Part shown: piece by piece, positions 1-60,249 of the stretch
How the letters are laid out: every line of letters begins with the position of its first letter
How positions within the stretch are numbered: the stretch's first letter is position 1
NCBI GenBank assembly: GCA_903830565.1
Contig: CAIKUF010000281.1
Span: forward strand, 1-60,249
DNA: 60,249 bases
Source: an uncultured bacterium
Lineage (GTDB): Bacteria > Pseudomonadota > Gammaproteobacteria > Burkholderiales > Burkholderiaceae_C
Direction of reading: 5' to 3'
The notes under the pieces: generated by a model
What the model saw: the letters and a program-made list of their open reading frames with translations, nothing else
What the model was told of the DNA's origin: nothing
Databases searched by the model: none
Made by a program: the position numbers and the translations under genes

Positions 1-1539
1 ATGGAGAACATTCCGACCTTCTGCGCGCGCAAGCACGGCAAGGAGGAAGTGAGCTATCCGCACCCGCTGCTCGAGAGCGTGCTCGGCGAGACCTACGGCG
101 TGATGGTCTACCAGGAGCAGGTGATGCAGGCCGCGCAGGTGTTGGGCGGCTACTCGCTCGGCGGCGCCGACCTGCTGCGCCGCGCGATGGGCAAGAAGAA
201 GCCCGAGGAGATGGCCAAGCACCGCCAGATCTTCCGCGAAGGCGCGGCCCGGCAGGGCATTGCCGAGGCCAAGGCCGACGAGGTGTTCGACCTGATGGAG
301 AAGTTCGCGGGCTACGGCTTCAACAAGTCGCACGCCGCCGCGTACTCGCTGCTCGCCTATCACACGGCGTGGATCAAGGTCTACTGCACGGCCGAGTTCT
401 TCGCCGCCAACCTGACGGTCGAGATCGGCGATACCGACAAGCTGCGCGTTCTCGTCGCCGACGCGAAGAGCTTCGGCATCGAACTGCGCGCGCCCGATGT
501 GAATGCCGGCGTGTACCGCTTCGAGCCGGTCTCGGACACGCTGGTCCAGTACGGCCTGGGCGCGATCAAGGGCACCGGCCAGGGCGCGATCGAGGCCATC
601 GTCGAAGCACGCGCCACGGGCGGGCCGTTCAAGAGCCTGTTCGACTTCTGCGCCCGTGTCGATCGTGCGCGGATCAACAAGCGCGCCGTCGAGGCTCTGA
701 TCAAGGCCGGCGCGTTCGATGCGCTGGAGGCCAACCGCGCCACGCTGCTGGCCAGTGTCGCCCTGGCCTTCGACTACGCCGATACTCAGCTCGCCCATGC
801 CGACCAGGGTGGCCTGTTCGACGACGCGATCGACTCGCACGCGGCGTCGACGCAGGAGCCGGCGCTTGTCGCCGCCGAACCGTGGAGCATCAAGGAGCGG
901 CTGAGTCTGGAGAAGACGGCGGTCGGCTTCTTCCTCTCCGGCCACCTGTTCGACCAGAGCGCCGACGAAGTGCGTCTGTTTGCCAAGCGGCGCATCGCCG
1001 ACCTGCTCGACAGCCGCGAGCCGCAGTTGCTGGCCGGCATCGTCAGCGACCTGCGCATCGTCACCGGCCAGCGCGGGCGCATGGCCCTCTTCAAGCTCGA
1101 CGACAAGAGCGAAGCCATCGAAGCGATGGTCACCGACGAACTGCTGCAGACCTACCGCGACCTGTTGAAGGAAGACGAACTCGTCATCATCCAGGGCAAG
1201 GTGCAGCCGGACCGCTTCTCGGGCGGGTTGCGCCTGACCGTGCAGCAGGTCTGGGACCTTGCCGCCGCGCGTTGCCGCTTCGGCAAATACCTGCGCGTCG
1301 AGGTCAACGGCAGCGTGCCGCCGGTGGCCGAGGTCTTGCGCGATTTCCCATCGCGCCGCGTGGCCACCGAGCACGGCGATCTGCAGCAGGGGATCACGGT
1401 TCGCCTGCGCCTGCACCGCGAGCAGGCGAGCGCCGATCTCGACCTCGGTGATGCGGCGCGCTTTTATCCCACCGACGCTGCGCTCGCCCGCTGGCGCGAA
1501 GGCGCGAGCGGCGGGCAAACGCAGATCGTCTACGAATAG
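1..1539 (+). CDS. dnaE: DNA polymerase III subunit alpha, C-terminal part (5' end outside window)
   Basis: This is the last 512 residues of the replicative polymerase catalytic subunit. The reading frame is open from base 1, and its first Met is internal (family context PGPM-x2-IP-x-F). Visible blocks are the finger segment with YQEQVMQAAQ and DLLRRAMGKKK (residues 37-67), then GYGFNKSHAAAYSLLAYHTA (about 103-122), both typical of bacterial DnaE. A helix-hairpin-helix region and the C-terminal OB-fold/tau-binding region follow. The palm catalytic aspartates lie upstream of the window. The stop is TAG, 9 bases before the patatin gene. The family assignment is secure; only the N-terminal half is missing, because of the window edge rather than a mutation. 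Confidence 0.97.
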   Translation: MENIPTFCARKHGKEEVSYPHPLLESVLGETYGVMVYQEQVMQAAQVLGGYSLGGADLLRRAMGKKKPEEMAKHRQIFREGAARQGIAEAKADEVFDLMEKFAGYGFNKSHAAAYSLLAYHTAWIKVYCTAEFFAANLTVEIGDTDKLRVLVADAKSFGIELRAPDVNAGVYRFEPVSDTLVQYGLGAIKGTGQGAIEAIVEARATGGPFKSLFDFCARVDRARINKRAVEALIKAGAFDALEANRATLLASVALAFDYADTQLAHADQGGLFDDAIDSHAASTQEPALVAAEPWSIKERLSLEKTAVGFFLSGHLFDQSADEVRLFAKRRIADLLDSREPQLLAGIVSDLRIVTGQRGRMALFKLDDKSEAIEAMVTDELLQTYRDLLKEDELVIIQGKVQPDRFSGGLRLTVQQVWDLAAARCRFGKYLRVEVNGSVPPVAEVLRDFPSRRVATEHGDLQQGITVRLRLHREQASADLDLGDAARFYPTDAALARWREGASGGQTQIVYE

Positions 1540-1548
1540 CAGCCCGCG

Positions 1549-2805
1549 ATGGACACCGCCCAAGGCGCGCGCAGCACGACCGGGCTCGTGCTGACCGGCG
1601 GCGGCGCGCGCGCGGCCTACCAGGTCGGTGTGCTGGGTGCCATCGCGCAGATTCGCCGCGACTGCGCGGCTGCGCCCTCGAACCCGTTCCCGGTCATCAC
1701 CGGCACCTCGGCGGGGGCCATCAACGCAGCGGTTCTGGCCTGCGGAAGCGACGACTTCGACGGCACCGCGGCCGCGCTGCACGACGTGTGGTGGAACTTC
1801 TCGGCCGAGCAGGTCTACCGTGCCGATGCGTTCAAGATGGTCAGGACCGGCGCACGCTGGATGACCATGTTCACCATTGGCTGGGCGATCACCCGCTGGC
1901 GGCGCGCACGCCCGCGCTCGCTGCTCGACAACGCGCCGCTGCAAGAGTTGCTGACGCGCATGGTGCAGCCGCAGCGGCTGCAGGCGATGATGAACGAGGG
2001 CCACCTCGACGCGCTGGCCGTGACGGCGTCGAGCTACGGCTCGGGCCGGCACGTGACCTTCTACGACGCGCGGCAGGACATCGTGCCGTGGACGCGCTCG
2101 CAGCGCATCGCGGTGCGCGAACGCGTCACGGTGGCGCACCTGCTCGCGTCGTCGGCGATTCCGTTCGTATTCCCGGCCATGAGTCTGGGCCTGCACGGCC
2201 AGAGCGAATACTTCGGCGATGGCTCGATGCGCCAGTCGGCGCCGATCTCGCCCGCGATCCACCTGGGGGCGAAGCGCATTCTCGTCATCGGCGCCGGGCG
2301 CATGCATGAGCCGCCGGGGCAGCGCGTCGTCAGCGCGGACTACCCGAGCCCGGCGCAGATCGCCGGCCACGCGCTGTCGAGCATCTTCCTGGACGCGCTG
2401 GCCTTCGATGTTGAGCGTCTGCGGCGCATCAACGCGACGCTCGCCCTGCTGCCCGAGGCGGCCCGCGCCGCGACCGCGCTGCGACCGATCGAAGTCCTCG
2501 TGATCGCGCCCAGCCAGCGCCTGGACGACATCGCCGCCAGGCACGTACAAAGCCTGCCGCCTGCCGTGCGGGCGATGCTGCGCGGCGTCGGCGTGTCGGG
2601 CGAAGGCCAGGGCGGGCGTGGCGCCGCGCTGGCGAGCTATCTGCTGTTCGAGGCGCCTTACACGCGCGAGCTGATCGCGCTTGGCGCGGCCGACACGCTG
2701 GCCCGGCGCGACGCCGTGGCCGACTTCTTCGGCTGGGACCGCCGCGCCCAGCGCCGCAGCGTTCCCGAGCCCTCGACCTTCGAACGAGACAACCGGCCGG
2801 GATAG
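1549..2805 (+). CDS. Patatin-like phospholipase family protein
   Basis: A 418-residue predicted serine lipid hydrolase using a Ser-Asp dyad. The oxyanion motif GGGARAAYQVGVL is at residues 17-29, the nucleophile elbow GTSAG at 52-56 (Ser54), and the dyad Asp in FGDGSMRQSAP near residue 225. No signal peptide is obvious. A downstream patatin-associated extension (about 300-418) carries no motif I recognise. It starts 9 bases after the dnaE stop, so it may be read from the dnaE transcript. It is convergent with the comEA-like gene, 18 bases away. Substrate is unknown; this family includes phospholipases A and lysophospholipases. Confidence 0.88.
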   Translation: MDTAQGARSTTGLVLTGGGARAAYQVGVLGAIAQIRRDCAAAPSNPFPVITGTSAGAINAAVLACGSDDFDGTAAALHDVWWNFSAEQVYRADAFKMVRTGARWMTMFTIGWAITRWRRARPRSLLDNAPLQELLTRMVQPQRLQAMMNEGHLDALAVTASSYGSGRHVTFYDARQDIVPWTRSQRIAVRERVTVAHLLASSAIPFVFPAMSLGLHGQSEYFGDGSMRQSAPISPAIHLGAKRILVIGAGRMHEPPGQRVVSADYPSPAQIAGHALSSIFLDALAFDVERLRRINATLALLPEAARAATALRPIEVLVIAPSQRLDDIAARHVQSLPPAVRAMLRGVGVSGEGQGGRGAALASYLLFEAPYTRELIALGAADTLARRDAVADFFGWDRRAQRRSVPEPSTFERDNRPG

Positions 2806-2823
2806 CCTGCCTCGAAGGCTGGC

Positions 2824-3423
2824 TTACTTCTTGTCGGAAGCCTTCGCTGCCGAGGCCTTCGTGCTCGCGGCCTTGGGGGAAGACGCCTTCTCTTCGGCAG
2901 GACTGGCCTTGTCGGCCTTCTTGGTCTTCTTGTCCGCCTTCTCTGCCTTCGGCTCGGATGCCTTGGCGTCGGCCTTGGCGGGCTTCTCGGCCTTCTTCGT
3001 CGAATCCTTCGCAGGTTCGGCATCCTTGGCGGGCTTGTCAGCCTTCTTTGAGGAGTCCTTCGCCGGTTCAGCGGCCTTGGCATCCGCCTTGGCCGGCTTG
3101 TCTTCCTTCTTCGGGCTCGCCGCTTTCGCCTCAGCCGCGGCGGGCTTGGCGGGTGCGCCCTTGAACGCGGCGCCGTTGACGGTCAGGCCCTCGGTCGAGA
3201 ACTTGGCGGCGTTGGTCTCGCCGATGCCCTTGACGCGGTCGACGAGGTCGGTCCAGTCCTTGAACGGGCCCTTCTTGCGCTCGTCGATGATGTTGGACGA
3301 GGTCGCCGGGCCGATGCCCTTGATGGTTTCGAGCGATGCCTGGTCGGCCTTGTTGACGTCGACCGCGGCGAACGCGGCGGCGGCGAACAGCGCCAGCAGC
3401 GCGAAGAGAAGCTTCTTGATCAT
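2824..3423 (-). CDS. ComEA-like helix-hairpin-helix protein with Lys/Ala-rich tail
   Basis: 199 residues. The start is the ATG at 3423, which opens a clear signal peptide ([19 protein letters not shown]); the frame upstream is non-coding in character. Residues 20-80 hold the ComEA helix-hairpin-helix pair (VNKADQASLETIKGIGPATS and the later VDRVKGIGETNAAKF), which binds double-stranded DNA in ComEA proteins of competence systems. About 110 residues after that are low-complexity Ala/Lys/Pro/Asp repeats such as PAKD, KKADKPAK and EKPAKADAK, resembling histone H1-type tails. In related genomes a comEA-like gene sits near hldD, as here. A periplasmic DNA-uptake role is inferred; the tail could also act as a nucleic-acid- or wall-binding spacer. 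Confidence 0.8.
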   Translation of the reverse strand: MIKKLLFALLALFAAAAFAAVDVNKADQASLETIKGIGPATSSNIIDERKKGPFKDWTDLVDRVKGIGETNAAKFSTEGLTVNGAAFKGAPAKPAAAEAKAASPKKEDKPAKADAKAAEPAKDSSKKADKPAKDAEPAKDSTKKAEKPAKADAKASEPKAEKADKKTKKADKASPAEEKASSPKAASTKASAAKASDKK

Positions 3424-3544
3424 GGTGTGTCCTCGATGGTGTTGTGATGGGAAGCGTCGGCGCGATGCTGCGAGAACGCATGCCCGCTGCGCCAAGCGGG
3501 CCGTAGCGTAACGGAACTGCGAGTGGTTTCGTTGACGGCGGCGC

Positions 3545-4531
3545 TCAGCGCGCCAGCCATTCTTCGTAGCTCCGGACTCCGCTCGCCACGTCGGCGAAGG
3601 AGTGGTTGCAGCCGGCGCCGCGCAGGCGCGAGAGGTCGGCTTCGGTGAAGCACTGGTACTTGCCGACCAGCGCATCGGGGAACGGGACGTACTCGACCAG
3701 GCCCGCGGCGACCATCTCGGCCAGCGTCAGTGGCGCGTCGCCCGCGCGTGCGCGGTCGGCGTTGACCATCGCCAGCGCGACGTCGTTGAAGGGTTGCGCG
3801 CGCCCGCTGCCGAGGTTGAAGATGCCGCTTCTGTCGGGGTGCTGCAGGAACCACAGGTTGACCGCGACGACGTCGTCGACGAATACGAAGTCGCGCGACT
3901 GCTGCCCCGGCCCGTAGCCGCCATGGTCGCCGAACAGGCGCACCTTGCCGGTCTCGCGCAGTTGCTGGAAGTGGTGGAACGCGACCGACGCCATGCGCCC
4001 CTTGTGCTGCTCGCGCGGGCCGTAGACGTTGAAGTAGCGAAAGCCGACGACCTGCGCCGTCGCCATCGGCAGCATGCGGCGCACGATGTTGTCGAACAGC
4101 AGCTTGGAGTAGCCGTAGACGTTGAGCGGCTGCTCGAACTCGGGTTCTTCGCGAAAGCTCGCGCTGCCGCCGTAGGTGGCCGCCGACGACGCATACAGCA
4201 GCCGCGTGCCCTGCGCCTGCGCGGCGCCCAGCAGGTCCTTCGAGCAGCGGTAGTTGTTGGCCAGCATGAAGCGTCCGTCGTGCTCCATCGTGTTCGAGCA
4301 CGCGCCTTGGTGCAGGATGGCGTGGACCTTGCCGAACTCGGCGCGCGCGAAGCGGGCGTAGAACTCACTCTTGTCGAAGTAGTCGCTGATCTGCGCGCCG
4401 AGCAGGTTGCGGAACTTGGGGCCGTCGGTCAGATCGTCGACCGCGATCACGTCGTCGATGCCGAGCTTGTTCAGGCCGAGCACGAGGTTGGATCCGATAA
4501 AACCCGCCGCTCCGGTGACGACAACACGCAT
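3545..4531 (-). CDS. hldD: ADP-L-glycero-D-manno-heptose 6-epimerase
   Basis: 328 residues. It converts ADP-D-glycero-manno-heptose to the L-glycero form for the LPS inner core. The start at 4531 is supported by a strong GGGAGG five bases upstream and by the N-terminal Rossmann motif [12 protein letters not shown]. The SDR active-site elements are a Ser/Thr in the [12 protein letters not shown] block and [10 protein letters not shown] (the Tyr-x3-Lys pair). A family-typical YFNVYGPRE-x2-KG-x-MAS segment follows. The 92 codons of open frame upstream overlap hldE and are not part of the protein. It follows the heptose kinase gene with 88 bases between them, so the two likely form one LPS-core transcript. 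Confidence 0.96.
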
Positions 4532-4619
4532 CAATGCCTCCCACGGGTTTCGGTGGAGGCTGACCTGCGTCCGCAGGTCATGCCGGAACCAAACCCGGCA
4601 GCACCGGTGACAACCGCTC

Positions 4620-5579
4620 TCATGCGAACAGCTCCTCATAGGTGACGCTCGCGGTGCCGAACTTGCCGACCACGACGCCGCCCGCGCGGTTGGCCAGCGG
4701 CAACGCCTCGCGCAGCGTGAGGCCGCAGGCGAGCATCGCGGCCAGCGTGGCAATGACGGTGTCGCCGGCGCCGGTGACGTCGAACACTTCGCGTGCCTGC
4801 GCGCCCACGTGGGCATGACCGGGAACGCCGTGCATCTCGTCGAAGAGGGTCATGCCGTCTTCCGAGCGCGTCAGCAGTAGGCCGGCTATGCCGAGCTTGC
4901 GGCGCAGCGCGTGGGCGCGCTCCTGCAGGTCTTCTTCGCTTGTCCAGGCGCCGATCACCTGCGCCAGTTCGGCGCGGTTGGGCGTGATCACCGTCGCTCC
5001 TGCGTAGCGGCTGTAGTCGCTGCCCTTGGGGTCGATCAGCACCGGCTTGGCCGATTGGCGCGCGAGTTCGATCATGCGCGGAATGTGCGTCAGGCCGCCC
5101 TTGCCGTAATCCGAGAACAGCACCGCGTCGTGATCGGGCAGGGCGCGCTCGTAGTCGCTGAGCATGCCGGCCAGCACCTCGTGGTCGGGCCGGTTCTCGA
5201 AGTCGATGCGCAGGAGTTGCTGCGAGCGGCCGATCACGCGCAGCTTGACGATGGTGTGCAGCTTGGCGTCCCGCCCGAGCAGCGTGGCGACGCCCTCGCG
5301 CTCGAGCAGACCGGCAAGCTTGCGTGCCGGCTCGTCGTCGCCGACGACGGTTAGCAGCGTTGCCTGCGCGCCCAGCGTCTTCACGTTCAGGGCCACGTTG
5401 GCCGCGCCGCCCAGGCGCTCTTCCTCGCGATCGACGCGCACGACCGGCACCGGCGCCTCGGGCGAGATGCGATCGACGGCGCCGAACCAGTAGCGGTCGA
5501 GCATCGCGTCGCCGACCACCAGCACGCGCGCGGCCTGCACGCGTTGCAGCGACGGCGCATGGGGAGCCGAGCGGGTCAC
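4620..5579 (-). CDS. hldE: D-glycero-beta-D-manno-heptose-7-phosphate kinase (kinase domain only)
   Basis: 319 residues from a GTG start at 5579, chosen because GGAGG lies six bases upstream and GTGA overlaps the lapB stop by four bases. It is a PfkB/ribokinase-fold sugar kinase: the N-terminal [12 protein letters not shown] and [11 protein letters not shown] motifs are present, and the C-terminal [14 protein letters not shown] carries the catalytic Asp of GAGD. It phosphorylates heptose 7-phosphate at C1. The E. coli HldE is about 477 residues because an adenylyltransferase domain is fused at its C terminus. That domain is absent here, as in other betaproteobacteria that use a separate protein (hldC/rfaE2), which is not in this window. 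Confidence 0.93.
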
Positions 5580-6745
5580 AGGTCCTCCAGACGTTGCGGT
5601 GGGTAGCTGTCCCAGGCCATGCAGCCGGGGCACTGCCAGAAATAGTGCTGGGCGTCGAAGCCGCAGGCGGCGCAGCGATAGCGCTGCATCGGACGCGCGG
5701 CACGCGAAACGGCAACGCCGAGCGACTGCGCATCCGCAGCATCGAGCGACACGCCGCCGCTGGCCCCGAGGGCGAGAAGCTGCTGCGTGGCCGACAGGTT
5801 AGGCTGTTCGTGCAGGTGCACCCGCAGCCGGGTGCGCTGATGCTGCGGCTCGGGGTCGAGCAGGGCGATCGCCGCGAGCAGGTCGGTCGACGGCGCGCGC
5901 CGGTAGAGCGCGTCGAGCTGTCCGCGCGCGAGGGCCTGCTGCCCGCAGGCGAGCGCGCTCGCGGCGTGGTCGCTAGCGACGAGGTTGAATGAAGCCGGAT
6001 GCACGACCAACAACTCGGCGAAGACCTGCATCGCCTGTGCGTGCTCGCCCAGGCGCGCGAAGCGCCGGCCTTCGAGCACCAGTGGGCGCGCGGCCTGCGG
6101 CGCCGCGAGGCGCGCTTGCTGCAGCGCCTGGGCAGCGGCTTCGGGTCGGTGGCGGGCGTCAGCCTCTTCGGCGATCTCGCACCAGTAGTGCGCGATGCGC
6201 GTGGCGAACGAAGCGGTACCGCTGCCTTCGAGCTTGCGCGCGACTTCAATAGCCGAAGGCCAGGCGCGAGAACGTTCGTAGAGCGACAGCAACGCAAGTT
6301 GCGCTTCGGAATCGAAGCTGCCGCCCTCGAGCGCGCGGTAGGCCTGCTCGGCGCGGTCGAAGAGGCCGGCCTTCATGAAGTCCTGCGCCAGCGCCTCCTG
6401 TGCGCGCTCGCGCATCGCGGCCGGCAGGTCGGCGCGGTTGAGCAGGTGCTCGTGGACGCGCACGGCGCGCTCGTATTCGCCGCGGCGGCGGAACATGTTG
6501 CCGAGCGCGAAATGCAGGTCGGTGCTGGCCGGGTCCTGGCGCACGGCTTCGATGAAGGCGTCGATCGCCTTGTCCTGCTGCTCGCTGAGCAGCAGGTTCA
6601 AGCCCTTCAGATAGGCCTGCGGCGTCTCACGCTGCTCGCGCTTCCATTGGCGAAGGTCCATGCGCGAGGCCATCCAGCCGAGCGCGAAGCCGAGCGCGAA
6701 CGCGAGCGGCAAACCGAACAGCAGCCACTGCGGATCAAAGTCCAT
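5576..6745 (-). CDS. lapB: LPS assembly regulator LapB (YciM), TPR protein
   Basis: 389 residues. LapB is an inner-membrane-anchored, cytoplasm-facing protein that, with LapA, recruits FtsH to control LpxC and so the amount of LPS made. The N-terminal hydrophobic segment (WLLFGLPLAFALGFALGW, about 7-24) is the anchor. Tandem tetratricopeptide repeats follow (for example ALGNMFRRRGEYERAVRVHE). The C terminus is the rubredoxin-like metal knuckle with Cys358-x2-Cys361 and Cys372-x2-Cys375. Length and order match the family. It overlaps lapA by 11 bases and hldE by 4, which indicates translational coupling of LPS-control and LPS-core genes. Confidence 0.95.
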   Translation of the reverse strand: MDFDPQWLLFGLPLAFALGFALGWMASRMDLRQWKREQRETPQAYLKGLNLLLSEQQDKAIDAFIEAVRQDPASTDLHFALGNMFRRRGEYERAVRVHEHLLNRADLPAAMRERAQEALAQDFMKAGLFDRAEQAYRALEGGSFDSEAQLALLSLYERSRAWPSAIEVARKLEGSGTASFATRIAHYWCEIAEEADARHRPEAAAQALQQARLAAPQAARPLVLEGRRFARLGEHAQAMQVFAELLVVHPASFNLVASDHAASALACGQQALARGQLDALYRRAPSTDLLAAIALLDPEPQHQRTRLRVHLHEQPNLSATQQLLALGASGGVSLDAADAQSLGVAVSRAARPMQRYRCAACGFDAQHYFWQCPGCMAWDSYPPQRLEDL

Positions 6746-7040
6746 CGCGCGGCGGCAGGTCGATCAAGGGAGCCGGTGCGCTGTGCGCTGGGGCGTGCGG
6801 CGGCTCGGGCTCGGGGCGGACGCGACGCGCGACGCGGCGGTGCCGCCACCAGCTCGGCACCATCGCCAGAACGCCAAAGGTGCAGCCGATCGCGAACGCG
6901 GCCAGCACGATCAGCACCATCGGCGCCCGCCACTCGTGGCCGAAGAACCACTTGACGCTTGCGTCATCGCGGTTGTTCAGCGCGAAGGCGAACAGGCAAA
7001 AGAAGATGGCGGCCCGCAGCAGCCAGACGAATATGCGCAT
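6735..7040 (-). CDS. lapA: LapA-domain inner membrane protein
   Basis: 101 residues. Two transmembrane segments are visible: LLRAAIFFCLFAFALNN (about 7-23) and VLIVLAAFAIGCTFGVLA (about 42-59). The conserved Asn-Asn and WFFGHEW region lies between them, and a positively charged tail (WWRHRRVARRVR) follows. This is the LapA (YciS) domain; the protein pairs with LapB in LPS homeostasis. The extra Pro/His-rich 25-residue C-terminal tail is likely disordered. It lies 54 bases after ihfB, matching the ihfB-lapA-lapB order widely conserved in proteobacteria. Confidence 0.93.
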   Translation of the reverse strand: MRIFVWLLRAAIFFCLFAFALNNRDDASVKWFFGHEWRAPMVLIVLAAFAIGCTFGVLAMVPSWWRHRRVARRVRPEPEPPHAPAHSAPAPLIDLPPRDGL

Positions 7041-7094
7041 CGTGTCTCCTGGCCCGATTCTAGGAGGTCGCCACCTGCGTCGGCGGCGAGGCGA

Positions 7095-7427
7095 TCACAC
7101 GTCCGCTGAGGCGGAGGAGGCTTGGGCGTCGTGCCCGTCGACCGGCACCTGGGCATCGACGGCTTCACGCAGCGCCTTGCCCGGCTTGAAGTGCGGTACC
7201 AGCTTCTCGGGGATCACCACCTGCTCGCCCGAGCGCGGGTTGCGCCCGACACGTGGCGGGCGGCGGTTGATCGAGAAGCTGCCGAAGCCGCGGATCTCGA
7301 TGCGGTGCCCACGCGCCAGCGCGTCGCTCATCGCATCGAGGATCGTCTTGACCGCGAACTCGGTGTCGCGGTGGGTGAGCTGGCTGAACGATTCAGCCAG
7401 GTGTGCCACCAAGTCAGATCGAGTCAC
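7095..7427 (-). CDS. ihfB: Integration host factor subunit beta
   Basis: 110 residues from a GTG start at 7427 (GAGGGG five bases upstream; first residues VTRSDLV). IHF-beta pairs with IHF-alpha to bind and sharply bend DNA in recombination, replication and transcription. The DNABII signature [20 protein letters not shown] spans about 46-65, and the beta-arm Pro (NPRSGE) is present. The C terminus is about 15 residues longer than the E. coli protein (94 residues) and Ser/Ala-rich. The open frame upstream to 7589 overlaps rpsA and is not used. The ribosome-binding site lies in a stem-loop, described separately. Confidence 0.95.
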
Positions 7428-7430
7428 TTG

Positions 7431-7474
7431 ATCCCCTCGCCCGACGGGTACATCGGGCGATCCCCCGAGGGGAT
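7431..7474 (-). promoter_or_regulatory. ihfB leader stem-loop that buries the Shine-Dalgarno sequence
   Basis: On the minus strand ATCCCCTC (7474-7467) is an exact complement of GAGGGGAT (7438-7431). The second arm contains the ihfB ribosome-binding site GAGGGG. An inner perfect stem GCCCGA/TCGGGC (7458-7453 with 7444-7439) with an 8-base loop stacks inside it. The structure ends four bases before the GTG start. The pairing is seen directly; translational control is inference. Confidence 0.5.
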
Positions 7475-7542
7475 GCGGGCCGGCTTGGGAGCGGCCCGGC
7501 ACTCGGCCCGCAGCGCGTTGGACGCGGAAGGCCGCATCACGA

Positions 7543-9267
7543 TCAGGCGTTGTCCTTCTGCGTATCGAGCTTGGCGCGCAGCAGCGCACCCAGGCTCGTC
7601 GTGCCGGCGTTCTCGCGCTCGGCGGTCTGCGACAAGCGTTGCATCGCTTCCTGGTTGTCGGCGTTGTCCTTGGCCTTGATCGACAACTGGATCGAGCGCG
7701 TCTTGCGGTCGACGTTGATGATCAGCGCCGAGACTTCGTCGCCATCCTTGAGCACGTTGCGCGCGTCCTCGACGCGGTCGCGGCTGATCTCGGAGGCGCG
7801 CAGGTAGCCGGTCACGTCTTCGTTGAGCTGGATCTCGGCGCCGCGCGCATCGACCGTCTTCACCTTGCCGTTGACCACCATGCCGCGGTCGTTGAGCGTC
7901 GTGTAGCTGGTGAACGGGTCGCTGTCGAGTTGCTTGATGCCGAGCGAGATGCGCTCGCGCTCGACGTCGATCGCCAGCACCACGGCCTCGACTTCCTGGC
8001 CCTTCTTGAAGTTGCGCACCGCGGACTCGCCGGGCTCGCTCCAAGACAGGTCGGACAGGTGCACCAGGCCGTCGATGCCGGCCGCCAGGCCGACGAAGAC
8101 GCCGAAATCGGTGATTGACTTGACGGGTCCCTTGACCTTGTCGCCGCGCTGCACCGTCTCGGAGAATTCTTCCCACGGATTGGCCTTGCACTGCTTCATC
8201 CCGAGGCTGATGCGGCGCTTGTCTTCGTCGATCTCAAGCACCATCACCTCGACCTCGTCGCCGAGGGCGACGATCTTGATCGGGGCGACGTTCTTGTTCG
8301 TCCAGTCCATCTCCGAGACGTGCACCAAGCCTTCGATGCCCGGCTCGATCTCGACGAACGCGCCGTAGTCGGCGATGTTGGTGATCTTGCCGAACAGGCG
8401 CGTGCTGTTCGGGTAGCGGCGCGAAACGCCGTGCCACGGGTCGTCGCCGAGCTGCTTGATGCCCAGCGAGACGCGGTTCTTCTCGGCGTCGAACTTGAGC
8501 ACCTTGGCCTGCAGTTCCTGCCCGACCTGCACCACCTCGCTCGGGTGGCGCACGCGGCGCCAGGCCATGTCGGTGATGTGCAGCAGGCCGTCGATGCCGC
8601 CGAGGTCGACGAAGGCGCCGTACTCGGTGATGTTCTTCACGACGCCGTTGACGATCGCGCCTTCGCGCAGTGTCTCCATCAGCTTGGCGCGTTCCTCGCC
8701 CATCGAAGCCTCGACCACCGCGCGGCGCGACAACACGACGTTGTTGCGCTTGCGGTCGAGCTTGATGACCTTGAACTCCATCGTCTTGCCCTCGAACGGG
8801 CTCATGTCCTTCACCGGCCGCGTGTCGAGCAGCGAGCCCGGGAGGAAGGCGCGGATGCCGTTGACGAGCACCGTCAGCCCGCCCTTGACCTTGCCGTTGA
8901 CGGTACCGACGACGAACTCGCCCGATTCGAGCGAGTTCTCGAGCGACATCCACGACGCGAGGCGCTTGGCCTTGTCGCGCGAGAGGATGGTGTCGCCGTA
9001 GCCGTTCTCGATGGCGTCGATGGCGACGGCGACGAAGTCGCCGATTTGCACTTCGAGCTCGCCCTTGTCGTTCTTGAATTCCTCGATCGGGACATAGGCC
9101 TCGGACTTGAGGCCGGCGTTGACCACCACGAAGTTGTAGTCGACGCGGACCACCTCGGCGGTGATCACCTCGCCGGCGCGCATTTCCTGCTTCTGCAGCG
9201 ACTCTTCGAACAGGGCGGCGAACGAGTCCGGCCCTTGGGATGTGGTGGCGGTTTGGAGTTGAGACAT
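7543..9267 (-). CDS. rpsA: 30S ribosomal protein S1
   Basis: 574 residues, slightly longer than E. coli S1 (557). It binds mRNA on the small ribosomal subunit and helps initiation on structured messages. Six S1 OB-fold repeats are visible, at about 30-100, 115-180, 200-270, 285-355, 372-442 and 460-530. The last four carry repeated phrases such as [35 protein letters not shown] and [18 protein letters not shown], each ending in (V/I)SLG(I/M)KQ. The ATG at 9267 has GGAAAA upstream. It sits between aroA-cmk and ihfB, the standard cmk-rpsA-ihfB order. A leader hairpin precedes it. Confidence 0.97.
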
Positions 9268-9315
9268 GGAGGGGTTTTCCGGTGCAACGAGGCTGTTGCG
9301 GGTTGGGTTTCACAA

Positions 9316-9340
9316 CCGACACGCGAAGGTCGCGCGTCGG
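9316..9340 (-). promoter_or_regulatory. Stem-loop in the rpsA 5' leader
   Basis: Inverted repeat of 11 bases (one G-U pair on the minus-strand RNA) around a 3-base loop, in the 102 bases between the aroA-cmk stop and the rpsA start. No U-run follows, so it is not a standard terminator. S1 autoregulates its own leader in E. coli, so a control element is plausible; mRNA processing is an alternative. Confidence 0.4.
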
Positions 9341-9369
9341 GCTCTGTTTGCGTTGGCAGCCGACAAGGG

Positions 9370-11388
9370 TCAGCGGAACGGGCAGCGCTCCTGCCACCAC
9401 GCCAGAACCTGTTCCACCGAGGCTTCGATGGTCAGGCCCGAGTTGTCGAGCAAGAGCGCGTCCTGGGCCGGCTCGAGCGGTGCGACGCTGCGACCGCGGT
9501 CGCGTGCGTCGCGTGCTTCGAGATCTGCACGCAAGCTCTCGATATTAGCCGAAATGCCCTTGGCCAGCAATTGCTTGTGGCGGCGCGCGGCGCGTTCGGC
9601 GGCGCTCGCGGTGAGGAAGACCTTGAGCTTCGCGTCCTTGAAGACGACCGTGCCCATGTCGCGCCCGTCGGCGACGAGGCCTGGCAGGCGGCGAAACGAC
9701 AGTTGCAAGGCAACGAGCGCGCCGCGCACTTCGGGCCAGGCCGAGATCTTCGAGGCCAGCACGCCGACTGCTTCCTCGCGCAGCGCGTCGGTGACGTCGC
9801 GGCCGCCCAGCAGCGTCGCTCCCCGCTCGAAGCGCAGGTCCAGCATCGCGGCGAGGCGGGCGATGGCGGCGCGGTCGTCGTCGGCCACGCCGGCGTTGCG
9901 TGCGGCCAGGGCCGCCGCGCGGTACAGCGCGCCCGAGTCGAGGTAGTGGTAGCCGAGGGCACTGGCCAATGCCGCGGCCAGCGTTCCCTTGCCGGACGCC
10001 GACGGGCCGTCGACCGCGATGACGGGGATCGCTGCGGCATCGGCCTGGGCGACGCTGAATAGCGTCTCGAAGTAATCGGGGAAGGTCTTACCGACGCAGC
10101 GCGGGTCGAGGATGCGCGCCGGCAGGCCTGGGCCGGCGCCGGTGATCGCGTTCAACGACGCGAGCGAGAAGCACATCGCCATGCGGTGGTCGTCGTAAGT
10201 ACTGATCGCCGCAGCGTGCCAGGTCTGCGGCGGCGTGATCTCGATGAAATCCGCGCCTTCGACGACGCCGGCACCCAGCTTGCGAAGCTCGGCGGCCATG
10301 GCGGCGATGCGATCGGTCTCCTTGACGCGCCAGCTCGCGATGTTCGTGAGCCGCGTCGTGCCTTCGGCGAAGAGAGCCATCACCGCCAGCGTCATCGCCG
10401 CGTCGGGGATGTGATTGCAGTCGAGTTCGATCGCCCGCAGCGGCCAGCGCCCGCGTTGCACGTCGAGCCAGCCCGGCCCGCCGCTCACCTGCGCGCCCAT
10501 GGCCCGCGCGGCATCGACGAAGCGGATGTCGCCCTGGATCGAATCGAGGCCGACGCCTTCGATGCGCAGGGCTCGCCCGTCGCTCGCCGCGATGGCACCG
10601 AGCGCGATGAAGTACGACGCCGAAGACGCATCGCCTTCGACCGCGATCTCGCCCGGCGAGCGGTAGCCGCCGCCAGCGGCCCGGGGCGCGAGCGTAAAGC
10701 GCTGCCAGCCCTCGCGTTCGATGACGATGCCGAAGCGCGCCAGCAGGTTGAGCGTGATCTCGATGTAGGGCTTGGAGATCAGCTCGCCTTCGACCTCGAC
10801 GACGACCGCCGACTCGCTCGCCGCCAGCGGCAGCGCGAGCAGCAGTGCGGTCAGGAACTGGCTCGACACGTCGCCGCGAACGCGGACCGGCCGGGTGGTA
10901 TCGAGCGTCCCTCCGTGCACGCGCAGCGGCGGGTACCCGGGCTGGCCGAGTTCGTCGATGCGGCAACCGAGCCCGCGCAGCGCATCCACGAGGTCGCCGA
11001 TCGGGCGCTCGTGCATGCGGGCGACGCCGCTCAACTCGAACTCGCCGCCCTGGGTTGCCGAGAGCACCGCCAGTGCAGCCGTCAGCGGGCGCATCGCGGT
11101 GCCGGCGTTGCCGAGGAAAAGCTTGGCCTGCGGCACGGCCACGCGGCCGGCGAGGCCGGTGATGCGTGCGCTATCGCCCGAGCGCTCGATCGTGCAACCG
11201 AGCGCGCGCAGCGCGTCGAGCATCACCTGCGTGTCGTCGGAAGCCAGCAGGCCGTGCAGTGTCGTCGTGCCGGCGCACAGGCCGGCCAGCAGCAGCACGC
11301 GGTTCGAGATGCTCTTGGAGCCTGGCAGGTGCACGCGTCCGTTCGCATGGCGCAGCGCAGGAAGATCGAGGAACGCGGTGCTGTACAA
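9370..11388 (-). CDS. aroA-cmk: Bifunctional 3-phosphoshikimate 1-carboxyvinyltransferase / cytidylate kinase
   Basis: One 672-residue ORF fusing two enzymes. Residues 1-445 are EPSP synthase (shikimate pathway): [15 protein letters not shown] at 21-35, [12 protein letters not shown] near 93, and [11 protein letters not shown] near 355. Residues about 450-672 are CMP/dCMP kinase: Walker [17 protein letters not shown] at about 456-470, [10 protein letters not shown], and [12 protein letters not shown] in the second half. No stop or frameshift lies between the halves. The start is TTG at 11388, chosen because the family N terminus (x-FLDLP) begins there; no in-frame ATG fits. This fusion is known in Burkholderiales. 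Its place before rpsA and after tyrA fits the aro-cmk-rpsA operon. Confidence 0.95.
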
Positions 11389-11417
11389 GGCGCGGCCCGC
11401 TCAACCGTCACTGCCGC

Positions 11418-12302
11418 TCACCGCCCCGAAGCCGGCTTCGGGGCGTTCATCTGCCAGCCTGCGCGTGCGTCCGAGGCCTTGCGCACGAGGTCTTCGAGCG
11501 CTTCCGCGTTGCCGCCGCGAATCACATGCTCGATGGCGTCGAGCGCGTGGCGAAAGCGCTGCGACTGGCGCAGGATTTCGTCCCGGTTGGCGAGCAGGAC
11601 GTCGCGCCAGACCAGGGGGTCGCTGGCCGCGATGCGCGTGAAGTCGCGAAAGCCCGGGCCGGCGAGACCGACAAAGTCTCGGCCCGCGGTCTGGTTGGTC
11701 ACCGCGCTCACGTAAGCGAAGGCCAGCAGATGCGGCAGGTGGCTGACGGCGGCGAAGGCGGCGTCATGGTTCTCGGGGGTCATGCGCAGCACCTGCGCGC
11801 CAATGGCCGACCAGACGTCGGTCGCCTTCTGCACGAGTTCGATCGGCGTCTGCGCGAGCGGCGTGAGGATGACCTGGCAGCCGCTGTAGAGCGCGGCGTC
11901 CGCGTTGCCGACCCCTGCCAGTTCCTTGCCGGCCACGGGATGTGCCGGTACGAACGAGTCGACACGCTCCTTCAATGTGCGCCGCGCAGCGGCGACGACG
12001 TCGCGCTTGGTGCTGCCCACGTCCATCAGCAGCAGCCCCGGCTCGATGAGGTGACGGATCGCGCTGAACATGGCCTCCGACGCCGCCACCGGCACCGCCA
12101 TCAGCACGATGTCGCAGCCGGCCACGGCCTGGAGCGCGGAATCGGCGGCGACGTCGATCACGCCCAGCTTCTTCGCGCGCTCGGTCGTTGACGGCGACTT
12201 GCTGTAGCCGACGACCTTCTTGACCAGGCCGGCGCGCTTGAGCGCCAGGGCGAACGAACCGCCCATCAGGCCGCAGCCGAGGACTCCGAGTTGCTTGAAC
12301 AT
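11418..12302 (-). CDS. tyrA: Prephenate dehydrogenase
   Basis: 294 residues. It catalyses oxidative decarboxylation of prephenate to 4-hydroxyphenylpyruvate in tyrosine synthesis. The NAD(P) Rossmann motif GVLGCGLMGGSFALAL is at 6-21. The substrate region includes DVGSTKRDVV and the family-typical HPVAGKELAGV, whose His is catalytic in this family. It follows pheA after 15 bases and precedes aroA-cmk by 29 bases, so one aromatic amino-acid operon is likely. The last eight codons coincide with a 24-bp perfect palindrome. No regulatory ACT domain is visible. Confidence 0.94.
   Translation of the reverse strand: MFKQLGVLGCGLMGGSFALALKRAGLVKKVVGYSKSPSTTERAKKLGVIDVAADSALQAVAGCDIVLMAVPVAASEAMFSAIRHLIEPGLLLMDVGSTKRDVVAAARRTLKERVDSFVPAHPVAGKELAGVGNADAALYSGCQVILTPLAQTPIELVQKATDVWSAIGAQVLRMTPENHDAAFAAVSHLPHLLAFAYVSAVTNQTAGRDFVGLAGPGFRDFTRIAASDPLVWRDVLLANRDEILRQSQRFRHALDAIEHVIRGGNAEALEDLVRKASDARAGWQMNAPKPASGR
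11422..11445 (-). repeat. 24-bp perfect palindrome at the 3' end of tyrA
   Basis: Two complementary 12-base arms (CGCCCCGAAGCC and GGCTTCGGGGCG) with no spacer, within the last codons of tyrA (APKPASGR). As RNA it would form a strong GC-rich hairpin about 35 bases before the aroA-cmk start. There is no U-run, so it is not a canonical terminator; it may influence transcript processing or readthrough. Confidence 0.55.
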
Positions 12303-12317
12303 CTCGTCAACATCCTC

Positions 12318-13424
12318 TCAGTGGACGTCGATCGGGTAGGTACCGAGCAGCTTGAAGAAGGCGCATGTGGCACGCAACTCCCGCAGGGCGGCCGCGACTT
12401 CGGGCTGGTCGGGGTGGCCCTGAAGATCGATGTAGAAGTAGTACTCCCACTGGCCCGAGCGCGCCGGGCGCGACTCGAAGCGTGTCATCGACACGCCGTG
12501 GGTCTTGAGCGGGACCAGCATGTCGTGCACGGCCCCCGGACGGTTGACGACCGAGACCACCAAGCTGGTGCAGTCGTGTCCCGAGGCCTGCGGCTGCGGA
12601 TGGCGTTCGGGGTGGGTCACGATCGCAAAGCGCGTGCGGTTGTTCGGATCGTCCTGGACGGCAGGCGCCACCACATGCAGGCCGTATTCGTTGGCCGCGC
12701 GCTCGCTCGCGACGGCCGCCAGCGAAGCGTCCAGGCCCGCCAGCCGGGCACCCTCGGCATTGCTCGCCACCGGCCGCCGCTCGACGCGCGGCAGATGGAT
12801 CGCCAGCCATTCGTGGCACTGCGCCAGAGCTTGCGGATGTGCGCACACGGCCTGGATGCCCTCGAGCGAGTTCTCGCGCCGCAACAGGTTCTGCCGCACG
12901 TAGAGGCTGGTCTCGCCGATGATGAACAGCGGCGTCGTCAGGAACAGGTCGAGCGACAGCGTGACCACGCCCTCGGTCGAGTTCTCGACCGGGACGACGC
13001 CGAAATCGGCCGCCCCGGCACTGGCCATGCGGAACACTTCGTCGATGCTGTCGCAAGGTAGCTTGACGATCGACGAGCCGAAGAAGCCGAGCGCCGCCTG
13101 CTCGCTGAAGGTGCCGGCCGGCCCGAGGTAGGCGACGCGCGTCGGCGTCTCCAGCGCGCGGCAGGCCGACATGATCTCGCGCCAGATCGGCGCCACGCTG
13201 TCGCCGCGCAGCGGGCCTGCGTTCACGGCCTTCAGACCGTCGATGACCTGGGCCTCGCGCTCGGGACGGAACGCCGCCGAGCCTTCCTTCTTCTTGACTT
13301 CGCCAACCTGAAGCGCCAGCGCGGCGCGGCGGTTGAGCGTGGTCAGCAACTCACGATCGACCGCATCGATCTGCACGCGCAGCGACTGCAGGTCGGGATG
13401 CGTAGAGCGCGGGTCTTGCGTCAT
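12318..13424 (-). CDS. pheA: Bifunctional chorismate mutase / prephenate dehydratase (P-protein)
   Basis: 368 residues from the ATG at 13424 (MTQDPRSTHP); the longer upstream frame overlaps the DUF2059 gene and looks like shadow coding. It converts chorismate to prephenate and then phenylpyruvate. An AroQ-type chorismate mutase helix bundle covers about 10-90 (LRVQIDAVDRELLTTLNRRA). The dehydratase covers about 100-275, with YLGPAGTFSEQAAL at its start and the catalytic NRTRFAIV. The ACT domain (about 285-360) has the phenylalanine-binding ESRP in SMTRFESRPA, so feedback inhibition by Phe is expected. In many Burkholderiales serC precedes pheA and hisC follows; neither is present here. Confidence 0.95.
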   Translation of the reverse strand: MTQDPRSTHPDLQSLRVQIDAVDRELLTTLNRRAALALQVGEVKKKEGSAAFRPEREAQVIDGLKAVNAGPLRGDSVAPIWREIMSACRALETPTRVAYLGPAGTFSEQAALGFFGSSIVKLPCDSIDEVFRMASAGAADFGVVPVENSTEGVVTLSLDLFLTTPLFIIGETSLYVRQNLLRRENSLEGIQAVCAHPQALAQCHEWLAIHLPRVERRPVASNAEGARLAGLDASLAAVASERAANEYGLHVVAPAVQDDPNNRTRFAIVTHPERHPQPQASGHDCTSLVVSVVNRPGAVHDMLVPLKTHGVSMTRFESRPARSGQWEYYFYIDLQGHPDQPEVAAALRELRATCAFFKLLGTYPIDVH

Positions 13425-13456
13425 GTCATGCGGCGCGCGATGGTCCCTGGTGCTTG

Positions 13457-14047
13457 CTACTTGCGCTTGCCCGCGGACGCGGCGGGCTTCGCGGCGGCCG
13501 GGGCAGCACTGGCCGCTGACGGCCCGGCATCGGCGGCGGCGAAGGTCGCGCGCAGCTTCTGCTGCAGGGCCTGCAGCTTGGGGTCGAGCAGGGGCGCGGC
13601 CTCTGCGGCGAGCTTCTGCACGAAGTTGTTCTGCATCTCCGGGCCGACCTGCTGGAACTTCTTGTTCACCGGCGATTCGAGCCACGTGATCAACTGGCGC
13701 AGTTCATCCTCCGTGAACTTCTCTTCCAGCGCCGCGCCGAGCGTCGACGGGGCGAGCTTGAGCGCGCGCTCGCGCAGCAGCGGGGTCGACTCTTCGACGT
13801 ACTTCTTCACGTCGGCCTCGACCGACTTGGCGACGGCCTCGCGCTTGTCGGCCGCCACCTGCGTCTGCAGCACCTGGCCCGCCGACTGCATCAACTGTGC
13901 GGCCGGCCGCTCGACGATGCTGCGCGCGATGCTCTCGATCATCGGCTGCTGCAGCAGCAGCACCTTCTGCACGAGTTCCTTCTTGGTCTCGGCGTGGGCG
14001 AGCGTGGCTGCGGCACAGAGTGCCGCGATCATCATCAGTCGTTTCAT
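13457..14047 (-). CDS. DUF2059 family secreted/periplasmic protein
   Basis: 196 residues. A signal peptide ([19 protein letters not shown], cut after AHA) is followed by a helical DUF2059 region. Its typical phrase, FTEDELRQLITWLESPVNKK, lies at about 112-131. The C-terminal 25 residues are Ala/Pro/Lys-rich and likely disordered. The function of the family is unknown. Its ATG shares one base with the gyrA stop (TGATG at 14049-14045), so translation may be coupled to gyrA. It lies where serC usually sits in related gyrA-serC-pheA clusters. Confidence 0.82.
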   Translation of the reverse strand: MKRLMMIAALCAAATLAHAETKKELVQKVLLLQQPMIESIARSIVERPAAQLMQSAGQVLQTQVAADKREAVAKSVEADVKKYVEESTPLLRERALKLAPSTLGAALEEKFTEDELRQLITWLESPVNKKFQQVGPEMQNNFVQKLAAEAAPLLDPKLQALQQKLRATFAAADAGPSAASAAPAAAKPAASAGKRK

Positions 14048-16701
14048 CAGTTGCCTTCGTCAGTGTCGGATTCGTCGCCGGTGTCACCCGGTGCTTCGGT
14101 ATTGGCGTCGTTCTCGACGATGCGCTGGACGCCGATCAGATGCGTTGCCTTGTCGAGCGCGATCAGCGTCACGCCCTGCGTCGCGCGGCCGAGCTCGCGA
14201 ATTTCCGACACGCGCGTGCGAACGAGCACGCCCTTGTCGGTGATCAGCATGATCTCGTCCTCGGCGCGCACCAGCGTCGCGGCGACGACCTTGCCGTTGC
14301 GCTCGCTCTGCTGGATCGCGATCATGCCCTTGGTGCCGCGGCCGTGGCGTGTGTATTCGACGATGCTGGTACGCTTGCCGTAGCCGTTCTCGGTCGCGGT
14401 GAGCACGCTCACCGGGCTTGCGCTCTGGGTCTCGTCCTGCTCGGCGACCAGCATCGCGATCACGCCCTGGCCATCGTCGAGCATCATGCCGCGCACGCCG
14501 CGCGCATTGCGGCCCATCGCGCGCACGTCTTCCTCGTCGAAGCGCACCGCCTTGCCGCCGTCGGAGAACAGCATCACGTCGTGCCGGCCATCGGTCAGGC
14601 GGGCGCCGATGAGGTAGTCACCCGGGTCGAGGTCGACGGCGATGATGCCGGCCTTGCGCGGATTGCTGAATTCGTCGAGCGAGGTCTTCTTGACCGTGCC
14701 CTGCGCCGTCGCCATGAACACGTAGTGGTCGGGCGGGAAGCTGCGGAAGGCGTCGGTCAGCGGCAGCACGACGTTGACCTTCTCGCCCGCCTGCAGCGGG
14801 AACATGTTGACGATCGGCCGCCCGCGCGAGGCGCGCCCGCCTTGCGGCACTTCCCACACCTTGAGCCAGTAGACGCGCCCGCGGTTGGTGAAGCACAGGA
14901 TGTAGTCGTGCGTGTTGGCAATGAAGAGTTCGTCGATCCAGTCGTCGTCCTTGGTCGCGGTGGCCTGCTTGCCGCGCCCGCCGCGTCGCTGGGCGCGGTA
15001 CTCGGCCAGCGGCTGGCTCTTGATGTAGCCGGTATGGCTGAGCGTAACCACCATGTCGGTCGGCGTAATCAGGTCCTCGGTGCCGAGGTCTTGCGCGTTG
15101 TGCACGATCTCGCTGCGCCGCGCGCCGAGCTTGGTCTGGCCAAACTCCTGCTTCACCGCGGCGAGCTCGGCGCCGATGATCGCCGTCACGCGCTCGGGCT
15201 TGGCCAGGATGTCGAGCAGGTCGGCGATCTGCGACATCACCTCCTTGTATTCGGAGATGATCTTGTCCTGCTCCAGGCCCGTCAGGCGTTGCAGGCGCAT
15301 CTGCAGGATCTCGCTGGCCTGGTCGTCCGAGAGCCTGTAGAGGCCGTCGGCCTGCATGCCGAAGCTGCGCTCCAGCCCTTCGGGGCGGAACGCCTCGCGC
15401 CCGCCGGGCGTTTCGCCCTCGGCGCGGGCGAGCATCTCGCGCACGAGCGAGGAATCCCAGCTCTTGCTCATCAGCGCCGCCTTGGCGACCGGCGGCGTCG
15501 GCGAGGTCTTGATGGTCTCGATGAACTCGTCGATGTTGGCCAGCGCCACCGCCAGGCCTTCGAGCACGTGGCCGCGCTCGCGCGCCTTGCGCAGGTCGAA
15601 CACCGTGCGCCGCGTGACCACCTCGCGCCGGTGCTCGAGGAAGATCGCGATCAGGTCCTTCAGGTTGCACAGCTTGGGCTGGTTGTCGATCAGCGCCACC
15701 ATGTTCATGCCGAAGGTGTCTTGCAGCTGCGTCTGCTTGTAGAGGTTGTTGAGAACGACCTCGGGCACTTCGCCGCGCTTCAATTCGATCACGACCCGCA
15801 TGCCCGACTTGTCGGACTCGTCCTGGATGTGGCTGATGCCTTCGAGCTTCTTCTCGTGGACGAGCTCGGCCATGCGCTCGAGCAGCGTCTTCTTGTTCAC
15901 CTGGTAGGGAATCTCGTCGACGATGATGGCTTCGCGCTGGCCGCGGTCGATGTCCTCGAAGTGGCACTTCGCGCGCATCACGACCTTGCCGCGGCCGGTG
16001 CGGTAGCCGTCGCGAACGCCGCTCGTGCCGTAGATGATGCCGGCGGTCGGGAAGTCCGGCGCGGGGATGATCTCGATCAGCTCGTCGACGCTCGCACCGG
16101 GGTTCTTCAGCAGGTGCAGACAGGCGTCGATCACCTCGTTCAGGTTATGTGGCGGGATGTTGGTCGCCATGCCCACCGCGATTCCGCCCGAGCCGTTGAC
16201 GAGCAGGTTTGGCAGCCGTGTCGGCAGCACCAGCGGCTCCTTCTCCGAGCCGTCGTAGTTGGGGCCGAAGTTGACCGTCTCCTTGTCGAGGTCGGCCAGC
16301 ATCTCGTGCGCGATCTTCGAGAGGCGGATTTCCGTGTAGCGCATCGCCGCCGCGTTGTCGCCGTCGACCGAGCCGAAGTTGCCTTGCCCGTCGACGAGCA
16401 TGTGGCGCAGCGAGAAGTCCTGCGCCATGCGCACGATGGTGTCGTAGACCGACTGGTCGCCGTGCGGGTGGTACTTACCGATGACGTCGCCGACAATGCG
16501 CGCCGACTTCTTGTACGGCCGGTTCCAGTCGTTGTTCAACTCGTGCATCGCGAAGAGCGAACGGCGGTGCACGGGCTTGAGTCCGTCGCGCGCGTCGGGC
16601 AGCGCACGCCCGACGATGACGCTCATCGCATAGTCCAGGTACGACCGGCGCATCTCTTCTTCGAGGCTGATCGGCAGGGTTTCCTTGGCGAACTGGGTCA
16701 T
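14047..16701 (-). CDS. gyrA: DNA gyrase subunit A
   Basis: 884 residues from the ATG at 16701 ([10 protein letters not shown]). GyrA is the cleavage-religation subunit that introduces negative supercoils. Numbering matches E. coli: catalytic Tyr122 in [12 protein letters not shown] and the quinolone region [17 protein letters not shown] at 78-94. Position 83 is Gln rather than Ser/Thr, while Asp87 is conserved. The C-terminal beta-pinwheel carries the GyrA box QRRGGRG, which marks a gyrase rather than ParC. The open frame continuing upstream to 17817 runs through the divergent ompA-like gene and is not coding. The gene points away from ompA across a 288-base divergent region. Confidence 0.97.
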
Positions 16702-16989
16702 GCGGGCGTGGACGCTGGGAAGGGAGAAGAGGCGAGAGGCGCTGCGGCCGGCGAGAACGAGCGCGCGAAACGGCCTGGCTGCGATTCTAAGTGCCGCAAG
16801 CTGTAGCACTGGCGCAACAGAGCGTGTCACGCCGGCTCGGCGCTGGCCCAAAATGGCGTGGACTGTGAGCCCTATGGCACAATGGCGCGTCGGTGGTAAG
16901 CGCTCTGCAACTGAGGGTTTGCCAGTACTTTCCGATTGCGATTCGGACGATTTGCAGAAACTCTGTACCTTCCCCCTGAGAGGAGAATC

Positions 16990-17697
16990 ATGAAGAAACT
17001 GAACAAGGTGGCAATGCTGTTTGCAGCAGCAGCTTTCGCCGTCCCCATGGCCGCGAGCGCGCAGGCGGTGCAACCGTTCCCTGCGAAGCCGATCGCCAAC
17101 CCCACGGCCGAACAGTTGAAGTACGCCAACGGCTCCGATCAGTGGCGCACCACCGATGGCAAGCCCGTGGTGAACGGCACCAACGAACTCTGCTGGCGCG
17201 ATTCGAACTGGACGCCGGCCACTGCCTACCCGGGTTGCGACGGTGCCGCGCTGCCGCCGCCGCCGCCGCCGCCGCCGGTTGTGGTCCCGCCGCCGCCGCC
17301 GCCACCGTCGCCGCCGCCCGCAGCTGTCGCCGCTCCGGTGAGCGAGAAGGTCAGCTACGCTGCCGACACGTTCTTCGACTTCGACAAGTACGTGCTCAAG
17401 CCCGAAGGCATGGCCAAGCTCGACGACTTGGTTGGCAAGGCGAAGGCCCTGAACCTCGAAGTGATCATTGCCGTCGGCCACACCGACAGCATCGGCGCTC
17501 CGGAGTACAACCAGAAGCTGTCCGTGCGCCGCGCCGACGCGGTCAAGGCCTATCTGGTGAGCAAGGGTATCGAGAAGAACCGCATCTACACCGAAGGCAA
17601 GGGCGAGAAGGATCCGATCGCCAGCAACAAGACGGCTGAAGGTCGGGCCAAGAACCGCCGTGTCGAAGTGGAATTGGTCGGCACGCGCAACAAGTAA
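16990..17697 (+). CDS. OmpA-family peptidoglycan-binding outer-membrane protein with polyproline linker
   Basis: 235 residues from the ATG at 16990, preceded by AGGAGAATC. The signal peptide runs to ASA/QA near residue 24. Residues 27-88 form a short conserved region with Cys68 and Cys83 (possible disulphide) in place of the eight-stranded barrel of E. coli OmpA. Pro89-96 (eight in a row), VVV, Pro100-106 (seven) and SPPP make a rigid linker. Residues 118-235 are the OmpA C domain, with [33 protein letters not shown] and NRRVEVEL. It probably links the outer membrane to peptidoglycan. The 288 bases upstream, shared with gyrA, contain no other gene. A strong terminator follows the stop. Confidence 0.9.
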
Positions 17698-17726
17698 CAA
17701 GTGATCGGTTGACCAACCGGTCCACG

Positions 17727-17752
17727 AAAAACCCCGCTTCGGCGGGGTTTTT
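17727..17752 (+). terminator. Rho-independent terminator after the ompA-like gene
   Basis: Perfect stem CCCCGC-TTCG-GCGGGG with a UUCG tetraloop, preceded by five A and followed by five T. The A-run makes it potentially active in both directions. It lies 30 bases past the ompA stop and separates ompA from ubiG. Confidence 0.93.
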
Positions 17753-17833
17753 GTTGGGCGGTTCGCGTGAGGCTCGGCTACAGAACGCGCGCTCGATGCA
17801 TCGAGTGGCGTGCGCATTCGCTACCATCACGAC

Positions 17834-18535
17834 ATGACCAACGCCAATCCGCAGGAACTCGCCAAGTTCAGCGAACTCGCCCACCGCTGGTGGGACCCCG
17901 ACAGCGAATTTCGCCCGCTGCACCAGATCAACCCTTTGCGCCTGGAGTTGATAGACGGCCTGGCCAAGCTTCAGGGCAAGCGCGTGCTCGACATCGGATG
18001 CGGTGGCGGCGTCTTGTCGGAGGCGATGGCCAAACGGGGCGCGAGCGTGCTGGGCATTGATCTGGCGACCAAGCCGTTGCAGGTGGCTCGGCTGCATGCG
18101 CTTGAAACCGAGGCACAGTCGCTCGAGTATCGCGAGGTGGCTGCCGAGGAACTGGCACTTGAGAGGCCGGGCGAGTTCGACGCCGTGACCTGCATGGAGA
18201 TGCTCGAGCACGTGCCCGACCGTGCTTCGATCGTTCGCGCATGCGCGGAACTCGTGAAGCCCGGTGGCTGGGTGTTCTTCTCGACGCTGAACCGCAACCC
18301 CAAGGCCTTCCTGTTCGCGATCGTCGGCGCCGAGCACGTGCTCAAACTGCTGCCCAAGGGCACGCACGAGTACGCCCACTTCATCAGGCCGAGCGAGCTC
18401 GCGCAGTGGTGCCGTGAAGCCGGGCTGGAACTTCACAGCACGCGCGGGATGGAATACAACCCGATCACGCAGCGCTACTCGCTCTCGGCGGATACGAGCG
18501 TCAACTATCTGGTTGCCTGCCGGCGCACGCAATGA
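17834..18535 (+). CDS. ubiG: Ubiquinone biosynthesis O-methyltransferase
   Basis: 233 residues from the ATG at 17834 (MTNANPQEL). It carries out both O-methylations in ubiquinone synthesis (2-polyprenyl-6-hydroxyphenol and 3-demethylubiquinol) with S-adenosylmethionine. SAM motif I is [16 protein letters not shown] at about 50-65. The family block [20 protein letters not shown] (about 18-37) and MEMLEHVPD confirm UbiG over other class I methyltransferases. The ATGA overlap with gph by four bases shows coupling. The ompA-ubiG-gph order is common in Burkholderiales. Confidence 0.95.
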
Positions 18536-19206
18536 GCCTGCTGGGCCCGGCGCCCGGCGCCGTGCTGTTCGACCTCGACGGCACGCTGGTCGACAGCGCC
18601 CCTGACCTCGCTGGCGCGGGCAACGAGATGCGCATCCAGCGCGGCCTCGAGCCGCTGCCCTTCGAGCACTTTCGCCCGCATGTGGGCAGCGGGGCGCGTG
18701 GCATGGTCGGCATCGCTCTGCAGGTGGCACCGAATGGCGATGGATACGAGGCGCTGCGCGACGAATTCCTCGATCGCTATGCGGCGCGCCTGACGCGCGA
18801 GAGCCGCGTGTTCGCGGCGATGCTGCCGGTGCTCGCCGCGTTCGACGCCGGCATGTTGCGCTGGGGCATCGTCACCAACAAGGCCTCGCGCTTCACGATG
18901 CCTGTCGTGCACGGCCTGGGGCTGGCCGCGCGTGCTGCTGTGGTCATCAGCGGCGACACCACGCCGCATGCGAAGCCGCACCCCGAGCCGCTGCTCGAAG
19001 CGGCACGGCGCATGGGCGTGGCGCCTGCGCAGTGCGTCTACGTCGGTGACGACCTGCGCGACGTGCAGGCCGGCCGCGCCGCCGGCATGCGCACGGTGGT
19101 CGCGGCCTGGGGCTATCTCGGTGCTGGCGAGCCGATTGCGGCCTGGAACGCCGACGCAGTGATCGAGCAGCCGAAAGAGCTCTTGCAATGGCTCGTGATG
19201 CCCTAA
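18532..19206 (+). CDS. gph: Phosphoglycolate phosphatase, HAD family
   Basis: 224 residues. It hydrolyses 2-phosphoglycolate and belongs to the HAD superfamily with a C1 cap. Motif I is [14 protein letters not shown] at 13-26 (Asp14 nucleophile, Asp16 acid/base). Motif II is the Thr in GIVTNK, motif III the Lys in HAKPHPEPL, and motif [15 protein letters not shown]. It overlaps ubiG by four bases and ends 14 bases before the tmRNA. Because the tmRNA begins so soon after, its promoter must lie inside or at the end of gph. Other HAD phosphatases act on similar substrates, so specificity is by family and context. Confidence 0.9.
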
Positions 19207-19220
19207 ACTACCGCTCACCA

Positions 19221-19593
19221 GGGGCCGACCTGGCTTCGACGCGGGTGCGGAGTTGGAACAGGGCATGCCGAGCACCAGTTCGCTCGTTAATCCACTGGAA
19301 ACAAAGTAACTGCGAACGATCAAACGTACGCTCTCGCCGCTTAACACCGGTGAGCCTCGCAACAGTTGGCCGATGGGCTGGGCCTGAGGGGTAACAACCG
19401 AAGGCTGCGAGGTCATACACATGGGCTCGTTCCGGGTTGCTTCACTCAGCCCGGAATCAAATCAAGTGAATCGGAACAGGGGTAGCGTGCTGCTGCGCGA
19501 CCCTCGGACCTAAAACCAAATCAGTCAGCTATGCATGTAGATCTGCCTGACGATGGCCAGCGGACGGGGGTTCGATTCCCCCCGGCTCCACCA
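19221..19593 (+). ncRNA. ssrA: Transfer-messenger RNA (tmRNA)
   Basis: 373 nt. tmRNA with SmpB rescues stalled ribosomes and tags the unfinished protein for proteolysis. The 5' end GGGGCCG (19221-19227) pairs with 3' CGGCTCC (19583-19589) with one G-U. The T-arm (GGTTCGATTCC type) and a genome-encoded CCA (19591-19593) complete the tRNA-like half. The resume codon GCG at 19312 opens a tag frame to TAA at 19342-19344 reading ANDQTYALAA, with the usual ALAA degron. The antisense frame across it encodes the familiar false SRGESNPRP peptide. A weak promoter (TTGCAA at 19183, TAAACT at 19204) may drive it. tmRNA 3' ends are common integration sites, and foreign DNA follows here. Confidence 0.97.
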
Positions 19594-19599
19594 AATTGA

Positions 19600-19629
19600 A
19601 GGGCTCGGATAATCTCTGGGCCCTTTTTC
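19600..19629 (+). terminator. Rho-independent terminator of tmRNA
   Basis: Stem AGGGCTC/GGGCCCT (7 pairs including G-U) around an 11-base loop, followed by TTTTTC. It begins seven bases after the encoded CCA. Confidence 0.8.
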
Positions 19630-19826
19630 TTGCCTGAAATCCCCGCGCCACGCGGGGTTCCGGCCCTCAGTGCCGCGGGTGGTTTCCTGCCGAAACGCCC
19701 GGAATTTGCCACTTTCTTGGCCAGATCTGTCTCTTTTCTCCGTTTGGCCTGCGGGTAGGCGCAGATGATGGTCTAGCAAAATCAACAGCTTACGCGCGAC
19801 GGTTCATCGTCAACCAAGGCCGCCAG
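19630..19826. other. Non-coding stretch behind the tmRNA, no gene recognised
   Basis: Part of the 314-base gap between the tmRNA and the next gene. The only clear structure is a hairpin CCCCGCG/CGCGGGG at 19641-19657 with a 3-base loop. No integrase gene, tRNA or second copy of the tmRNA 3' end is visible. It is probably the eroded left edge of the inserted region, ending at the first recombinase-tail remnant. Confidence 0.4.
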
Positions 19827-19907
19827 TCAGGCATCAAACCCCGCTACCATCTTCCGCTGCGCCACCCAGTCGGTCGGCAGCGAGTGGATGGGGCCCTTGC
19901 AGCGAAA
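19827..19907 (-). pseudogene. Recombinase C-terminal tail remnant, copy 1
   Basis: Read on the minus strand, about 26 codons end in LPTDWVAQRKMVAGFDA and a TGA at 19829-19827. This parallels the tail LPTNGVVQRTVVTAFDA of copy 2, whose stop is 482 bases away at 20311-20309, and resembles the LP-x-(D/E)W-x2-QR ends of serine-recombinase-associated proteins. Nothing upstream extends the frame convincingly, because the plus-strand gene starting near 19908 replaces it. Family assignment is from the pattern only. Confidence 0.45.
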
Positions 19908-20282
19908 ATGTCGGCGATGACCAACAAAAAGAAAGTCGCAACCGATCTGCAGTCAGCGCTGTCTGGGCAGAGCCTACTGAGCATCGACCTGTACGTTGAA
20001 GTACTGGCCGACTATGAAGATGAGCTCAAAGCATCGCTGGACAAGGACGCCGATGATGCCCTGCTGTGCATGCTTGCCGACGACGGTGATGTTGCGATGA
20101 TGGTCATCGACTGGGACGGCAGCATCTACCGGAGTGAAAACGCGTTGAAGAAGTTGCAAGCCATGTGGCGGCACAGCTTTGACACCAATGTGCAGACCCT
20201 CGTGCCCATACTCAGCGCCCACATCAGCCAGAGAAACCTGGGGGTGGCGGGCATCAAATGGTTGCCGGCATCAACCGATTGA
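19908..20282 (+). CDS. Hypothetical protein in accessory region
   Basis: 124 residues from the ATG at 19908 (MSAMTNKKKVATDL); a second ATG at 19917 and a GTG at 19884 are alternatives. I do not recognise the family. The protein is acidic (YEDELKASLDKDADDALL) and probably alpha/beta, with one conserved-looking block VIDWDGSIYRS. There is no signal peptide or membrane segment. Its AT-richer start and mixed codon use differ from the GC-rich core genes around it, suggesting transfer. It lies exactly between two direct copies of a recombinase C-terminal tail, so it looks like cassette cargo. Confidence 0.6.
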   Translation: MSAMTNKKKVATDLQSALSGQSLLSIDLYVEVLADYEDELKASLDKDADDALLCMLADDGDVAMMVIDWDGSIYRSENALKKLQAMWRHSFDTNVQTLVPILSAHISQRNLGVAGIKWLPASTD

Positions 20283-20308
20283 AGCGGGTTGAAGAACGAC
20301 GGCCCTGT

Positions 20309-20548
20309 TCACGCATCGAACGCGGTCACGACTGTCCGCTGCACCACCCCATTGGTCGGCAGCGGGTTTCGCTGGAACCACAGCAGGCTCATGCACCGGG
20401 GCTGCTGCCCGGCCAAGATCGCCAGGATGATGGCGGGCTCCAGCAGGGTCAGGCGCAGCAGTTCGTTGACCGTCGAGTGGTGCAGGCCTTCGCGCTGAGC
20501 GATCTCGCTGCCGCTGGCCACCACGCCGTCGTCGAGCAGTCGCTACCA
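20309..20548 (-). pseudogene. Serine-recombinase C-terminal domain remnant, copy 2 (broken)
   Basis: The minus strand encodes about 71 intact residues: a helix-turn-helix region SEIAQREGLHHSTVNELLRL, then LTLLEPAIILAILAGQQP, then the tail LPTNGVVQRTVVTAFDA. This matches the C-terminal pattern of site-specific recombinases (SEI-x5-E-x-(V/I)-x3-YV-x-(R/E)-(I/L)-LRL-x2-LAP-x-I-x-EAIL-x-G-x-QP). Just upstream the frame continues as WxRLLDDGV, but position x is a TAG (20545-20543), a nonsense change. The rhuM-like gene then replaces the rest. It is therefore truncated and inactive. Confidence 0.6.
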
Positions 20549-20565
20549 GTAGAGGCGGCATTGAC

Positions 20566-21618
20566 ATGACCGAAATACAAGCGCCGCAACCCGGCGAATT
20601 TCTGCTCTACGAAACCGAGGATGGTCGCACCCGCGTCGAATGCCGTTTTGCCGAAGACACCATCTGGCTGTCGCAGGCGATGATGGCCGAGCTGTTTCAG
20701 ACTTCGCCGCAGAACATCACGCTACACCTGAAGGCGCTCTACGCGGAAGGGGAAATCACCTCGGAGGCAACCTGTAAGAGTTACTTACAAGTTCGGTCCG
20801 AGGGGGAGCGGCAGGTCCGGCGCACCGTCAAGTTCTACAACCTCGATGCCATCCTGGCCGTCGGCTACCGGGTGCGCTCGTCACGCGGCACGCAGTTCCG
20901 ACGCTGGGCCACCGAACGCCTGCGCGAGTATCTGGTCAAGGGTTTCACCCTGGATGATGAACGCCTGAAGAACCCGCCCATCGCCGGTTCGGCCGTGCCA
21001 GACCGCTTCGACGAGTTGCTGGAACGCATCCGCGACATCCGGGTCAGCGAGCGCCGGATGTACCTGCGGGTGCGCGAGATTTTCGCGATGGCGGCCGACT
21101 ACGCGTCCACGCTGCCGGAAACCACCCAGTTCTTCCGGTTCATCCAGAACAAGCTGCACTTCGCCGTGACCGGCAAGACCGCCGCAGAACTGATCGCCGA
21201 GCGCGCCGACAGCAGCCGGCCGAACATGGGCCTGATCACCTGGAAATCGGGCAGCGTGCAGAAGGACGACGTGACCGTGGCCAAGAACTATCTGCGCGAA
21301 CCGGAGATCGGCGAGCTCAATCGCATCGTGACGATGTGGCTGGACTTCGCCGAGGATCAGGCTCGTCGCCGTAAAGAGGTCTTCCTGAAGGACTGGGCCG
21401 ACAAGCTTGACGCCTTCCTGAAGTTCAACGACCGCGATGTGTTGGATGGTGCCGGCCAGGTTTCGAAGACGCGAGCCGACGCTCACGCGGAAGGCCAGTA
21501 CGAGCAGTTCGCCGCCCGACGGCGGGCAATGCTCGAGGCGGAAGGCGCCGAGGTCAATGTACGGGCCTTGGAGGCTGCCGCCAAGGCACTACCGAAACCC
21601 GACAAGACAAGGAAGTGA
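20566..21618 (+). CDS. RhuM family protein
   Basis: 350 residues. The sequence follows the RhuM (virulence_RhuM) family end to end: IWLSQAMMAELFQTSPQNIT (about 33-52, a phage-type DNA-binding fold), KFYNLDAILAVGYRVRS, FRRWATERLREYLVKGF, RFDELLERIRDIRVSERRMY, and ITGK-like VTGKTAAELIAERADSSRPN (about 203-222). RhuM was named from a Salmonella pathogenicity island; its biochemical role is unknown, and it recurs in mobile and defence islands. The start ATG at 20566 has AGAGG upstream. Its stop overlaps the GTG start of the primase-helicase gene (GTGA at 21615-21618), so the two are likely co-translated and may work together. Confidence 0.85.
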   Translation: MTEIQAPQPGEFLLYETEDGRTRVECRFAEDTIWLSQAMMAELFQTSPQNITLHLKALYAEGEITSEATCKSYLQVRSEGERQVRRTVKFYNLDAILAVGYRVRSSRGTQFRRWATERLREYLVKGFTLDDERLKNPPIAGSAVPDRFDELLERIRDIRVSERRMYLRVREIFAMAADYASTLPETTQFFRFIQNKLHFAVTGKTAAELIAERADSSRPNMGLITWKSGSVQKDDVTVAKNYLREPEIGELNRIVTMWLDFAEDQARRRKEVFLKDWADKLDAFLKFNDRDVLDGAGQVSKTRADAHAEGQYEQFAARRRAMLEAEGAEVNVRALEAAAKALPKPDKTRK

Positions 21619-23981
21619 GGGTGCCGGATCGCGATGAACTGTCCGGATTGCGAGCCGAGAACGCGCGCCTGATCGCGCTGCTCGAATCGCACGGTATCGA
21701 ATGGCGTCCGCCGCAATCGGTCGTCCTAATGGCGCGAGAGCCAGAACCATCCAGGCTTTCCACTGCTGAGAAGGTGGCGCTGTTCCGCCGGCTGTTTCGC
21801 GGGCGCACGGATGTTTACCCGATCCGCTGGGAGGGCAAGACCTCCAGCAAGACTGGCTACGCGCCCGCGTGCGCAAACGAATGGCGCGCCGGTTTCTGTG
21901 AGAAGCCGCGCATCAAGTGCGGGGACTGCGGCAATCGACAGCTGATTCCGCTGTCCGATGCGGTGATCTACGACCACCTGGCCGGTGAGCACACTGTCGG
22001 CGTGTACCCGCTGCTGGAAGACGGCAGCTGCTACTTCCTCGCGGTCGACTTCGACGAAGCGGAGTGGAGGGACGACGCGCGGGCGTTCATGCAATCCTGC
22101 GAGGCCCTTGGCGCACCAGCGGCGCTGGAGATCTCTCGGTCGGGGCAAGGCGCGCACGCGTGGGTGTTCTTCGCCAGCCGCGTTTCAGCTCGTGACGCCC
22201 GCCGCTTGGGCACCGCCATCATTACCCACACCTGCGCTCGCACTCGGCAACTGAAGCTGGAATCCTATGACCGACTGTTCCCGAACCAGGACACCATGCC
22301 CAAGGGCGGGTTCGGCAACCTGATCGCCTTGCCGCTGCAAAAGGGTCCGAGGGAGCAGGGTTTCAGCGTCTTTGTCGATACCCATCTGCGACCGTACCCC
22401 GATCAATGGGCGTTCCTCGCATCTATCCAGCCGATGGCCGCGCACGACATCGAGCCGACCATCCTCCGGGCCACGGGTGGCGTCCATCCGCTGGACGTCA
22501 CCTTCATCGACGACGAGGACTTGGCCACGCCCTGGAAACGCGAGAACACGACGACCAAGAAGCTGGCAGGTCCGATGCCGAAGTCGCTGACGGTCACGCT
22601 GGCCAATCTGATCTATTTCGAGAAGGCTCAGTTGCCGCAAACATTGGCCAACCGCCTGATCCGGCTGGCGGCTTTCCAGAACCCCGAGTTCTACAAGGCC
22701 CAGGCGATGCGGATGTCGGTGTGGGACAAGCCGCGTGTCATTGGCTGCGCCGAGAGTTACCCCCAGCACATCGCCCTGCCGCGCGGGTGCCTGGATGCCG
22801 CGCTGTCCTTGCTGCTAGAGAACGGCGTTGCCTGTGACCTACGAGACAAACGCTTCGGCGGCCAGCCACTGGACCTGTCGTTCGTCGGCAGTTTGCGCCT
22901 CGATCAGGAGGCCGCTGTCGCAGGACTGCTCCCCCACGATGCTGGCGTGCTGTGCGCACCGACCGCCTTCGGCAAGACGGTTACCGCCGCCGCGATGATC
23001 GCCCGGCGGGGCGTCAACACCCTGGTGCTGGTGCATCGCACGGAGTTGCTCAAGCAGTGGCAGGAGCGCCTGCAAGCCTTTCTGGGTGTCGCCAAGGGCG
23101 TGGTCGGCACCATCGGCGGCGGCAAGGCCAAACCGACCGGCAAGATCGACGTCGCCGTGATGCAGTCCCTGTCCCGCCAGGGCGAGGTGAACCCGCTGGT
23201 CGAGGACTATGGGCAGGTGATCGTCGACGAGTGCCACCACGTCGGCGCCGTCTCTTTCGACGCCATACTGAAACGGGCGAAGGCGAAATACGTGCTCGGC
23301 CTGACGGCGACACCGATCCGCCGGGACGGGCAGCAGCCGATCATCTTCATGCAGTGCGGGCCGATCCGCCATACGGCGGCCACGCCGGCCAGGGCACCGC
23401 ACGATCTGGAGGTGGTGCCGCACTCCCGCCATGCCCGGATCGACTTGCCGCAGGATGCGGGCATCCAGGACGTCTTCCGACACCTCGCCAACGATCCGGC
23501 TCGAATTGCAGCCATCGCCGCCGAGGTGCGCGATGCCGTCGCGCAGGGACGCAAGGTGCTGGTCCTGACAGAACGCACCGAACACCTCGATGCGATCAAG
23601 GCGGAGCTCGAAAGCCTGCGACCGGCCCCGTTTGTTTTGCACGGTCGAATGTCGAGGAAGCAGCGAGCGGCGCTGGTGGCAAACCTGGATGCACTGCCGC
23701 CCGACGCGCCACGTGTCCTTCTGTCCACCGGCAAGCTGGTTGGTGAGGGCTTCGATCACCCGCCGCTCGACACCCTGGTCCTCGCGATGCCGGTATCCTG
23801 GAAGGGCACGCTGCAGCAGTACGCCGGGCGCCTGCACCGGGAGCACGCCAGCAAGACCGACGTGCGGATCATCGACTTCGTGGATGCCGGCCATCCGGCG
23901 CTGCTGCGGATGTGGGACAAGAGGCAGCGCGGCTACCGGGCGATGGGGTACAGGATCGGGTCCGGTGACCCTCCGGAATGA
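21615..23981 (+). CDS. TOTE-type primase-helicase (AEP primase domain plus superfamily 2 helicase)
   Basis: 788 residues from GTG at 21615 (GTG at 21621 is possible). A short coiled coil (LRAENARLIALLESHGIEW, about 12-30) leads into an archaeo-eukaryotic-primase-like domain. That domain has four Cys (CANEW, FCEKP, KCGDCG) and an acidic FLAVDFDEAEW near 143-153, then EISRSGQGAHAWVFF. A superfamily 2 helicase follows: Walker A APTAFGKTVTA (near 449), DECHH (near 538), LTATPIRRDG (near 564) and QQYAGRLHRE (near 734). This architecture matches proteins of the TOTE conflict systems, predicted anti-phage or anti-plasmid systems. No nuclease domain is seen. It overlaps the rhuM-like gene by four bases; a terminator lies 144 bases after the stop. 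Confidence 0.85.
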   Translation: MRVPDRDELSGLRAENARLIALLESHGIEWRPPQSVVLMAREPEPSRLSTAEKVALFRRLFRGRTDVYPIRWEGKTSSKTGYAPACANEWRAGFCEKPRIKCGDCGNRQLIPLSDAVIYDHLAGEHTVGVYPLLEDGSCYFLAVDFDEAEWRDDARAFMQSCEALGAPAALEISRSGQGAHAWVFFASRVSARDARRLGTAIITHTCARTRQLKLESYDRLFPNQDTMPKGGFGNLIALPLQKGPREQGFSVFVDTHLRPYPDQWAFLASIQPMAAHDIEPTILRATGGVHPLDVTFIDDEDLATPWKRENTTTKKLAGPMPKSLTVTLANLIYFEKAQLPQTLANRLIRLAAFQNPEFYKAQAMRMSVWDKPRVIGCAESYPQHIALPRGCLDAALSLLLENGVACDLRDKRFGGQPLDLSFVGSLRLDQEAAVAGLLPHDAGVLCAPTAFGKTVTAAAMIARRGVNTLVLVHRTELLKQWQERLQAFLGVAKGVVGTIGGGKAKPTGKIDVAVMQSLSRQGEVNPLVEDYGQVIVDECHHVGAVSFDAILKRAKAKYVLGLTATPIRRDGQQPIIFMQCGPIRHTAATPARAPHDLEVVPHSRHARIDLPQDAGIQDVFRHLANDPARIAAIAAEVRDAVAQGRKVLVLTERTEHLDAIKAELESLRPAPFVLHGRMSRKQRAALVANLDALPPDAPRVLLSTGKLVGEGFDHPPLDTLVLAMPVSWKGTLQQYAGRLHREHASKTDVRIIDFVDAGHPALLRMWDKRQRGYRAMGYRIGSGDPPE

Positions 23982-24124
23982 CGACGAGTTCTCCAGCGGC
24001 CGTCTGGAGTTTCGCAATGACCCGCTGCAACCCGCGCCAGTGCTTATAAGCTCGGGAGGCCAGTTAGCACATGGTCAACCGTCCGCCACCATCTCAAGGT
24101 CGCGGCGTTGGCCGACGATGAACG

Positions 24125-24166
24125 AGGCTCTGCCGTCGGGCAACGACTGCAGAGCCTTCTTTCTTT
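24125..24166 (+). terminator. Rho-independent terminator after the RhuM/primase-helicase pair
   Basis: Perfect 9-bp stem AGGCTCTGC/GCAGAGCCT with a 15-base loop and the tail TCTTTCTTT. It closes the accessory operon. Confidence 0.8.
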
Positions 24167-24198
24167 GCGTAGAAGCTGGATCCACCGGAGATGGGCGC

Positions 24199-24411
24199 AT
24201 GTTGTCGCTACTCGATGCGTCTTTCGCCGCTGAAAAGGTCGAGAGTCTCGTGTTCGTCGGCCTGGAGCTTGCCCTGACGCGCAGGGCCAGTCGTTTCTGG
24301 CGCCGGATTGGCCTCGGCATGTTGGTGCAGGGCGCATTGATGCTGCCGGCCGACCTGCTCGCCGAAGACCGCGCCGACGACTTCATTCGCGCGATCGAGG
24401 CGATCCCCTGA
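24199..24411 (+). CDS. Small hypothetical protein
   Basis: 70 residues from the ATG at 24199 (MLSLLDASFA), with CCGGAG about 11 bases upstream. The open frame reaches back further, but that part runs through the terminator at 24125-24166, so the shorter start is preferred. The protein is a helical, slightly hydrophobic chain (VESLVFVGLELALTRRASRF, then LGMLVQGALMLPADLL) with an acidic end. No family recognised. It lies 18 bases from the convergent argH stop and may be a resident chromosomal gene at the right edge of the insertion. Confidence 0.5.
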   Translation: MLSLLDASFAAEKVESLVFVGLELALTRRASRFWRRIGLGMLVQGALMLPADLLAEDRADDFIRAIEAIP

Positions 24412-24429
24412 GCGCTGGGGATTAGGGCT

Positions 24430-25893
24430 TCAGCCGGGCGCCGACCCCAGCCGCGAACGGTGCCGCGCCACCTGGGCCAGCACCTGCTCCGGCGCCGTGC
24501 CACCGAGCACGTTGCGCGCGTTCAGCGAGCCGCGCAGCGACAGCACGTCGAACACGTCATCGGCGATCGCCGCATTGAAGCGCTGCAAGGTCGCCAGCGG
24601 CAATTCGCCGAGGTCCAGCCCTTCGGCGAGCGCGAACTTCACCGCATGCGCGACCGTTTCGTGGGCGTCGCGAAACGGCAGGCCCTTCTTGACCAGGTAG
24701 TCGGCGAGGTCGGTCGCAGTGGCGTAACCCCGGCGTGCAGCGCGCTCCATCGCCTCGGGCTTGACGCGCATGCCACCCGACCTCGACCCGGTCGCCGGGT
24801 CGAGGGTGCCGCCCACCATTTCGCAGAAGATGCGCAGCGTGTCCTTGAGCGTGTCGACGCTGTCGAACAGCGGCTCCTTGTCTTCCTGGTTGTCCTTGTT
24901 GTAGGCCAGCGGCTGGCCCTTCATCAGGGTCAACAGGCCCATCAGATGGCCGACCACGCGCCCGGTCTTGCCGCGTGCGAGTTCGGGCACATCGGGGTTC
25001 TTCTTCTGCGGCATGATCGAACTGCCGGTGCAAAAGCGATCCGCCAGGTCGATGAAGCCGAAGCTCTGGCTCATCCACAGCACGAGTTCTTCCGACAGGC
25101 GCGAGAAGTGCACCATGCACAGGCTCGCCGCAGCGGCGAACTCGATCGCAAAGTCGCGGTCGCTGACGGCGTCCAGGCTGTTCTGGCACACGCAGGGTAC
25201 GCCGGCCTCGTCGACCATGCCCAGCGTGCGCGCGACGCGCTCGCGGTCGAGCGGGTAGCTCGTTCCGGCCAGCGCGGCGGCGCCCAGCGGCAGTCGGTTT
25301 GTGCGCCGACGCACGTCGATCATGCGCTCTGCATCGCGCGCGAACATCTCGACGTAGGCCAGCATGTGGTGGCCGAAGCTCACCGGCTGAGCCACCTGCA
25401 GATGCGTGAAGCCGGGCAGGATCACGTCGGCGTTGGTCGCGGCCAGATCGACCAGCGCGCGCTGCAGCGCGGCCAGCAGGCCGAGGATGGCGTCGATCTC
25501 GCCCAGCAGCCACAGTCGCACATCGGTCGCCACCTGGTCGTTGCGCGAGCGCCCGGTGTGCAGGCGCTTGCCGGCGTCGCCGACGAGTTGCGTCAGGCGC
25601 GCCTCGATGTTCAGATGCACGTCCTCGAGCTCGAGCTTCCATTCGAATGCGCCGGACTCGATCTCGGCCGCGACATCGGCCAGCCCTTGGACGATTGCGC
25701 GATGGTCCTGAGCACTCAAAATGCCCTGCGCCGCCAGCATCTCGGCATGCGCCAGGCTACCTGCGATGTCCGCTTTCCACAGCCGGCGGTCGAAGGCGAC
25801 GCTGGCCGTGTAGCGCTGGACCAGTTCGCTCATCGGCTCCGAGAAAAGGGCCGACCAGGCGGTGGACTTGGCATCGAGTTGGTTGCTGGACAT
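24430..25893 (-). CDS. argH: Argininosuccinate lyase
   Basis: 487 residues from the ATG at 25893 ([10 protein letters not shown]). It splits argininosuccinate into arginine and fumarate, the last step of arginine synthesis. The fumarase/aspartase superfamily signature [12 protein letters not shown] is near residue 290 (it contains the catalytic Ser), with [13 protein letters not shown] near 110 and [14 protein letters not shown] near 160. The upstream open frame to 26238 overlaps the divergent sensor kinase gene and is not used. It is divergent from an AlgZ/AlgR-like pair, an arrangement also found in pseudomonads. Confidence 0.97.
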
Positions 25894-25994
25894 GGTGTCG
25901 TGTGGGTGGCGCAACACGCCCCTGCTGCGGGACGGTCGGAGTTGGCGACAATGCACGGGCGCCTCAGCCGGCGATTCTATCGGTGCCCACCTCG

Positions 25995-27155
25995 ATGACC
26001 GAACCTGTGCCACCTGCAAGCTCCGGCTCACCGGCCGCCGTCGGCCGTAAGGACAATCGTGCGCGGGCGTCCAGGCAAAGCGACGAGAGCCATAGCACGA
26101 CCTTCGGCAGCACCGGCTTCGGCGTGGCTCCCGGCATCCCTGCAACGCGGGCGAGCGCTGGCTCGGGATCGGCGTTCGACATGTGCCACGTCGGCGTGGT
26201 GCTGCGTGCCGTGCTGTTCGTTCACGCCGCGCTGGCACTCGGCGTGCTGTTCGCGGCCAGCGGCTTCGAGCAGTGGCTGGCGCTGCTGGCGCTGGGCTCG
26301 AGCGTTGCGCTGCCGGCCACGCTGCTGTGGCTGGTCGTGTCGTGCCTGCTCAAGGACGCACTGGCGCGTCTGCCGCAGAGCGCGCAATGGGCCGCGGCGA
26401 TCGGCCTGGGCGCGGCCTGCGCCGGCGCCTGCTGGGCGCTGCAGACGCAGATGGGGCTCGGCGTGCTGGCCGATGGCGGCGCCTTCGCGGCGCGCCGCGT
26501 ATTGGCACCCACGCTCGCCGGCGCCGCATTCGCGGCGTCGCTGTTCTACTGGCTGCGCTTGCGGGCGATCGCGCAAGACCCGGCGGACACCAGCGCGCGG
26601 CTGGCCGAGTTGCAGTCGCGCATCCGGCCGCACTTCCTGTTCAACACGCTGAACACCGCGATCACGCTGGCGCGCATCGACCCAGCGCGCACCGAGGGCA
26701 TCCTTGAAGACCTGGCCGAGCTGTTTCGGGTTGCTCTGGCCGATTCCAACGAAGCGGTGAGCCTCGGCTCGGAGGTCGAACTCGCGCAGCGCTATCTGGC
26801 CATCGAGCAGATCCGGTTCGGCGACCGGCTGCGCGTCAAGTGGGAACTCGACCCCGCCGCCGCGTCGGCGCGCGTGCCGCCCTTGCTGTTGCAGCCGCTG
26901 GTCGAGAACGCCGTTCGCCACGGCGTGGAGCCGGCGGCCGAGGGCGGCGTGATCCGGGTGCGCACGCGCGTCAAGCGCGAGCACGCGGTGATCGACATCG
27001 ACAACACGTTCAACGGCGAACCGTCGCCGCCCGGCGCCGGCATTGCGCTGCGCAACGTGCGTGAGCGGCTGAACCTGATGCACGACGTGGCGGCGCAGTT
27101 CGACATCCAGAACGAAGGCGGGATCTTTCGCGTGCGTATCGTGGTGCCACTGTGA
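25995..27155 (+). CDS. Sensor histidine kinase, LytS/AlgZ type
   Basis: 386 residues from the ATG at 25995 ([10 protein letters not shown]); later starts such as the Met of DMCHVGVV are possible. After a disordered N terminus there are about four transmembrane segments (for example [19 protein letters not shown] and [19 protein letters not shown]). The LytS-family kinase domain follows, with the phosphoacceptor region [13 protein letters not shown] near 215. The N box is [16 protein letters not shown] and a G box is [15 protein letters not shown]. It overlaps the response regulator gene by four bases (GTGA) and so forms a two-component system with it. Its position beside argH matches fimS/algZ-algR of Pseudomonas; the signal is unknown. 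Confidence 0.88.
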
Positions 27156-27961
27156 GCGCGGCCATGAGCGAACCGCTGCGAATCCTCCTCGTCGACGACG
27201 AGGAACTGGCGCGCCTGCGGCTGCGCAGCCTGATCGCCGGGTGTCCCGCGCCCGGGGCCACGGTCGTCGGCGAGGCCGCCAACGCCACGCAGGCCGTGGT
27301 CTGGCTGGCGCAGCACGAATGCGATGCCGTGCTGCTCGACATCCACATGCCGGGCCGCGACGGCATGCAGCTTGCCGCCGAGCTCAAGCGGCGCGTGCCG
27401 CCGCCGGCGGTGGTGTTCGTCACCGCGCATGCGCAGCACGCGCTCGGCGCGTTCGAGCTCGACGCCGTCGACTACCTGACCAAGCCGGTGCGGCGCGAGC
27501 GCCTGCAGGCGGCGTTGCAGCGCATTGGCCAGCGCCTGGCACGGCCGGTGGCGGCTGCAAGCGCCGTCGACGCCGAGCCCGTGATCGTCGTCACCGAACT
27601 CGGCCGCGTCGTTCGCGTGCCGCTGCGCGAGGTGCTGTACCTGAAGGCCGAGCTGAAGTACGTGACCTTGCGCACGGCCGACCACACCTACGTCCTCGAC
27701 GAGGCGCTGAGCGACCTCGAGCAGCGCCTGGGCGGGCACTTCCTGCGCGTGCACCGCAATGCCCTGGTCGCCCGCGGCGCGCTGCGCGCGCTGGAGCGTC
27801 GTTCGTCGGCCGATGAAGACGGCGCCGACGGCTGGGCCGTGCGCGTGAGCCCTGTCGACGAATGGCTGACCGTGTCGCGACGCCAGGTGATCGCGGTGCG
27901 CGAAGCGATGACGGAGTCCGACCTTGCGGGGAGTGCTTGGACTCGCCCGCGGCAGGGCTGA
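27152..27961 (+). CDS. LytTR-family response regulator, AlgR type
   Basis: 269 residues from GTG at 27152 or, equally plausibly, the ATG at 27164 (MSEPLRILL). The receiver domain (about 7-125) has the acidic pair in LLVDDEEL, the phosphorylated Asp in AVLLDIHMPGRDG, the Thr in VFVTAHAQ and the Lys in YLTKPVRRE. The C-terminal LytTR DNA-binding domain (about 148-250) shows VPLREVLYLKAELKYVTLRT and HFLRVHRNALV. It is the partner of the overlapping LytS-type kinase. Targets are not visible here. A 20-residue tail past LytTR carries no motif. Confidence 0.9.
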   Translation: MSAAMSEPLRILLVDDEELARLRLRSLIAGCPAPGATVVGEAANATQAVVWLAQHECDAVLLDIHMPGRDGMQLAAELKRRVPPPAVVFVTAHAQHALGAFELDAVDYLTKPVRRERLQAALQRIGQRLARPVAAASAVDAEPVIVVTELGRVVRVPLREVLYLKAELKYVTLRTADHTYVLDEALSDLEQRLGGHFLRVHRNALVARGALRALERRSSADEDGADGWAVRVSPVDEWLTVSRRQVIAVREAMTESDLAGSAWTRPRQG

Positions 27962-27965
27962 ATCG

Positions 27966-28820
27966 TCAGGCCAGCGCCTCGCGCAGCGCTGCGGCTTCGC
28001 TGCCGAACGCATAGGTGTCCATGCCCAGGCAGCCCAGCGTCACCGCGTCGTACAGGCGCAGCGGCGTCGCGTCGCGTCCACCGGCACCGGCGGCCGGATA
28101 CCAGGGCAGCAGATGCTCGTCGGTCGGGTGCATCAAGGCGGCGTTCGGCGCTTGGCGCCGGTAGTCGAACAGCGCGCTCCAGTCGCGGGCGGCGCTTCTC
28201 TCGGCCATCCAGTTGCGGAAGGCGCGGCTCTCGGGCATCTCGTCGCTGGGCGTGGTGTCGGCCGAGTGCTTTTCGGTGGCAGGGCGGTTGGCGAACACCC
28301 GCCGCAGGTTGTGGGTGATGCTGCCGCTGCCAAGCACCAGCACGCCCTCGCGGCGCAGCCCGGCCAGCGCCTCGCCGATGGCGAACTGCTGCTCAGGCGG
28401 AAGGTTAGGCACGAGAGCCAGCGGCAAGACCGGGACGTCGGCCTGCGGGTAGACGTAACGCAGCGCGGTCCAGATGCCGTGGTCCAGCCCGCCCTGGTCG
28501 AGCCGGGTCACGGGCACACCGGCGCGGCTGAGCAGCGCTTCCACTTCGACTGCGAGCGCAGGCGCGCCCGGGGCGTTGTATTGCATGGCGTAGAGCGCAT
28601 CGGGGAAGCCGCCGAAGTCGTGCACCGTGCCGTGCTGCGCCGCGGCGAGCAGCACCGGCATGCGCGCGCTGGTGTGGGCGGAGATCGCGAGCACCGCCCT
28701 CGGGCGGCCGAAGCGCTTGTCGATCGCGGGGCCCAGGCGCTGCAGGAAGGCGCCGGCCGCGCCGGGTTCGAGCGCAATCATCGGCGAGCCGTGGGAGACA
28801 AAAAGCGAGGGCATGTCCAT
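27966..28820 (-). CDS. DODA-type extradiol ring-opening dioxygenase (LigB/YgiD-like)
   Basis: 284 residues from the ATG at 28820 (MDMPSLFVSHG); ATG at 28814 is an alternative. It belongs to the class III extradiol dioxygenase fold (LigB subunit), using a mononuclear metal. Putative ligands are His in FVSHGSP, His in ISAHTSAR and His in GGLDHGIWT. The GSGSITHNLRR block is also typical. Relatives include E. coli YgiD (4,5-DOPA dioxygenase) and plant DODA. The true substrate is uncertain. It is convergent with the regulator gene (4-base gap) and divergent from the permease gene. Confidence 0.87.
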   Translation of the reverse strand: MDMPSLFVSHGSPMIALEPGAAGAFLQRLGPAIDKRFGRPRAVLAISAHTSARMPVLLAAAQHGTVHDFGGFPDALYAMQYNAPGAPALAVEVEALLSRAGVPVTRLDQGGLDHGIWTALRYVYPQADVPVLPLALVPNLPPEQQFAIGEALAGLRREGVLVLGSGSITHNLRRVFANRPATEKHSADTTPSDEMPESRAFRNWMAERSAARDWSALFDYRRQAPNAALMHPTDEHLLPWYPAAGAGGRDATPLRLYDAVTLGCLGMDTYAFGSEAAALREALA

Positions 28821-28963
28821 GTCGTGTATTGAAGCACCGCTCCCGGCTTCGGGTGTTCGCGGGCTTTGCACGCAGGGTTCAGCGCAACGCAGCGCGGCCT
28901 TGCCGGCACGCGGGTGACGCGACTGAGCTATCGTCGCGCCAGCCCCCCGTCGCTCCCTTTCGC

Positions 28964-31519
28964 ATGCACGCCACTTCATCCCAGCATCCACCGCCCCCGG
29001 CTTGGTGGGTGCTTGCAGCGCGCCAGCTGGCACGTGACTTCCGTGCCGGCGAGCTGCGCCTGCTCGCCTTGGCCGTCACGCTTGCGGTGGCCGCGTTGAC
29101 GGCGGTCGGGTTCTTCGCCGATCGTCTGGACAGCGGCCTAGCGCGCGACGCGCGCCAGTTGCTCGGCGGCGACGCCGTCGTCAGCAGCGACCAGCCGACG
29201 CCGCCCGAGATCACGTCCAAGGCCCGCGCGCTCGGCCTCAGCATGGCGACGAGCGCGAACTTCCCGAGCATGGCGCGTGCGCCCGATGAGCGCGGTGGTG
29301 CGGTCAGGCTGGTCGCGGCCAAGGCCGTGTCGGCAGGCTACCCGCTGCGCGGCGAGTTGCAGATCAAGGCCGCGCCGGAAGCGCCGCTGCGCAGCGTCGC
29401 CGAGGCGCCGGCTGCCGGCCAGGCCTGGGTCGACGCCGGCCTGCTCGACGCGCTGGCGCTGCACGTTGGCGACACGCTGCTGCTCGGCGACGCCGCGTTG
29501 CGCATCACGCAGATCCTCGTCGTCGAGCCCGACCGCGGCGCGGGCTTCTCGAGCTTCGCGCCGCGCCTGCTGTTCAGCGAAGCCGACCTGCCGGCGACTG
29601 GGCTGATCCAGCCTGCGAGCCGCGTGACCTATCGCCTCGCGCTTGCCGCGCCTTCGGGACGCGACGGGGCAGTGGGCGAATTCGTCGCCTGGACCGAGGC
29701 CCGGATCAAGGCGCTGAACCTGCGCGGCCTGCGCGTCGAGTCGCTCGAATCGGGCCGGCCCGAGATGCGGCAGACGCTCGACCGCGCCGGCAAGTTCCTC
29801 AACCTCGTCGCCCTGCTCGCGGCCTTGCTCGCCGCGGTGGCGGTGGGCATCGCGTCGCGCGAATTCGCGAGCCGCCACCTCGACGACTGCGCCATGCTGC
29901 GCGTGCTCGGCCAGTCGCAGCGAACGATCGCGTTGCAATACTTTGGCGAGTTCGCCGCCGTCGGCGTGCTCGCCAGCGTGGCCGGCGTCGCAATCGGCTT
30001 CGCGGTGCACTACGTCTTCATCTGGCTGCTGACCGGGCTCGTCAACGCCTCGCTGCCTGCGGCCAGCGCCTGGCCGGCGCTGTTCGGCATCGGCGTCGGG
30101 TTGACGCTGCTGATGGCCTTCGGCCTGCCGCCCGTGCTGCAGCTTGCACGCGTGCCGCCACTGCGCGTGATCCGGCGCGACCTCGGTGCGTTGAAGCCGG
30201 CTTCGCTGGCCGTGCTTGCGGCCGGCACGCTGGGTTTCGTCGCCCTCTTGCTCGCGGTGGCGAGCGACCTCAAGCTCGGCCTGATCGCCGTCGGCGGCTT
30301 CGCGGTCGCGGTGGCCCTGTTCGCCGCCGTGTCGTGGTTGGCCGTGATGCTGCTGCGCCGCGCGGTGCCCGAAGCACGCGCGCCGCGCTGGTTGGTGCTG
30401 GCAACGCGCCAGCTCGCATCGCGGCCGGCGTTCGCGGTGCTGCAGGTGTCGGCGCTCAGCGTCGGCCTGCTCGCACTGGTGCTGCTCGTGCTGCTGCGCA
30501 CCGACCTCATCGCGGCCTGGCGGCGCGCCACGCCGCCGGATGCGCCGAACCGCTTCGTCATCAACGTGCAGCCCGAGCAGAGCGAGAGCTTTCGCGATCG
30601 CCTGCGCGCGGGCGGCGTGGCGAAGTTCGATTGGTACCCGATGATCCGCGGGCGGCTGGTCGCGATCAACGGCAAGGACGTGCTGCCGGACGACTTCGCC
30701 GACGAACGCGCGCGGCGCCTCGTCGACCGCGAATTCAACCTCAGCAACGCCGCCGCGCTGCCGCCGCACAACGAGCTGGCCGGCGGGCGCTGGACGGACG
30801 ACGAAGCCGACGCCGTGAGCGTCGAAGAGGGCCTCGCAAAGACGCTCGGCGTCAAGCTCGGCGACCGGCTTCGCTTCGATGTCGCAGGCGTTTCCGTCGA
30901 GGGGCGCATCACCAGCCTGCGCAAGGTCGACTGGGGTTCGATGCGGGTCAACTTCTTCGTCATGTTCCCGCTCGCCAAGCTGCCCGATCTGCCGCGCAGC
31001 TACATCGCCGCCTTTCGCGCGCCGGATCGCGCCGGCTTCGACAACGCGCTCAGCCGCGATTTTCCAAACATCACCAGCGTCGACGTGTCGGCGTCGATCG
31101 GCCAGGTGCAGCACGTGCTCGACCAGGTGGTCCGTGCGGTCGAGTTCCTGTTCGGCTTCACGCTCGCCACGGGTCTGGTCGTGCTGTTCGCCGCGATCAC
31201 CGCGACCCGCGAGGCGCGCTCGCGCGAGTTCGCGGTGATGCGAGCGCTGGGCGCCAGCGCGACACTGCTCGCGCGCGTGCAACGCGCTGAGCTGCTTGGT
31301 GTCGGCGCGCTGGCCGGGCTGCTGGCCTCGGTCGCGGCGATGGCCGTTGGCTGGGCGCTGGCGCGCTACGTGTTCGAGTTCAGTTGGAACCCATCGCCGT
31401 GGGTGCCGCTGGCCGGCAGCGCCTGCGGCGCGCTGCTCGCGCTCGGCGCGGGCTGGTGGGGGCTGCGCGAGGTGCTGCGCCGCCCGGTCGTCGATACGCT
31501 GCGGCAGGCCGCGGAATAG
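28964..31519 (+). CDS. FtsX-like ABC transporter permease (YbbP-like)
   Basis: 851 residues from the ATG at 28964 (MHATSSQHPP). An N-terminal transmembrane helix (LLALAVTLAVAALTAVGFFA) and a large periplasmic MacB-like domain precede a first FtsX domain near 270-430 (LNLVALLAALLAAVAVGIAS, then LLTGLVNASLP). A central pair of helices and a second periplasmic part follow, then a C-terminal FtsX domain near 720-845 (FGFTLATGLVVLFAAITATR, EARSREFAVMRALGAS). This matches YbbP-type permeases with about ten helices. The usual ATPase (YbbA) and thioesterase (TesA) genes are not adjacent. Substrate unknown; lipid or lipoprotein handling is typical of the superfamily. Confidence 0.88.
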   Translation: MHATSSQHPPPPAWWVLAARQLARDFRAGELRLLALAVTLAVAALTAVGFFADRLDSGLARDARQLLGGDAVVSSDQPTPPEITSKARALGLSMATSANFPSMARAPDERGGAVRLVAAKAVSAGYPLRGELQIKAAPEAPLRSVAEAPAAGQAWVDAGLLDALALHVGDTLLLGDAALRITQILVVEPDRGAGFSSFAPRLLFSEADLPATGLIQPASRVTYRLALAAPSGRDGAVGEFVAWTEARIKALNLRGLRVESLESGRPEMRQTLDRAGKFLNLVALLAALLAAVAVGIASREFASRHLDDCAMLRVLGQSQRTIALQYFGEFAAVGVLASVAGVAIGFAVHYVFIWLLTGLVNASLPAASAWPALFGIGVGLTLLMAFGLPPVLQLARVPPLRVIRRDLGALKPASLAVLAAGTLGFVALLLAVASDLKLGLIAVGGFAVAVALFAAVSWLAVMLLRRAVPEARAPRWLVLATRQLASRPAFAVLQVSALSVGLLALVLLVLLRTDLIAAWRRATPPDAPNRFVINVQPEQSESFRDRLRAGGVAKFDWYPMIRGRLVAINGKDVLPDDFADERARRLVDREFNLSNAAALPPHNELAGGRWTDDEADAVSVEEGLAKTLGVKLGDRLRFDVAGVSVEGRITSLRKVDWGSMRVNFFVMFPLAKLPDLPRSYIAAFRAPDRAGFDNALSRDFPNITSVDVSASIGQVQHVLDQVVRAVEFLFGFTLATGLVVLFAAITATREARSREFAVMRALGASATLLARVQRAELLGVGALAGLLASVAAMAVGWALARYVFEFSWNPSPWVPLAGSACGALLALGAGWWGLREVLRRPVVDTLRQAAE

Positions 31520-31528
31520 CGGCCGGGT

Positions 31529-32047
31529 TCAGTCGTTGGTGTTGACCAGGCCCATCTCGGCGCTGGCCATCAGCGACTCGATGTCCATCAGGATCAGCAT
31601 GCGGTCCGAGACGCTGCCGATGCCGGTGATGAAGCTCGCATCGACGGCCGACGCGATTTCGGGCGCGGGCTTGATGGCGTCTGGCGCGAGTTCCAGCACG
31701 TCGGAGACCGAATCGACCACCGCGCCGACGACGCGGCCCTTGACGTTGAGCACGATCACGACCGTGAAGCCGTTGTAGTCGGCGCTGTCACAGCCGAGCT
31801 TAAGGCGCAGGTCGACGATGGGTACGATGACGCCGCGCAGGTTGACCACGCCCTTGATGAACGGCGGTGCGTTGGCGATGCGCGTCGGCACTTCGTAGGA
31901 ACGAATCTCCTGCACCTTCAGGATGTCGATCCCGTACTCCTCTCCGCCGAGGCGAAAGGTGAGGAATTCGCCACCGTTGTGCGTGGCCTGAACGGTGCGC
32001 GCGGCCTCGTGACGGGCGACGCGGGCGGTGTCTGTGATCATGTCCAT
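31529..32047 (-). CDS. cheW: Chemotaxis coupling protein CheW
   Basis: 172 residues. AGGAG lies eight bases before the ATG at 32047. CheW bridges methyl-accepting proteins and CheA at the receptor array. The CheW fold covers about 25-165, with [39 protein letters not shown] and [20 protein letters not shown], all typical. The first 22 residues are an extra charged N terminus. It is the last gene of a minus-strand chemotaxis run. A FliA-like motif lies upstream at 32113-32120. Confidence 0.95.
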
Positions 32048-32112
32048 GGGGTGCTCCTGGCGGTTGGTGTGCTGGATCGTGCCGCGCGCACGGCGGGCGG
32101 CGCTTGAAGGGG

Positions 32113-32139
32113 CTATCGGCAGTTCGGTGTCAATCTGAA
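32113..32139 (-). promoter_or_regulatory. Possible sigma-28 (FliA) promoter upstream of cheW
   Basis: Minus-strand GCCGATAG (32120-32113) matches seven of eight bases of the FliA -10 element GCCGATAA. With the standard 15-base spacer the -35 reads TTCA (32139-32136; consensus TAAA), so it is weak. It lies about 66 bases before the cheW ATG, after the stop of the upstream receptor gene. Confidence 0.4.
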
Positions 32140-32160
32140 GGGGGCTGATGGATGCCGCGT

Positions 32161-33912
32161 TCAGAAGCTCGCCCAGTCGTCGTTCGAGGGCGGCTTGGGT
32201 GCTGCCACGGGCGCCGCGCGCGGCGCGGGTGCCAACTGCGCCGGAGGCGCCACGCGCTTGTGCACCGGCGCTTCCTTGCGCGGCGGCGTCGCGACGCGCT
32301 GCGGCTGCCCGGCGGCGGGCGCGGGCGTCCTCGGTGTCGCCGCCGCATAGCCGTCGAGCTTGAACGTGCTGACCAGGTGGGTCAATTGAGCGGACTGGTC
32401 CTTCAGGCTCTCGGCGGCGGCCGCACTTTGCTCGACCAGCGCGGCGTTTTGCTGCGTCATCTGGTCGAGTTGCGTGACGGCGATGTTGACTTGACCGATG
32501 CCGTCGGACTGCTCGGCCGAGGAAGCCGTGATCTCGCCGATGATGTCGCTGACGCGCTGCACCGACCCGACGATCTCGGTCATCGTTTGTCCCGCGTCGG
32601 CCACCAGGCGCGCGCCGGAGTTGACCTTTTCGACCGATACCCCAATCAGGCTCTTGATCTCCTTGGCCGCCTGGGCCGAGCGCTGCGCGAGGCTGCGCAC
32701 TTCGCTGGCGACGACGGCGAAGCCGCGGCCCTGCTCGCCGGCCCGCGCCGCTTCGACGGCGGCATTCAGTGCCAGGATATTGGTCTGGAAGGCGATGCCG
32801 TCGATGACGCCGATGATGTCGGCGATTTTCTTCGAGCTGGCGTTGATCTCATCCATCGTCACCACGACCCGCGATACCACATCGCCACCGCGCGCGGCCA
32901 CCTGAGCGGCTGAAGATGCGAGTTGGTTGGCCTGGCGCGCCGATTCGGCCGATTGCTTGACGGTGCCGGTGAGCTGCTCCATCGAACTGGCAGTTTGTTG
33001 CAAGTTGGACGCTGTCTGCTCAGTGCGCAGGCTCAGGTCCTGATTGCCGCTGGCGATCTCGGTGCTCGCGGTGCCGATGCTATCGGTCGCCGCACGCAAC
33101 TGGGCCACCATGCGCGCCAGCGACTGCTGCATCGACAACAGGGCGTGCATCAACTTCGTCGACTCGTCGTTCCCGCTCTGCGCGACTGCCTGCGAAAGGT
33201 CGCCGCCTGCGATGCGGTCTGCGACATGGCGCGCTTCTTCCAACGGGCCGCAGATGCTTTGCATGTTGGTAAACGTGGAAGGCACCACCAGCACGCCCGC
33301 GAGCGTGACCGCCGCGCCGAACATGATCAGCGTTTTCCTGAACGTGTCTTCTATTTCCTGTTGCCTTGCAGTGCCCTCTTGCTGAAACAGCGCGCTCAAC
33401 TCGTCGGCAACCTTCTCGGCTTCGTGGATGGCCTCCTTGGCCCGAGCCGCTGCCTCATTGGCGGCGGCGATCGTGCCGAAGGCCTTCCCTTCGATCCGAC
33501 CCAGCACCTCAGCCATCGCGCCCGAGTAGGCTTGCAACGCCGTGCCCATCGCAGCCACTTTCTCGACATCGCTGCTGATGACCTGCGCACGCAGAGCGGC
33601 GACGGTCTTGGTTGCGTCGTCGCGCACGGTTTGCCACTGCTGTTTGTACTTGAGCAACTGCACCGGGTTGTCGTTGTGGATGATCACGTCTTTCTCGAAG
33701 CGGCGCAGGCTCCCCATCTGGTTTCGCAGAACGGCGAGGGACTGGCTTTGCGCGTAAGTCTGCGTCATGAACTCGCTGCTGTGCTCTTGAAGGTGCATCA
33801 TGCCGATGAGGCCGATGCTGCCGATGGCGACGAGCAGGGTCATCACGATGAAGATGGCGCCGATCATGCGTGTACGGATGGTGAATCGACGGAAGAAGTG
33901 GTTGAGGCTCAT
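32161..33912 (-). CDS. Methyl-accepting chemotaxis protein with C-terminal tether pentapeptide
   Basis: 583 residues from the ATG at 33912 ([10 protein letters not shown]). TM1 is about 16-38 ([20 protein letters not shown]). A periplasmic helical ligand-binding domain follows to about 190; TM2 is near 192-212 ([17 protein letters not shown]), then a HAMP linker ([15 protein letters not shown]). The cytoplasmic coiled coil has the invariant hairpin tip [21 protein letters not shown] Pro/Ala-rich flexible linker ends in DWASF, fitting the x-W-x2-F pentapeptide that tethers CheR and CheB in high-abundance receptors. cheR and cheB are not in the window. The ligand is unknown. Confidence 0.93.
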
Positions 33913-33968
33913 GATGTTGGCTCGACGGTGGAAATGGAATGGCTCGTTGGCTTGAAGTGGCAACCGCG

Positions 33969-35510
33969 CTATGCCGCGGCGAGCCTGAATTTGGAGACGG
34001 CCTCGCGCAGCGCTTCGGCCTGGGACTTGAGGCTTTCGGCCGCGGCCGCCGACTGTTCGACGAGCGCGGCGTTCTGCATCGTCATCTGATCGACTTCGTT
34101 GACCGACTGGTTCACACGGCCGATGCCTTGCGACTGCTCGGCCGCTGCGTTTGTGATCTCGCCAATGATCTGTGTGACGCGCTGAACGGAGGAAACGATC
34201 TCGGTCATCGTCGCGTCGGCGTCCTTCACCAGGCGGCCGCCCGATTCGACCTTGTCGACCGAGGTCCCGATCAGGCTCTTGATCTCTCTGGCGGCCTGTG
34301 CCGAGCGTTGCGCAAGGCTGCGCACTTCGCTGGCGACGACGGCAAAGCCGCGCCCTTGCTCGCCCGCCCTCGCGGCCTCGACAGAGGCGTTCAGGGCGAG
34401 GGTGTTGGTCCGGAACGCGATTCCGTCGACGACACCGATGATCCCGGCGATCTGCCGCGAACTGGTGTTGATCGCCTGCATGGTGTCGACCACCTGCGCC
34501 ACCGCGGCACCGCCGCGGGTGGCGACACCGGCTGCCGAGCACGCCATCTGCGAGGCTTGGCGTGCCGATTCTGCGCTTTGTTGCATGGCGCCGGTGAGTT
34601 GGTCCACGCTGGATGTCGCGCTCTGTAGGTTCGACGCCGTCTGCTCGGTACGCATCGACAGGTTCAGGTTGCCGCTGGCGATCTCATCAGACGCAACGCG
34701 CATCGACTCCGAGGACTGCAGCACCGAACTGAGCGACGCATTGAGCGGGCGGCCCATCTTGGCCAGTGCCCGGATCAGGTCGCCGACCTCGTCCACGCGC
34801 TCGCTGCGCGGCTCGAGGTCCAGGTGGCCGGATGCCACCTGGTCGGCCACCGTCACTGCGCGGTGCAACTCGGCGACGATCTTGTGCCGTACGAGCCAGG
34901 CCAGGCCGACTGCGGCGGCGGTGACGATGGCGCTGAGCACAAAGAGCAGGACGTGCGAGCGAGCGGCTTGAACAAGCATCGACTCGAGCAAGGCGGTTCC
35001 CTGCGCGTCCATGCGCGCGCAAAGGTCCGCGAGCGTCTTGGTCAGCGCGGCAAAGCTGGCATCGGCGCCCTGCATCGCTGCCACGCCGGTGTTGGTATCG
35101 ACCGTCGATAGGTCGATCGCCTGGTCGGCCTGCTTCTCGTAGGCGTCGATTTGCGCACGGGCCTGCACGAGCAAGGCCTGCCCGGCTGGTTCGGCCGAGA
35201 CGCTTGCGCCGACCGTGGCGATCGCCTGGCGCACGCCGGCTAGCGCGGACTTGAGCTTGGCCCGGCTCGACTGGACCGTGGCCTGGTCGAGCGAAGACAC
35301 CAGGGCGACGGTCCGGTACACGCCGGCGTGGATGTGACCAGCTTCGCGCTGTGCATCGCCGAGGGCGCGGGTTTGGCCGATCTGGTCCTTGAACCAGGCT
35401 TGGCCTGCCAGCGTCTCATTGCGCGACATCCAGGCGCTCACGCCGGCTGCCCCGAGGACGACAGCGCCCGCCATCAGTGGCGCCGCAACCAGTTTGGAAC
35501 CTAGCTTCAT
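33969..35510 (-). CDS. Methyl-accepting chemotaxis protein without tether peptide
   Basis: 513 residues from the ATG at 35510 ([11 protein letters not shown]). TM1 ([21 protein letters not shown], 7-27) is followed by a roughly 160-residue periplasmic four-helix-type domain, then TM2 ([20 protein letters not shown], about 190-209) and HAMP ([15 protein letters not shown]). The signalling domain again has [20 protein letters not shown] at the tip. It ends VSKFRLAAA and lacks the W-x2-F pentapeptide found in its neighbour, so adaptation likely depends on the tethered receptor. It is 56 bases upstream of the other receptor gene and 50 bases downstream of the Cache gene, suggesting one transcript. 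Confidence 0.92.
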
Positions 35511-35560
35511 GGTCGCTCCCGTGTGACGCGCTTGTCCATGTGCTTGCCGTTGCAGGCGGC

Positions 35561-36034
35561 TTACTTGTAGACGCCGCCGCAAAGCACCACGTCGTCGACG
35601 CGCTCGCAGTACATGCTCTTGGGCTCGATCTTCTTGTTCGTCGGATTGGTGAACTTGTAGTCCTGCCAGAAGCTGCCCTTGGCCTGCGCGAGGTCGATGC
35701 GTTCCTTCACGAAGGGCTTGCCGTCGATGTCCTTGAGGTCGATCAGGTTCTTGCCGATCATCTTTTCGTTGGCATCGTGTGCGTACGCGGTGCCGTCCAT
35801 GCCGTAGGCGACGAGGTACAGGTCGCGGTCGATGAACTGGCCGTGCTTGTCGCTGATCGCGGCGTAGGTCTTGTCCTTGCCGTTGGCCTTCAGGTAGACG
35901 ACGCCCTTCTTGACCATCGCCGTCGCTTCGGCGGCCGTGGCGTTGCCGTCCTTGGCCTGCGCGGGGTTCAGGCACAGTCCCGCGACGGTGGCGGCGAGTG
36001 CAAGCGTGACTTTGAGAAAGTGTTTCGTGCGCAT
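35561..36034 (-). CDS. Stand-alone secreted Cache-domain protein
   Basis: 157 residues. A signal peptide ([20 protein letters not shown], cleavage near AQA/KD at 27) precedes a single Cache fold. Typical phrases are [38 protein letters not shown] and [16 protein letters not shown], with a C-terminal Cys pair (MYCER and VLCGG) that may form a disulphide. Cache domains normally sit in the periplasmic part of receptors; here the domain is a free periplasmic protein. Its place between a receptor gene and cheA suggests it binds a ligand and presents it to the receptor. A FliA-like -10 motif lies upstream at 36143-36150. Confidence 0.85.
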
Positions 36035-36142
36035 GACGATCTCCCTGGGAGCGATACGGATGAGCGGCTCGTCGCACAGCGCCTCACGCTGGCGTCGCTG
36101 TGGCGCGGTCTGCGCCCCGGCACGACTTGCGGGTTGACATGG

Positions 36143-36150
36143 TTATCGGC
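36143..36150 (-). promoter_or_regulatory. FliA-type -10 element upstream of the Cache gene
   Basis: Minus-strand GCCGATAA (36150-36143) is an exact match to the enterobacterial sigma-28 -10 consensus, 108 bases before the Cache gene start. The -35 is poor at the usual spacing (CAGT); AGTTT lies 13 bases upstream of the -10. A promoter internal to the chemotaxis run is plausible. Confidence 0.4.
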
Positions 36151-36219
36151 AGGACTCAGCGGGAAACTGAGAGCTACTTTTGGTTTGTGCGGTCATGTGG
36201 GAACGATGTAGCGCGCGCC

Positions 36220-38325
36220 TCAGTGGCGCGAGCGCCGCACCATGCTGGCAACGTCCAAGATCAGCGCCACCCGACCGTCGCCCATGATCGTCGCCCCGGA
36301 GACGCCGTCGACCTTGCGGTAGTTGGCCTCGAGGTTCTTGACGACCACCTGTTGCTGGCCGAGCAATTCGTCGACGAGCAATGCGACGCGGCCGCCGTCG
36401 GCCTCCACGACGACCATGATCGCGCTCGCGGCGTCGGCGTCGCTGCGTGGCACGTTGAACACACGCTCGAGGTCGAGCACCGGCATGAATTCGTTGCGCA
36501 CCTCGACCAAGCGGCCCGTGCCGCCGACGGACTTGATGGTGTCGGCCTCGACCTGGAACGACTCGATGACGGATGACAGCGGCAGGATGTAGACCTCCTC
36601 GCCGACGCCGATCGACATGCCGTCCATGATCGCCAGCGTGAGCGGCAGGCGAACCGACACGCGCATACCGTAGCCCGCTGCCGAGTCGATTTCGACCGTG
36701 CCGCCGAGCGCGCTGATGTTGCGCTTGACGACGTCCATGCCGACGCCGCGGCCGGAGACGTCGGTGACGACATCGGCGGTCGAGAAGCCGGGGGCGAAGA
36801 TCAGGTCCCAGACCTCGCTGTCGGCGAGCGTGTCGGGGGCGTCGATGCCGCGCTCGCGCGCCTTCTCCAGGATCTTCGTGCGCGAGAGGCCACGCCCGTC
36901 GTCGCGCACTTCGATCACGATCGAGCTGCCCTGGTGCGAGGCCGAAAGCGTGAGCGTGCCCTGCTCGGGCTTGCCCAGCGCCACGCGCTCGGCGGGCAGT
37001 TCGATGCCGTGGTCGCAGGAGTTGCGAACCAGGTGCGTGAGCGGGTCGGTGATCTTCTCGACCATGCCCTTGTCCAGTTCGGTCGCCTCGCCCTTGGTCA
37101 CGAAGTTGACCTTCTTGCCGAGCTTACCGGCCAGGTCGCGCAGCATGCGCGGGAAGCGGCTGAAGACGATCGACATCGGGATCATGCGGATCGACATCAC
37201 CGATTCCTGCAGGTCGCGCGTGTTGCGCTCCAGGTCCGCGAGGCCGCTGGTGAGCTGCTGGTGCAGCGCCGCGTCCAGACCCATGCTCTTCTGCGCCAGC
37301 ATGGCTTGCGTGATGACGAGTTCGCCCACCAGATTGATGAGCTGGTCGACCCTATCGACCGACACCCGTAGCGTCGATGCTTCGGGCACCGCCGCGGCGA
37401 CGCGGGTCGCGCCGCCGTGCTGGGCCGCTTTGGCAGCGGCCTCGGCCTGTCCGGTGGCCGGCTCGGTCGCGGTGTCGGCGTCCATCGGCGCGCCGGGCGC
37501 GTTGGCGAAGAAGCCATAGCCCAGTTCCGGCGCTTCGGGCGCCGGTGCACCGGGCGCATCGTTGTGGAAGCCGAAGCCCTTGTCCAGCGGCTGCAATGTG
37601 AGCTGCTCTCGGGCGACGTGAAACGTGAACAGGTCCAGCAGGTCGTTGTCGCTGCTGGTCGTCGTGATCATGAAGCGCCGCATGAAGTCCGCGCTCTGCC
37701 CGCCGTCCAGCGGCTCGATGGTTCCCAGGTCCGGGATCTCGCGGAACAGCTCGAGCAGGTTGTCGGCGTCGTCGGTTCGCTCCAGTGGACCCACGCGCAG
37801 CTCGAGCTGGCGCAGGCCATACGCTCCCGACGGCACCGGCGCCTGTGTGGCCGCCTCGGCCGTCACCGTCGCTGCGGGAGAGGGCTCGGCGGCAAGCACC
37901 GGCTCGCCAGCGACGAGTGCGCGCACGCTGCGTAGGAGCTCGGTCGTGTCCACGGCGTTGCCGCCCGCGCCCTGGCGGCACGCGAGTTGGCTGCGCAATG
38001 CGTCGCCCGACTGCAACAGCACGTCGACCATGGGCGCGGTCGGCATGAGTTCGTGGCGGCGCAGCTTGTCGAGCAGGGTTTCCATCTGGTGCGTCAACTC
38101 GGCTACGTCGGCAAAGCCGAATGTCGCCGCGCCGCCCTTGATCGAGTGGGCACAACGGAAGATGGCGTTGAGTTCCTCATCGTCCGCGGTCTGGATGTCC
38201 AGCCCAAGCAGGAACTTCTCCATTTGATCGAGGTTTTCGCCGGCTTCCTCGAAGAAGACCTGGTAGAACTGAGTCAGGTCGATGCCGGCGTTTGGCTGCG
38301 AGCTGCCGGTTGTGGTGTCACCCAT
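36220..38325 (-). CDS. cheA: Chemotaxis histidine kinase CheA
   Basis: 701 residues. CheA autophosphorylates and passes phosphate to CheY. The P1 HPt domain has its His in FRCAHSIKGGAATFGF (about 56-71). A CheY-binding P2-like region covers about 170-250 (LELRVGPLERTDDADNLLEL). Ala/Pro-rich linkers lead to P3 dimerisation (STLRVSVDRVDQLINLVGEL, near 325). The P4 ATPase has the N box HLVRNSCDHGIELP and G boxes (VRDDGRGLS and DVSGRGVGMDVV), and a P5 CheW-like domain follows. All functional residues seem present. It lies 56 bases downstream of cheY and 185 bases upstream of the Cache gene. Confidence 0.96.
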   Translation of the reverse strand: MGDTTTGSSQPNAGIDLTQFYQVFFEEAGENLDQMEKFLLGLDIQTADDEELNAIFRCAHSIKGGAATFGFADVAELTHQMETLLDKLRRHELMPTAPMVDVLLQSGDALRSQLACRQGAGGNAVDTTELLRSVRALVAGEPVLAAEPSPAATVTAEAATQAPVPSGAYGLRQLELRVGPLERTDDADNLLELFREIPDLGTIEPLDGGQSADFMRRFMITTTSSDNDLLDLFTFHVAREQLTLQPLDKGFGFHNDAPGAPAPEAPELGYGFFANAPGAPMDADTATEPATGQAEAAAKAAQHGGATRVAAAVPEASTLRVSVDRVDQLINLVGELVITQAMLAQKSMGLDAALHQQLTSGLADLERNTRDLQESVMSIRMIPMSIVFSRFPRMLRDLAGKLGKKVNFVTKGEATELDKGMVEKITDPLTHLVRNSCDHGIELPAERVALGKPEQGTLTLSASHQGSSIVIEVRDDGRGLSRTKILEKARERGIDAPDTLADSEVWDLIFAPGFSTADVVTDVSGRGVGMDVVKRNISALGGTVEIDSAAGYGMRVSVRLPLTLAIMDGMSIGVGEEVYILPLSSVIESFQVEADTIKSVGGTGRLVEVRNEFMPVLDLERVFNVPRSDADAASAIMVVVEADGGRVALLVDELLGQQQVVVKNLEANYRKVDGVSGATIMGDGRVALILDVASMVRRSRH

Positions 38326-38381
38326 GGCGAACTCCTGCGTGGCGCGTGGTGGTGTGGCTGGGCTGTCCGCGTTGCGGATTG

Positions 38382-38744
38382 CTAGCGAATGACCTTGCGG
38401 ATCACCTCGATCAGCTTCGTGGGGTCGAATGGCTTGACCATCCAGCCCGTGGCGCCGGCGCTGCGGCCGGCCATCTTCATCTGGTCGCTCGATTCGGTCG
38501 TGAGGATCAGGATCGGCGTGGTCTTGAACTTGGGGTTCTCGCGCAGCTTTCGGGTCAGGCCGATGCCGTCCATGCGCGGCATGTTCTGGTCGGTCAGCAC
38601 GAGGTCGAAGTCGAGACCGCCAGCTTTTTCCAAAGCGTCTTGTCCGTCGATCGCTTCGACGACGTTGAAGCCGGCGCTCTTGAGCGTGAACGACACCATC
38701 TGGCGCATCGACGCAGAGTCGTCCACGGCGAGGATTGAATGCAT
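38382..38744 (-). CDS. cheY: Chemotaxis response regulator CheY
   Basis: 120 residues, a single receiver domain. Features are the acidic pair in ILAVDDSASM, the phosphorylated Asp in DLVLTDQNMPRMDG (about 51), Thr in ILILTTESS and Lys in GWMVKPFDPTKL. Phospho-CheY binds the flagellar switch. It is preceded by a good FliA-type promoter (38770-38796) and by the CheZ-like gene, and is followed by cheA. Confidence 0.95.
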   Translation of the reverse strand: MHSILAVDDSASMRQMVSFTLKSAGFNVVEAIDGQDALEKAGGLDFDLVLTDQNMPRMDGIGLTRKLRENPKFKTTPILILTTESSDQMKMAGRSAGATGWMVKPFDPTKLIEVIRKVIR

Positions 38745-38769
38745 TGAATGCTCCGGGTTTGCTCGGGTG

Positions 38770-38796
38770 ATATCGGCTGATTGAGTAATGGCTTTA
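38770..38796 (-). promoter_or_regulatory. Sigma-28 (FliA) promoter for cheY-cheA
   Basis: On the minus strand TAAA (38796-38793), a 15-base spacer and GCCGATAT (38777-38770) fit the FliA consensus TAAA-N15-GCCGATAA with one mismatch. The -35 overlaps the stop codon of the CheZ-like gene. It lies 26 bases before the cheY ATG, so the leader would be short. Confidence 0.7.
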
Positions 38797-39240
38797 GAAG
38801 AGGTCGATGGAACCGGCGTCCATCTCGTCCTGCGTCACCGGGTTGGGGTGCAAGGGCGGCATTTCCACTTCGGCCGGTCCGTCCTCGTCGTCGGCGAAGG
38901 TCTGGCGCGCGAGCTGGTCGACGCAACTGCGCAACCGGCGGTGGGTGTGCTGGATCAACTGCGTGGCCATGTCCTCGAACTGCAGTGCTACAACGGCATC
39001 GCCGAGCTGTCGTATCGCGGCTTCGAGCGGCGGCGAACGTTCGGCGGCGTTGCCCAGCGCGTCCAGACCGCGCCTGGCGCCATAGAAGCACTTCATCAGT
39101 TCCTCACAGGAGTGGGTGAGCAGCGCGTGCAAACGGTCCAGGTCGTTGCTGACCATCAGCAGGTGGTCCTGAATGTCGGCCGCGGCCAGCAGCGGCAAGC
39201 CCAGAAACGGCTCTTGCGCGGCGTTTTCGTTTGTCGCCAT
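38794..39240 (-). CDS. Compact CheZ-like chemotaxis phosphatase (candidate)
   Basis: 148 residues from the ATG at 39240 (MATNENAAQE), with GGAG seven bases upstream; a start 36 bases earlier is less likely. Almost wholly helical. Residues 86-98 read LQFEDMATQLIQH: Asp90 and Gln94 have the D-x3-Q spacing of CheZ (E. coli Asp143/Gln147 in FQDLTGQVI), the pair that dephosphorylates CheY. After an acidic linker (FADDEDGPAEVE) the chain ends EMDAGSIDLF, resembling the C-terminal CheY-binding peptide of CheZ that ends DDLLDSLGF. E. coli CheZ has 214 residues, so this is shorter. It directly precedes cheY. The role is inferred from motif and context. Confidence 0.6.
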   Translation of the reverse strand: MATNENAAQEPFLGLPLLAAADIQDHLLMVSNDLDRLHALLTHSCEELMKCFYGARRGLDALGNAAERSPPLEAAIRQLGDAVVALQFEDMATQLIQHTHRRLRSCVDQLARQTFADDEDGPAEVEMPPLHPNPVTQDEMDAGSIDLF

Positions 39241-39275
39241 CGATGCTCCATGTACGGCATGCCGCGCGTGCGACA

Positions 39276-39298
39276 CACGATCCGTGACGCGGATCGTG
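39276..39298. repeat. Palindrome in the cheZ-like/kinase divergent region
   Basis: Perfect 9-base inverted repeat CACGATCCG-TGACG-CGGATCGTG between the two divergent start sites. It could be an operator for a dimeric regulator or a structured leader; no U-run marks it as a terminator. Confidence 0.5.
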
Positions 39299-39415
39299 CG
39301 GCGGTACCGGTCGCCGTGTCACCTGGATTTCGGCAGCCCGGCGAAATTCATGAGGCCAATCTGCGCATCGACAAGCTGCCAGGGCAACGCCGTCCGACGG
39401 GGCATACTCCGCAAT

Positions 39416-40573
39416 ATGACATCGCCCGACTCGCAGCGCACCCTGCGCGTCCTGCACCTGGAGGACTCCGAGCTCGACCACGCGCTGACGCTGGCGCAGC
39501 TCAAGCGCGGCGGTCTGGACGTGAAGATGCAGCGCATCGACTCCGAGCCCGAGTTCCTGCGCGCACTGGAGCAGGACTGGGACGCGATCATCTCGGACTA
39601 CAACCTGCCGGGCTTCTCGGGCCTGGTCGCGCTGGACCTGCTCAAGGCGAGCGGGCGCGACATCCCCTTTCTGCTGCTCTCGGGTGAGATCGGCGAAGAC
39701 GCGGCCGTCGAGGCGATGCGCAACGGCAGTGCCGACTACCTGCCGAAGAACAACATGGCGCGCCTGGTGCCGGCGCTGCTGCATGCGGTCGACGCGAACG
39801 AGACGAGGCGCGCGCACCTGCGGGCCGACCGCGAGCTCGGCGAGAGCAAACAGCGCTTGCGCGAACTCGCGCAGCATCTTCAGACCAGCATCGAGGCCGA
39901 GCGGGCGGCGATCGCGCGCGAGATCCACGACGACGTCGGCGGCTCGCTGTCGGCGCTCAACTTCGACCTCGCCTGGATCGCGCGTCATTCCGACTCGCCG
40001 GCGGTTCGCCAGCGCGTGGCTTCGGCGCTCGAGACCCTCACCCTGGCGATCGAAGCCAGCCAGCGGGTGATGCACAACCTGCGCCCGGCGATCCTCGAGC
40101 AAGGCCTGGTGGCGGCGCTGCAGTGGATGTCGGCCCGCTTCGAGCGGCGCACGGGCTTGGCCTGCCGTTTCAGCAGCGACCGCGAGACGCTCGATCTGCC
40201 GCCCGGCGTGCCGCTGGTGGCCTACCGCACTGCGCAGGAGGCGCTCACCAACGTGACCAAGCATGCGCTGGCGACGCGCGTCTCGATCGAGCTCACCGTC
40301 GCGGCGGGAACGCTGACGCTGGAAGTCAGCGACAACGGCCGCGGCCTCGATCGCGACGACCTCGCCAAGGAGCGCTCGTTCGGCATTCGCGGCCTGCACG
40401 AGCGCGCGAGCACGGTCGGCGGCTGGGTCGACCTGAGCAGCGGCGCGGGCGGCACCACACTGATCCTCTCGGTGCCGCTGCAAGCCGCCGAAGTGGCGGC
40501 CGGCATGGCGCCATCGCACGAGCAGGAACTCGCCAGCGCGCAAGTCAACCCGAGCAATTGGGGTGACCTGTGA
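39416..40573 (+). CDS. Hybrid sensor: receiver domain plus NarX/DegS-type histidine kinase
   Basis: 385 residues from the ATG at 39416 (MTSPDSQRTL). The N-terminal receiver domain (about 10-130) has its acidic site in LHLEDSELD and the Asp in IISDYNLPGFSG. There is no membrane segment, so input comes through phosphorylation or protein contact. A HisKA_3 helix pair follows, with the phosphoacceptor His in AREIHDDVGGSLSAL (near 172). The HATPase contains AYRTAQEALTNVTKHA, EVSDNGRGLD and FGIRGLHERAS. It overlaps the NarL-type regulator gene by four bases (GTGA). It is divergent from the chemotaxis cluster but not clearly part of it. Confidence 0.92.
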   Translation: MTSPDSQRTLRVLHLEDSELDHALTLAQLKRGGLDVKMQRIDSEPEFLRALEQDWDAIISDYNLPGFSGLVALDLLKASGRDIPFLLLSGEIGEDAAVEAMRNGSADYLPKNNMARLVPALLHAVDANETRRAHLRADRELGESKQRLRELAQHLQTSIEAERAAIAREIHDDVGGSLSALNFDLAWIARHSDSPAVRQRVASALETLTLAIEASQRVMHNLRPAILEQGLVAALQWMSARFERRTGLACRFSSDRETLDLPPGVPLVAYRTAQEALTNVTKHALATRVSIELTVAAGTLTLEVSDNGRGLDRDDLAKERSFGIRGLHERASTVGGWVDLSSGAGGTTLILSVPLQAAEVAAGMAPSHEQELASAQVNPSNWGDL

Positions 40574-41205
40574 TCAAGGTGGTTCTCTGCGACGACCACG
40601 CGCTGATCCGGCGCGGCATTCGCGACACGCTCTCGGACGCCCCTGACATTGAGGTCGTCGGCGAGGCTGGCGACTACGGCGAGTTGCGCACGCTGCTGCG
40701 CACGACCGCCTGCGACGTGCTCGTGCTCGACATCAACCTGCCGGGGCGCAGCGGGCTGGATGTGCTGCACGTGCTCAAGGACGAAGGCCCGCCGCCGCGC
40801 GTGCTGGTGGTCAGCATGTACCCGGAAGACCAGTACGCGATCCGCGCGCTGCGTGCCGGTGCGTTCGGCTACGTGAACAAGGGCGGCGACCCGGCGCTGA
40901 TCGTCGCCGCCGTGCGCACGGTTGCGCAGGGCCGCAAGTACGTCACGCCCGAGATCGCACAAATGCTGGTCGAGAGCCTGACGACGCCGGTCAGCGCGCA
41001 GGCGCACGAGAAGCTCTCGGATCGCGAGCTGCAGACGCTGGTCATGATCGCGTCGGGCAAGCGGCTGTCCGACATCGCCGAGGAGCTCAGCCTCAGCCCG
41101 AAGACGGTCAGTGTCTACCGCGCCCGCGTGCTCGAGAAGCTCGGCCTGACCAACAATTCCGAGATGACGGTCTACGCGATCCGCAACGGGCTGGTCGGGG
41201 ACTGA
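40570..41205 (+). CDS. NarL/UhpA-type response regulator
   Basis: 211 residues from GTG at 40570. The receiver domain (about 1-120) has CDDHALIRRGI, the phosphorylated Asp in VLVLDINLPGRSG and YVNKGGDP. The LuxR-type helix-turn-helix (about 145-205) reads LSDRELQTLVMIASGKRLSD, then SLSPKTVSVYRARVLEKL. It is the overlapping partner of the cytoplasmic hybrid kinase upstream. Target genes are not evident; the polyphosphate kinase gene begins 57 bases downstream on the same strand. Confidence 0.93.
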   Translation: MIKVVLCDDHALIRRGIRDTLSDAPDIEVVGEAGDYGELRTLLRTTACDVLVLDINLPGRSGLDVLHVLKDEGPPPRVLVVSMYPEDQYAIRALRAGAFGYVNKGGDPALIVAAVRTVAQGRKYVTPEIAQMLVESLTTPVSAQAHEKLSDRELQTLVMIASGKRLSDIAEELSLSPKTVSVYRARVLEKLGLTNNSEMTVYAIRNGLVGD

Positions 41206-41233
41206 GAGGCTCACGGCGTCGATCGTCGTGAAA

Positions 41234-41262
41234 CTGTCGTCGAACGCTCATAAACTTGCCGT
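41234..41262 (+). promoter_or_regulatory. Possible PhoB (Pho) box before ppk
   Basis: Three 7-base units at 11-base steps (CTGTCGT, CGCTCAT, TTGCCGT) with 4-base spacers resemble the Pho-box repeat CTGTCAT; they match 6, 5 and 4 of 7 positions. Phosphate control of polyphosphate kinase is known in other proteobacteria. The site abuts the start codon, leaving little room for a downstream promoter, which counts against it. Confidence 0.3.
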
Positions 41263-43335
41263 ATGACCGTTGCCGCTACCGCGCTCGCGCTGCTCAACCG
41301 CGAAACCGCGGTCCTCGAATTCAATCGCCGCGTTCTGGCCCAGGCCAGGCGCGCGGACGTGCCGCTGCTCGAGCGGCTGCGCTACATCTGTATCGTCTCG
41401 TCGAACATGGACGAGTTCTTCGAGATCCGCCTCGCCGATTACATCGAGGCGGCGCGCCAGCCCGGCACGGGCGTCGCCAACAGCGATCTCGAATCGGTGT
41501 CGCGCCAGGCGCATGCGCTGATCGACGAGCAGTACAAGATCTTCAACGACGAGGTGACGCCGGATCTGCAGCGCGCCGGCATCGTCATCGTCAACCATGC
41601 CGAGCGCGATAAGGCGCAGTCGCGCTGGGTCGACGAGTTCTTCCAGTCGCAGGTGCGGCCGCTTCTGGTGCCGGTCGGGCTGGACCCGGCGCACCCTTTT
41701 CCGCAGGTGGCCAACAAGTCGCTCAACTTCATCATCCGTCTGGGCGGCACCGACGCCTTCGGGCGCGAGAACAAGATCGCCATCGTCAAGGTGCCGCGCG
41801 TGCTGCCCCGCGTCATCCGGCTGCCGGACAAGCTGGCCGGCGGCAAGCAGGCCTTCGTGCTGCTGACGAGCGTGATCCGGGCCCACCTCGGCGAGCTGTT
41901 CCAGGGCCGGCGCGTCGAGGCCTTCTCGCAGTTCCGGCTGACGCGCGATTCCGAGCTCGCGGTCGACGATGAGGACGTGAAGAACCTGCGCCAAGCGCTG
42001 CGCACGGGCCTGACGACGCGTCACTTCGGGCAGGCCATAAGGCTCGAGGTCGTGAAGAGCTGCCCGCCCGAGTTGTCCGACTTCCTGCTGCGCCAGTTCG
42101 GCCTGCCGCCGGCCGCGCTCTACCACGTCGACGGGCCGGTCAACCTGGTGCGGCTGAACGGGCTGATCGATGCCGCCGACGCGCCCAAGCTGCGCTTCCC
42201 GTCCTACACACCGTCGTGGCCGGCGGCGCTGCCGCGCGACGTGCCGATCTTCTGGCGCTTGCGCCAGGGCGACGTGCTGCTGCACCACCCGTTCGAGTCG
42301 TTCGAGCCGGTGGTGCGCTTCCTGCGCGAGGCGGTGTACGACCCGAACGTGCTCGCCATCAAGCAGACGATCTACCGCACCGGCACCGAATCGCCGCTGA
42401 TGGACCTGCTGATCGAGGCCGTTCGCCGCGGCAAGGAAGTGATGTGCGTCGTCGAGCTCAAGGCGCGCTTCGACGAGGAGGCCAACATCAACTGGGCCGA
42501 GCGTCTCGAGGCCATCGGCGCGCAGGTGGTCTACGGCATCGTCGGCCTGAAGACGCACGCCAAGCTGCTGCTCGTGACGCGCCGCGAGGGCACGACCAAG
42601 CGCCCGGTGCTGCGCCGCTACGTTCACCTTTCAACCGGCAACTACAACCCGAAGACGGCCAGGCTCTACACCGACGTCGGCTACCTGTCGGCAGACGCCA
42701 AGCTGACTGCGGACGCCGACAGCGTGTTCCAGCAGCTCGCGAGCCTGGGCAAGACGCAGCCGCTGCGCAGGCTGCTGCAGGCGCCGTTCACCTTGCACAG
42801 CGAACTGATGAAGCAGATGCAGCGCGTCGCGCAGGCGGCGCGCACGGGCCACGATGCCCGCATCGTGCTCAAGATCAACGCGCTGACCGATGCCGCGCTG
42901 ATCGGCGCGCTCGTGGACGCCGGCCAGGCCGGGGCCGAGATCGACCTCATCGTGCGCGGCGCCTGTTCGCTCGCGCCCGGGGTGCCGGGCAAGACCGAGC
43001 GCATCCGCGTGCGATCGGTGATCGGGCGTTTTCTCGAGCACACGCGGCTGCTCTATTTCCGCTGGGGCGACGGCGCGAGCGACGAGGCGCTGTACCTGAC
43101 CAGCGCCGACTGGATGAGCCGCAACATGTTCCGCCGCATCGAGATCGCGTGGCCGGTGCGTGACCCCGCGCTGCGCCAGCGGCTGGTCGACGAATGCCTG
43201 GTGCCCTATCTGCTCGACGCCAAGGATGCCTGGCTGGAGCAACCCGACGGCAGCTACGTGGCGGTGGGCGGCGACGGCGCGAGCGCGCAGCAGGCCTTGA
43301 TGACCCGGCTGCAAGGCAGCCGCCGGCCTGTTTGA
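41263..43335 (+). CDS. ppk: Polyphosphate kinase 1
   Basis: 690 residues. PPK1 reversibly builds polyphosphate from ATP. The N domain starts LLNRETAVLEFNRRVLAQA and IVSSNMDEFFEIR. The two phospholipase-D-like catalytic domains contain AIKQTIYRTG (about 366-375), the catalytic His in GIVGLKTHAKLLLV (about 426-439), and VHLSTGNYNPKTARLYTD. The C-terminal YLTSADWMSRNM follows. All key blocks are present and length is normal. It leads a ppk-sixA run and faces ppx across sixA, so synthesis and breakdown of polyphosphate are encoded together. Confidence 0.97.
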   Translation: MTVAATALALLNRETAVLEFNRRVLAQARRADVPLLERLRYICIVSSNMDEFFEIRLADYIEAARQPGTGVANSDLESVSRQAHALIDEQYKIFNDEVTPDLQRAGIVIVNHAERDKAQSRWVDEFFQSQVRPLLVPVGLDPAHPFPQVANKSLNFIIRLGGTDAFGRENKIAIVKVPRVLPRVIRLPDKLAGGKQAFVLLTSVIRAHLGELFQGRRVEAFSQFRLTRDSELAVDDEDVKNLRQALRTGLTTRHFGQAIRLEVVKSCPPELSDFLLRQFGLPPAALYHVDGPVNLVRLNGLIDAADAPKLRFPSYTPSWPAALPRDVPIFWRLRQGDVLLHHPFESFEPVVRFLREAVYDPNVLAIKQTIYRTGTESPLMDLLIEAVRRGKEVMCVVELKARFDEEANINWAERLEAIGAQVVYGIVGLKTHAKLLLVTRREGTTKRPVLRRYVHLSTGNYNPKTARLYTDVGYLSADAKLTADADSVFQQLASLGKTQPLRRLLQAPFTLHSELMKQMQRVAQAARTGHDARIVLKINALTDAALIGALVDAGQAGAEIDLIVRGACSLAPGVPGKTERIRVRSVIGRFLEHTRLLYFRWGDGASDEALYLTSADWMSRNMFRRIEIAWPVRDPALRQRLVDECLVPYLLDAKDAWLEQPDGSYVAVGGDGASAQQALMTRLQGSRRPV

Positions 43336-43344
43336 GGAGACGCG

Positions 43345-43806
43345 ATGGACCTGATCCTGTGGCGGCATGCCGAAGCCGAAGCCCCTGGCCCCGGGCAGGA
43401 CGACCTCGATCGCAGCCTCACGCCCAAGGGCGAGCGCCAGGCCCGGCGCATGGCCGAGTGGTTGAACCAGCGCCTGCCCGAATCGACGCGCATCCTCGTC
43501 AGCCCCGCGCTGCGCACACAGCAGACGGCCAAGGCGCTGGAGCGGAGATTCAAAACCGTGGCCGCGCTGGCGCCCGAGTGCGGAGCCGATGAACTGTTGG
43601 CCGCGGCGCGCTGGCCGAAATCCGGCGAGCCGGTGCTGATCGTGGGCCACCAGCCGACGCTGGGCATCGTCGCCGCGCGACTGCTGGCCGGCGCCGATCT
43701 GGCCTGGTCGGTGAAGAAGGCTGCCGTCTGGTGGCTGGGGCAGCGCGATCGCGAAGGGACGGAGCAAGTGACCTTGCTGGCCGTGCAAGGGCCCGACAAG
43801 ATCTAG
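43345..43806 (+). CDS. sixA: Phosphohistidine phosphatase SixA
   Basis: 153 residues. Histidine phosphatase superfamily: the RHG-type motif is LWRHAEAE at 5-12, with the partner His in IVGHQPTLG near 101. SixA removes phosphate from phosphohistidine, for example on HPt domains or the nitrogen PTS. GAGGAG lies eight bases before the ATG, only nine bases after the ppk stop, so the genes are co-transcribed. PPK1 works through a phosphohistidine intermediate, which makes this pairing suggestive. Confidence 0.9.
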   Translation: MDLILWRHAEAEAPGPGQDDLDRSLTPKGERQARRMAEWLNQRLPESTRILVSPALRTQQTAKALERRFKTVAALAPECGADELLAAARWPKSGEPVLIVGHQPTLGIVAARLLAGADLAWSVKKAAVWWLGQRDREGTEQVTLLAVQGPDKI

Positions 43807-43825
43807 TCGGCGCCGCGCGCCGCGA

Positions 43826-45379
43826 TCAGACGCTCAGTTCGAGGGTTAGCGAACCGTAGCGCTGCCAGGCCGCGACTTCCTCGTTCAGCAGGTACATCGT
43901 GCGCGGATTGCGCTCGGCCCAGCCCGGCGCGAACGCCAGCCTGGCCGCGTCGGCGCTGCGGCGCAGCCTGATGGCGGTCGCGTCCACCGGCCGCCGCGCA
44001 TGGCACTTGATGATGGCCAGACGCAGGCATATCACCTGCCAGGCGAAGGCCTCGTTTTCGAGCGCGGACTCGCTCTTGCGCAGGCTGCCGCGCTGCGCCA
44101 GCACGAGTTCGGCCAGCCGGCGCTGCTGGGATTGCGAGAAGCCCGCCGCATCCATGTGCGCCAGCACGTAGGCGCTGTGCCGGTGGTGGTCGTGGTGCGA
44201 GACCATCATGCCCACCTCGTGCAGCGCCGCGGCCCACGCGAGTTCGCGCCGGAACTCGACGCGTTGCGTCTTCGAGAACTCGGCCGACGCCGGCTGCTGC
44301 ACGCCTGCATACAGCGCGTCGGCCACGGTGGCGACGCGCTCGGCCTGCGCCGTGTCGACGATGAAGCGCCGTTGCAGTTCGCTCACCGAGGCGTCGCGCA
44401 TGTCGTGCGCATGCGCCGGGTCGCGTGCGGCGAAGCGTCGCTCGTCGAGATCGAAGATCACGCCCTGGCGCAGCGCGCCGCGTGCCGGTAGCAGCGCATC
44501 GATGCCGAAGTGCGTCGCCAGCGTGTAGAGGATGCACAGCCCGCCGGCGATCACCAGACGCCGGTCGTCCCGCAGCCCGGGCAGGTCCAGGCGCTCGATG
44601 TGGCCGGCGCGCAGGCATTGCTCGATGCACCAGCGCAGGCCTTCGGGCGTGACGCTGCCGTCGGTGACGCCGCCGGCGGCGAGTAACTGCGAAACTGCGC
44701 CGACGGTGCCACTGGAGCCGAGCGCCTCCTGCCAGTGTCTGCGCGCGAACGGCGCCAGTGCCTCCTCGAACTCGGCGCCGGCGGCGATCTGGGCCTGGCG
44801 AAACGCGTTCTTCGTCAGCCGGCCGTCGGGGAAGCATTTCATCGACAGGCTGACGCTGCCGACCTGGAACGACTCGGCCTGGGTCGGCGTGCGACCGGCG
44901 CCGAGGATCAATTCGGTCGAGCGCCCGCCGATGTCGACCACCAGCCTGCGCGCGTCCGACGGCTGCAGGCGCGCCACGCCGGCAAAGATGAGGCGCGCTT
45001 CCTCACGCCCGGAGATCACCTCGATCGGGTGGCCGAGCGCGGTCTCGGCGCGGGCCAGGAAGGCATTGCGGTTGCGCGCTTCGCGCAGCGTCTGCGTGGC
45101 CACCGCGCGGATCTGCGGCGAGCCGTAGCCGGCCAGGCGCTCGGCAAAGCGCTCCAGGCAATCCAAACCGCGCCGGGCCGCCTCTTCGGTGAGCAGCCCT
45201 TCGGCGTCGAGGCCGGCGCCCAGGCGCACGGTTTCCTTCAGGTAGGCGACGCGCCGGTAGCCTGCGGGCTGGACCTCGCCAATCTCCAGCCTGAAGCTGT
45301 TCGATCCCATGTCGATCGCCGCGTAGTGGTGCGGCCAGCGGGGCGCATGACTCGTTGCAACGGGCTGCGTTGGGTTCAT
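43826..45379 (-). CDS. ppx: Exopolyphosphatase, Ppx/GppA family
   Basis: 517 residues. It removes terminal phosphate from polyphosphate. The ASKHA phosphate-1 motif is AAIDMGSNSFRLEIGEV (about 19-35), phosphate-2 is VVDIGGRSTELILG (about 147-160), with SGREEARLIFAGV between them. A C-terminal HD-like helical domain (about 325-517) contains ALHEVGMMVSHHDHHRHSAY. GppA-type (p)ppGpp hydrolysis is the alternative; its place beside ppk supports Ppx. It is convergent with sixA (19 bases) and divergent from the ZIP transporter gene. Confidence 0.94.
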   Translation of the reverse strand: MNPTQPVATSHAPRWPHHYAAIDMGSNSFRLEIGEVQPAGYRRVAYLKETVRLGAGLDAEGLLTEEAARRGLDCLERFAERLAGYGSPQIRAVATQTLREARNRNAFLARAETALGHPIEVISGREEARLIFAGVARLQPSDARRLVVDIGGRSTELILGAGRTPTQAESFQVGSVSLSMKCFPDGRLTKNAFRQAQIAAGAEFEEALAPFARRHWQEALGSSGTVGAVSQLLAAGGVTDGSVTPEGLRWCIEQCLRAGHIERLDLPGLRDDRRLVIAGGLCILYTLATHFGIDALLPARGALRQGVIFDLDERRFAARDPAHAHDMRDASVSELQRRFIVDTAQAERVATVADALYAGVQQPASAEFSKTQRVEFRRELAWAAALHEVGMMVSHHDHHRHSAYVLAHMDAAGFSQSQQRRLAELVLAQRGSLRKSESALENEAFAWQVICLRLAIIKCHARRPVDATAIRLRRSADAARLAFAPGWAERNPRTMYLLNEEVAAWQRYGSLTLELSV

Positions 45380-45546
45380 CGCTGAATTGTCGGGGGTTTT
45401 CGCTCCGCCTTTATGCGCTGCAACGCCGCGGCGTGGCGCTTGACGCGGTTGCTAAGATGAAAGGCTCGGGACGGCGGCCTCCTTCCCGCCTTGCGCCGCG
45501 CCGCGCGGCGCGGCATGGACGAACGGAATCCCCAGACTGCCCAGCG

Positions 45547-46317
45547 ATGATCCTCTTCTACATCGTTCTCGCGACGCTGCTCGGCGGCGTGCTCTCGGTC
45601 GTGATCGCCGCCGCGCTCACCGTCGGCCTGCTGGCGCGCCTCGTCAAGAGCCTGGTCAGCCTGTCGGCCGGCGTGCTGCTGGCGACAGCGCTGCTCAACG
45701 TGCTGCCCGAAGCCTTCGAAAGCCATGCCAGCCCGCACAACCTGTTCGCGACTTTGCTTGCCGGTCTGATGTTCTTCTTCCTGCTCGAGAAGGCCGAGAT
45801 CTACCGCCACACCCACCATCACGAAGGCGACGGGCACCACCATGCCCACCATTTCGACGTCCAGCAGGCCGGGCAGGGCGGGTGGAGCGTGCTCGTCGGC
45901 GACAGCATCCACAACTTCTGCGACGGCATCATCATCGCCGCCGCCTTCCTGACCGACGTGCAACTCGGCGTCGTGACCTCGCTCGCAATCATCGCCCACG
46001 AGATCCCGCAGGAGGTGGGCGACTACATCGTGCTCCTGAACGCCGGCCTGCCGCGCCGCAAGGCACTGATCTACAACGCGCTTTCAGGCCTGTCGGCAGT
46101 GGTCGGCGGCGTCGTCGGCTACTTCGTCGTCGGGCCGTGGGAGGCGCTGTTTCCGTACCTGCTCGTCGTGGCGTCGAGCAGCTTCATCTACATCGCCGTT
46201 GCCGACCTCATCCCGCAGCTGCAGCAGCGCATGTCGCTCGCAGACACCGCGGCCCAACTGGCGTGGCTGGCCGCGGGAATGACCATCATCGTCGTCGTCG
46301 TGCGGCTGGTGCACTGA
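45547..46317 (+). CDS. ZIP family metal transporter
   Basis: 256 residues from the ATG at 45547. About eight membrane segments can be traced, for example ILFYIVLATLLGGVLSVVIA and LFATLLAGLMFFFLLE. A cytoplasmic His-rich loop (HTHHHEGDGHHHAHHFD, about 89-105) lies between TM3 and TM4. The transport-site motifs are DSIHNFCDGIIIAAAFL (TM4) and HEIPQEVGDYIVLL (TM5). It is predicted to import zinc or another divalent metal across the inner membrane. Zinc uptake genes also occur at 55.6-59.1 kb. It is convergent with the universal stress gene. Confidence 0.92.
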   Translation: MILFYIVLATLLGGVLSVVIAAALTVGLLARLVKSLVSLSAGVLLATALLNVLPEAFESHASPHNLFATLLAGLMFFFLLEKAEIYRHTHHHEGDGHHHAHHFDVQQAGQGGWSVLVGDSIHNFCDGIIIAAAFLTDVQLGVVTSLAIIAHEIPQEVGDYIVLLNAGLPRRKALIYNALSGLSAVVGGVVGYFVVGPWEALFPYLLVVASSSFIYIAVADLIPQLQQRMSLADTAAQLAWLAAGMTIIVVVVRLVH

Positions 46318-46338
46318 CGACGCGGCAAGGCGCGGTAC

Positions 46339-46773
46339 TCAGCGCACCACGAGCACCGGTATCGAGCTGTGGGTCAGCACCTTCTGCGTCTCGCTGCCGA
46401 GCAGCAGCGCGGTGACGCCGCGCCGCCCGTGCGACGACATGACGATCAGGTCGCAGCCCTTGCTCTTGGCGTGCTCGATGATCGCCTCCCACGGGTGCAC
46501 GGCCTCGACGGTGTGCGCCTCACAGGCCTGGCCGGCCGCCTGGCAGGCATCGCGTACGGCGTTGACGCGCTCGGCGGCGATGCGCTCCTGCGCGTCGAAG
46601 AATTCCTGCGGCGGCACGGGCTGCATTTCAGAGATCGCGCTGTACGGAAAGGGCTCCTTCACGCTCAGGGTGTAGAGCGTTGCGCCCAGCGACTTGGCCA
46701 ATGCGATGGCGGTTGCGGCGGCCTTCTTCGTGATGTCGGAACCGTCCGTGGGTACGAGGATGCGTGTGAACAT
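46339..46773 (-). CDS. Universal stress protein UspA family
   Basis: 144 residues from the ATG at 46773 (MFTRILVPTDGS), with AAGGAG nine bases upstream. A single Usp alpha/beta domain: the early ILVPTDGSDITKKA block and the C-terminal nucleotide loop MSSHGRRGVTALLLGSETQK followed by IPVLVVR are typical of ATP-binding members. The upstream region has a 16-bp palindrome and an FNR/ANR-like site, so induction by low oxygen is plausible, as known for usp genes in Burkholderiales and Pseudomonas. Confidence 0.92.
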   Translation of the reverse strand: MFTRILVPTDGSDITKKAAATAIALAKSLGATLYTLSVKEPFPYSAISEMQPVPPQEFFDAQERIAAERVNAVRDACQAAGQACEAHTVEAVHPWEAIIEHAKSKGCDLIVMSSHGRRGVTALLLGSETQKVLTHSSIPVLVVR

Positions 46774-46815
46774 GGCGTGCTCCTTCAGAGCGTCAAGGGC
46801 GAACTGATGACCTGC

Positions 46816-46831
46816 CAATGGTGCACCATTG
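46816..46831. repeat. 16-bp perfect palindrome upstream of usp
   Basis: CAATGGTGCACCATTG is fully self-complementary and starts 43 bases upstream of the usp ATG, in the 111-base gap to the sulfurtransferase stop. A short symmetric site without U-run suits a dimeric transcription factor. Confidence 0.5.
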
Positions 46832-46844
46832 CGACGGCTTTGGT

Positions 46845-46858
46845 TTGACGCGGGTCAT
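46845..46858. promoter_or_regulatory. Possible FNR/ANR site upstream of usp
   Basis: TTGAC-GCGG-GTCAT differs in one position from the symmetric form TTGAC-N4-GTCAA, a variant of the FNR/ANR consensus TTGAT-N4-ATCAA. It is centred about 79 bases before the usp ATG. At a class II position (-41.5) transcription would start near 46810. Confidence 0.4.
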
Positions 46859-46884
46859 GCGCAATGGGCACCCGCGGGGCGCGC

Positions 46885-47757
46885 TCAACCGCCGCGTGCC
46901 ACCGGCCGTGCAGGGTCTGCGGACCATTCGCTCCACGACCCCGGATAAAGGCGCGCGCCGGGCATGCCCGCGGCCTCCATCGCCAGCAGGTTGTGGCAGG
47001 CGGTGACGCCCGAGCCGCACTGGTGCACGACCTCTTGCGAAACGGCGCGGCCGAGCAGCGCGGCGAACTCGCGCGCGAGTTGTTCGCGCGGCTTGAAGGT
47101 GCCGCCCGTGTCCAGGTTGTCCTTGAACAGGCGGTTGAGTGCGCCCGGGATGTGGCCGGCCACGCTGTCCAGCGGCTCGACGTCGCCGCGAAAGCGCTCC
47201 GGGGCGCGGGCGTCGACGAGTCGCACGCGGCCGAGCATGCGCTGAAGCGTGTCGGCGCTGACCGTCGGCATCGTGCGCGGGTGCAGCGGATACGGCGGTC
47301 GCGCCGTCACCGCGGGCACGTCGGTCGTCAGCGTTCCGCCGACCGCGAGCCACGCGTCGACGCCGCCGTCGAGAACCCAGACGCGGCTGTGCCCCAACCA
47401 GCGCAGCAGCCACCACAGGCGCGCCGCGTACGGGCCGCCCTGGCGATCCATCGCGACCACGCACTGCGCAGGGGCGATGCCCCAGCGGCCGACCGTCGCC
47501 GCAAACGCCGCCCGCGCGGGCAGGGGATGGCGACCGGTGAAGCCGGGGCCCAGCGCGGCCTTGGGGCCGGAGAGGTCGCGCTCCAGGTGAGCGTATTGCG
47601 CGCCGGGAACATGGCCCTGGGCCCAGGCGCGTTCGCCGGCCGAGGTGTCGGCGAGATCGAAGCTCGCGTCGAGGAGGGCGATGGGGCTGTGCGCCAATGC
47701 AGCCTTCAGCGAGGCGGCGTCGACAAGCGGGCTGGCGGGGGAGGCGGCAGGTTTCAT
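46885..47757 (-). CDS. Thiosulfate / 3-mercaptopyruvate sulfurtransferase (two rhodanese domains)
   Basis: 290 residues from the ATG at 47757. Tandem rhodanese domains: the N-terminal one is inactive (VVAMDRQGGPYAARLWWLL, with no Cys at the active position). The C-terminal one has the catalytic Cys in HQCGSGVTACHN (about 242-253). CGSGVTA matches E. coli SseA, pointing to mercaptopyruvate sulfurtransferase activity over thiosulfate. The ATGA overlap with the EamA gene by four bases indicates co-translation. The link to the Rieske oxygenase upstream is unexplained. Confidence 0.92.
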   Translation of the reverse strand: MKPAASPASPLVDAASLKAALAHSPIALLDASFDLADTSAGERAWAQGHVPGAQYAHLERDLSGPKAALGPGFTGRHPLPARAAFAATVGRWGIAPAQCVVAMDRQGGPYAARLWWLLRWLGHSRVWVLDGGVDAWLAVGGTLTTDVPAVTARPPYPLHPRTMPTVSADTLQRMLGRVRLVDARAPERFRGDVEPLDSVAGHIPGALNRLFKDNLDTGGTFKPREQLAREFAALLGRAVSQEVVHQCGSGVTACHNLLAMEAAGMPGARLYPGSWSEWSADPARPVARGG

Positions 47758-48647
47758 GATTCGACGCTCGAAGTGGCCGGGTCGGCAGGGTTGACGGAAC
47801 TGCGCAGGCTGGCTGCGGCGATGCCGGCGGCAACGATGAGCGCCATGCCGGCCAGTGCGAGGATGGTGACAGGATCGTCGAACCAGAGCACGCCGAACAG
47901 AAACGACCAACCGATGCCCAGGTACTGCAGGCTCGCGTTGACGAGTGTGCGGCCGGTGCCGTAGGCGCGCGTCATCATCAGCTGTGCCGCCGTCGCCAGC
48001 ACGCCCACCGCCAGCAGCAGCGCCAGGCCGCGCGGGCTGTGCGCGTGCAGGCCGCCGGTGAGCGGCGTGGTCAGCGCGCCGGCAAGCAGCCCGCCGAGCG
48101 AGAAGTAGAACACGACGCGGTACACCGGCTCGCCGGCACGGACGAGGGCCGTCACCTGCAGATAGGCCATCGCCGCCAGCACGCCCGACAGCAGGCCGGC
48201 CAGGCCGCCCCAGAACTGGTCGCGCTCGATCGCGGGCTGGAGCACGCAGGCAACGCCCGCAAAGCCAACCAGCACCGTGCACACCAGCCGCGCGTCGATG
48301 CGCGAGCCGCCGAGGGCGATCGCGCCGCCGATCAGGAACAGCGCCATCCAGACCGAGGACATGTAGTTCAGCGTCATCGCAGTCGCCAGCGGCAGGTGGC
48401 CGATCGCGTAGAACCACAGGCACAGCGCGCAGACGCCGGTCAGGCTGCGCCAGAAGTGCATTGCCGGCACGGCGGTGCGCAGCGTTCCGCCTTGCCAGCG
48501 CGTGAGCATGGCGACGAACAGCGCGCCCACCAGGCCGCGGTAAAGCACGATCTCGCCGGCCGCATACTGCGTGGAAGCGAGCTTGACGCACACGCCCATC
48601 AACGCAAACAGCAGCGAGGCCAGGACCATCAGCGCCGGGGCCGACAT
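47754..48647 (-). CDS. EamA-family (DMT) membrane transporter
   Basis: 297 residues from the ATG at 48647. Ten transmembrane segments arranged as two EamA halves, for example PALMVLASLLFALMGVCVKL at the start and ILALAGMALIVAAGIAAASL near the end, with FWRSLTGVCALCLWFYAI in the first half. Members export metabolites or import precursors; substrate unknown. It overlaps the Rieske gene stop by one base (TGATG) and the sulfurtransferase start by four bases. The last 20 residues are polar and likely cytoplasmic. Confidence 0.9.
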   Translation of the reverse strand: MSAPALMVLASLLFALMGVCVKLASTQYAAGEIVLYRGLVGALFVAMLTRWQGGTLRTAVPAMHFWRSLTGVCALCLWFYAIGHLPLATAMTLNYMSSVWMALFLIGGAIALGGSRIDARLVCTVLVGFAGVACVLQPAIERDQFWGGLAGLLSGVLAAMAYLQVTALVRAGEPVYRVVFYFSLGGLLAGALTTPLTGGLHAHSPRGLALLLAVGVLATAAQLMMTRAYGTGRTLVNASLQYLGIGWSFLFGVLWFDDPVTILALAGMALIVAAGIAAASLRSSVNPADPATSSVES

Positions 48648-49867
48648 CAAGCCCTCATCTGCTCGCGGTACCACTCGTGGAAGTGCCGCATGCCGTCTTC
48701 CATCGGCGACTGGTAGGGGCCGATCTCGTTGTCGCCACGGGCCAGCAGCGCGGCTCGGCCCTGGTCCATGCGCAGCGCGAGCTCGTCGTCCTCGTCGCAG
48801 GTCTCGAAGTAGGCGGCCTGCTGCGCTTGCACGTAGTCGCGCTCGAAGGCGAAGATCTCTTCGGGGTAGTAGAACTCGATGACGTTCGTCGTCTGCTGCG
48901 GGCCGACCGGATGCACGGTCGACACGACGAGCACGTTCGGGTACCACTCGATCATCAAGGTCGGGTAGCTCGTCAGCCAGATTGCGCCGTGCTCCGGCGC
49001 CCGGCCCTGCTGGTAGCGCATCACTGCCTCCTGCCAGCGCGCGTAGACCGGCGAGCCGGCGCGGCCGAGGGGCCTGCCCATCGCGTTGGCGACGCCGACG
49101 GTCTGAACGGAATACTCGGCACCCATCTCCCAGCGCAGGTCGTCGCAGGTGACGAAATTGCCGAGCCCGGGGTGGAAGGGGCCGACGTGATAGTCCTCGA
49201 GGTAGACCTCGATGAAGGTCTTCCAGTTGTAGCGGCACTCGTGCACGTGGACGCGGTCGAGCACGAAGCCGCTGAAGTCGAAGCACGGGCGGGCAGCGAT
49301 GGCTGCGAGGTCGACTGCGACGTCGCGTCCGCCGCCCTCGAAGACGAGCCCGTTCCAGGTCTGCGTCGGGTAGTTGCGCAGGTTCAGGCAAGGGTCTTCG
49401 CGAAAGTGCGGCGCGCCGAGCAGTTGCCCGTGCAGGCCATAGGTCCAGCGGTGCAGCGGGCAGACGATGTTGCCGCGCGTGTTGCCTCTTCCGCGCAGCA
49501 TCACGGCCTGGCGGTGGCGGCAGACGTTGGAGAGCAGATCCACGCCGCGCGGCGTGCGAATCAGCGCGCGCCCTTCGCCTTCCTGCGCCAGCGCGAGGTA
49601 GTCGCCGACCTCCGGGATCGCGACTTCGTGCCCCAGGTAGCGCGGCCGACGGGCGAAAATTTGCCGCGCCTCACGCGCGAACACTTCGGGATCGAAGTAC
49701 GCCGAGACCGGCAGCTGTGGGCCACTGCCTCGAGGTGCTTGCGGCGTCTCGGCCTCGCTGGATCGGCGCGACTGCGCAACCGTGCCGCATGTGCTTGGGC
49801 TCGCGCTTGAGCCGTCATCAGTGCGCAGATCCGCCGGCGCTTCGCTTCGGCGGCTCAAGTCGGACAT
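48647..49867 (-). CDS. Rieske aromatic ring-hydroxylating oxygenase, alpha subunit type
   Basis: 406 residues from the ATG at 49867; the true start is uncertain, since about 45 N-terminal residues before LPVSAYFDPEVFAREA look disordered and an in-frame ATG exists at 49933. The Rieske [2Fe-2S] ligands are Cys-x-His in NVCRHRQAV and Cys-x2-His in IVCPLHRWTYG. The mononuclear iron site is in LEDYHVGPFHPGL (two His), with a carboxylate expected later. No beta subunit, ferredoxin or reductase gene is adjacent. The 250 bases upstream, shared with xseB, contain a hairpin AAGCCC/GGGCTT at 49940-49961 and a minus-strand TACAAT at 49981-49976. Substrate unknown. Confidence 0.88.
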   Translation of the reverse strand: MSDLSRRSEAPADLRTDDGSSASPSTCGTVAQSRRSSEAETPQAPRGSGPQLPVSAYFDPEVFAREARQIFARRPRYLGHEVAIPEVGDYLALAQEGEGRALIRTPRGVDLLSNVCRHRQAVMLRGRGNTRGNIVCPLHRWTYGLHGQLLGAPHFREDPCLNLRNYPTQTWNGLVFEGGGRDVAVDLAAIAARPCFDFSGFVLDRVHVHECRYNWKTFIEVYLEDYHVGPFHPGLGNFVTCDDLRWEMGAEYSVQTVGVANAMGRPLGRAGSPVYARWQEAVMRYQQGRAPEHGAIWLTSYPTLMIEWYPNVLVVSTVHPVGPQQTTNVIEFYYPEEIFAFERDYVQAQQAAYFETCDEDDELALRMDQGRAALLARGDNEIGPYQSPMEDGMRHFHEWYREQMRA

Positions 49868-50117
49868 GATCCCGAGGGCCTCCAGGCACCGGTGGTGGGC
49901 CGCCACCCCGAGGGTACGCGCGGGGTGGGACATGGCGCAAAGCCCCTCGCGAGAAGGGCTTGCACTGAGGGCGCGATTGTACCCAGGCGCAACCGTCACT
50001 CCCCCCTCCTCTCGGCACGGCCCGGCGCTGCACCGGCCGTGGGCCGCGGGCGCGGGTGCAGCCGATGGGTGCAGCCGATGAGGCAGGCTGACTACAATCG
50101 AACTTTCACCCTGCAAA

Positions 50118-50360
50118 ATGGCCAAGACGTCGACTGCTGCGCCGAACCCGACCCCGCCCGCGAGTTATGAAGACGCGCTGGCGGAGCTCGAACGCCTGGT
50201 CGGCGCCATGGAGAGCGGCCAGCTCCCGCTTGACCGCCTGCTCGAGAGCTACCGCCGCGGTGCGGAACTGCTCGCCCTGTGCCGCGGCCGGCTCGAAGCC
50301 GTCGAGACGCAGGTGAAGGTGCTTGAGGACGGCCAGCTCAAGCCCTGGATAGACGCATGA
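50118..50360 (+). CDS. xseB: Exodeoxyribonuclease VII small subunit
   Basis: 80 residues. The family core [20 protein letters not shown] (about 17-36) and [20 protein letters not shown] (about 41-60) form the helical hairpin that assembles on XseA. The nuclease degrades single-stranded DNA. The stop overlaps the ispA start by four bases (ATGA), the well-known xseB-ispA-dxs operon. Confidence 0.95.
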
Positions 50361-51244
50361 ATCTGGCCGACTTCGACGTCTGGGCGCGCAGCGAACTCGA
50401 CGCTGTCGAGCGCGCGCTCGAACGTTGGGTGCCCGCGGACGCGCCGGCGGGCCTGGGCTTGGCAATGCGTTACGGCGTGCTCGACGGCGGCAAGCGCGTG
50501 CGCCCGCTGCTCGTGCTGGCCGCCGCGCAGGCCGTGCAGGGCCGCGCGCAGGCGGCGCTGCGCGCAGCCTGCGCGGTTGAGCTGATCCATGCCTATTCGC
50601 TGGTGCACGACGACATGCCGTGCATGGACAACGATGTCTTGCGCCGCGGCAAGCCGACGGTGCACGTGCAGTTCGGCCAGGCGCAGGCGATGCTGGCCGG
50701 CGATGCGATGCAGGCGCTGGCGTTCGAGGTCCTGACGCCCGAGGTCGGCGTGCCGCCGGAATTGCAGGCCCGCCTGTGCAGACTGCTCGCTCGCGCTGCG
50801 GGCCAGGCCGGCATGGCGGGCGGGCAGGCGATCGACCTCGCCAGCGTCGGCCAGCCGCTGGGCGAACACGCGCTGCGCGACATGCACCATCGCAAGACGG
50901 GTGCCCTGCTGCAGGCCAGCGTGCTGATGGGCGCCGCGTGCGGCACGACCGATGCCGTGGCCTGGCGCGCGCTGTCGGACTACGGCGACGCGATCGGCCT
51001 TGCGTTTCAGGTCGTCGACGACATCCTTGACGTGACCCAGGCCTCGACGACGCTGGGCAAGACCGCCGGCAAGGACGCCGACAACAACAAGCCGACCTAT
51101 GTGACCGTGCTCGGCCTCGCCGCCGCGAAGCGCCACGCGGCCGAATTGCGTGACGCCGCGCTGGCCGCGCTGGCCCGCAGCGGGCTCACGCAGGCCGCTT
51201 GGCTCAGCCTGCTCGCCGACAAGATCGTCGAGCGCGAAAGCTGA
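50357..51244 (+). CDS. ispA: Farnesyl diphosphate synthase (geranyltranstransferase)
   Basis: 295 residues. It condenses isopentenyl diphosphate with dimethylallyl and geranyl diphosphates. The first Asp-rich motif is [19 protein letters not shown] (about 84-102) and the second is VVDDILDVT (about 219-227). GGKRVRPLL (near 44) and DLASVG (near 158) also match. The sequence before the first Asp motif (AYSLVHDD) is typical of short-chain bacterial FPP synthases. It supplies precursors for quinones, consistent with ubiG elsewhere in the window. It is followed after 24 bases by dxs. Confidence 0.95.
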
Positions 51245-51268
51245 GCCGCAAGCTACTCAACTCGAACA

Positions 51269-53164
51269 ATGAACCACGCCCTGCTCAAGACCATCCAAAC
51301 GCCGGAAGACTTGCGTCGCCTATCGCGTGCCGAGCAAAAGCATCTGGCGCTCGAGTTGCGCGACTTCCTGCTGCACAGCGTCTCCAAGACTGGCGGCCAC
51401 CTGTCGTCCAACCTCGGCACGGTGGAACTCACGGTCGCGCTGCACGCCGTCTACGACACGCCGCACGACCGCCTGGTGTGGGACGTGGGCCACCAGACCT
51501 ACCCGCACAAGATACTTACCGGCCGCCGCGACCGCATGGACGGGCTGCGCAAGCTCGGCGGCATCAGCGGTTTTCCGCGCCGCGACGAGAGCGAGTACGA
51601 CACCTTCGGCACCGCACATTCGTCGACCTCGATCTCCGCCGCGCTCGGCATGGCCGTCGCCGCGCGGCAAAAGGGCGAGAGCCGCAAGGTGGTCGCCATC
51701 ATCGGCGACGGTGCGATGAGCGCCGGCATGGCCTTCGAAGCGCTCAACAACGCCGGCGTCTCGCACGCCGACATGCTGGTGATCCTGAACGACAACGACA
51801 TGTCGATCTCGCCGCCGGTGGGTGCGCTCAACCGCCATTTGGCGCGGCTGATGTCGGGGCGCTTCTACGCCGCCGCGCGCGACACCGCGAAGACGGTGCT
51901 GAAGAACGCGCCGCCGCTGTTCGAGCTGGCGCGCCGCTTCGAGGAGCACGCCAAGGGGATGGTCGTTCCGGGCACGATCTTCGAGGAATTCGGCTTCAAC
52001 TACGTCGGTCCGATCGACGGCCACGACCTCGATTCGCTGATCCCGACGCTGGAGAACCTGCGCCACCTGAAAGGCCCGCAGTTCCTGCACGTGGTGACGA
52101 AGAAGGGCTACGGCTACAAGCTGGCCGAGGCCGAGCCGGTGCGCTACCACTTCGCGTCGGCGCAGTTCGACCCCGCCAAAGGCATGGCCAAGGCCGCCCC
52201 TGGCAAGCCGAGCTTCTCGCAGGTGTTCGGACAATGGCTGTGCGACATGGCGGACGTCGACGAGCGCCTGGTCGGCATCACGCCGGCGATGCGCGAGGGC
52301 TCGGGCATGGTCGAGTTCGAGCGCCGTTTCCCGCTGCGCTACCACGACGTGGGCATCGCCGAACAGCACGCGGTGACCTTCGCCGCCGGGCTGGCGGCCG
52401 AGGGCCTCAAGCCCGTCGTCGCGATCTACTCGACCTTCCTGCAGCGTGCCTACGACCAATTAATCCACGACGTCGCGCTGCAGAACCTGCCGGTCGTGTT
52501 CGCGCTCGACCGCGCTGGTATCGTCGGCGCCGACGGCCCGACCCACGCCGGGGCCTACGACCTCGCCTACATGCGCTGCATCCCGAACATGAGCGTGATG
52601 GCGCCGGCCGACGAGAACGAATGCCGACAGATGCTGTACACGGCGTTCCTGCAGGACTTCCCGACGGCGGTGCGCTACCCGCGCGGCAGCGGCGTCGGCG
52701 TGCAGGTGCAAGAGGAGATGACCGCGCTGCCGTTCGGCAAGGGCGAAGTGCGGCGCCAGAGTGCGAGGCGCGGCCAGCGCATCGCCATCCTCGCCTTCGG
52801 CACGCTGCTCTACCCCGCGCTCGAAGCTGGCGAACGGCTCGACGCGACGGTCGTGAACATGCGTTTCGTGAAGCCGCTCGATGCCGATCTGGTGAGCGAA
52901 CTCGCACGCACGCACGACGCCATCGTGACTGTCGAGGAAGGTTGTGCGATGGGCGGCGCGGGCAGTGCGGTGCTCGAGGCGCTGCAGGCCGCGGGCATCA
53001 CGGTTCCGGTGCTCGTGCTCGGGCTGCCCGACGTATTCGTGGAGCACGGCGACACCGCCAAGCTGCTGGCGCAGTGCGGGCTGGACGCGGCCGGCATCGA
53101 GCAGTCCATCCTCAAGCGATTCCCGGCCAAGCCCTTGCTGGTGAGGCCGGCGGCGAACCGTTGA
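51269..53164 (+). CDS. dxs: 1-Deoxy-D-xylulose-5-phosphate synthase
   Basis: 631 residues. A thiamine-diphosphate enzyme joining pyruvate and glyceraldehyde 3-phosphate in the MEP pathway. The N-terminal block [20 protein letters not shown] is near 37, with [14 protein letters not shown]. The ThDP motif is [18 protein letters not shown] near 147. The transketolase central domain has [16 protein letters not shown] and the DRAG motif in [17 protein letters not shown] near 413. The C-terminal domain has TVEEG and [10 protein letters not shown]. All domains are intact. Last gene of xseB-ispA-dxs. Confidence 0.97.
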
Positions 53165-53237
53165 GACTTCTTGAACGCGGCCGACAGCCCTGCGCACACC
53201 ACGGCTGATCGAACGCTGTCATTCTCGGGCCCTGCCA

Positions 53238-53284
53238 GGACCTGAGCGTTTTGCGGGTCGCCTCGACAGGGGCGGTCCGGGACC
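53238..53284 (+). promoter_or_regulatory. Possible structured leader of folE2
   Basis: Within the 122 bases between dxs and folE2, GGACC (53238-53242) can pair with GGTCC (53274-53278), enclosing a small GTCG/CGAC hairpin. A second GGACC at 53280-53284, next to the start codon, competes for GGTCC. I could not match it to a known riboswitch, and the sequence does not fit the THF-II pattern I remember. Confidence 0.25.
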
Positions 53285-53286
53285 CG

Positions 53287-54093
53287 ATGAATCCGATGAA
53301 CCATCTGAAGGACGCCTTGCATATACCCGACACCCAGAGCGGGCGCGACGAGCGCCACCTGGCGATCCAGCACGTCGGCGTGCGCGGCTTGCGCTATCCG
53401 CTGCAACTGCGCATCGGCAAGGCGGTGCTGCCGACGGTGGCGCTGTGGTCGCTCGACGTCGCCCTGCCGGCGGAGCAGAAGGGCACGCACATGTCGCGCT
53501 TCGTCGCCTGGCTGGACGCGCTCGCCGGGCCGCTGGACGGCGACGCGCTGCGCACCGAGGCCGGGTGCATGCTCGAATTGCTGCATGCCGGCCAGGGCCG
53601 CATCGAGGCGAGCTTCCCGTTCTTCCTGCGCAAGCGCGCCCCGGTCTCTGGCGTCGAGAGCCTGCTCGAATACCAGGGCCGCTGGATCGCTGAGGCGCGG
53701 GCAGCTAACGCCGGGACCACGCTGTGGGCCGAGGTCGTGGTTCCGGTCAAGAGCCTGTGCCCATGCTCGAAGGAGATCTCCGACTACGGCGCGCACAACC
53801 AGCGCTCGCTGGTGACCATTCGCGTCGAGATGCTCGCCGAGATCGCGTGGACCGAGCTCGTGCGCTTCGCCGAGGACAGCGCGTCGAGCGAGATCTGGCC
53901 GATGCTCAAGCGGGCCGACGAGAAGTGGGTCACCGAGCGCGCCTACGAGAACCCGAAGTTCGTCGAAGACGTCGTGCGCGACGTGGCGCTGCGGCTCGCG
54001 GCCGACGCGCGCATCGGCCGCTACAGCGTCGACGTCGAGAACCTCGAGTCGATCCACAACCACTCGGCCTTCGCGCGCATCGAGCGCGGTTGA
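53287..54093 (+). CDS. folE2: GTP cyclohydrolase FolE2 (type IB)
   Basis: 268 residues from the ATG at 53287 (MNPMNHLKDA). It converts GTP to dihydroneopterin triphosphate, the first step for folate and the queuosine route. FolE2 does not strictly need zinc, unlike FolE. Family blocks are IQHVGVRGLRYP, LPAEQKGTHMSRF, SLCPCSKEISDYGAHNQR (near 157-174, with the conserved Cys) and SVDVENLESIHNHSAF at the C terminus. It follows dxs on the same strand. Several metal-uptake genes lie within 6 kb, which fits a zinc-sparing role, but no Zur site was recognised. Confidence 0.94.
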   Translation: MNPMNHLKDALHIPDTQSGRDERHLAIQHVGVRGLRYPLQLRIGKAVLPTVALWSLDVALPAEQKGTHMSRFVAWLDALAGPLDGDALRTEAGCMLELLHAGQGRIEASFPFFLRKRAPVSGVESLLEYQGRWIAEARAANAGTTLWAEVVVPVKSLCPCSKEISDYGAHNQRSLVTIRVEMLAEIAWTELVRFAEDSASSEIWPMLKRADEKWVTERAYENPKFVEDVVRDVALRLAADARIGRYSVDVENLESIHNHSAFARIERG

Positions 54094-54115
54094 CAGGCTG
54101 AGCCGGCGGCGCGGC

Positions 54116-54460
54116 TCAGGTGCTGGTGGCGGCCAGAAACAGCCTGCCGCTGCGCGTGCCGGAGCGGCAGAAGGCGAGGATGGGCTTGGGCAGTGATGCC
54201 AGCAGCTCGCCGAAGCGGGCGATTTCTTCCAGGCTCTGATAGCCCGGCGCGACCGGCAGGTGGACATAGGTCAGCCCCGCCGCGACGGCTGCGGCCTCGA
54301 TGGCCGCACTGGTCGGTTGCCCGGGGCCGCCTTCGAAGTCCGGGCGGTTATTAATGACGCTCTTGAATCCCTGCGCGGCTGCGAGCGCCATCGCTTCGGG
54401 GTCGAGCTGGGGCGCCACGCACAGGTCGGCGCTGAGCTGTTGAACGGGAAGCGTTGCCAT
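54116..54460 (-). CDS. DUF442/TIGR01244 phosphatase-like protein
   Basis: 114 residues. A small dual-specificity-phosphatase fold: QLSADLCVAPQLDPEAMALA, SVINNRPDFEG and the P-loop AFCRSGTRSGRLF (Cys-x5-Arg form, about 97-109). Members are annotated as sulfur transferases or beta-lactamase-hydrolase-like; biochemical function is not firmly known. It follows yqeY by 26 bases on the same strand. Confidence 0.85.
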   Translation of the reverse strand: MATLPVQQLSADLCVAPQLDPEAMALAAAQGFKSVINNRPDFEGGPGQPTSAAIEAAAVAAGLTYVHLPVAPGYQSLEEIARFGELLASLPKPILAFCRSGTRSGRLFLAATST

Positions 54461-54486
54461 CGAGACTCCTTGGACCCAGGGTTCGG

Positions 54487-54948
54487 CTACGGCGCCAGGA
54501 CCTTCTTCACGGCGGCTGACACGATGCCCATGTCGGCCTTGCCGGCAAGCTTAGCCTTTGCCGCGCCCATCAACTTGCCCATGTCGGACGGGCCGGCGGG
54601 GCGGCCGAGTTCGGTGGCCAGCGTGGTGGCGAGCACGGCCACCTCGTCAGCAATTTCGTCGGTTGTCAGCCTTTGCGGCAGGTAGGCTTCGAGCACCTTC
54701 AGCTCGGCGGCTTCCTTGGTCACGAGGTCAGCGCGGCCGCCGGCCTCGAACTGCGCGATCGAATCCCGCCGCTGCTTGATGAGGCGGTCGACGATCGCCA
54801 CCACCGCCGCGTCGTCGAGCACGATGCGCTCGTCGACTTCGCGTTGCTTGATGGCCGCCAGCAGGCCGCGGATGGCGAGCAGGCGCTCAGCGTCGCGCGC
54901 GCGCATGGCGGTCTTCATGTCGTCGGTGATGCGGTCCTTGAGGGTCAT
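54487..54948 (-). CDS. GatB/YqeY domain protein
   Basis: 153 residues. The YqeY fold resembles the C-terminal part of the GatB amidotransferase subunit. Typical phrases are LKDRITDDMKTAMRARDAER (2-21), the IKQREVDERI block and a Met-rich end (GPSDMGKLMGAAKAKLAGKA). It may bind tRNA; its role is unsettled. The rpsU-yqeY neighbourhood is conserved in proteobacteria, where dnaG usually follows, but dnaG is absent here. Confidence 0.93.
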   Translation of the reverse strand: MTLKDRITDDMKTAMRARDAERLLAIRGLLAAIKQREVDERIVLDDAAVVAIVDRLIKQRRDSIAQFEAGGRADLVTKEAAELKVLEAYLPQRLTTDEIADEVAVLATTLATELGRPAGPSDMGKLMGAAKAKLAGKADMGIVSAAVKKVLAP

Positions 54949-54968
54949 GATGGCGCCTTGCGGGAATT

Positions 54969-55129
54969 AGAGGCTGAGAGTTCTTCGGGCCGGCCCGAGC
55001 AGCGCGCCACAAGGCTGCCGATCTAGGCGCAAAGCACAGCCATAGCCCCCGCTATGGCGAGCATTTGCAACGACGAGCGGATGCCTTGTGGCGTGATGAG
55101 CGAGCATGTTCGAAAGACTCTCAGCCTCT
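54969..55129. repeat. 161-bp nested palindromic element between rpsU and yqeY
   Basis: Three concentric inverted repeats. The outer arms (54969-54987 and 55111-55129) match at 17 of 19 positions; the middle CGCCACAAGGC/GCCTTGTGGCG (55005-55015, 55083-55093) is perfect; the apex GCCATAGC-CCCC-GCTATGGC (55039-55058) is perfect. The element can form one long cruciform or RNA hairpin. It has no ORF. It is probably a mobile or repeated intergenic element. Confidence 0.75.
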
Positions 55130-55147
55130 CAAGTGTCCAGAAAGCCG

Positions 55148-55178
55148 AAAGCCCGCGAGGCTTTCCATCGCGGGCTTT
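55148..55178 (-). terminator. Rho-independent terminator of rpsU
   Basis: Perfect 10-bp stem AAAGCCCGCG/CGCGGGCTTT with an 11-base loop, starting 20 bases past the rpsU stop on the minus strand and followed by a T-rich CGGCTTTC. Confidence 0.85.
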
Positions 55179-55197
55179 GCAGAGCCGGGCTATCGGC

Positions 55198-55410
55198 TCA
55201 GTACATGCGCTTCGGGAGCTGCATGCTGCGGATGCGCTTGAAGTGGCGCTTCACGGCGGCGGCCTTCTTGCGCTTGCGTTCGGCGGTGGGCTTTTCGTAG
55301 AACTCGCGAGCGCGCAGGTCGGTCAGCAGGCCGAGCTTTTCGATGGTGCGCTTGAAGCGGCGCAGGGCCACGTCGAACGGTTCGTTTTCCTTGACGCGAA
55401 CAGTAGTCAT
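55198..55410 (-). CDS. rpsU: 30S ribosomal protein S21
   Basis: 70 residues from the ATG at 55410 ([11 protein letters not shown]), matching S21 length exactly. [20 protein letters not shown] and the basic tail [17 protein letters not shown] are diagnostic. S21 helps the 30S subunit start translation. It has its own promoter about 112 bases upstream and its own terminator. The long open frame upstream in the leader is not coding. Confidence 0.97.
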
Positions 55411-55521
55411 TGAAACATCAGAGTTGAGGTTGGCGGTGCCCTTGCCGGCCCACGGCCCGGCCGGATACCGGGCCATGGCTTGGAATCGCGCCACGGCGCA
55501 GGGCTTCCAGCAAAGACGAAC

Positions 55522-55550
55522 ATTATAGCCCGGCGCGATGCGACCCGCAA
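55522..55550 (-). promoter_or_regulatory. Sigma-70 promoter of rpsU
   Basis: Minus-strand TTGCGG (55550-55545), 17-base spacer, then the exact consensus TATAAT (55527-55522). Transcription would start near 55515, giving a leader of about 105 bases. That leader contains a GGCCCGG/CCGGGCC hairpin. Confidence 0.7.
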
Positions 55551-55563
55551 AGGTGCCCATCCG

Positions 55564-56325
55564 TCACCGGCTCCAGCGCGGCGCGAGCCAGGCGACCGCC
55601 GGTGCGATCGCCGCCATCACGAGCACGACGACCGCGCCCGACGGCAGGTCGAATCGCGCCGAAAGCGCGAGCCCGAGCAGGTAGCCAAGCGCACCGATGG
55701 CGTAGGCGAGCGGCAGGCGCCGCGCCGTGCGCAGGCTGCGCACCGCGAGCGCGGGCACGATCAGGCTGGTGAAGACGAGGTACACGCCGACGAGTTGCAC
55801 CGACGCCGTAACCGCCAGCGCGAACAGCAGGTAGAAGCCCGCGCGGCCGAGCTTCTCGCGGGCGCCGAACCACAGCGCGAGCACGAGCGCGGTCAGCACC
55901 GCCATGCCGACGAGTTGCTGCGTCGAGACCCACAGGATCTGCCCGATCAGCAGGTCCTTTAGATGCTCGCCGCCGTGCGGGTTGCCGGCGAGCAGCAAGA
56001 GGCCGACGCACGAGGCCAGCACGAAGAGCACGCCGATCAGCGCCTCCTGGATCTCGGGCCAGCGGCGCTCGGTCCAGGTCAGCACCAGTGCGCCGAGCAG
56101 TGCCGCCGAGAGGGCAGATATCTGCACCGCCCAGCCCTGCGGCTCGAAGCCCATCGCATCGGCGGCAATGACGCCGATGCCGGCGATCTGCGCGATCGCG
56201 AGGTCGATGAAGACGATGCCGCGCTGGAGTACCTGAGCGCCCAGCGGCACGTGCGTCGCAAGCACCAGCAGCCCGGCCACGAGGGCCGGCAGCAGGATGC
56301 GCCAGTCGATCGCTTCGGTGGTCAT
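55564..56325 (-). CDS. znuB: Zinc/manganese ABC transporter permease (ZnuB type)
   Basis: 253 residues from the ATG at 56325 (MTTEAIDWRI). About eight membrane helices of the ABC-3 family, with VFIDLAIAQIAGIGVIAADA (the conserved region facing the ATPase) and VGVYLVFTSLIVPALAV. The start overlaps the znuA stop by four bases (ATGA). No znuC ATPase gene follows or precedes it in this cluster, so the ATPase must be elsewhere. Manganese or other metals remain possible. Confidence 0.85.
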   Translation of the reverse strand: MTTEAIDWRILLPALVAGLLVLATHVPLGAQVLQRGIVFIDLAIAQIAGIGVIAADAMGFEPQGWAVQISALSAALLGALVLTWTERRWPEIQEALIGVLFVLASCVGLLLLAGNPHGGEHLKDLLIGQILWVSTQQLVGMAVLTALVLALWFGAREKLGRAGFYLLFALAVTASVQLVGVYLVFTSLIVPALAVRSLRTARRLPLAYAIGALGYLLGLALSARFDLPSGAVVVLVMAAIAPAVAWLAPRWSR

Positions 56326-57224
56326 TGGGCGGCTTTCAGAAGGCGCTGGATGGTGTCGTCGAAGAGCGCGAACAGGTCCTTCGCCTGTTCGTCGCCGCCG
56401 ACCGTGAACGGCAGCACGACGATCGGCAGTTTGGTGCGCTCGGCCAGCCATTCGGCGCCACGGCCGTCGTTGTACGCGGCGCGCAGGATCATCTTCGCCG
56501 GGCGGGCCTGCAGGCCGGCGAGCACCGTGCTCAGGTGCGCGCTGGTGGGGTCGACGCCCGGCTTGGGTTCGAGCACCGCCACTTCGACGAGGCCCAGCCA
56601 CTGCTCTAGGTAGGGAAAGGCCTTGTGCTGGACGACGACGCTCGTGCCGCGCAGCGGCGCGGCTTCCTTCTCCCAGCGCTGGATGGCGCCCTTCCAGCGC
56701 GCCAGGAAGTCCGCGCTGCGGGCCTGGTAGGTTGCGGCATGGGCCGGGTCGAGCTCGGCCAGGCGGCGCGCCAGCGGCTCGGCAACGAGCGCGATATTGC
56801 GCGGGTCGGTCTGGATGTGCGGGTTGCCCGCGGCGTGCACGTCGCCATCGGCGCGGTCCAACCGGTCCGGCACCTCGAGCTTGCGAACGAAGGCCGCGGC
56901 TTCGAAGTTGCCTGGCTTGCCAGGTTGGATCGCGTTGTTGCCTGACTGGCGGATCAGCACCGGCAGCCAGCCGACTTCAAGCTCGGCGCCGGTGCACACG
57001 AGGAGGTCGCTGCCGCGCGCCGCGGCGACGAGGCTAGGCCGGGCCTGGATGTGATGCGGGTCCTGCAGGCCGGTGGTGGCGACGTAGACGCTCGCCTTGT
57101 CGCCCGCGAGTTCCTGCACCAGCGCACCCCACTCGGGTTCGCAGGCGAGGACCTTGAGCGCGGCCTGCGCCTGCGTTGCCAGGGCGCAAAGCAGCGCCGA
57201 TGCAACGAATAGAGATCTTTTCAT
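56322..57224 (-). CDS. znuA: Periplasmic zinc/metal-binding protein (ZnuA type)
   Basis: 300 residues from the ATG at 57224. The signal peptide (MKRSLFVASALLCALATQAQA) is cut near residue 21. Cluster A-I substrate-binding fold: first ligand region LQDPHHIQARPSL (His57/58), then NPHIQTDPRN, the His in VVVQHKAFPYLEQW, and a C-terminal acidic site. The His-rich loop of some ZnuA proteins is missing. It hands metal to the ZnuB permease. It is 11 bases downstream of the outer-membrane protein gene, so the group looks like one operon. Confidence 0.87.
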   Translation of the reverse strand: MKRSLFVASALLCALATQAQAALKVLACEPEWGALVQELAGDKASVYVATTGLQDPHHIQARPSLVAAARGSDLLVCTGAELEVGWLPVLIRQSGNNAIQPGKPGNFEAAAFVRKLEVPDRLDRADGDVHAAGNPHIQTDPRNIALVAEPLARRLAELDPAHAATYQARSADFLARWKGAIQRWEKEAAPLRGTSVVVQHKAFPYLEQWLGLVEVAVLEPKPGVDPTSAHLSTVLAGLQARPAKMILRAAYNDGRGAEWLAERTKLPIVVLPFTVGGDEQAKDLFALFDDTIQRLLKAAQ

Positions 57225-57235
57225 GGCGGAGCCCT

Positions 57236-58654
57236 TCAGTAGCTGTGCGCACCATGCGAGCCGAGGCTCATCTGGTACTGGATCAGGATCTGGTTGTCGG
57301 TCAGGCCGTAGCGCGCCTTGTCCTGCGCGAACTGCAGCCGAACGCGGCTGAACTCGCTCGGCGACCAGTCGAACATCAGCGTGCTGCGCGTCGGCGCGTA
57401 GGTCGGCAGGTAAAGGTTGGCGCTGTTTGTCGACGCGTCGACGTTGCCAAGGTTCAAGCGGTCGTAGCGCAGGCCGACTCGCCACGCCGGCATGAACTGG
57501 TACACGGCCTGCGCGTACCAGCCGCCCTGCGTCGAGCGATAGCTGTCTTTGATCCCGAGGCCCGCGCTGTCGTAGACCAGCGAGCCCGATTCGTAGCGTC
57601 GCATGTACTCGCCCTGCAGCGTGAGGTTGGTGCGCTGCGGGTTGCCGTTCGGCGCCCACTTCCACACGCCGTCGACGATGGCCAGCCGCGTGTTACCGGT
57701 GAAGGTGCTGGTGACGCTCTGGCCTGCGCCGTCGATGCCATCGGATGCGCGGTCTTCGGCCCTGGCCCACAGCATCGAGAGGCCGGCGCGCCAGCTCTGG
57801 CTGGCGCCGATGTCGCCGCCGGTGTGCGCGAACAGCGTCGCCGTGCCCGGCCGGTTGCGGCTCGCGCCGCCGCTCGGGAACGGGCCCGACGCGCCGACTT
57901 CACTGCCGATCTCGACAAAGTGCGGGGTGGGCAGCAGGAAGCGCAGTTGCAAGCCGTCCTCGTGCAGCGCGCCGTCGAGAAAGGCCTGATAGACCAGCGG
58001 CGCGTCGACGAAGTCCCAGGTGTGGGCGTGCTTGTCGTTGTGATAGCCGATGCTGGACAGGAATCGCCCGGCGCGCAGCGTCAGGCCATCGGGTAGCGCC
58101 GTGGTCTGCACGTACGCTTCCTCGACCGAGGCCGTGTTGTCGGCCGTCAGCGCGACGTTCAGCGCGCCGTAGAACCACGGGTCGACGTTGGCCGAGATGG
58201 CGAGTTCGGACTCGCCGAGCGAGAAGCCCTGCGCGCCGGGGCCAACCTCGTTGCCCGTCAACATGCCGGCGATGCGGTACTTGCTTGGGTCCTGCGACAG
58301 GCTGGCGTAGCTGCCCGAGAGGATCAGCGCAATGGCCGGGTTGAAGCCACCCGCCGAGGCCTGCGCGTTGGCGGGAGTTTCGGCAGCGGGCGGCGCCGCC
58401 GCGGGCGCTGGAGGCGGCGATGCCGCGGCCACCGCAGGAACCGGCGCGATGGCCGGCGCAGGCTGGGCGGCGAGGCCGGCCTCGGCCTGCTTGAGGCGCG
58501 CCTCCAGCGCCTTCATTCGGGCCTCGTAGTCCATGCGCATGGCCGCGATCTCCTGGCGCAATTCATTCAGTTCGGGGCTGTCGGCGGCGTGCAAGGGCGG
58601 CGATGCGATCGCCAGCGCGACCAGCAGGGCCGCGAGCGGAATGGGACGTGACAT
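57236..58654 (-). CDS. Outer-membrane porin-like protein of a metal-uptake operon
   Basis: 472 residues. A signal peptide (MSRPIPLAALLVALAIASPP, cut near HAA/DS) precedes a short coiled coil (LNELRQEIAAMRMDYEARMK) and an Ala/Pro-rich linker to about 100. A beta-barrel of alternating amphipathic strands follows (for example YGALNVALTADNTASVEEAY, then SSIGYHNDKHAHTWDFVDAP with several His). It lacks a TonB plug. It resembles zinc-regulated outer-membrane proteins found beside znuA in Burkholderiales. Ligand specificity is inferred from context. It ends SHGAHSY rather than in a terminal Phe. Confidence 0.75.
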   Translation of the reverse strand: MSRPIPLAALLVALAIASPPLHAADSPELNELRQEIAAMRMDYEARMKALEARLKQAEAGLAAQPAPAIAPVPAVAAASPPPAPAAAPPAAETPANAQASAGGFNPAIALILSGSYASLSQDPSKYRIAGMLTGNEVGPGAQGFSLGESELAISANVDPWFYGALNVALTADNTASVEEAYVQTTALPDGLTLRAGRFLSSIGYHNDKHAHTWDFVDAPLVYQAFLDGALHEDGLQLRFLLPTPHFVEIGSEVGASGPFPSGGASRNRPGTATLFAHTGGDIGASQSWRAGLSMLWARAEDRASDGIDGAGQSVTSTFTGNTRLAIVDGVWKWAPNGNPQRTNLTLQGEYMRRYESGSLVYDSAGLGIKDSYRSTQGGWYAQAVYQFMPAWRVGLRYDRLNLGNVDASTNSANLYLPTYAPTRSTLMFDWSPSEFSRVRLQFAQDKARYGLTDNQILIQYQMSLGSHGAHSY

Positions 58655-58801
58655 GTCGGTTCGTGCTCCATGACAGCGCTCGTACCGGCATCCGGGTGGA
58701 GCGTTGCGGCGTCGATGGGGAAGAGCAGATGCTTGAACGGCCGTGTCGCGCTGCGTGCGCGAATCACTGGCAGCCCGCTGGCATCGGCCGGGCCGGAGAC
58801 G

Positions 58802-59134
58802 TCAGAGCGCAGCCGGAGGGGCGCGCGAGATGTAGGCCGTGAAGACGACGGCGCGGGGCAGCATTGCCGGCGCGCCGGCCTCGACTCGGTTGTCGGCGAG
58901 GGACGCAGGCGCCAACGCAGTCGTCGGCGCTGCGCCGTCGAGCCCGGCGTAGAGCAGGCACTGCTCGCAGGCCTGCGCGTGCAGCGACACCGGGACGTGG
59001 TGGGCCGACGCCTGCACCGCCTGCACGGCATGCGACAGACCGTGCAGTTGCGCCTGCATCCCGAGCAGCAACGCGGCGGCGGCGCACAGCCAGACGATGG
59101 CGCGGCGGTGGCGATGCATGAACGAGGTGATCAC
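58802..59134 (-). CDS. DUF2946-like small protein with Cys pair
   Basis: 110 residues from GTG at 59134 (AGGA upstream); ATG at 59119 is an alternative. One N-terminal hydrophobic helix (AIVWLCAAAALLLGMQAQ) may be a signal or anchor. Then HGLSHAVQAVQASAHHVPVS supplies several His, with the Cys-x2-Cys of QACEQCLLYAGLDGA. DUF2946 genes often lie in copper or zinc uptake/resistance operons, which fits the following porin, znuA and znuB genes. Role unknown. It is 14 bases after spoT; the 147 bases to the porin gene show no other feature. Confidence 0.7.
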   Translation of the reverse strand: MITSFMHRHRRAIVWLCAAAALLLGMQAQLHGLSHAVQAVQASAHHVPVSLHAQACEQCLLYAGLDGAAPTTALAPASLADNRVEAGAPAMLPRAVVFTAYISRAPPAAL

Positions 59135-59148
59135 GCCTGCATCCTAGC

Positions 59149-60249
59149 TCACGGCTTGACGCGCGCCACCCGCAGCACGGGCGGCGTGCGCTTGACCATG
59201 CGGATGACCTCGGCCAGATGAAGCCGGTCGCGAACGCTGATCACGAGGCGCAGCTCGGCCGATTCGCCGACCGCGTCGTCGTCCATGTCGATGTGGGTGA
59301 TGTCGGCCTCCGCTGCGCTCACGGCGGCGGCAACTTGCGCCAGCACACCCTTGCCGTTGTGCAACAGCAGACTGATCGTGGTCTCGAACGGTCGCGTCGG
59401 CTCCTCGGCCCAACCGACGTTCATCCAGTGTTCGCCGTCGCGCTCGAAGAGCCGCTTGCCGACCTTGCAATCGCCCGTGTGCACGACCAGGCCTTCGCCG
59501 CGCCCGAGGTAGCCGACGATGTCGTCGCCCGGTATCGGGCGGCAGCACTGCGCCGTGCGCACCGACGTGCCCTCGCTGCCGTCGACCAGCACGCGCTGCG
59601 CGGGCATCGAATCGGGCGTGGCGTAAAGGCCCATCGACATCGTCACCGCGTTGGGCCGAATGCCGCGCTCGGCCATCAGGCCGGCCAGGCGCTTGGCGAC
59701 GATGGTCGCGATCTTGCGTCCGAGGCCGATGTCGGTCAGCAGGTCGCCGCGGGTTCGGCTGCCGCTCCATCGCGTGAGCTGCTGCCACAGCGCTGCGCCT
59801 TCTGCGTCCTGCGGGTCGCCGCTCGGCGGTTGCATGCCTTCGGCGCGCAGCGCCTGGGCGAGCATCTTCTCGCCGAGCTGCTGCGACTCTTCCTGCTCCA
59901 TCGTCTTCAGGTAGTGGCGGATTTTCGAACGCGCGCGCCCGGTGCGAACGAAGTTGAGCCAGCTCGGGTTCGGCCGCGCGTTCGGCGCGCTCATTACCTC
60001 GACCACATCGCCGCTGCGCAGCTCGGTGCGCAGCGCGACCGGTTCGCCGTTGACCTTGGCCGCCACGCAGTGGTCGCCGACGTCGGAGTGGATCGCGTAG
60101 GCGAAGTCGATCGGCGTTGCCCCGCGCGGCAGGGCGAGGATCTTGGACTTCGGCGTGAACACGTAGACCGCATCGGGGAAGAGATCGATCTTGACGTGCT
60201 CGAGGAACTCGTTCGCGTCGTGCGTCTCGTGCTGGATGTCGACCAGCGA
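59149..60249 (-). CDS. spoT: Bifunctional (p)ppGpp synthetase/hydrolase SpoT, C-terminal part (5' end outside window)
   Basis: The frame is open to the window end, so 366 residues of the C-terminal half are seen. After EFLEHVKIDLFPDAVYVFTP, the TGS domain has LPRGATPIDFAYAIHSDVGD and SGDVVEVMSAPNARPNPSWL. Helical, zinc-finger-like (TAQCCRPIPGDDIVGYL) and ACT domains follow. ARPN-x-(A/S)WLNFV and ARSKIRHYLK match SpoT rather than RelA. The hydrolase and synthetase domains lie outside the window. These regulatory domains sense starvation signals. Confidence 0.88.
   Translation of the reverse strand, partial: SLVDIQHETHDANEFLEHVKIDLFPDAVYVFTPKSKILALPRGATPIDFAYAIHSDVGDHCVAAKVNGEPVALRTELRSGDVVEVMSAPNARPNPSWLNFVRTGRARSKIRHYLKTMEQEESQQLGEKMLAQALRAEGMQPPSGDPQDAEGAALWQQLTRWSGSRTRGDLLTDIGLGRKIATIVAKRLAGLMAERGIRPNAVTMSMGLYATPDSMPAQRVLVDGSEGTSVRTAQCCRPIPGDDIVGYLGRGEGLVVHTGDCKVGKRLFERDGEHWMNVGWAEEPTRPFETTISLLLHNGKGVLAQVAAAVSAAEADITHIDMDDDAVGESAELRLVISVRDRLHLAEVIRMVKRTPPVLRVARVKP

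Follow-up and report, generated by a model that had tools for sequence, protein, structure and literature searches.

A compact CheZ-like protein encoded beside cheY matches both ends of a chemoreceptor and may act as a stand-alone CheY-P phosphatase

What does a protein of 148 residues, encoded directly upstream of cheY in an uncultured member of the Burkholderiales, do there, and where did it come from? The question arose in the window, by which we mean the whole stretch of 60,249 nucleotides analyzed here. A first-pass annotation of the letters alone had proposed a phosphatase acting like CheZ, possibly a minimal CheZ. The open reading frame at 38794-39240 proved to be real and lies on the minus strand, the strand having been left unstated. 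The numbering of D90 and Q94 was correct, and the sequence LQFEDMATQLI and the C-terminal end GSIDLF were both as described. We refer to the protein as ZL. The reading that we favor, with moderate confidence, is that ZL is a stand-alone phosphatase of phosphorylated CheY (CheY-P), cut from a McpA/CttP-like receptor and left without its signalling tip. The relevant features of the window are as follows.

38794..39240, minus strand: ZL, the compact CheZ-like protein of 148 aa, from the ATG at 39240 through the stop codon
38956..38988, minus strand: ZL signature A-L-Q-F-E-D90-M-A-T-Q94-L, residues 85-95
38797..38838, minus strand: ZL C-terminal tail, residues 135-148, VTQDEMDAGSIDLF, with a predicted helix at 137-142 and a conserved G-x-[IV]-[ED]-L-F end
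38382..38744, minus strand: cheY, the proposed substrate of ZL (Response_reg, 98 bits)
36220..38325, minus strand: cheA (the genome has two CheA dimerisation-domain matches, of which this is one)
35561..36034, minus strand: free single-Cache domain protein, 157 aa, within the che cluster (sCache_2, 54.9 bits)
33969..36077, minus strand: open frame whose C-terminal half is MCP-like, true start internal (translation inspected by eye)
32161..34542, minus strand: open frame with an MCP, true start internal (MCPsignal, 179 bits)
31529..32047, minus strand: cheW (CheW, 131.5 bits)

Downstream of ZL come cheY, cheA, the gene of the free single-Cache protein, both MCP frames and finally cheW. The gap between ZL and cheY is 49 nt, so that the adjacency originally reported was borne out. 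By its place, the window cheY is probably of the F7 type. Among relatives of ZL, at least 533 were confirmed, and the best 80 of them are used below as named loci. The free single-Cache protein (35561-36034, minus) begins with a signal-peptide-like stretch, and its gene is flanked by cheA and the MCPs. Of these best 80 loci, only 4 gave a match to a similar protein, and many of the 80 end short of this position. The MCP at 32161-34542 (minus) ends in NDDWASF, which fits the aromatic-x-x-F pentapeptide that tethers CheR and CheB, unlike the tail of ZL. Upstream of ZL, a receiver-kinase frame and a LuxR-type regulator are encoded divergently (39173-41205, plus), and the LuxR-type gene also lay divergently upstream in 74 of the best 80 loci.

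The association of ZL with cheY was highly regular near the window. The named loci came from Rhizobacter, Rubrivivax, Roseateles, Aquabacterium, Methylibium and related Burkholderiales. In all 80 of them, the best of the 533, cheY lay directly downstream of ZL on the same strand, with 24-136 nt between the match ends. Next after cheY came cheA in 78, and the other two contigs end first. Within the family of the window, ZL was matched in 72 of 120 genomes, its own included (E <= 1e-4), and a cheY of the window type in 79 (E <= 1e-36). ZL stood directly before this cheY in every one of the 72 (18-195 nt between match ends); seven genomes had a cheY match without a ZL match, and 41 had neither. 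The region upstream of cheY was inspected in five of the seven. G718 held a divergent ZL (LQFHDLTRQLL ... GEIELF) and G768 a receptor, and no ZL was recognised upstream of the cheY match in G719, G725 and G711. Because of their low identity, the cheY matches in G700 and G716 (51% each) and in G768 (59%) may be other CheYs. Upstream of the receptor and cheY of G768 (locus L228) there is another frame with ALQSEDIAGQML, ending in GDLEFF, a possible distant cousin of ZL.

Relatives were also found in 69 of 300 genomes of an order-wide sample (E <= 0.01) and in 96 of 398 genomes of a phylum-wide sample (E <= 0.001). A cheY match lay within flanks of about 1.5 kb in 29 of the 30 loci L002-L031. The one exception is a compact form inside the order (L027, the same as L218), which had no cheY match within 12 kb either, and in the order three forms of about 330 aa had none in stretches of 6.3, 8.3 and 12 kb, some of which were ended by the contig. 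The linkage is weaker outside the order, where 14 of 18 loci (L153-L170) had no cheY match within flanks of about 1.5 kb. A plasmid search with a receptor C-terminus as query returned nothing.

The D-x3-Q pair by itself was rejected as evidence, since it occurs at chance level: it was present in 59% of shuffles of ZL and in 108 of the 297 window open frames of at least 100 aa. Of 200,000 shuffled versions, 102 contained the wider signature A-x-x-F-[Q/E]-D-x3-Q and 17 contained the tail pattern [ST]Q[DASE]E[MVIL]D[AD]. Each occurred in just one of the 297 frames, ZL itself, both patterns having been composed after the sequence was seen. Conservation is a stronger test of D90 and Q94 than the shuffles. 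Both residues were found in 83 of 83 distinct sequences, the window's own included and three architectures represented, with variation at positions 89, 91, 92 and 93. This set was gathered by homology, its weaker matches centered on the motif, and each row was placed with the help of a pattern that includes D and Q, which every row matched. Q87, F88, D90, Q94, G143, L147 and F148 were each invariant in the 83, and Q137 was kept in 80. The residue at position 85 was A in 61 of the 83 of this wider set, and the position of E89 was occupied by Q in 76 of 81 sequences. A motif-independent search, with residues 97-148 as query, matched 71 of the 120 family genomes, and D-x3-Q was kept in all 30 loci opened (the best 30 of the 71, own included). 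The named collection was scanned with the pattern QF[QEH]DM[AS][STA]Q. Because this pattern contains Q87, F88, D90, M91 and Q94, their invariance in the 80 named loci is not independent, and conservation was therefore read from the search with residues 97-148 and from the 83 sequences instead. In proteobacterial CheZ, the available part of PMC7750401 describes A-x-x-F-Q adjoining D-x-x-x-Q as conserved.

The AlphaFold model of ZL, built with 57 sequences, had a mean pLDDT of 73.8 and a pTM of 0.55. Helices at 17-65, 70-85 and 88-118 were predicted to form the long helical hairpin that the first-pass annotation had anticipated, followed by a low-confidence linker and a short tail helix at 137-142. 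The pLDDT fell below 50 at residues 1-11, 119-129 and 143-148. The hydrophobic face of helix 2, averaged over 83 rows, was offset from D90 by 28 degrees before the motif (74-86) and by 171 degrees after it (88-105), and the same averages in 31 CheZ were 13 and 180 degrees. On average, ZL and CheZ alike thus show the hydrophobic face changing sides at the active site, after which D and Q lie opposite the hydrophobic core. In single sequences the phase pattern was present in 84 of 95 ZL, 9 of 31 CheZ and 6 of 12 receptor forms. The background was 4 of 34 for D-x3-Q sites elsewhere and 307 of 10,028 for all positions; the thresholds were picked after the averages were known. Searches with the predicted structure were uninformative on the relationships of ZL. 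Foldseek gave no match at E <= 0.001. The 50 matches listed by VIA-align had Z values of 9.9-11.4, and many of them were unrelated helical hairpins, with many PI3K coiled coils. They included 3g67, a chemoreceptor of T. maritima (Z 10.8, rmsd 1.8 over 103), as well as 6s1k_E, a receptor chain from E. coli (Z 10.7, rmsd 1.9 over 101), and CheZ was absent among the 50.

Comparison of profiles linked ZL to CheZ marginally at most. The Pfam CheZ family (PF04344) did not match the window ZL at E up to 1; among 57 orthologues it matched two, with a best E of 0.0021. When the 95 rows of the compact family were aligned by HHalign with 31 CheZ, E was 0.1 and 10 of 60 permuted controls scored as high; for the wider family of 83 rows, E was 0.0079 and one control of 60 did so. 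In this comparison the compact family stands within the noise, and the wider family reaches a marginal match. The window ZL found nothing better than E 0.07 in Pfam, no match at E up to 1 in NCBIfam, and one match among PDB sequences, at E 0.47. Fourteen relatives reached a best E of 0.012 against NCBIfam. A profile of these 14 against the PDB hit two designed repeat proteins (Tako8) at a whole-sequence E of about 5e-9; no single stretch passed, and we discarded these hits as a repeat artefact. The other seven matches of that profile were at E 0.13 or worse.

The relationship to chemoreceptors was much clearer. Three architectures were present among the opened ZL-type loci: compact forms, receptors of about 330-445 aa with an MCP signalling domain, and tip-less proteins of about 330-365 aa. 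The tip-less proteins, one family (f79), kept the receptor N-terminal helix, the D-x3-Q block and the tail, and had no signature of the signalling tip. They were found at L153-L156, L161, L163-L166, L168 and L170, with no cheY match within about 1.5 kb. The window ZL did not match Pfam MCPsignal at E up to 1. When the compact family (95 rows) was aligned by HHalign with receptor forms, residues 71-148 corresponded to the receptor C-terminus (E 7e-22) and residues 11-64 to the receptor N-terminal helix (E 7e-8), and about 176 columns of the signalling hairpin were skipped. The receptor set consisted of 12 of the 15 forms in hand, L016, L017 and L028 being excluded as near-copies or cut. These forms were gathered by similarity to ZL, mostly to its C-terminal half, and for this reason the N-terminal match is the more telling one. 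As both receptor ends were aligned, ZL corresponds to the two outer parts of a receptor.

The likelier direction of evolution is that a receptor lost its tip and gave rise to ZL. Compact forms were opened in several families of the window's order, and the matches listed outside the order included no open frame shorter than 328 aa. In the tree (83 rows, 111 columns), a single origin of the compact forms was not rejected (p-AU 0.116). With midpoint rooting, 39 compact-labelled rows grouped together with L188 at 98/92. L188 is itself compact, its upstream match being spurious, and L210 and L211 score as receptors. One tip loss and several would both be compatible with this tree.

Gene order and tail, the two features used for the assignment, suggest that the receptor family matching the ends of ZL is most likely the McpA/CttP-like one. 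At locus L212, the order is receptor form, cheY, cheA, cheW and long receptor, which fits the gene order of the P. aeruginosa McpA/CttP cluster. The gene content of that cluster is given in the accessible part of PMC6739360. According to the portion available of PMC7184735, F7 chemosensory systems are the ancestors of the E. coli system and retain a CheY of their own, and McpA-like receptors end, without a CheR pentapeptide, in a strikingly conserved region whose role is called "important yet unclear". The same portion states that in genomes of F7 stages 1 and 2, cheZ occurs only in F6 systems and F7 clusters with McpA-like receptors have none, and that at stage 3 the McpA-like gene is lost and the F6 cheY/cheZ pair is kept elsewhere. 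In the freely accessible literature that was consulted, several sources in part, we met no suggestion that the C-terminus of McpA-like receptors, or a free form of it, is a phosphatase of CheY, and we found no CheZ assigned there to an F7 CheY.

The window genome encodes an ordinary full CheZ elsewhere, just downstream of a second cheY; motB, motA and flhD lie farther upstream of that cheY on the same contig. There is one FliM match and there are two CheA dimerisation-domain matches. This fits F7 stage 3 or 4, except that part of the apparent McpA-like gene persists as ZL. Canonical CheZ was present in 66 of the 69 order-sample genomes with ZL relatives and in 120 of the 231 without. ZL therefore adds to CheZ and does not replace it, and a second phosphatase is not obviously needed, although the co-occurrence may only reflect motility. 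Taken together, the proposal that ZL works like CheZ gained circumstantial support from the signature, the predicted hairpin, the linker with its tail helix and the linkage to cheY. The further suggestion of a minimal CheZ was not supported, in view of the marginal sequence links to CheZ, the clear homology to receptor ends and the full CheZ elsewhere in the genome.

The tail of ZL deserves separate consideration. FliM N-terminal and CheZ C-terminal peptides bind CheY. The ZL segment TQDEMDA resembles the N-terminus of the genome's own FliM (LSQDEVDALL), which fits the tail pattern, and is less like the tail of its own CheZ (SDQSEVDDLL, in SDQSEVDDLLASLGF), a looser fit. The clamp-binding pentapeptide is QLxLF; we considered it for the ZL tail and dropped it, as there is no Q at the needed place.

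A conserved tail could also be explained if ZL bound CheY or CheY-P without dephosphorylating it, as a buffer, sink or scaffold left over from the receptor. We regard this as unlikely, though as a serious competitor. Three tail residues, G143, L147 and F148, equal D and Q in their invariance (83/83), ZL is linked to cheY, and a canonical CheZ is present; yet binding would leave unexplained why D90 and Q94 are fixed amid varying neighbors and why they stand in a CheZ-type A..F.D...Q context. The homology to receptor helices would suit an adaptor of the array or pole, in which a receptor-like hairpin sits among receptor dimers and positions CheY, D-x3-Q being kept for packing. The McpA-like receptor of S. 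oneidensis clusters with the CheA of another system (available part of PMC9855816), which would favor such a role. It is nevertheless rather improbable, because ZL, with no MCPsignal match, is missing the tip through which receptors touch CheA and CheW, and because past the motif D and Q are on the side away from the hydrophobic face.

That the tail is a tether for CheR or CheB and the remainder a passive remnant seems very improbable. Its last five residues, SIDLF, do end in F like the receptor pentapeptide GWEEF (PMC6739360, in the part available), but the second of these five residues is never aromatic, all 83 sequences having I or V there. P. aeruginosa McpA has V at the second position, and according to the accessible text of PMC7184735 this valine reportedly keeps the receptor from interacting with the CheR homologues of that species. 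Finally, ZL resembles a receptor with its middle missing, as a decaying, functionless fragment might. It is hardly credible that such a fragment would be matched in 72 of the 120 family genomes and stand ahead of cheY in every one of them, with 33 of its 148 residues invariant in 81 sequences (five of the 33 fixed by the search pattern).

We thus return to a phosphatase freed from a receptor as the preferred reading, and it can be pictured as follows. The substrate would be the phosphorylated CheY encoded beside ZL. CheZ and receptors dimerise into four-helix bundles, and the predicted hairpin of each ZL chain would probably do the same. The C-terminal tail would dock on CheY first. In CheZ, the Gln places a water molecule and the Asp contacts the CheY active site; by analogy, Q94 of ZL would then position water and D90 would contact the active site of CheY. 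ZL would serve the F7 CheY, and the ordinary CheZ of the genome is encoded with motAB and the second cheY.

A broader and more tentative idea, possible but short of even probability in our judgment, is that McpA/CttP-like receptors themselves already contain a CheZ-type phosphatase of CheY-P, placed at the kinase-distal end of the hairpin and accompanied by a CheY-docking tail. These would be the unexplained conserved C-terminus and the missing F7 phosphatase. In bacteria of the Rhizobacter, Rubrivivax and Roseateles type, the receptor would have lost its tip and the phosphatase would have been freed, and CheZ may stem from a receptor hairpin likewise. A free-standing, likely McpA-like C-terminus by cheY with a CheZ-type signature would join the two puzzles of F7 systems, the missing cheZ and the conserved C-terminus. 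If true, it would be a concrete case of a chemoreceptor turned soluble signalling enzyme.

Among known systems, CheC, CheX and FliY act on CheY-P via an acidic-plus-amide pair on a helix, with the motif E-x-x-N, and ZL matched none of them in Pfam at E up to 1. HisKA_3-type kinases have a D-x-x-x-Q phosphatase motif with the same spacing as in ZL, and ZL did not match HisKA_3 at E up to 1. CheZ shares with ZL the A..F[QE]D...Q signature, a helical hairpin (predicted in ZL), a flexible linker, a C-terminal helix and a cheY neighbor. It is longer, about 214 aa in E. coli (PDB 1kmi_Z), of which the 148 aa of ZL are about 69%, close to the two-thirds first estimated. The tail also differs, ending in D[DE]LLxSLGF in 31 CheZ and in [IV][ED]LF, after the predicted short helix, in ZL. 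McpA/CttP-like receptors of F7 clusters (P. aeruginosa PA0180, V. cholerae VCA1088, S. oneidensis SO_2117) are probably the family that shares the two ends of ZL. They carry the MCP signalling domain that ZL lacks, and like ZL they have a conserved C-terminus without a CheR pentapeptide and a place beside an F7 cheY.
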